A DNA stretch of 22,543 bases, from positions 1-22,543 of the IMG/VR virus record IMGVR_UViG_3300009170_000295, one strand, 5' to 3'. The notes under the pieces were generated by a model. That model saw only the letters and a program-made list of their open reading frames with translations. It ran no database searches and was not told the origin of the DNA. This document shows positions 1 through 22,543 of this stretch, in pieces. Position 1 is the first letter of the stretch, and every line of letters starts with the position of its first letter. Both the position numbers and the translations under genes were made by a program. This DNA comes from a virus.

Positions 1-1
1 A

Positions 2-1156
2 GCGGAGACAGAGCTTGAAGTTGCAAAGGCTTCGCGTGAATCAATAAACAAGCTTGATGAGCAGAATGCTGAGTTTAGTAAAAATCTAAGATTATCCATT
101 GAGCAAGAATATCAGAAAGAACTTCAGAAGCTTGCTGAGGACAAAAAGAAGCGTGATGAAGAAATAGCAAAAAGCTTTGAATCGATTAATGAAGATTTGA
201 TTGATGGCCAGATAAACAGGCTTAGAAGGTTAGAAGCTGAAGAGGGTAGTACATCAGACCGCCGCATCCAGCTTATTGAATTAGAATCAAAAAAGCAAAT
301 TGATGCAATACGTTTGACTGTTGATGAAAAGGCAAAAGCAGACAATCAAATTAAACTTATAGAAGCCGAGACTCAGAAGGCAATTCGTGATGAGCGAAAG
401 AAGTCACGTGATGAAGCAATCGACAATGCGCTTCAGATAGCAAATGAGACAATTGAACTATTCGGAAATATTTTGCAGATTCAACAGATTCAATCTCAGC
501 AAAGGATTGAGCAGATTGATGCGGCAAGTCAAAAAGAACTTGAGGCCATTGATAAGTCATCACAAACTGAAGCGGAGAAGCAACGCCAGCGCGATGCTTT
601 GAACTTAAGGACTCAGCAGAGGATTGCAGCCGAAAAGACAAAGCAGGCGCAGAGTGAAAAGACTCTCGCAATATTTACTGCTGTGATTAACACTGCTGCT
701 GAGGTGACAAAGAACATTGCCAATCCTGTGCTTGCTGCCATTACTGCCGCTGCCGGTCTTGCACAGATTGCCATCATATCTGCACAGCCAGTGCCTAAGT
801 TCAAGAAGGGTGGACCGGTAGGCGGTAGAAGCCATGAGGCTGGAGGCACATTGATTGAGGCGGAGAAAGGCGAGTATGTGGTGAACAAGAGCTCAGTGGC
901 ACGCCATCGCCAAGCATTGGATGCAATGAACACATCAAGTGCTGCATTCAAGAAGTTCATCGATGAGAAGTATGTGCGCCCTGCCATCGCTGGCTATGCT
1001 ATGAACAGCAAGCGTGATGGCATTACTGTTAATGCATCGCTGAATAGCAAGAGCATGGAGCGTGAGTTGAAAGGATTGCGGAAGGATATGCGAAACAAGA
1101 ACACAGTGATTAATTTTAACGGCAGCGATTCGCGATACTCATGGCAGCAGAATTAA
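2..1156 (+). CDS. Tail tape-measure protein, C-terminal part (5' end outside window)
   Basis: The frame is open from the window edge, so this is the 3' end of a longer gene and the first in-frame TTG near 197 is not its start. The first two thirds are rich in Glu, Lys, Gln and Ala and read as long coiled-coil helix, including a Gln-rich stretch around nt 475-620. A small hydrophobic Ala/Ile/Val segment follows (about nt 670-790), then a Gly-rich 'KKGGPVGGRSHEAGGT' motif and 'EAEKGEYVVNKSS'. The hydrophobic segment plus Gly-rich turn plus 'GEYVVN' is typical of tape-measure C-termini, where the protein spans the tail tube, sets its length and nucleates the tip complex. The next gene overlaps by 16 nt in another frame, as expected for a tip protein made in coupled fashion. 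The family is fairly certain; the full length cannot be judged. Confidence 0.8.
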   Translation, partial: AETELEVAKASRESINKLDEQNAEFSKNLRLSIEQEYQKELQKLAEDKKKRDEEIAKSFESINEDLIDGQINRLRRLEAEEGSTSDRRIQLIELESKKQIDAIRLTVDEKAKADNQIKLIEAETQKAIRDERKKSRDEAIDNALQIANETIELFGNILQIQQIQSQQRIEQIDAASQKELEAIDKSSQTEAEKQRQRDALNLRTQQRIAAEKTKQAQSEKTLAIFTAVINTAAEVTKNIANPVLAAITAAAGLAQIAIISAQPVPKFKKGGPVGGRSHEAGGTLIEAEKGEYVVNKSSVARHRQALDAMNTSSAAFKKFIDEKYVRPAIAGYAMNSKRDGITVNASLNSKSMERELKGLRKDMRNKNTVINFNGSDSRYSWQQN

Positions 1157-3135
1157 AGTTTTTGATTGACGGCTTGGATAGGGGCCAGCCATTGAATCCG
1201 GAGGACTTTGGCATCACGATAAATGAAGATGATAGCATTGGAGCTCGCATAGTTTCCTACGATGCCGAGCTAATCTTCGGAGGCGATGTGTTCACGTATC
1301 TTTACAGCAAGCTTGAAACAACTGGCTACTGCGAATTGGTGCAATGCTCGGTGCAATATCTTTGCCCATCAGGAACGTGGGAGCGATTGGTGGATGGGTA
1401 CATCATTGCAACCGAATGCGCCTTCCTGCTTGACCGGTGCCAGGTGAAGACCAAGCTTTATGATGAAAGCTTCAGCACCAAGATCAATAACAACAAAGCG
1501 ATTCCGTTCTCAATGGATTTGACATTGTCAAAGAATGGAACGACAATCATTCCGCCCACAAGAAAGACTTTGCGATTGTTCAATCCTGCCAATGGTGCAA
1601 CAATTAATCCTCCTTCAATATGCTTTACTGTTTATGATACATTCACTCATTTGGTGAATTGCATGAGTGATGGCTTGATTGATTTCCATTCTGATTTCTT
1701 TTTTATTCCATTTACATCAGCACAGCCTAACGTATTTGTTTACACTCAGGGCAATGTGATGCGCGGATTAATAGGCCAGGAGATTGTTGCAACCTTTGAG
1801 ACCCTTTACAACGCTTTACGATTTAAACTGAATCTTGGAATTGGATTCGAAAGGCAATCTAATGGCAGGCCATTATTGCGCATAGAGCCAATTGCCTATT
1901 TCCAGCAAAGCACTCCATCGAGCAATTTGTATGATCAGCCAGACATCGAGATGAAGTTCGATGTCTCAAGACTTTATGCAGCTGTGAATTTTGGCAGCAG
2001 TCCAATGCTTGAGGACTTTGAGTGCGATGGAGGCGAGACAGCCTGCTCATTCGTGCAGACTCCATTCAGGGGATTCAGAGATGAGACATTCGGATTCATT
2101 GGAGAATGCAACTCATCGAATGTTTTAAGACTTAAAACTGATGAGATAGTATTCGATACAAATGTGATTGAGGACGTTGTAAGATTCAACAATCAGAACT
2201 ATGACAACAACGGCTTTGTGATTCAATCCGATGTTGTAACCTCATCAATCCTGCAAGCTTCTGAGGGAGATCCGTATTCAATTGGCGGTTTTGTTTATAA
2301 TGATTTATTTAGAAACGAATCTGTTTCGGCAAATTGGATCAGTGGATATCCGAATTCGTTGCAATCATTTTTATCCGGCTTCGATCCTATATTGACTCAG
2401 TTTAATGCAAGGGCAACGGTTGACACTCAATGCTGGGATATTGATGACGGAGTATGGATTTCATACAACGAATCGACAGGAAATTATCTTTCATTCCCGA
2501 ATGAGATAAGTGATGTAGGCAACAACTTCAACGGCACTGAGTATGTGGTGCCATTTACGGGGCTTTACACGTTCGTGCTTGTGGTGCAGTTCGATTCTGT
2601 ATTCACAACTGGAAATAAGTTGAGCAAGGCAATCATTAGACACCAGACTACTAACGATGTTGACATCGCATTCTATGAAGGAGCTGTTGTGACATCGACA
2701 ACTGCAAGCTTTGTGCAGACTTTGGTGACAGCGCAATTCGTTTGCAATGCTGGCGATAAGATTAAAGCTGATGCTGCCGGTCAATTAACAGCAGCAGGCC
2801 CACCGGCACAACAGTGCATACTATCTCAATGGACCGATATTCCAAGCGGCACAACCTTTAGAACTACATTCAGCGGAAACGGAATCCCATTGCTACCTTC
2901 AGAACTTCAGCCAGTCGACATCAACGATGTGCAGACCTATCTATACAAGTTCAAACGTCCTCTGACGATGGCAGAGATAAACGCCATTACAAGCGAACCA
3001 TCGAAGCCAATTCTATTGGGTCGGAAAGATGATGTTCTTGCGGTTTCTCCGACCTACATCAAAGCAATCAACATTGAATCAGTCATGCGCAAAGGCGCGC
3101 AATTCGAACTAAGATCCAACAAGCTACTGCCATGA
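1141..3135 (+). CDS. Large distal-tail / tail-hub-like structural protein with C1q-like module
   Basis: 664 residues, directly after the tape-measure gene and overlapping it by 16 nt, the position of distal-tail and hub proteins in siphophages. The N-terminal part ('FGGDVFTYLYSKLE', 'LVDGYII') looks like a mostly beta fold. Residues about 465-550 contain 'VPFTGLYTFVLVVQFD', then 'LVTAQFVCNAGDKIKADAAG'. The pattern 'VP.TG.Y.F ... AGD.I' is that of C1q/TNF-like jelly rolls, which occur in phage tip and receptor-binding proteins. Many Cys residues are scattered through the chain. No enzymatic motif was recognised. Role in tail tip and baseplate assembly is inferred from position and domain type; the exact protein (Dit versus hub) cannot be decided from the sequence alone. 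Confidence 0.6.
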   Translation: MAAELKFLIDGLDRGQPLNPEDFGITINEDDSIGARIVSYDAELIFGGDVFTYLYSKLETTGYCELVQCSVQYLCPSGTWERLVDGYIIATECAFLLDRCQVKTKLYDESFSTKINNNKAIPFSMDLTLSKNGTTIIPPTRKTLRLFNPANGATINPPSICFTVYDTFTHLVNCMSDGLIDFHSDFFFIPFTSAQPNVFVYTQGNVMRGLIGQEIVATFETLYNALRFKLNLGIGFERQSNGRPLLRIEPIAYFQQSTPSSNLYDQPDIEMKFDVSRLYAAVNFGSSPMLEDFECDGGETACSFVQTPFRGFRDETFGFIGECNSSNVLRLKTDEIVFDTNVIEDVVRFNNQNYDNNGFVIQSDVVTSSILQASEGDPYSIGGFVYNDLFRNESVSANWISGYPNSLQSFLSGFDPILTQFNARATVDTQCWDIDDGVWISYNESTGNYLSFPNEISDVGNNFNGTEYVVPFTGLYTFVLVVQFDSVFTTGNKLSKAIIRHQTTNDVDIAFYEGAVVTSTTASFVQTLVTAQFVCNAGDKIKADAAGQLTAAGPPAQQCILSQWTDIPSGTTFRTTFSGNGIPLLPSELQPVDINDVQTYLYKFKRPLTMAEINAITSEPSKPILLGRKDDVLAVSPTYIKAINIESVMRKGAQFELRSNKLLP

Positions 3136-4760
3136 GTTATACCTCGATACCTAACCAACCGATAATCTTCAATTCTATTTTGCCTGAAGGCTGCGAGGGC
3201 TGTGGCTCGGAGTATTCGCAGTTGGTAGATTTCAACGACCAATTATTCTACCAACTTGAAGTAGGCGTTTGCGGCGTATCCAAAAGAGGAGACCAAATAT
3301 TATTCGGTGATTGGACACAATCGGGAAGCACGATAACGGGAACGGGCAATCTTGGTGGATATGTTGAAGGCCGAATACTTTATGACATCGTTCGCAATTG
3401 GAGAATAACGGTAACAATAGACACATATAACAGCGGAACATTATCTGTTGGAACGCTGGTAGGCACAACTGTGAATTTATCCGCACCGGGTACGCACACG
3501 TTTATAATCGACAATTATGACCAGACCAATAACGAAATTGCGTTCTTTTTCGCAGGATTGTCTGGAGATGAATTCGATGGCACATTCACGGTTGACCAAA
3601 TTGAAACGTTAGCAAGCGGCTGGCTATTTACAGGATTGGTAGATGCGCAAACCCTTGCGATAGTTCAAAGGTTTGACCACGTTCTAACTTTAAGGGATAA
3701 CTATCTAACGGCTGCAATCAACATGGCCGATTACGATATCGAGCCGGGCTGCTATCGGTTAGCGATTGCGGACTATTGCGAAAATACTTGCGGTCAGTAT
3801 TTCATTTACAACCCGTTCTTCAATGGCCCGTCCTTAGCAAGCGGCTGGACTTCGAATCCAATTGTTGGGTCAACAAATTGGACGGTAGGTAATGGCGAGG
3901 CAGCGATTGAATTATCAGGCACGAACTCAACTGAGCTGGTAAGTGTTACGGAGTTGTGCGAGGATAAGGATTACTACATCACAATCGTTGTAGATACCAT
4001 TGACAACTGCACACTTGAGCTGCAAGTTGACGGCATCATATACGGCCCTACAATAACAACGGCAGGCACGTATAGCTTTCTTATAACGCCAACAACAAAC
4101 GGCGCGGTTAGCTTACTTGGAACATCCATAAGCGGTTCTCGAAATGAGATAATCGTTACCAAGATAACCGTGCAAGCCGATAAGAACTGGGCAACCTATG
4201 ACCAGTACAGCGACCTAATCAGCGTAGGGGATTTCTCGGACGATTGCAAGTTCTTCAAGCTTGAAGGCTGTAATGCGGAGAATCAATTCGGCCTCGCGTT
4301 TAATGGCACATCGTTCTTGCCTGGCATCCGTTTGGAGGGCCGCAGATTCAGAGCTCAGTACAACTCGGATGTGGACTTGTTCAGATATGCAAGCGGCAAG
4401 GCTGTGACATCCTATGCGGATATTCGCAAGCGTGTGTCCTTCTTCTTTGGCCAATTGCCTGAATACGTATTCGACTTCCTTTCGATTATCACGTACTTCG
4501 ACAACTTGTATGTGAACGGCGATTTGTATTCGCCAGCTGAGGCTGACTTCCCAGACATCGAGTACAACGATGCCAATGAACTTGGCTCCATCACCATCGA
4601 CTTGTATAAGAAGAACGACAGGGTGCGTAAGACTGTCTGTACGGCAGCCGATGCGAACTGCCTACCTTCGATATTGGATTTGGATACTGAGCCGTTTATA
4701 TTGGCTCAGGATGGCGATCGCTTGCTAACACAAGACAACATCAATTTGTATCAAGAATAA
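3132..4760 (+). CDS. Tail structural protein with two beta-sandwich (CBM-like) modules
   Basis: 542 residues, starting with an ATGA overlap on the preceding gene. The N-terminus is Cys-rich ('GCEGCGSEYSQL'). Two similar stretches, roughly residues 57-155 and 235-350, share 'W....TITG/WTV.NG', a 'DYYITIVVDT' or 'NWRITVTIDT' strand, a 'TAGTYSFLI' or 'APGTHTFII' strand and a closing 'DQIETL' or 'VTKITV'. This is the layout of carbohydrate-binding-module-like jelly rolls. The C-terminus, 'FILAQDGDRLLTQDN', is a short acidic/Gln motif that reappears in the -1 frame behind the capsid gene. The protein is probably a tail-tip or appendage component exposed to host glycans; this is inferred from the fold pattern and neighbours. 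The -33 box of the next gene's promoter lies inside its last codons. Confidence 0.55.
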   Translation: MSYTSIPNQPIIFNSILPEGCEGCGSEYSQLVDFNDQLFYQLEVGVCGVSKRGDQILFGDWTQSGSTITGTGNLGGYVEGRILYDIVRNWRITVTIDTYNSGTLSVGTLVGTTVNLSAPGTHTFIIDNYDQTNNEIAFFFAGLSGDEFDGTFTVDQIETLASGWLFTGLVDAQTLAIVQRFDHVLTLRDNYLTAAINMADYDIEPGCYRLAIADYCENTCGQYFIYNPFFNGPSLASGWTSNPIVGSTNWTVGNGEAAIELSGTNSTELVSVTELCEDKDYYITIVVDTIDNCTLELQVDGIIYGPTITTAGTYSFLITPTTNGAVSLLGTSISGSRNEIIVTKITVQADKNWATYDQYSDLISVGDFSDDCKFFKLEGCNAENQFGLAFNGTSFLPGIRLEGRRFRAQYNSDVDLFRYASGKAVTSYADIRKRVSFFFGQLPEYVFDFLSIITYFDNLYVNGDLYSPAEADFPDIEYNDANELGSITIDLYKKNDRVRKTVCTAADANCLPSILDLDTEPFILAQDGDRLLTQDNINLYQE

Positions 4761-4774
4761 ATTCGTATATTTGC
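4745..4774 (+). promoter_or_regulatory. Bacteroidota-type promoter of the tube-like gene
   Basis: TTTG at 4745-4748 and TATATTTGC at 4766-4774 are separated by 17 nt, matching the Bacteroidota sigma-A pattern (TTG/TTTG, then TAnnTTTG). Transcription would start near 4779, giving a leader of about 75 nt before the ATG at 4855. It is the clearest match in the left half and explains how this gene could be made in excess over the tail-tip genes upstream. Confidence 0.7.
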
Positions 4775-4802
4775 ACAGATCATCATAGAGACGTAGGACT
4801 TA

Positions 4803-4830
4803 GTGAGCCATCCTATTCAACTGGCATCAC
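4803..4830 (+). promoter_or_regulatory. Hairpin in the 5' leader of the tube-like gene
   Basis: GTGAGCCA at 4803-4810 pairs with TGGC at 4822-4825 and TCAC at 4827-4830. This forms eight base pairs with a single bulged A at 4826 and an 11-nt loop. There is no T-run after it, so it is not a terminator. A 5' stem like this could stabilise the messenger or tune ribosome access; that role is inference. Confidence 0.4.
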
Positions 4831-4854
4831 ACCAACAAATTAAATCTCTATACT

Positions 4855-5394
4855 ATGGCTTGTGTAAGCTACTGCGACTCTTCGCTACTTGATCACAACT
4901 TAGTAAACTGCAACGAATACAAGCTCGGTGGTGTTTCTGCGATTATCGTGGGAGCCTGTGGAACAGAACTTGTGAATCCTGAAGATGAGGCAGCACTTGA
5001 AGCATTGCTTTTGAATGGCACTGCAAAGCTCATCGAGGATATCCGCTTCGCTCTTCCTGCTGGTTCTCCGGTAACTGTTGACAGCCCAATCGGCTGCGGT
5101 ACTCCTATTCGTATTAATGAAGACCGTACTGCAACCCTGTTTGATGCAAACGTAACTGATGAAAACAATACTTTCTGGAATGATGTAAACAACCGCCGCA
5201 TCGCATGGATACTTGCGTACATGTGCGACAGCGGAAAGGTGATATACATCGATCCACCACAAGGATTGACTACCTCAGCGAACTTCATCTTGCCTGAGCA
5301 GAACAATGAATTGCAGCGTTACGAAGTAACATTCTCATGGCGCGATAAGAACATCCCAACACAATACGAGGCCCCTGCTGGCATCTTTGGATAA
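4855..5394 (+). CDS. Probable major tail (tube-like) structural protein
   Basis: 179 residues with a Cys-containing N-terminus ('MACVSYCDSSLL'), a mixed beta core and the C-terminal motif 'YEVTFSWRDKNIPTQYEAP'. It has its own strong-looking promoter and a leader hairpin. Its codons are skewed to the kind also seen in the capsid gene (many GCT and CGC, few rare codons), which suggests very high expression. A small, abundant structural protein beside the tape-measure gene is most simply the tail tube protein, although the usual position is before the tape measure rather than after it. No catalytic motif is visible. The identity as tube rather than another abundant virion protein is an inference. 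Confidence 0.5.
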   Translation: MACVSYCDSSLLDHNLVNCNEYKLGGVSAIIVGACGTELVNPEDEAALEALLLNGTAKLIEDIRFALPAGSPVTVDSPIGCGTPIRINEDRTATLFDANVTDENNTFWNDVNNRRIAWILAYMCDSGKVIYIDPPQGLTTSANFILPEQNNELQRYEVTFSWRDKNIPTQYEAPAGIFG

Positions 5395-6314
5395 TGGATA
5401 TTCAACCAACAAATCAGAGTGACAAGCACGCCTCAACAGGGGTGGTGCTTGTTGCTTTTGGTAAGCCTCAGTATTATCAAGCGGCTTATCTGTTGGCCTA
5501 TTCTATTAAGCGATTCAATAAGGATTTGCAGATTGCATTGATAAGCGATGCAAAAGATCGTGCTTTGTATTACTGCTATGATTTACTGCATGTGATTGAT
5601 ATACATGTTGAACTTCCAGAGCAGCACATCTACACGAATAAAAAATTAGATCCAGGCAAGGCGAAAGTTTTGCTTTACGATTACTTGCCATACCAGAACA
5701 ACCTATACCTTGATGTAGATGCTGTATGCCTGAAAGACTTGCAGCCTTTGATTGATATCTGCATGGCATCAGATGCGCCATACATTACTCATGTCATGGG
5801 TGAGCATAACATCGACAAAGGCAGAGACTTCAGGGACATGCAATGGGCGTGGGCTGATCATGTATGGGAGCACTTTGGACTTAATACGTCCGACACGATT
5901 TACGCAATTAACAGCTCGATTCAGTTCATCAAGAAATGTGAAACGAGCGAAAAGATATACGCCATTGCCTCGAATGAATACCTCAACAACCCGATGCCTC
6001 TTGGAAAGCTTCGCATGAAGTGGGGAGGTGGCCAGCCTGATGAGCTTTATATGAATGTGGCATTCGGCAAGGCTAAGTACAAGCCGGAAGATATTGATGC
6101 CATATGCTTTCAGATGCAGAGGCAATACAGCTATTCAGAAATTGAAAGCAAGTTTTATTTAATGAGCTACTTTGGCGGCAAAGGATTCACTCCCAGCTTT
6201 TACATTGACTGGCTAGACCGAAAACTCAAAGCATGGATGCAAGAGGACGGCATCACTCATAAATATTTTATTCACAGAATAACAGATCACAAGCATGCAG
6301 ACCCAAAGCGATAA
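5394..6314 (+). CDS. GT-A type glycosyltransferase (GT8-like)
   Basis: 306 residues, the ATG overlapping the previous stop (TAATG). After about 17 polar residues the sequence 'GVVLVAFGKPQYYQAAYLLAYSIKRF' begins a Rossmann-like nucleotide-sugar-binding fold. 'NNLYLDVDAVCLKDL' carries the DxD metal-binding motif (D107, D109) followed by the 'L.DL.PL' typical of GT8-like enzymes. A later 'GGGQPDELYMNVAF' fits the acceptor-side helix of this group. It should transfer a sugar from a nucleotide donor; the acceptor is unknown. It opens a run of three modification genes and overlaps the methyltransferase gene by 20 nt, so they are probably co-expressed. The acceptor may be a virion protein or a host surface glycan. 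Confidence 0.7.
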   Translation: MDIQPTNQSDKHASTGVVLVAFGKPQYYQAAYLLAYSIKRFNKDLQIALISDAKDRALYYCYDLLHVIDIHVELPEQHIYTNKKLDPGKAKVLLYDYLPYQNNLYLDVDAVCLKDLQPLIDICMASDAPYITHVMGEHNIDKGRDFRDMQWAWADHVWEHFGLNTSDTIYAINSSIQFIKKCETSEKIYAIASNEYLNNPMPLGKLRMKWGGGQPDELYMNVAFGKAKYKPEDIDAICFQMQRQYSYSEIESKFYLMSYFGGKGFTPSFYIDWLDRKLKAWMQEDGITHKYFIHRITDHKHADPKR

Positions 6315-6822
6315 AGAAGTTGTTCGCCATGAATGGAATTCTGAAGATGAATGCGGAGCGTTTATGGCATCGCTAATCAAGATGAGCAAGTACAAGACCG
6401 TACTTGAGATTGGAGTCTTTGAAGGCGAGACAGCACAGCATCTTATCAATGGCATTCCACAAGGTGGGCAGTATATTGGAATTGATATCAATGACTATCG
6501 CACTGACAAGACTAAGCAAGCAATGCAAGAACGTGGCAAGTCAATTGAATTTATCCTTGGCAATTCACTCGATGAATTAAAGCATTTACCGCATGAACAT
6601 TTTGACCTTATCTTTATTGATGGAGACCACAGCTTTGAGCATGTATTGGAAGAATTCAAGATTGCTGAGACTTTGATAAGCCAAGGCGGTGTGATAGTGT
6701 TGCATGACACAATCCATTTGGAAGGGCCTCGAAAAGTAGTAGAGCACGCATGGTATTATAAGTATAACACAGTCACGGTTAACACTCCAGAAGGGCGTGG
6801 CATAACGATATTGAAAAGGTGA
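6295..6822 (+). CDS. Class I SAM-dependent methyltransferase
   Basis: 175 residues. 'VLEIGVFEGETAQHL' (E38-I-G40) is motif I, the SAM-binding loop. 'YIGIDIND' supplies the acidic residue at the end of strand 2. 'FDLIFIDGDHSFEHV' (D104 to H112) matches the metal/SAM-site motif of the Methyltransf_24 group, and 'GGVIVLHDT' follows. This group includes enzymes that methylate sugars and small molecules rather than DNA, and no DNA-specificity domain is present. Sitting between two glycosyltransferase genes with overlaps on both sides (20 nt upstream, GTGA downstream), it most likely methylates a transferred sugar, which is an inference from context. Confidence 0.7.
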   Translation: MQTQSDKEVVRHEWNSEDECGAFMASLIKMSKYKTVLEIGVFEGETAQHLINGIPQGGQYIGIDINDYRTDKTKQAMQERGKSIEFILGNSLDELKHLPHEHFDLIFIDGDHSFEHVLEEFKIAETLISQGGVIVLHDTIHLEGPRKVVEHAWYYKYNTVTVNTPEGRGITILKR

Positions 6823-7490
6823 ATATCAAAGTAAACATAGCAGTTCAGCGCAACCGAATAAGCGTAGCACAGCGGTTAATTGATTCGTTAAATAAACAAT
6901 CGATTAAGCCCGACTTAATTACGATTATATTGCAGGGCTTTCGCCACGAATTTAAAAGCTCGATTGAATTAAAATGTGTTTACAACGATAGTAACAAAGG
7001 TTCAGCGGAGCGATTAAAGCACGTAGGCGACGGGGTTAACTTAATTATTGACGATGACTTTATAGCATCGAACCAATACATTGAAACCGCGCTAAAGGGC
7101 TTAGAACGCAACCCTAACGCGTTTTGTTCTTTTTGGGGTTATCGGTTTTTAAATGACAAAGATTATTTTAAATCTTGGGCTAATCTCGAATCGTGGAAAA
7201 CGTTTGAAACAGATGTTAAATGTTTAATGCTTGGCGTGGGTTTGTCGGTTTGGGATGAATCAATTTTAAATTTAAAAGAGGTTCAATTCGAGCGTATTAA
7301 TTACGTTGATGTTCAATTAGCAGTGCATTGTTTAGCTAACCAAATCGAACAATTTAAAATCGCACACCCTGCTAATATTGCGCAGAGTATCGCAGATGTA
7401 AGGATTCAGGCTAACGCCCTTTGGCGCGGGCAAATGGATAATAAAGTATTTTTGCAAAGTCAACACGACAAACTAATCAAGCTATTATGA
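6819..7490 (+). CDS. GT2-like glycosyltransferase, AT-rich gene
   Basis: 223 residues with a GTG start that overlaps the previous TGA (GTGA). The N-terminus 'VNIAVQRNRISVAQRLIDSL', then 'NDSNKGSAERLKH' and 'LIIDDDFIAS' (D78-D80) follow the GT2 order: nucleotide-binding strand, the 'N.G...AR'-like helix, then the metal-binding aspartates. The protein is shorter than common GT2 enzymes and lacks a membrane segment. Its codon use differs from the neighbours: TTA dominates for Leu, AAT and GAT are frequent, and the whole gene is visibly more AT-rich, which suggests separate acquisition. It probably acts with the preceding glycosyltransferase and methyltransferase. Donor and acceptor are not readable from the sequence. 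Confidence 0.6.
   Translation: MNIKVNIAVQRNRISVAQRLIDSLNKQSIKPDLITIILQGFRHEFKSSIELKCVYNDSNKGSAERLKHVGDGVNLIIDDDFIASNQYIETALKGLERNPNAFCSFWGYRFLNDKDYFKSWANLESWKTFETDVKCLMLGVGLSVWDESILNLKEVQFERINYVDVQLAVHCLANQIEQFKIAHPANIAQSIADVRIQANALWRGQMDNKVFLQSQHDKLIKLL
7420..7454 (+). promoter_or_regulatory. Possible promoter for the portal operon
   Basis: TTTG at 7420-7423 and TATTTTTG at 7447-7454 match the Bacteroidota boxes, but the 23-nt spacer is long and the site lies inside the end of the glycosyltransferase gene. Transcription would start near 7460 and give a leader of about 100 nt before the portal ATG, containing the micro-ORF at 7487. A chance match is possible, because TAnnTTTG is expected a few times per strand in a window of this size. 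Confidence 0.3.
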
Positions 7491-7564
7491 AACCAACTTT
7501 CTGCCGATCTAAGAGCTGCGGCTCGCACATCATAAACCAACCAACAACTAAAGCAGTTGCATAA
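7487..7564 (+). CDS. Possible 25-residue micro-ORF linking modification genes to portal
   Basis: The ATG overlaps the stop of the upstream glycosyltransferase as ATGA (7487-7490), and its TAA (7562-7564) overlaps the portal start as TAATG. The peptide is basic and contains 'CRSKSCGSH'. Exact stop-start coupling on both sides is the main evidence, since an ORF this short could be open by chance. It may act mainly to carry ribosomes from the upstream gene to the portal start. A short GC-rich hairpin, GAGC-TGCG-GCTC at 7513-7524, lies inside it. No family is recognised. Confidence 0.4.
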   Translation: MKPTFCRSKSCGSHIINQPTTKAVA

Positions 7565-9471
7565 TGGCACTTTCTACTGAGGACATTGACAAGATTGTTC
7601 GGAGGTTCGCATACCAGTACAAGGGATGGGAGACCGCTTCGAAGAGCTCACCCATAAACCCAGTCACTAAGGAGCGCACTGGTGTAACTCAATATCCTGA
7701 GTATTGGCCGGGGTATAACTATGCCGCTAAGATGTATGACAGCATCTTGCCGCATACCCGGCCTGACATTTACCCAGCTCACTTGCTGAGTGTGCGTGCA
7801 CCTAATCAAACCGATTTGCAGGCTGAGTACATCAGAGCCAACTACAAGCCCACAACACTCAGCGTGTTTGAGGACTTCAAGGCTACGATAAGCCGTGCCT
7901 TTGCAGATCAGAATTGGTCCATCCGATACACGCCAGAACTTGAGCCAATCTTCGGGGATGATACGTTTCAGCGTTATGTGAATAACGAGATTGAAAAGTT
8001 CGGATCACTGGAGTCATTCGTCAAGACCATGCTTCCAACATTGAAGCTGATTGACCCCAATGGCATCATTGCTATCTCACCGGAAGAGGTTGAGACCATC
8101 GAGAATGAAGAGGGAGAAGAGGTGATAAGCAACGATCTTATCAAGCCGATGCCGGAATACTATTCCTGCAAGAGCATCGTGGGGCAGAAGTTCGGAGAGT
8201 ATTTCATGGTGATATCCGATGACAAGAGTGAAGTGAAGGCAGGCAGCAAGATGGAGCATTCAGGCCTTGTGCTTGAGATATATGACACCGATGCAATTTG
8301 GAAGGTATATCAGTACGGCAAGAAGTCCGACATGACATTCTCAGAGCCTGTGCTGTATTATCAGCACAACCTTGGATATGTGCCTGCGCAAAAGCTTCAG
8401 GGCACTCCACAGCTCATCAATGGAGAGATTGCATTCCAGTCACCATTCATCACGGCTGTGCCCTTGTTGGACCAAGTGATTCTCGATGAGTCATACTTGC
8501 AAATCAGCAAAGCCACAAGTGCCTTCCCTTTCATGGTTGCACTTGGAGAGATTTGCGAGTTCATTGACCGCGAAGGAAACAAATGCCAGGACGGCCAAAT
8601 CTTTGATCCAATCAATGGCGGTTACAGGACTTGCGGTTCATGTAACGGGTCCGGAGTGAAGTCAAGATTTTCGCCTACTGGCATGCTATTAATCAAGCCA
8701 AAGACTGCATTGAGCGAAGGCGACAGTGCTTTATCTGGTGAGTACCTAAAGTTCGTGAGCCCTCCAATGGACACATTGAACTTCCTGCGTACAGAGATTG
8801 AGCAGCAGATGGCCAAGGCAAGAAGGATATTGCACTTGCCATCGAGTGACGAAAGCGGAACCATTGGCGAAGCATCGACTGCAACGGGCTCATTGAATAA
8901 GCTGCGTGCGCTGTATGCCTTCATCAAGCCTATCTCAGACCAGCTGTTCAACCTATACGAATTCTGCTTGGTGACAATGGGGCAAATGCGATACGGCGAA
9001 TTCTTTGGCGGTATCAACTTGGTGTATCCAACATCATTCGACATCAGCACTCCGAGCGACTACCTTGCTGTTATCAGCGAAGGCGTGAAGGCTGGTGTGC
9101 CTCCATCGATTACATTCAGTAATGTCTACAACTACATCCGAGCAATTCACTACACCGATGAGGAGACCTCAGCGATTTACGACCTGATCATCAATGCGGA
9201 TGAGTTGCTGCTTATGAGCAGTGCAGACATCGCGTTGCGTGTTGCAAATGGCACGGTTGAAAAGTACCAAGATGTGATTCACCACAGCGCACCTCAGCTG
9301 ATCATGGAGCTCATTCGGAACTACATCCCGACTGAAGATGCACCTCGTTTCATTGACTTACCAATGAGCGAACAGATTGCAGCATTGAATCGCTTGGCAT
9401 CGGATAAGATAGGCACGCAACTGGATCCAATCCAACAGGCGCAACAGGAGCTACTGAATGGCATCATTTGA
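7564..9471 (+). CDS. Portal protein
   Basis: 635 residues. It precedes a MuF-type gene and, further on, scaffold and capsid genes, the standard head order. Length and layout fit a portal: an N-terminal alpha/beta part, a long central region, 'SDESGTIGEASTATGSLNKLRALYAFIKPISDQLFNLY'-like helical stem (about residues 438-475; only key positions matter here), and a polar C-terminus ending in a Gln-rich tail. The dodecameric portal forms the DNA-entry ring at one capsid vertex. Unusual is a Cys cluster, C331, C341, C357 and C360, with 'TCGSCNGSG', which resembles a small metal-binding insertion. The gene ends with a 14-nt overlap on the next gene. Assignment rests on context and general layout. 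Confidence 0.7.
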   Translation: MALSTEDIDKIVRRFAYQYKGWETASKSSPINPVTKERTGVTQYPEYWPGYNYAAKMYDSILPHTRPDIYPAHLLSVRAPNQTDLQAEYIRANYKPTTLSVFEDFKATISRAFADQNWSIRYTPELEPIFGDDTFQRYVNNEIEKFGSLESFVKTMLPTLKLIDPNGIIAISPEEVETIENEEGEEVISNDLIKPMPEYYSCKSIVGQKFGEYFMVISDDKSEVKAGSKMEHSGLVLEIYDTDAIWKVYQYGKKSDMTFSEPVLYYQHNLGYVPAQKLQGTPQLINGEIAFQSPFITAVPLLDQVILDESYLQISKATSAFPFMVALGEICEFIDREGNKCQDGQIFDPINGGYRTCGSCNGSGVKSRFSPTGMLLIKPKTALSEGDSALSGEYLKFVSPPMDTLNFLRTEIEQQMAKARRILHLPSSDESGTIGEASTATGSLNKLRALYAFIKPISDQLFNLYEFCLVTMGQMRYGEFFGGINLVYPTSFDISTPSDYLAVISEGVKAGVPPSITFSNVYNYIRAIHYTDEETSAIYDLIINADELLLMSSADIALRVANGTVEKYQDVIHHSAPQLIMELIRNYIPTEDAPRFIDLPMSEQIAALNRLASDKIGTQLDPIQQAQQELLNGII

Positions 9472-10366
9472 TTCCTTAGTTCGCGATAAGATTGCGCTGT
9501 TCGAGTCAGTGCCTGAGAAGCTGGCAACGGCTGCTCAGAAGACTCAAGCTGAGATATGGCGCAAGATTCGCCCTATCTTGGAAGACATGGATGTCACAGC
9601 TGCCGGAAACATCGAGCAGACTGAAGGTAACATAAGGCGCATTGCACTTATCAGCGATGAACTCAAGAAGGTGCTGGCAGGCGGTGAATACCGCGAAGCA
9701 GTTCGTGCCTTCCTTGGTTCGATTGATGAAGGCGTGCAGTTGACAAATGAGATTGCACGTACATTCGAGAGTGCATTCGAGCCTACTGAAGTGCAAAAGC
9801 AATTGCTACAAATTAGCAAGCAGAATGCAATTAACACCTTTTTTGGTGCTGGGCTGGATGCAAGATTCACGCAGCCATTCCTTGAGCAGCTGACAACCAA
9901 CATCGCAGCAAGGTCACCACTACGCGAGACCGTTGCAGCATTAGAGGGAATAGTCACCGGCACAGAGGCGAATGATGGCAGGCTGCTCGCCAACATCAAG
10001 ACCACAGCAACAACTGCTCAGGCTGTTGCAGATAGAAGCTATTCAGCGGCTGTTAATGATGAACTTGGCATTGAGTGGTTTGAATATCTTGGCGGCGAGA
10101 TACCTACAACACGGCCGTTCTGCGAGCATCGTGAAGGGGAGATATTCCACCGCAAGGAGATTGAAGCATGGGGAGACGGCAAGAATAGTGGTGGCATAAG
10201 AGACATACGTGACGGCACTTGGGCTGGGCGCATAGATGGCACAGATAGCAAGTCAATCTTCACTTTAGTGGGTGGGTGGAATTGCCGACACTATCTGGTG
10301 CCAGTGCCCGATCGCAAAGTGCCTGAGACGGTAAAAGCAAGAGCAAGAGCCGAGGGGTTTATCTAA
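9458..10366 (+). CDS. MuF / SPP1 gp7-type minor head protein
   Basis: 302 residues. The N-terminal two thirds are helical. The C-terminal third holds the family signature: 'TTRPFCEHREGEIFHRKEIEAW' (R219, C222, H224, R225; family residues within this span) and 'GGWNCRHYLVPVP' (C276, R277, H278). In Mu and SPP1 relatives this protein sits inside the procapsid near the portal and is involved in early head assembly or DNA ejection. The start overlaps the portal gene by 14 nt, so the two are co-translated. The stop lies only 2 nt from the stop of the opposite-strand glycosyltransferase and no terminator separates them, so read-through would run antisense to that gene. Confidence 0.85.
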   Translation: MASFDSLVRDKIALFESVPEKLATAAQKTQAEIWRKIRPILEDMDVTAAGNIEQTEGNIRRIALISDELKKVLAGGEYREAVRAFLGSIDEGVQLTNEIARTFESAFEPTEVQKQLLQISKQNAINTFFGAGLDARFTQPFLEQLTTNIAARSPLRETVAALEGIVTGTEANDGRLLANIKTTATTAQAVADRSYSAAVNDELGIEWFEYLGGEIPTTRPFCEHREGEIFHRKEIEAWGDGKNSGGIRDIRDGTWAGRIDGTDSKSIFTLVGGWNCRHYLVPVPDRKVPETVKARARAEGFI

Positions 10367-10368
10367 GC

Positions 10369-11751
10369 CTACTTGTGCTTAAATATTGACACGGTATTGC
10401 GTTCATTCGCTTTGAATTCCGTCACCACTTCAGGACCAGTTGTAAAGTCATTAGCGAAGTGAGAATAAACCACATAGTTAAAGCTTGCCATGTCCATCGG
10501 TATTGATGCTTTTTGCACATTGAAATATGTTTCATTTGCCATGAGCTGAAAGAATCTTAGCGCAATAGCATAAGCACCACCAACAACACCACAATTCAAC
10601 AGAGCCAAGCTTCTTGCATGTTTATACAAGGTCGTGTATTTATGGCTTTTGCAATGCCGCCATTGGTTTAACTTTAGCCAAGGGCTGGAAAGTGTCTGGC
10701 CTTTCTCATAGCCTACATATAGCAAATTCTCATCAACATCAAAAGGATTTCTAAGGACCTCAACATCGGTAGCATCCACGCACCATACATGGCTTGATCT
10801 ATTCTTTTGGATGTAGTCCAACTGCATCAACCAGCGAAAGTCATTCGGGCTGAATTTATGGTCCGGATTTTCTATCTTTACAAATTCGGTCGTGCCTTGA
10901 TTTTCAAAATCGCAATTGGTCAATATTACCAATCGAATGCCTAAATCTTTGCAGCTATTCATAAGTGGCAAAAGCGGATCCACTGCATTGGGCAATAAAG
11001 TTTTTCTCTGTGGATCAATCGAGTAATTAAAATAACTCGATAGCACATAAGGCTTTTGCAATTCGATGTCAGATTCTTTATAAGGAATGAAAGCTTTGCT
11101 ATCTTTCTGCTGAGATAGTCTTCTATGGCTAAGATAACTTTGCGCTGCCACATCTAATCTTGAGGTCCGAGAAACACCAGCCTGATCCAAGCAATAAAAC
11201 AAAGGCTCTGATACATCCATGAAAGCATGCGGAATTAATCCAGCATTCTTGGCTCGAATAGCGTAATCCAAATGCTCATCACCATAAAGCGCATACTGGT
11301 CATCGTAACCTCCTATTTTATCCACTACACTTTTATTGATATACACCATGCAGCCGCAAGGATTGGAATACCATTTATGCGCACCGTATGTTTTTAATAA
11401 CCGGTTACCATTTTGAATTCTTTTTGCCACAACCGAAAACGTGTATGACAGCAATGGCTGATGACTTTCGACATAGGCTTTACACCAATCCGGCGAAGTA
11501 GGATAGCAATCATCATCTGCCAAGAATAGTTGATCGCAGCCTTTGTCAATCAGCAGCTCGATACATTTGTTTTTTGCTTTGGCAATTCCAACATTGACAT
11601 CGAATCGATGGTCCGCATTTGGGTATGGGTCAGTGCTTGCATCATCTACAACTATAATTATGGCTCCATTAGGAAGCAATGCTTTCCACTTGGCAACTGT
11701 ATCAAGCGCGGTATCTCTGCGATTGTGGGTTGTTATTGCTACGCCTATCAT
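10369..11751 (-). CDS. Two-domain glycosyltransferase, antisense within the head cluster
   Basis: 460 residues. The N-terminal half is a clear GT2 enzyme: 'MIGVAITTHNRRDTALDTV', 'IIVVDDASTD' (D36, D37), 'LFLADDDCYP' (D79-D81) and 'GGYDDQYALYGDEHLDYAIRA'. The second half, from about residue 245, starts afresh with 'KPYVLSSYFNYSIDP' and has 'VWCVDATDVEVLRNPF' (D326, D329). This resembles the metal-binding strand of another GT-A fold, so the protein may carry two transferase sites. It is the only minus-strand gene, placed between the MuF and scaffold genes with 2 nt on one side and 63 nt on the other. That is the position of an inserted, independently expressed cargo gene (moron). It may modify virion or host surface sugars; the acceptor is unknown. 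Confidence 0.7.
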   Translation of the reverse strand: MIGVAITTHNRRDTALDTVAKWKALLPNGAIIIVVDDASTDPYPNADHRFDVNVGIAKAKNKCIELLIDKGCDQLFLADDDCYPTSPDWCKAYVESHQPLLSYTFSVVAKRIQNGNRLLKTYGAHKWYSNPCGCMVYINKSVVDKIGGYDDQYALYGDEHLDYAIRAKNAGLIPHAFMDVSEPLFYCLDQAGVSRTSRLDVAAQSYLSHRRLSQQKDSKAFIPYKESDIELQKPYVLSSYFNYSIDPQRKTLLPNAVDPLLPLMNSCKDLGIRLVILTNCDFENQGTTEFVKIENPDHKFSPNDFRWLMQLDYIQKNRSSHVWCVDATDVEVLRNPFDVDENLLYVGYEKGQTLSSPWLKLNQWRHCKSHKYTTLYKHARSLALLNCGVVGGAYAIALRFFQLMANETYFNVQKASIPMDMASFNYVVYSHFANDFTTGPEVVTEFKANERNTVSIFKHK

Positions 11752-11767
11752 GTGTATAAATAAAACT

Positions 11768-11775
11768 CAAAGTTA
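11768..11775 (-). promoter_or_regulatory. Possible -7 box for the antisense glycosyltransferase
   Basis: On the minus strand this reads TAACTTTG, a full match to TAnnTTTG. It lies 16 nt before the start codon at 11751, so the leader would be about 10 nt. No convincing -33 box is seen at the expected distance, which lowers the confidence. Confidence 0.4.
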
Positions 11776-11802
11776 AAGTATTTCAGGCATTGAAAACTTT
11801 CT

Positions 11803-11810
11803 TACCTTTG
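11803..11810 (+). promoter_or_regulatory. Possible -7 box for the scaffold/capsid-assembly operon
   Basis: TACCTTTG matches TAnnTTTG and ends 4 nt before the ATG at 11815. Transcription would start at or next to the start codon, giving a leaderless message. The -33 region has only a weak TTTC at 11781-11784 (18-nt spacing). Together with the minus-strand box at 11768-11775 it would make a divergent promoter pair in a 63-bp gap. Confidence 0.45.
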
Positions 11811-11814
11811 AATC

Positions 11815-12081
11815 ATGAGACACCTTATTCTAAGTAGTGGCCGTATCATTGAAGCCTCTGATATGGTGGCCGAGCACCTTCTTAAAAAGAAAGGAGCAAG
11901 GGAATTGACATTGCAACCAATTAACACCCCTGAAATATATGCCGATCAAACCGGAGGAAGCACTGGAGATAGTGAACTTCCTAAACCTAAACGAAGCCGA
12001 AAACCTGGAGGAAGCAAAGGAGAAGTTCCAGGAGAACTGGGTCAACTCAAAGGAGCTAAACGAAAAGCTCGGAAAGATTAA
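11815..12081 (+). CDS. Small basic protein upstream of, and overlapping, the scaffold gene
   Basis: 88 residues. Residues 1-34 ('LILSSGRIIEASDMVAEHLLKKKGARELTL') look like a small folded domain of the type seen in short phage head-region proteins. The rest is disordered and rich in Lys, Arg, Pro and Gly ('PKPKRSRKPGGSKG', 'GAKRKARKD'). The last 143 nt are shared with the scaffold gene in the +1-shifted frame, so the basic tail is the overprinted part. A TAnnTTTG box 4 nt before the ATG supports this start. Whether the whole reading frame is translated is likely but not certain; no function is recognised. Confidence 0.55.
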   Translation: MRHLILSSGRIIEASDMVAEHLLKKKGARELTLQPINTPEIYADQTGGSTGDSELPKPKRSRKPGGSKGEVPGELGQLKGAKRKARKD

Positions 12082-12763
12082 CGGCACAATTGCACATGTT
12101 GCCAAGCGTGCTTTCGAACCTTTCGGAGTTACCCTCACTGAGGAAGATTTCAAAGACAAGAAGGCGCAAGATGTTCTACGCATGGCCTCAGATCGAGCTC
12201 GCGAGGCTTATGAAAAGCAGCAAGATGAATGGCAGCAACGTGCTGACAAGTCCGGCTCAGAGGAACTTGTAAAAGAGTGGGAGAAGAAATACAAGACACT
12301 CGAAAAGAAGGTTACCGATATTGACTCAGCAAGGCAAGATGCAATCAATCAGTTCGACCAGTTCAAGCTGAAGATGGCAGAGGAGCAAAAGCAGAGCAAG
12401 ATAAACCATACATTCGAGCGCGAACTTGGAGCCATCAAGCTTGATCCTTCCGTGAATGAATTCACCATAAAAGGATTTAAGGCTACCATCAGCGAGAAGT
12501 ATGCAATCGACCTCGAAGAGGACGGCAATATCTTCGTGAAAGACAAGAACAGCGGCGAGCGATTGAAGAGCAAGGAGAAGGCAGGCTCATTCCTTAACCT
12601 TTCTGATGTGCTGCTTCAGGAAGCAACTGCTGCCGGCATCATTCAAAAGAATCCATCAGCAGGGCAAAGAGTGCCGAGACCAGGTGCGCCAATGGTGCCG
12701 CAATTGGAGTCACAATCAGACAAGAAGATACGCGGCATCAACCCTCGATTCTTTTCGAAATGA
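11939..12763 (+). CDS. Capsid scaffolding protein
   Basis: 274 residues, highly charged. It is almost entirely helical and coiled-coil from residue 1 to about 160 ('EEALEIVNFLNLNEAENLEEAKEK', key heptad positions L/I; 'KEWEKKYKTLEKKVTDIDSA'). A small beta region follows ('TIKGFKATISEKYAIDLEEDGNIFVKD' core), then a Pro-rich linker and a basic C-terminus 'KKIRGINPRFF' that could bind the capsid protein. This layout and its place shortly before the capsid gene are typical of scaffolds that guide shell assembly and then leave. The start at 11939 is supported because the helical pattern already runs through the region shared with the upstream ORF. The stop overlaps the next ATG (ATGA). No protease domain is fused. 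Confidence 0.75.
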   Translation: MPIKPEEALEIVNFLNLNEAENLEEAKEKFQENWVNSKELNEKLGKINGTIAHVAKRAFEPFGVTLTEEDFKDKKAQDVLRMASDRAREAYEKQQDEWQQRADKSGSEELVKEWEKKYKTLEKKVTDIDSARQDAINQFDQFKLKMAEEQKQSKINHTFERELGAIKLDPSVNEFTIKGFKATISEKYAIDLEEDGNIFVKDKNSGERLKSKEKAGSFLNLSDVLLQEATAAGIIQKNPSAGQRVPRPGAPMVPQLESQSDKKIRGINPRFFSK

Positions 12764-12921
12764 CAATCAAGCAAGCATACAAAGTATTGAAGCATCATGC
12801 CGATTGGAGGCAAGGGCTCAACAGCGAAATGGTGGAACCAGCACAGCTAACCAAGGCACTTGAGATCGTGCTTGCGTATTTGGAGAATAAACTAACAATG
12901 ACCACGTATGCCACAGTATGA
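12760..12921 (+). CDS. Small 53-residue protein
   Basis: The start overlaps the scaffold stop (ATGA) and the end overlaps the next gene by 14 nt, so the ORF sits exactly in an otherwise non-coding gap. The product reads 'MTIKQAYKVLKHHADWRQG', then 'VEPAQLTKALEIVLAYLEN': two amphipathic helices separated by a turn. Short helical proteins of this 'KVL..H..WR.G' type are common as unnamed phage genes. Function unknown; coding confidence comes from the junctions and the helical pattern. Confidence 0.6.
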   Translation: MTIKQAYKVLKHHADWRQGLNSEMVEPAQLTKALEIVLAYLENKLTMTTYATV

Positions 12922-13180
12922 GGGTTACAATGTCACGGCATCCGATCGCGCTGGAAAGAAATACAAAGCGGTAGATGATGACGGCAATGAGATTCATTTT
13001 GGTGCTTCGGGCTATCGGATTAAGCCCGGCACGGATGCAGGGAATTCTTACTGCGCTCGTAGTGCTGGCATCCCTTCTGAGAAAGGCTCGGCGAATTGGT
13101 GGGCTCGGCAGCTTTGGAGCTGCGAAGGTAAAAGGTCAGTAAGCGATAAACCTTTTTTTGGTAAAATCGAATTGCCTTAA
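12908..13180 (+). CDS. Small Cys/Trp-containing capsid-region protein
   Basis: 90 residues. 'GKKYKAVDDDGNEIHFGASGYRIKPGT' is followed by 'SYCARSAGI' and 'NWWARQLWSCEGKRS'. The order 'K.FG..G....P....Y.AR........W..W.C.GK' resembles a short basic domain found near, or fused to, assembly proteins in other tailed phages. The match is from memory and not exact. It lies between the scaffold and capsid genes in the same operon. The stop codon overlaps the -7 box of a promoter at 13180-13187. Its exact function is unknown; a role in shell assembly is inferred from position. Confidence 0.6.
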   Translation: MPQYEGYNVTASDRAGKKYKAVDDDGNEIHFGASGYRIKPGTDAGNSYCARSAGIPSEKGSANWWARQLWSCEGKRSVSDKPFFGKIELP

Positions 13181-13187
13181 TATATTT
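13156..13187 (+). promoter_or_regulatory. Promoter directly upstream of a terminator (possible short RNA)
   Basis: TTTG at 13156-13159 and TATATTTG at 13180-13187 have a 20-nt spacer, close to the Bacteroidota ideal. Transcription would start near 13193, but an intrinsic terminator lies at 13223-13254. The direct product would therefore be an RNA of about 60 nt unless termination is relieved. Confidence 0.55.
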
Positions 13188-13222
13188 GTCCTGTTTCATA
13201 GTACAAAGTATACGTTAAGGAA

Positions 13223-13254
13223 ATGACTGCAAGCGACGGCAGTCATTTTTTTTT
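13223..13254 (+). terminator. Intrinsic terminator before the capsid gene
   Basis: ATGACTGC (13223-13230) and GCAGTCAT (13239-13246) form a perfect 8-bp stem with an 8-nt loop, followed by an unbroken T-run to 13254. It should end transcripts from the scaffold operon and from the promoter at 13156. The end of the T-run also forms the TTTG -33 box of the capsid promoter. Confidence 0.8.
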
Positions 13255-13284
13255 GCTCAATTCACAGCGACTCCATATCTTTGC
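13252..13284 (+). promoter_or_regulatory. Major capsid gene promoter
   Basis: TTTG at 13252-13255 (the end of the terminator T-run) and TATCTTTGC at 13276-13284 are 20 nt apart, a full match to the Bacteroidota consensus. Transcription would start near 13289 and produce a leader of about 95 nt. This gives the capsid gene a transcript separate from the scaffold genes. Confidence 0.75.
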
Positions 13285-13305
13285 AATTCTATGATGATGT
13301 AGTGA

Positions 13306-13360
13306 GTGCCAACTTTATCGGCACAAAGTAGGCGCAACCTTCCGGCCTAATAACTGAAGG
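13306..13360 (+). promoter_or_regulatory. Structured 5' leader of the capsid gene
   Basis: Two small stems are seen. GTGCC 13306-13310 pairs with GGCAC 13320-13324 (9-nt loop). CCTTC 13338-13342 pairs with GAAGG 13356-13360 (13-nt loop). Neither has a T-run. They may protect the messenger or affect translation; both are short, so this is tentative. Confidence 0.35.
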
Positions 13361-13383
13361 ATCTTCCAAACTACATTTCAATC

Positions 13384-14430
13384 ATGTCTATATCTCGCAT
13401 TCTATCGGAGTGTCCTAATGTGCAAATGTCACTTAGCGAACTCTTTATCGAAGTTGGTCAGCGTGAGCAATTGCCTTTCTTAGAGTTTTTGCTTTCACCT
13501 GAAAACACTAAACTAATCCGCACTGAAGTTTCTCCAGGCGGTGGAAAATTAAAAACAGTTGAAGCACGTTGGATTCAGCGTTTGCCTGAAACAGAAGTAG
13601 AAGAGGGTGGCGACATCCTTACTTGTACTTCAACCAACAACTACGGTGACAGCACAACAACTTACACAGTAGATACAACTGACACTTACACTGCATCACA
13701 GCTTATCAATGCTGCTGACATCGCTCGCCATTGCCAAGAGAATTCTCGCTATGTGCTTGAGTCGGTTATGCGTTTGATGGATGTAATCGACCGCAAGGTT
13801 GCTTCTGCTGCTGCTGTTCAGGCTGTTGCTGACATCGGAAACTGGGGCACTGAAGTTGAAGGTTACTACACTGTAACTGGTGACTGCTTGCAAATTGCTA
13901 CTCGCCAGACTGGCGGCCAAGCATTGAATGAGTTCGCACTTGCTGACATCCTTCAAGCAACTCGCATGGCTAACTATCCAGGTGCGCCTGTGGTATTTGG
14001 TGGTGCTGAGATGCAGCGTTATGCTAATGCTGTGCAAGCTGGTTGCTGCACCCAGTTCGGCATCGACTTGTTGGCTATCAGCCAGCAGAACGGATTCGGC
14101 TTTGCTTACGATTCTCGCGTTGCTGCTGCTCAAGGTTCTCAGTTAAAGAACTTGGTGACAACTGCCGGAGCAATCCAGTGGTTGTCTTTCAACCTTGCTG
14201 ATTGGAACACTGGCATCACTCCTGTTGCTGGATCAAACTACTCTAAGACCTTGGTGTTCACACCTGCTGGAGTACCAGTTGATTTGACAATGAAGGATGA
14301 CTGCGGAAACTTGTCAATTGTGTTGACTACAACTGGAAAGATTGTAACTCTTCCAACTGACATTTACGAAGCAGGCGACAAGTACGCTGGTGTTAACTAT
14401 GTTAACTGTGTTCAGATTGCAAACCCGTAA
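13384..14430 (+). CDS. Major capsid protein (zero-frame product)
   Basis: 348 residues. It follows the portal, MuF and scaffold genes, has its own strong promoter and structured leader, and uses codons strongly biased to GCT, GTT and similar T-ending forms, as expected for the most abundant virion protein. The sequence has a helical region ('ASQLINAADIARHCQENSRYV'-type, about residues 100-140), then 'GAPVVFGGAEMQRYANAVQAG' core residues and beta strands to the end ('LVFTPAGVPVDLTM', 'LSIVLTTTGKIVTLP'), consistent with a HK97-like shell protein. There is no obvious N-terminal delta domain; a separate scaffold is present. The gene ends AAC-CCG-TAA-TAG, a double stop directly behind a -1 slippery heptamer, so a longer form is likely (see the separate entry). 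Confidence 0.75.
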   Translation: MSISRILSECPNVQMSLSELFIEVGQREQLPFLEFLLSPENTKLIRTEVSPGGGKLKTVEARWIQRLPETEVEEGGDILTCTSTNNYGDSTTTYTVDTTDTYTASQLINAADIARHCQENSRYVLESVMRLMDVIDRKVASAAAVQAVADIGNWGTEVEGYYTVTGDCLQIATRQTGGQALNEFALADILQATRMANYPGAPVVFGGAEMQRYANAVQAGCCTQFGIDLLAISQQNGFGFAYDSRVAAAQGSQLKNLVTTAGAIQWLSFNLADWNTGITPVAGSNYSKTLVFTPAGVPVDLTMKDDCGNLSIVLTTTGKIVTLPTDIYEAGDKYAGVNYVNCVQIANP

Positions 14431-14478
14431 TAGGGTCGGTAGGTTTACTCTCGCAAGCCGATGAGGACTTATTGACCC
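14421..14478 (+). promoter_or_regulatory. Candidate -1 ribosomal frameshift signal at the end of the capsid gene
   Basis: AAACCCG at 14421-14427 is read in frame as A-AAC-CCG, exactly the X-XXY-YYZ pattern for tandem -1 slippage, and the next codon is the TAA stop. After a 5-nt spacer (14428-14432), 14433-14446 can pair without interruption with 14465-14478. That gives 14 pairs, of which 9 are Watson-Crick (including a GGGTC/GACCC base) and 5 are G-U, with an 18-nt loop. Spacer and stem fall within the usual range for stimulatory hairpins. There is no T-run, so this is not a terminator. Confidence 0.6.
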
Positions 14479-14510
14479 AAGACGGATTAGATAATCTAAC
14501 CACGCAATAA
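14427..14510 (+). CDS. 27-residue C-terminal extension of the capsid protein in the -1 frame
   Basis: Frameshifting at 14421-14427 would add 27 residues, from GTA at 14427 to the TAA at 14508-14510, giving a 375-residue minor form. The extension ends 'LLSQADEDLLTQDG' plus 'LDNLTTQ'. It resembles the natural C-terminus of the tail protein at 3132-4760 ('ILAQDGDRLLTQDN'), so the sequence looks coding rather than random. The -1 frame has no ATG or GTG that could start it alone; upstream it is closed by TAA at 14403. Alternatives are a recent one-base deletion in a once longer gene, or a sequencing error. A minor capsid form with an extended tail is known in other phages (T7 gene 10). Confidence 0.5.
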   Translation, partial: VIGSVGLLSQADEDLLTQDGLDNLTTQ

Positions 14511-14512
14511 AG

Positions 14513-14539
14513 GGAGGGCTTCGTGCCCTCCTTTTTTTT
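14513..14539 (+). terminator. Intrinsic terminator after the capsid gene
   Basis: GGAGGGC (14513-14519) and GCCCTCC (14525-14531) form a 7-bp GC-rich stem with a TTCGT loop and are followed by eight T residues. It lies just past the end of the -1-frame extension, so both capsid forms would be encoded on the same terminated transcript. Confidence 0.85.
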
Positions 14540-14546
14540 ATCTTTG
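14539..14546 (+). promoter_or_regulatory. -7 box of the neck/fibre operon
   Basis: TATCTTTG matches TAnnTTTG and begins on the last T of the preceding terminator. The ATG at 14561 follows by 14 nt, so the leader would be under 10 nt. The -33 region overlaps the terminator stem and shows no clear TTG, so the promoter may be weak or depend on another factor. Confidence 0.5.
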
Positions 14547-14560
14547 TAAAAACTAAAGAG

Positions 14561-15598
14561 ATGTGCATTGAATCACTACTCGGATTGAGAGGCTGCGAAT
14601 CACCAGAGCCATCGACTGGACTCTATATCGATGACCTCGGAATGAACCAAACATTCTTAGGGCAACTTATCACGGACCAATACAACAATGGCGTTGAGCT
14701 GTTCGAAGATAAGCGTGCCTTTGCATGGCGCAAGATATCGTCTGATGTGCTGACTAAACTCAGCCCGATGATGAAGAGCGACACTGTGATTGAGAACAAG
14801 CGTGTTGGACAAGTTGTGTCCAATTACTCCAATGTGCAGACTGCTCTGGGTGCCGGCAACTATGGCGGCATCAGGTTGAAGATTGACCCGAACACGGTGT
14901 CATATCTGAACTTCTACCTTGCAGATATCAATCTGGCTATTGCATCTTCCAATGTGAACGTGCCGGTGTTAATCTTCGACATGACCACAGGCAAGTTGAT
15001 TCAATCGCTCACTTATGCGGAGGGTGCACTCGACCAGTTCATCGGCAAGACACTCACCTCAGCAAAGCGGAAGCTTGACATTGCGATTGTGTATGAGTCA
15101 ACCATGAACACTGTGAAGTTCACGCCAAAGAGAGGAACTTGCACAAGTTGTGGAGGTGGTCCAAGAGAATCGCATATCTGCCCTTTCGTTGATGCAATCG
15201 GGATTGAACTCACTACCGATGGCACGAATGTGCTAACCAGTAGCAGCTCGAGATATACCACAGGCATGAGCTTGACATATAGCATCAACTGCGACCGCCA
15301 AGGATGGATGTGCTCAATAGGTGGGCTGATGGCCTTACCGCTTGCATACGCCACCGCTGTTGAGATTTACAACTATGCACTCACAGTGAGCCCGAATCAA
15401 AGGGTGAATACAACGGTGATTGTGAATAGGGGGCAGAATAAGGCGGAGTTGATGGATGGAATCATGGCCGCACGTGACATCGCAGCTACACGCTACGGCG
15501 AAGAGCTTGGAGCGATGTTGCAGAACATGCGACTGCCTGATGACACGCATTGCTGGGATTGCAAGCGCAACATGAAGTACGTCACAGCACTTCCATAA
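14561..15598 (+). CDS. Cys-rich virion-associated protein, unknown role
   Basis: 345 residues, first gene of a new transcription unit after the capsid gene. Residues 194-207 hold 'CTSCGGGPRESHIC' (C194, C197, H205, C207) and the C-terminus has 'HCWDCKRN' (H330, C331, C334). Together these could bind one or two metal ions or form disulfides. The remainder is mixed alpha/beta with 'YGGIRLKIDPNTVSYLNFYL' key strands and a late helical part ('AELMDGIMAARDIAATRYGEELGAML' region). Position between capsid and neck-like genes suggests a head-to-tail or head-decoration role. No family is recognised with confidence, and no enzymatic motif is seen. Confidence 0.65.
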   Translation: MCIESLLGLRGCESPEPSTGLYIDDLGMNQTFLGQLITDQYNNGVELFEDKRAFAWRKISSDVLTKLSPMMKSDTVIENKRVGQVVSNYSNVQTALGAGNYGGIRLKIDPNTVSYLNFYLADINLAIASSNVNVPVLIFDMTTGKLIQSLTYAEGALDQFIGKTLTSAKRKLDIAIVYESTMNTVKFTPKRGTCTSCGGGPRESHICPFVDAIGIELTTDGTNVLTSSSSRYTTGMSLTYSINCDRQGWMCSIGGLMALPLAYATAVEIYNYALTVSPNQRVNTTVIVNRGQNKAELMDGIMAARDIAATRYGEELGAMLQNMRLPDDTHCWDCKRNMKYVTALP

Positions 15599-15599
15599 C

Positions 15600-16157
15600 A
15601 TGCCGACACCTGCTGAAATTCAAAAGAACCTCGACATCTTGTATGAGGGATGGACATCGAAGTTCACTCCTTTGTATGTGGCGGTTCGCGAATTGAAGCG
15701 CATCATGTTCAAGAGAATCTTTGGCACTGGCTCAAGCGGAGGGACCAATACAGCAGGCGAGAAATTGCCGACCAAGCCATACAGCACAAAGCCGATTTAT
15801 GTCAGCCCAAGAGCGTTGGCATCAGCACCAAGCAAGTACAAAGTGGGCAAACGTGGCGAGCCAATTGAATCGCTATACTTCCAAGGTGGATATGCGGAGC
15901 TGAAGAAAGGAACATCTCGAAAGCTTCCGCTTGAGTTGACTGGCAAATTGAAGGGTGGATTTTTGTCGGAGGAAGTAATCACAGAAGGCTTGGAAGCTGC
16001 AATTGCTTTGCCTGGATCTGAGACTGGAAAAGTCGATGGCCTTGAGGCTAAGTACGGCATCATCTTCCTGCCAACCAAGGAAGAACAAGAGGCAATGCTT
16101 GAAGAGCATGCACAGCTATTAGTTGAGCAAATCATAAACGCAATGAACAAATCATGA
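15600..16157 (+). CDS. Neck / tail-completion-like protein
   Basis: 185 residues, one nucleotide after the previous stop and overlapping the next start (ATGA). The N-terminus is helical and basic ('YVAVRELKRIMFKRIFG'), the middle is Gly-rich and flexible ('GTGSSGGTNTAGEKLP'), and the C-terminal part has 'LELTGKLKGGFL', 'LEAKYGIIFLPTKEEQEAML' and a final helix. The order 'L..TG.L..S/G' strand, 'KYG..FLP.T.EE.E' and closing helix is like that of HK97 gp10 / Mu gpG-type proteins, which complete the head-tail joint. The resemblance is moderate and noticed by eye, supported by location after the capsid gene. Confidence 0.5.
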   Translation: MPTPAEIQKNLDILYEGWTSKFTPLYVAVRELKRIMFKRIFGTGSSGGTNTAGEKLPTKPYSTKPIYVSPRALASAPSKYKVGKRGEPIESLYFQGGYAELKKGTSRKLPLELTGKLKGGFLSEEVITEGLEAAIALPGSETGKVDGLEAKYGIIFLPTKEEQEAMLEEHAQLLVEQIINAMNKS

Positions 16158-18514
16158 ATCTACTTTCTACCATACTTGACAGACTCAACCGACGCATTGA
16201 AGCCGGCAATATCTTCGACAAGATATACGGCCTCAGCGAGCTTGTAGGCGAAGGCAATGACAAAGCGTGGGCCTTTTACATTGGCAATGGTCAAGCCGTT
16301 CCTGTGACCGACTTTGATGCGAAGCAGGGCACATTGTTCTGGGCCAAGCGTGGAAAGATAACAGTGGCCAAGAATGACTCTTTGAGATTGGCCGGCTGCA
16401 AGTCTATATATGAGACACGCTTCAGCATGACGGCCTATGCAATGGTGCGCAAATCGCATTTGCCTTGCGACTCTGCTGATGCGCAGGACTGGGTAGCATC
16501 GAGGGTGCTGAGGTTAATCAGCGGAACGGATCCGCAATTCAAGACTGCCATTGGTGTCATCGCTTATGAGGTTGTGCCCAATGGCTACCAGAATGAGATC
16601 CGGTACTTGCCGGTTAACTATGAGTGGGCCGCTGTGGCAATTGATGTGGATGTGAATGTCAGCACCTCAAGCGAGGACGGCTGCTATGATACATGCGCAA
16701 CTGGAGACATTCCACTCCCAGACTTCGAGCCATGCACGCCATGTCTTACCGAGGTTGCTGTGGATGGCATTACAATAGTCGGAAATGGTACACCCTCAGA
16801 CCCGTTGGTAGCAGTTGGTGGCGGTCCAGGTGGTAGTTTAACCGTACGCGATGAAGGTACTGTTGTGGCTTCAGGTGTTGTAAATATGAACTTTCGCGGC
16901 GGTGCTGTGAATGCGAATAGCAGCACGCCCGGCTCGGTTAATATCGATATTCAAGAAGTGCAATTGACGGAAGGCACTGGCATAGATATAACTGGTACAT
17001 ATCCAAACTTTACAATTGCCAATACGCTGCCCGACCAAACGGTAGTGCTTACTGAAGGTGCTGGCATTGATATAACTGGAACGTATCCAAACTTCACAAT
17101 TGCTGCAACAGGCGGAACGGGAACGGTAACATCGGTTGCGGCAACAGTACCAAGCCCGACAAACCCTGCATTCAGCGTTAACGTACCTAACCCAACAACT
17201 ACGCCAAGCATTGACATAACTGCCAACGGAGTAGTGAGCCAGTACGTGCGTGGCGATGGCTCTTTAGCTAACTTCCCTTTGGGCGGTGGCGGTGGCGCAT
17301 CGGTTAACTATTATCTCAACGGCTCGATAAGTCAGGGCACGATTGGGGGCAATGCTTATTTTCAAATGAGCCGCACTCCAGTTCTCGGAGGTGGCACGAA
17401 CTTCACACGCACAAACGCGCAGGGCAATGGCTACATCGCGCAATTTATAACCGATGCAAGCGACCCAAACCTTTTGGCAATCCCTTCAGGCAATTGGAAC
17501 TTCGAGACCTACTTCAATGCTTCGAGTGGCGGTGGCAACCCGAGCTTTTACATGGAGCTTTACAAGTACGATGGTACGACCTTTACGCTCATATCTTCAG
17601 GCTCTACAAACCCCGAAGCGATTACAGGCGGCACGGTAGTCGATTTGTATGTAAGTGCGCTTGCAGTACCTTCGACTGTATTGGCTGCAACTGATAGGCT
17701 CGCAGTACGCATTTTCGTAACTACTTCGGGGCGTAACATTACCCTGCATACTGAGGACAACAACCTCTGCCAAGTAATCACAACTTTCACCACAGGGCTA
17801 AACGCATTAAACGGCTTGACCGCGCAAGTGCAAAACTTTGCAACGGGTACAAGTGGCACTGATTTCGGCATCAGCTCGGCAAGCAGCACGCATACTTTCA
17901 ATCTCCCAACTGCAAGCGCAAGCAATCGAGGTGCATTAAGCACAGCCGATTGGAGTACATTCAACGGCAAGTTCAACACGCCAAGCGGCACGACAGCGCA
18001 ATATGTTAGAGGCGATGGAACGCTTGCGACCTTTCCAACAGTGCCGCTGATTTACAAAGACCTAAACAACCAAACGGCGGTAACAGGAAATACCAACAAT
18101 AACAAAGTTGTGAGCGTACTGATTCCTGCCAACACGATAACAGTTGGAAACATTATCGAGATTAAGGCAAGAGCAGGCAAGACGGGAGGGGCTGGTATTG
18201 CAACGCTCAGAGTTTATGCCAACACAGCCGATTCAATTGTAAGCCCTGCACCTACTCTATTAACTACAACGGGTCTTTCTTCAATTGGCACAAACTATAT
18301 CGGTATTGACAGAACTGCAATAGTAAAGAGCGCAACCAATACGCAAACAGCACAAGCCAACGCATCAATTCCAACTGATGCGGCGGTGGGTACTGCATCA
18401 TTAACCAATTCAAACATCAACTGGACTGTAAATCAGTATTTAATTTTTGCAATTCAGAATGGTGCAGCAGGAGATTCCACAACTTTTTCATACTATCAAA
18501 TTGAAATAAAATGA
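16154..18514 (+). CDS. Fusion of a neck-type N-terminal domain with a long tail-fibre region
   Basis: 786 residues. Residues 1 to about 185 form a globular domain ('MNLLSTILDRLNRRIEAGNIFDKI', helix; 'RLAGCKSIYETRFSMTAYAMV', 'VNYEWAAVAIDVDVNV' strands) closed by a Cys cluster ('DGCYDTCATGD', 'CTPCL'). From about residue 200 the protein becomes fibre-like: Gly-rich turns, a 28-residue repeat at 271 and 299 ('LTEGTGIDITGTYPNFTIA' and near copy), the repeated motif 'QYVRGDGSLANFP'/'QYVRGDGTLATFP' at 363 and 616, and 'GALSTADWSTFNGKF', common in phage fibres. The C-terminal 150 residues look like a beta-sandwich head. It probably is a fibre anchored at the neck or tail by its first domain. Codon style changes near nt 16770, suggesting mosaic origin. 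Confidence 0.65.
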   Translation: MNLLSTILDRLNRRIEAGNIFDKIYGLSELVGEGNDKAWAFYIGNGQAVPVTDFDAKQGTLFWAKRGKITVAKNDSLRLAGCKSIYETRFSMTAYAMVRKSHLPCDSADAQDWVASRVLRLISGTDPQFKTAIGVIAYEVVPNGYQNEIRYLPVNYEWAAVAIDVDVNVSTSSEDGCYDTCATGDIPLPDFEPCTPCLTEVAVDGITIVGNGTPSDPLVAVGGGPGGSLTVRDEGTVVASGVVNMNFRGGAVNANSSTPGSVNIDIQEVQLTEGTGIDITGTYPNFTIANTLPDQTVVLTEGAGIDITGTYPNFTIAATGGTGTVTSVAATVPSPTNPAFSVNVPNPTTTPSIDITANGVVSQYVRGDGSLANFPLGGGGGASVNYYLNGSISQGTIGGNAYFQMSRTPVLGGGTNFTRTNAQGNGYIAQFITDASDPNLLAIPSGNWNFETYFNASSGGGNPSFYMELYKYDGTTFTLISSGSTNPEAITGGTVVDLYVSALAVPSTVLAATDRLAVRIFVTTSGRNITLHTEDNNLCQVITTFTTGLNALNGLTAQVQNFATGTSGTDFGISSASSTHTFNLPTASASNRGALSTADWSTFNGKFNTPSGTTAQYVRGDGTLATFPTVPLIYKDLNNQTAVTGNTNNNKVVSVLIPANTITVGNIIEIKARAGKTGGAGIATLRVYANTADSIVSPAPTLLTTTGLSSIGTNYIGIDRTAIVKSATNTQTAQANASIPTDAAVGTASLTNSNINWTVNQYLIFAIQNGAAGDSTTFSYYQIEIK
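16964..17103 (+). repeat. Two-copy 84-nt repeat in the fibre gene
   Basis: Copy 1 begins at 16964 and copy 2 at 17048, an 84-nt period (28 codons). The first 56 or so bases of each are nearly identical and encode 'EGTGIDITGTYPNFTIA' and 'EGAGIDITGTYPNFTIA'. Most base differences are at third positions, so the protein copy is under selection. Such units lengthen or shorten fibre shafts by recombination. Confidence 0.8.
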
Positions 18515-18729
18515 CAAACGTAAACATCACATCCACAAATATCGAGTTCACCTCAACGGGCTTGCCGTGGCTTAATCTAATCGAGCCAAAATGGGAGGCT
18601 GTGGATGAAACATCCTTTCACGTAATAACCGAGCAGGGCGTGTACTGCATCACAGTAATAGAACACAAACTAAATGCACAAAAGTTTAAGAGTTCGGAAG
18701 ATGCTTTAACGTATCTGAATAATTTGTAA
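18511..18729 (+). CDS. Small unknown protein after the fibre gene
   Basis: 72 residues, starting with an ATGA overlap on the fibre gene. Its sequence, 'WLNLIEPKWEAVDETSFHVI' strands and 'SSEDALTYLNNL' C-terminal helix, suggests a small alpha/beta protein. Position suggests a fibre-assembly chaperone or a fibre-associated subunit, but no family is recognised. Coding is supported by the exact junction and by lack of a better frame. Confidence 0.55.
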   Translation: MTNVNITSTNIEFTSTGLPWLNLIEPKWEAVDETSFHVITEQGVYCITVIEHKLNAQKFKSSEDALTYLNNL

Positions 18730-18754
18730 ATTTACCCAACTAAAAACTACCCTT

Positions 18755-19249
18755 ATGGCAGGCGTTAAAGTAACCGATTTAACCACGTTAGGAACGGCAG
18801 ACCCAACGGATATCATGTACATCGTGGATACAACTGCGAACCAATCGAAGCAGATTGAAGTGCAAAACATCTATGACGGTTTGCCGCAGTTTGAAAGTGG
18901 TAACTACACGCCAACAATAAGCGGAGCGAATGATTGCACTCCTACGGTATTACGTGCGCTTTACAGCCGTGTAGATAATATCGTAACGATGAGTATTTAC
19001 TTTGATGTTGATTTAGACGCAGGGGTCGCAAATGGCAGCTTCAATATTAGCCCACCAGTTGGTTCGACTTTCACAAACGCTCGCGATGCCTTTGGTGTTA
19101 TAACGCCAATTACAAACCCTTTTTCTGAATTAATTAGTACATTTGTTAGTGCCGATACTGGCTCGAATCAAATTAGTATAGGGGTTGAGGTTTCGGTGCC
19201 AGATGCTGCAATAACCGTAGTCGCCAACATCCAATACATCATTCTCTAA
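18755..19249 (+). CDS. Short fibre / receptor-binding-like protein
   Basis: 164 residues. The first 45 ('VTDLTTLGTADPTDIMYIVD', then 'QSKQIEVQNIYDGLP') match the N-terminal attachment pattern common in small phage fibres: a 'DL..L..P...D.M.IVD' element followed by a short linker. The rest is all-beta ('GNYTPTISG', 'YSRVDNIVTMSIYFDVD', 'VVANIQYIIL'), consistent with a trimeric tip domain. It lies between the long fibre and the endolysin gene and abuts the latter with no gap. Function as a tip or side-fibre is inferred. No clear promoter was found before it. Confidence 0.55.
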   Translation: MAGVKVTDLTTLGTADPTDIMYIVDTTANQSKQIEVQNIYDGLPQFESGNYTPTISGANDCTPTVLRALYSRVDNIVTMSIYFDVDLDAGVANGSFNISPPVGSTFTNARDAFGVITPITNPFSELISTFVSADTGSNQISIGVEVSVPDAAITVVANIQYIIL

Positions 19250-19708
19250 ATGCGCAGCACCTCGCTTCTCGGTCTGAATCTGATTAAGAAGTACGAGGGC
19301 TTGCGGCTTAGTTCCTATCTTTGCCCTGCTGGAGTGCCGACAATTGGATATGGCAGCACTCGCTACCCGAACGGCAAGAAGATTCTGCTCGGCGAAAAGC
19401 TCGCAAGTGAAAAGGAGGCAACGCAATTGCTACTCGCTACACTTGAGCCATTTGAAGCGGCGGTAAATAAGCACCTTCCGAATTTGAATCAATGCCAGTT
19501 CGATGCGTTGGTAGCATTCAGTTACAACGTTGGCACGGGTGCGCTGATAAAATCCACATTGCTAAAGAAAGCCAAAGTAAACGCAGCCGACCCTTCAATA
19601 TTGGATGAGTTCCTGAAGTGGAACAAGGCAGGCGGCAAAGTGCTTACAGGGCTAACCAATCGCAGGCGCGAAGAAGCGAATTTGTATTTTTCACTTTGTA
19701 ATAAATAA
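19250..19708 (+). CDS. Endolysin, GH24 (T4-type) lysozyme
   Basis: 152 residues. 'GLNLIKKYEGLRLSSYLCPAG' and 'VPTIGYGSTRYP' give the GH24 active-site order with catalytic E16, then C25 (where T4 lysozyme has D20), then T31. Spacing is identical to T4 (E-x8-D/C-x5-T), and Cys at the second position is a known variant in this family. 'CQFDALVAFSYNVGTGAL' and 'LTGLTNRRREEANLYF' complete the fold. It hydrolyses the glycan backbone of peptidoglycan at the end of infection. There is no signal peptide, so it needs a holin for release. The start directly follows the previous stop. Length is normal for a single-domain enzyme. Confidence 0.9.
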   Translation: MRSTSLLGLNLIKKYEGLRLSSYLCPAGVPTIGYGSTRYPNGKKILLGEKLASEKEATQLLLATLEPFEAAVNKHLPNLNQCQFDALVAFSYNVGTGALIKSTLLKKAKVNAADPSILDEFLKWNKAGGKVLTGLTNRRREEANLYFSLCNK

Positions 19709-19754
19709 GCCTTATTTGCCCCAACGTTCGGGATGCTTTCGCGTAATTTAACCT

Positions 19755-19961
19755 ATGCGAAAACGTGCTACCAAACCGAGGCGAATAATCGACATAATCG
19801 TAAAGCATTGGCGTAGCACAATCGGAAGCCTTATGATATTAGTTTCAATCTTTCTACTAATCTTTAAAGTTATTTCAACCGAAACACTTGCGGCAATTGT
19901 AGCAACCCTAATTGCCGCAGGATACATACCAAAAGCTAAAGACGATGCAGCAAGTTCGTAG
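19755..19961 (+). CDS. Probable holin
   Basis: 68 residues. A basic N-terminus ('RKRATKPRR') is followed by two hydrophobic segments, about residues 22-40 ('STIGSLMILVSIFLLIFKV') and 44-58 ('LAAIVATLIAAGYI'), and a charged C-terminus. Size, topology and place 46 nt after the endolysin gene fit a small class II-type holin that opens the inner membrane. Holins share little sequence, so the call rests on topology and context. The next gene begins inside its 3' end. Confidence 0.6.
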   Translation: MRKRATKPRRIIDIIVKHWRSTIGSLMILVSIFLLIFKVISTETLAAIVATLIAAGYIPKAKDDAASS

Positions 19962-20343
19962 AGATACAATAAAGACCGTGCGCCATAGTAAGGTAAATGT
20001 CGACACTATGAGCTGGGAGGCGGCTAATGCAGACACAAGCTTTGCGCAAGCTAACCGCGAAAGCTTTGAGGCTGTAATGGCACAGCCGCGAAAGGAGAAA
20101 GTGCTTACTGCATTCGACACAATTCAGCCATGCGATGTATCTTTGTTAGCGGCTCCCACGTACTACACCGTCAAACCTCAGCCTGTAAGAAACACCAAAG
20201 ATTTGGAGATGCCTATGAACTACGATATACTGTTAAACGGCATTGTGTTCAGCTTCACTCTGTGGATGTCGGCAAAGTACCTTATGACATGCGGTGCTGC
20301 ATGGTCAAATCTTTTGCAGGACTTACGTAAAGAATTAGCCTAA
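19945..20343 (+). CDS. Membrane-associated lysis-region protein, unknown
   Basis: 132 residues from the ATG at 19945, preferred over the in-frame TTG at 19912 because it leaves only a 17-nt overlap with the holin gene. The first 85 residues are polar ('MQQVRRDTIKTVRHSKVNVDT' region, 'SWEAANADTSFAQANRESFEA'). Then 'YDILLNGIVFSFTLWMSAKYLM' forms one probable membrane segment, followed by a short amphipathic helix. No signal peptide is visible. A role as holin regulator or lysis accessory protein is possible from location only. Confidence 0.55.
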   Translation: MQQVRRDTIKTVRHSKVNVDTMSWEAANADTSFAQANRESFEAVMAQPRKEKVLTAFDTIQPCDVSLLAAPTYYTVKPQPVRNTKDLEMPMNYDILLNGIVFSFTLWMSAKYLMTCGAAWSNLLQDLRKELA

Positions 20344-20360
20344 AAGTTCAATCCTTGCCT

Positions 20361-20368
20361 TATCTTTG
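20361..20368 (+). promoter_or_regulatory. Possible -7 box for the PAS-HisKA gene
   Basis: TATCTTTG matches TAnnTTTG and ends 4 nt before the ATG at 20373, so transcription would begin at about the start codon (leaderless message). No strong -33 box is seen. The same 4-nt arrangement occurs at 11803-11815. Confidence 0.45.
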
Positions 20369-20372
20369 CGAT

Positions 20373-20939
20373 ATGGCAAGCCTGCACATCCTTGAGTCGA
20401 GCATCGACCTCTTCTATGTGATCACCGACAAGGATGGCAATATCGTCACCTCCAATGATTTGTTCAAGGAGTACAGCAGCCACATTAAGCCCGGCAACAT
20501 ATTGGACATTGCGGCCAACGATTCCGATCGGGATGAGTTGCTAAGTGCAATCAGGAAGTCGCAGAAGAAAGCACCGGACCCGATTCGCACCTATGCCAAG
20601 ACAAAGCAGAAGATGGCCTCTGAGCGTTACAATATGTGGAATATTTATTCCATTGTTGACATGCTGCACTTCATCGGTATTCAACTTGTCGATGTTACTT
20701 CCATAAGCAACCATGAGCATGAACGCCAGAAGATTCTTCTGGAAGAGTTCCGCTTCATGCTATCTCACGAACTTCGCCAGCCATTGACTTCAATCGGAGG
20801 CTTGGTGAAGATGATGATTGAGCACGAAAGCGCAACGGATCAGGAGCGCAATGATGTGATGAAGATGCTTGCAAATAGCGTTGATAAGCTTGATGATGTC
20901 ATCAGGTTATTAGTTAAGAAAGCAACCAGGCAAATATGA
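20373..20939 (+). CDS. PAS-HisKA protein: histidine-kinase phosphoacceptor region without ATPase domain
   Basis: 188 residues from the ATG at 20373; the in-frame TTG at 20355 is rejected because it lies upstream of the -7 box. Residues about 1-105 look like a PAS sensor ('SIDLFYVITDKDGNIVTSNDLF', core strands; 'IGIQLVDVTSI' final strand). A short helical linker leads to 'EEFRFMLSHELRQPLTSIGGL', the HisKA H-box with the phosphorylatable H132 and the usual E, R and P behind it, then the second dimerisation helix to residue 188. The HATPase domain (N, G1, F and G2 boxes) of true kinases is absent here and in the next ORF. It cannot phosphorylate itself by known chemistry. It could pair with host kinases, accept phosphate or act as a decoy; this is inference. 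Confidence 0.75.
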   Translation: MASLHILESSIDLFYVITDKDGNIVTSNDLFKEYSSHIKPGNILDIAANDSDRDELLSAIRKSQKKAPDPIRTYAKTKQKMASERYNMWNIYSIVDMLHFIGIQLVDVTSISNHEHERQKILLEEFRFMLSHELRQPLTSIGGLVKMMIEHESATDQERNDVMKMLANSVDKLDDVIRLLVKKATRQI

Positions 20940-21130
20940 CCAACCTACCGGCGACCGATTGCGAATGTGATGAGAGACTTGTGAAGGTGCTGGCTGTTTA
21001 TATTGCAGAAAAAGCTATGCCGCTGAAGGTGGCGGCTGATATCTTGCTCAATGAATTGCGCAACAAGGATGAGTACATCAAACGACTTAACGAACTAATA
21101 CAATGCACCAGAGCAACATCAGCACACTGA
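20936..21130 (+). CDS. Small unknown protein
   Basis: 64 residues, ATGA overlap with the PAS-HisKA gene and 28-nt overlap with the next gene. The chain is mostly helical ('DERLVKVLAVYIAEKAMPLKVAADILLNELRNKDEYIKRL' region, key hydrophobics L/V/I every third or fourth residue) with two Cys near the N-terminus ('DCECDE'). It does not contain the ATP-binding boxes that the upstream protein lacks. No family recognised. Confidence 0.5.
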   Translation: MTNLPATDCECDERLVKVLAVYIAEKAMPLKVAADILLNELRNKDEYIKRLNELIQCTRATSAH

Positions 21131-21747
21131 GCCTATTGGCAATCTGCTTGTTTATTCTGCTTCTGCTATTGCGCACATGCGGTGCATTGAGTGAATCGGA
21201 AAGCAATGCCATGTATCTTGATTCCCTGAATTCGGAGTACACTGTGCGCATCGCGAAGGATAGCGCGAAGATATATTCGCAAGCCGTCAAGCTCGCGGAG
21301 TCAGGCACGAAGCTGCGAGCCTTGCAGCTGCGAGAGCCTGAAGTGGTGGTGAGGTATCAGACGCGGACCAAGATTAAGACCGAGCTGCAACTTGGCGAGA
21401 CAGTCTACATCGACAGCTTTCCGCACTTGCGCCTGCCGAGGTCATTCAGCCGAGAGGGGAAGTTCCTTCAGATAGGTGGCTCAATAAACCGCTTAGGAAG
21501 GCTTCAAATCGATTCTATTATCATTCCGGTAAGTTATACCGTTGCAATTGGAGATACGCTGCGTAAGGGCTTGTTTTCGCGTAAGCGTGACAAGGTGGTT
21601 CGCCTTGGCATAGACAATCCATATGTAAGCATTACAGGAATGCACAACGTGATTGTAGCAGACAAGCCGAAAAAGTGGTATCAGACTCAAGTTGCAGGGG
21701 CGGTATTCGGTGGGCTTGTCGGCTTTGCGATTTGTCGCGCAAAATAA
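21103..21747 (+). CDS. Membrane-anchored coiled-coil protein, possibly spanin/Rz-like
   Basis: 214 residues. A hydrophobic N-terminal segment ('LSLLAICLFILLLLL', residues 9-23) ends in 'RTCGAL', an anchor or an atypical lipoprotein site. A helical, charged stretch follows (about 30-80; 'SESNAMYLDSLNSEYTVRIAKD'), then beta-rich 'GKFLQIGGSINRLGRLQIDSI' and 'NPYVSITGMHNVIVADKPKKWYQ', and a second hydrophobic segment at the very end ('VAGAVFGGLVGFAI'). Bacteroidota phages often have a protein of this form near the endolysin gene: an N-terminal anchor, a coiled coil and 'NPY....G...... KP.WY'. A spanin role (outer-membrane step of lysis) is plausible from location and topology but unproven. Confidence 0.5.
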   Translation: MHQSNISTLSLLAICLFILLLLLRTCGALSESESNAMYLDSLNSEYTVRIAKDSAKIYSQAVKLAESGTKLRALQLREPEVVVRYQTRTKIKTELQLGETVYIDSFPHLRLPRSFSREGKFLQIGGSINRLGRLQIDSIIIPVSYTVAIGDTLRKGLFSRKRDKVVRLGIDNPYVSITGMHNVIVADKPKKWYQTQVAGAVFGGLVGFAICRAK

Positions 21748-21813
21748 TTGCGTTGATTATTAAGCACTTGCGATTTTTTACGCTGGTGGTTTGCTGTTTT
21801 CTTTGTTTAGGTA

Positions 21814-21843
21814 TTGTGAAATCAAAATAAGGTTGTACATTTG
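21814..21843 (+). promoter_or_regulatory. Promoter of the post-lysis operon
   Basis: TTG at 21814-21816 and TACATTTG at 21836-21843 have a 19-nt spacer, a good Bacteroidota match in a gap of about 117 nt. Transcription would start near 21849, before the ATG at 21865. The TTG at 21841 lies inside the -7 box and so cannot be the start codon of the following gene. Confidence 0.65.
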
Positions 21844-21864
21844 TCAAACAAAACAATCACAGCC

Positions 21865-22062
21865 ATGACAACAGCAGCCTTCACAGAAATCGCAACTCAG
21901 AGCATCAGCAAGCTATCGACTTCTGATTTAATGACTGAAATCACAAAATTAAATGCAGATAATTCAACCGCAGCAACTATGGTTTGGAGTATCGCAATGG
22001 ACATTTTAATGGATAGAATTTCAGAAAACGACTTTATAACTTTTTGCAATACACTTTCCTAA
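21865..22062 (+). CDS. Small unknown protein with its own promoter and terminator
   Basis: 65 residues from the ATG at 21865. It is acidic, Thr/Ser-rich and mainly helical ('AFTEIATQSISKLSTSDLMTEI' region, then 'MVWSIAMDILMDRISENDF'). It is the only gene between a good promoter (21814) and a strong terminator (22070), so it may be made alone and early. Small proteins in this setting often modify the host, but nothing in the sequence identifies a target. No family recognised. Confidence 0.55.
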   Translation: MTTAAFTEIATQSISKLSTSDLMTEITKLNADNSTAATMVWSIAMDILMDRISENDFITFCNTLS

Positions 22063-22069
22063 CCTTAAC

Positions 22070-22094
22070 GGGGGCCCTAACCGCCCCCTTTTTT
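22070..22094 (+). terminator. Intrinsic terminator after the small unknown gene
   Basis: GGGGGC (22070-22075) pairs with GCCCCC (22083-22088), six GC pairs with a 7-nt loop, followed by six T residues (22089-22094). It is 8 nt past the stop codon. Confidence 0.85.
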
Positions 22095-22120
22095 CCTTAA
22101 ACTTTTACACCTTTATACAC

Positions 22121-22432
22121 ATGCACACACCAGAACTCTCAACAGCAACGACCTTCAAAAATTGGAAGGGCACAGAATTTTTCCACTACAATCACTTAAC
22201 CGGCACAATGGTCATGGTTGTAAATGACGGATGCATCAAAGGGCTTTACACCCGATGCGATAGCCAAGCCGCTAACCTCGCACGCCAATACCATCGCAGC
22301 ATGGAGCACGGCGTTGCACCTGAGAAACGCCTTTGGGATCCTTGCAAGATGGATGAATTCCACAACAACTTTGCACTCGTTACCGAGTATCTTCACGAAC
22401 AATCAACTCAAGCACTTTTAACCTCAATTTAA
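22121..22432 (+). CDS. Unknown protein at the start of the replication region
   Basis: 103 residues. It contains 'KGTEFFHYNHLTGTMVMVVNDGC' core strands, then a helical part with 'RCDSQAANLARQYHRSMEHG' and 'WDPCKMDEFHNNFALVTEYL'. Composition (His, Asn, Cys) suggests a soluble alpha/beta protein. It follows a terminator by 26 nt and precedes the ssDNA-binding-like gene by 10 nt, so it likely leads that operon, although no TAnnTTTG box was found before it. Function unknown. Confidence 0.55.
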   Translation: MHTPELSTATTFKNWKGTEFFHYNHLTGTMVMVVNDGCIKGLYTRCDSQAANLARQYHRSMEHGVAPEKRLWDPCKMDEFHNNFALVTEYLHEQSTQALLTSI

Positions 22433-22442
22433 TCTTTAAACC

Positions 22443-22543
22443 ATGAAAGCACCAGTAAACTCTGGCAATGGCTCAAGCCGCCAAATCGCTCCCGAAGGAG
22501 CACACGTAGCAAGATGCTACCAAATCATTGACAAGGGAACCAC
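22443..22543 (+). CDS. N-terminus of a probable recombination ssDNA-binding protein (cut by window end)
   Basis: Only 33 codons are present. 'MKAPVNSGNGSSRQIAPEG' followed by 'HVARCYQIIDKGT' strongly resembles the beginning of DUF669-like phage single-stranded-DNA-binding/recombination-associated proteins, where 'APEG.H.ARCY.IIDLGT' opens the OB-like fold. If correct, replication and recombination genes continue to the right. The rest of the protein is outside the window, so the assignment is provisional. Confidence 0.55.
   Translation, partial: MKAPVNSGNGSSRQIAPEGAHVARCYQIIDKGT

Follow-up and report, generated by a model that had tools for sequence, protein, structure and literature searches.

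Very probable programmed -1 ribosomal frameshifting at the end of a probable capsid gene in a family of uncultured phages

The probable major capsid gene in a viral sequence of 22,543 nucleotides (the window, which is the whole of a 22.5 kb IMG/VR record) very probably ends in a cassette for programmed -1 ribosomal frameshifting. Most ribosomes would translate the heptamer A_AAC_CCG, meet the adjacent stop codon and release a capsid protein of 348 residues. A fraction, held by a stem of 13-14 bp located five bases past the heptamer, would slip back by one base, with the Asn and Pro tRNAs re-pairing on AAA and CCC, and would then decode 27 further codons, generating a 375-residue capsid protein that ends in a short tag with an LLxQ repeat. 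Comparison of related sequences shows that heptamer, stem and reading frame each bear the marks of selection and that they occur, or are missing, as a set; from this pattern we infer the slip itself, how often it happens and the entry of the tagged form into the virion.

The gene is an open reading frame of 348 codons on the + strand (13384-14430), with the last codons GCA AAC CCG TAA. Its product is strongly conserved, with more than 200 relatives in IMG/VR at 70-100% identity, and is probably the major capsid protein, as judged from the order of the genes and from a weak resemblance in fold. The gene lies 3' of those for the portal (7564-9471; phrog_7376 match), a putative head-morphogenesis protein (9458-10366) and a putative coiled-coil scaffold protein (11939-12763), the latter two being read from place and composition only. 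Sequence searches of PHROGs, Pfam and the PDB with the capsid protein returned no match, nor did tblastn against 50,697 phage records at E 1e-3; at E 10 the sole match in the same records was a chance one to a tape-measure protein. No relatives were found in GTDB genomes. Gp17 of Polaribacter phage P12002L, considered as a capsid homologue, displayed no similarity. Two AF2 runs on the capsid protein were both poor (pLDDT 34 and 39), the alignment being too shallow. When the better model (pLDDT 39) was submitted to Foldseek the top matches were largely HK97-fold capsid proteins, the best at E 0.008 and none significant; the T7 capsid was present in the list solely among these non-significant fold matches. 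On this low-confidence model the HK97 fold is a candidate for the major capsid protein.

The capsid gene seems to be transcribed as a unit of its own. A promoter-like TAnnTTTG element (TATCTTTG; 13276-13283, + strand), a consensus match only, is located upstream of the gene behind a terminator-like hairpin, and an intrinsic terminator (14509-14535, + strand) lies directly behind the stop codon of the extension; a hairpin followed by a T-run is also found behind the gene in relatives. TAnnTTTG occurs again at 14539-14546, directly behind the capsid terminator. Elsewhere in the window three genes (5394-7490) are situated between the tail and portal genes, of which one is glycosyltransferase-like (a weak Glyco_transf_8 match), one is O-methyltransferase-like (6295-6822) and the third has no Pfam match. 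A lone glycosyltransferase-like gene on the - strand (10369-11751) separates the head-morphogenesis and scaffold-like genes, and a protein with a histidine-kinase HisKA domain (20355-20939; PF00512, E 1e-7) is encoded in the region behind the lysozyme gene (19250-19708).

The relatives fetched from IMG/VR provided 118 distinct capsid 3' ends, 92 with the extension and 26 without. In the window the slippery heptamer occupies 14421-14427 (+ strand) and abuts the zero-frame stop TAA at 14428-14430 (+ strand), exactly where an earlier, sequence-only reading of the window had placed it; the stop likewise abuts the heptamer in most relatives. AAACCC[G/A] is present in 89 of the 92 loci that carry the extension compared with two of the 26 that lack it, L041 and L059, which may be recent losses in which the heptamer has not yet drifted. 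Fisher's test on this association gave p of about 9e-19, a value that ignores kinship and derives from a table entered as 88/92, before the reassignment of L292, where the heptamer lies two codons further upstream. The heptamer is thus an X_XXY_YYZ motif in the zero frame that is kept by selection, as both the counts and the tree test described below indicate. About a fifth of the phage family has the A_AAC_CCA form. In six loci (L008, L015, L031, L042, L043 and L061; CCG TCA/GCA TAG) the stop lies one codon downstream, and in L292 two codons downstream, of an intact heptamer; these displaced stops occur on several separate branches. As all seven loci keep the heptamer, adjacency of the stop is not indispensable.

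A simpler form of slippage might be proposed, in which P-site tRNA-Pro alone moves from CCG to CCC on C_CCG beside a slow stop codon, such that only CCC[G/A] and the stop matter. This would fit the abutting stop in most loci, and also L123, L129 and L135, in which the extension is kept and the heptamer is replaced, through insertion of one codon, by AAC GTC CCG TAA, leaving CCCG-TAA without AAA. It does not, however, account for the retention of AAA in 89 of the 92 loci, or for the intact heptamer where the stop is one or two codons further on. Furthermore, C_CCG is nearly inert in Escherichia coli, in which the tetramers C_CCG and C_CCA shift at just 1.8-3.6 times background even with a pseudoknot (PMC4066793). 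Single-tRNA slippage is thus an unlikely explanation for the cassette as a whole and a possible one for L123, L129 and L135.

The -1 frame of the window is open for 27 codons from 14427 (VIGSVGLLSQADEDLLTQDGLDNLTTQ; 14427-14510 with its stop, + strand) and closes at the TAA at 14508-14510, a stop codon that runs into the start of the terminator hairpin; both the length of the frame and its ending at the terminator had been noted from the sequence. The extensions of the relatives resemble either VIGSVGLLSQADEDLLTQDGLDNLTTQ (27 codons) or VTSSQNLLSEGSDDLLSEGSDNLLSQ (26 codons). In all 92 loci the -1 frame is open, and neither of the other two frames remains open past 25 codons. When changes are placed on a tree of the extensions themselves, 94 of 197 are synonymous in the -1 frame, compared with 57.0 +/- 6.2 expected if changes were random, and the other two frames show no synonymous excess. 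On the capsid tree the corresponding values are 172 of 320 and 98.8 +/- 8.1, and for the 26-codon set 44 of 94 and 27.6 +/- 4.3; the 26-codon figures are taken from the capsid tree only, where the set is clean, as the own-tree set mixes in loci with displaced stops. The -1 reading frame is therefore under protein-level selection, in relatives none of which contains an in-frame fusion.

A rival reading is that the extension is made separately, by termination-reinitiation or from an internal start, rather than as a fusion. The capsid stop is just upstream, relatives of the L009 type (...VIGLMSLL...) have an in-frame ATG at codon 5 of the extension, and the window has a TTG at codon 16. The initial claim that the extension has no start codon of its own hence holds for ATG and GTG in the window and fails for TTG. 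In most relatives, however, neither ATG nor GTG is found within the extension, a separate peptide would be shorter than 25 residues, and reinitiation has no need of a heptamer that is under selection. We therefore consider a separate peptide very unlikely.

Beyond a spacer of five nucleotides (14428-14432) lies a putative stimulatory stem-loop (14433-14478, + strand), whose arms, 14433-14446 and 14465-14478, can pair without interruption through nine Watson-Crick and five G-U pairs, with an inner hairpin between them; spacer and pairing alike agree with the sequence-only reading. A 90-nt element folds at -29.0 kcal/mol compared with -16.9 +/- 3.1 for shuffles (z = -3.9; none of 200 as stable), and its minimum-energy fold retains the first 13 pairs, with a small hairpin inside. 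In a set of 50 distinct sequences of the 27-codon type, 95.6% of the stem cells are paired, and doubly changed cells number 63, as against 16.5 in shuffles and 1-11 with the partner displaced by sliding. Changes on both sides are seen at eight stem pairs in this set, examples being the replacement of GGGTC/GACCC by GCGTC/GACGC, GCACC/GGTGC and GGGTTAACAG/CTGTTAACCC. The stem of the 26-codon group, which has its own sequence and a spacer of 6 nt, likewise covaries. The stem region folds with a mean of -22.0 kcal/mol in the 92 loci with the extension compared with -1.0 in the 26 without, the latter being shorter stretches. RNA structures that stimulate -1 frameshifting are expected about 5-9 nt downstream of the slippery site, and the covarying stem, with its spacer of 5 or 6 nt, is placed accordingly. 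An Rfam search yielded sub-threshold matches only. The slippery CCG(T) at 14425-14428 is able to pair with (A)CGG at 14482-14485, one pair being doubly changed in four sequences; this pairing is possibly due to chance and was set aside.

The stem covariation together with the synonymous bias indicates that protein and stem are kept in the same bases. Alignment of the homologues, which had been suggested as a check, thus reveals a heptamer, a stem and a -1 frame that are all retained, with synonymous change in the extension. Transcriptional slippage would be expected to yield the same product as ribosomal frameshifting; the homopolymer runs here, however, are of just three bases, to our knowledge too short for any known slippage of this kind, and the covarying stem sits at the position of a ribosomal stimulator, which makes this route highly improbable.

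The distribution of the cassette among the relatives points to repeated change. The extension switches state at least nine times on supported branches of the capsid tree, which was built on the first 105 rows, and in nine independent pairs the heptamer was concordant with it in seven and discordant in none, with two ties (p = 0.016). The 26 relatives without the extension have a terminator soon after the capsid stop. As heptamer and extension are present in the outgroup (L244 and L247, whose capsid proteins share about 73% identity with that of the window), and the cassette in the most divergent ingroup members (L299, L318 and L326), the bare relatives are probably secondary losses. These relatives also speak to chance, according to which the heptamer is a by-product of a conserved V/A-N-P sequence beside an accidentally open frame. 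Asn-Pro is indeed retained by most relatives, whether they carry the extension or not, and the residues are thus independent of the shift. Without the extension, however, the synonyms of Val-Asn-Pro vary (GTT AAC CCT, GTA AAT CCT and GTT AAT CCA), whereas with it A AAC CC[G/A] is kept. Chance is refuted by this contrast, by the -1 frame open in every extension-bearing locus, by the synonymous bias and by the covarying stem, since 92 of the 118 distinct relatives share the arrangement, with changes that covary. An assembly error, or a recent frameshift mutation in a once-fused gene, is equally refuted: the sequence-only reading had named in-frame fusion or a decayed -1 frame in relatives as outcomes that would tell against it, and the extension proved to be fused in none of the 118, and out of frame and open in 92 distinct contigs from many metagenomes.

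The last 21-22 residues of the extension conform to xLLSQxDxxLLxQxGDNLxxE, and a tail-region protein of the same phages (3132-4760) ends in a similar peptide, read in frame (FILAQDGDRLLTQDNINLYQE; 4695-4757, + strand). Among 21,830 21-mers from three genomes the C-terminus of the tail-region protein ranked first in similarity to the capsid tags, scoring 38.2 in L244, 36.5 in the window and 36.2 in L247, compared with 16.8 for the next unrelated 21-mer. In a larger set of 1,585 distinct C-termini, the top 23 all belonged to this protein (26-38.5; next 11.0). Both rankings come from a register-fixed C-terminal test devised after the resemblance had been noticed. With a capsid-tag profile the tail-region protein was the best non-capsid ORF, weakly, at E 0.6-1 only, and the register-fixed test thus carries more weight. 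The tag alone had no match in phages, in a search whose low-complexity filter could mask one. The middle of the tail-region protein is variable among relatives (L328-L357) and its C-terminal tag conserved; one clade has three extra residues past the tag (FIL, IIL or NNL).

The tail tag is found in every relative examined, whether or not the capsid is tagged. As it persists where the capsid tag has been lost, strict co-dependence of the two was rejected. Given how similar the in-frame C-terminus of the tail-region protein is in these phages, the tag may tentatively be viewed as a shared C-terminal peptide for docking or adhesion, which the tail-region protein always carries and which the capsid may or may not have. 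It is conceivable, if rather less likely than the alternatives taken together, that the peptide serves docking or adhesion across the virion, with capsid and tail binding the same partner and recoding determining how many tags each head carries. Candidate partners under this same doubtful reading would be a surface glycan or a protein of the decoration or fibre type.

It should be emphasized that the heptamer is a weak one in E. coli, where A_AAC_CCA was among three heptamers below the detection threshold, a strong pseudoknot included (PMC4066793). The host of these phages, however, is probably a member of the Bacteroidota and not E. coli-like. In 112 of 117 loci the capsid terminator is followed by a promoter-like TAnnTTTG, which is a promoter element of the Bacteroidota, and the only cultured relatives found for the portal are in Polaribacter phages. 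The weakness of the heptamer in E. coli thus need not apply, and host-specific decoding of A_AAC_CC[G/A] is predicted.

Extension of capsid proteins by frameshifting is already established in T7/T3, Lactobacillus phage A2 and Listeria phages (PMC5009743; for A2, as cited in PMC10885494). In T7 and T3 a -1 shift where the capsid gene (10A/10B) ends gives a minority of subunits a C-terminal extension (PMC5009743), which is the likeness to the present cassette. T7, however, employs a G_GUU-type site with a long-range terminator element (PMC5009743), in contrast with A_AAC_CC[G/A] and an immediately adjacent covarying stem, and the extension described here is shorter than that of T7 and unrelated to it. 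Of the T7-like two-form capsid first proposed for the window, the sizes (348 and 375 residues) stand, and the likeness is one of mechanism only, as tblastn against the 50,697 phage records at E 1e-3 yielded no match of either the capsid or its extension to T7 gene 10. In phage A2, according to the work cited (Garcia et al. 2004, in PMC10885494), a -1 shift in the capsid transcript similarly yields a longer major head protein, a second and essential capsid component. The A2 extension is an Ig-like domain (PMC5009743), in contrast with 26-27 residues containing an LLxQ repeat; an Ig-like capsid extension was rejected here, as this length is shorter than any Ig fold. Ig-like domains are carried by virion proteins of various kinds (Fraser et al. 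2006/2007, as cited in PMC5009743) and, to the extent described there, offer a parallel for one optional module on different proteins, attached in frame or by frameshift. A further resemblance is to Listeria phages, A118 and A500 extending the coat protein by a -1 shift and PSA both coat and tail proteins by +1 (PMC5009743). As here, coat and tail proteins of the same phage are extended; unlike in those phages, the tail-region tag is in frame and the shift is needed by the capsid only. In the literature searched no report was found of a capsid frameshift for this family of uncultured phages, whose signals are of Bacteroidota type. This study extends the known cases with a case for capsid recoding that is well documented at the sequence level, through 118 variants found in nature, changes that recurred independently and relatives that serve as internal negative controls, and that concerns a predicted longer capsid protein which ordinary gene callers would miss. 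What is new relative to the known systems is the phage family, the motif, a covariation record with natural knock-outs, and a short tag common to the tail-region protein, which ties head decoration to the tail protein.
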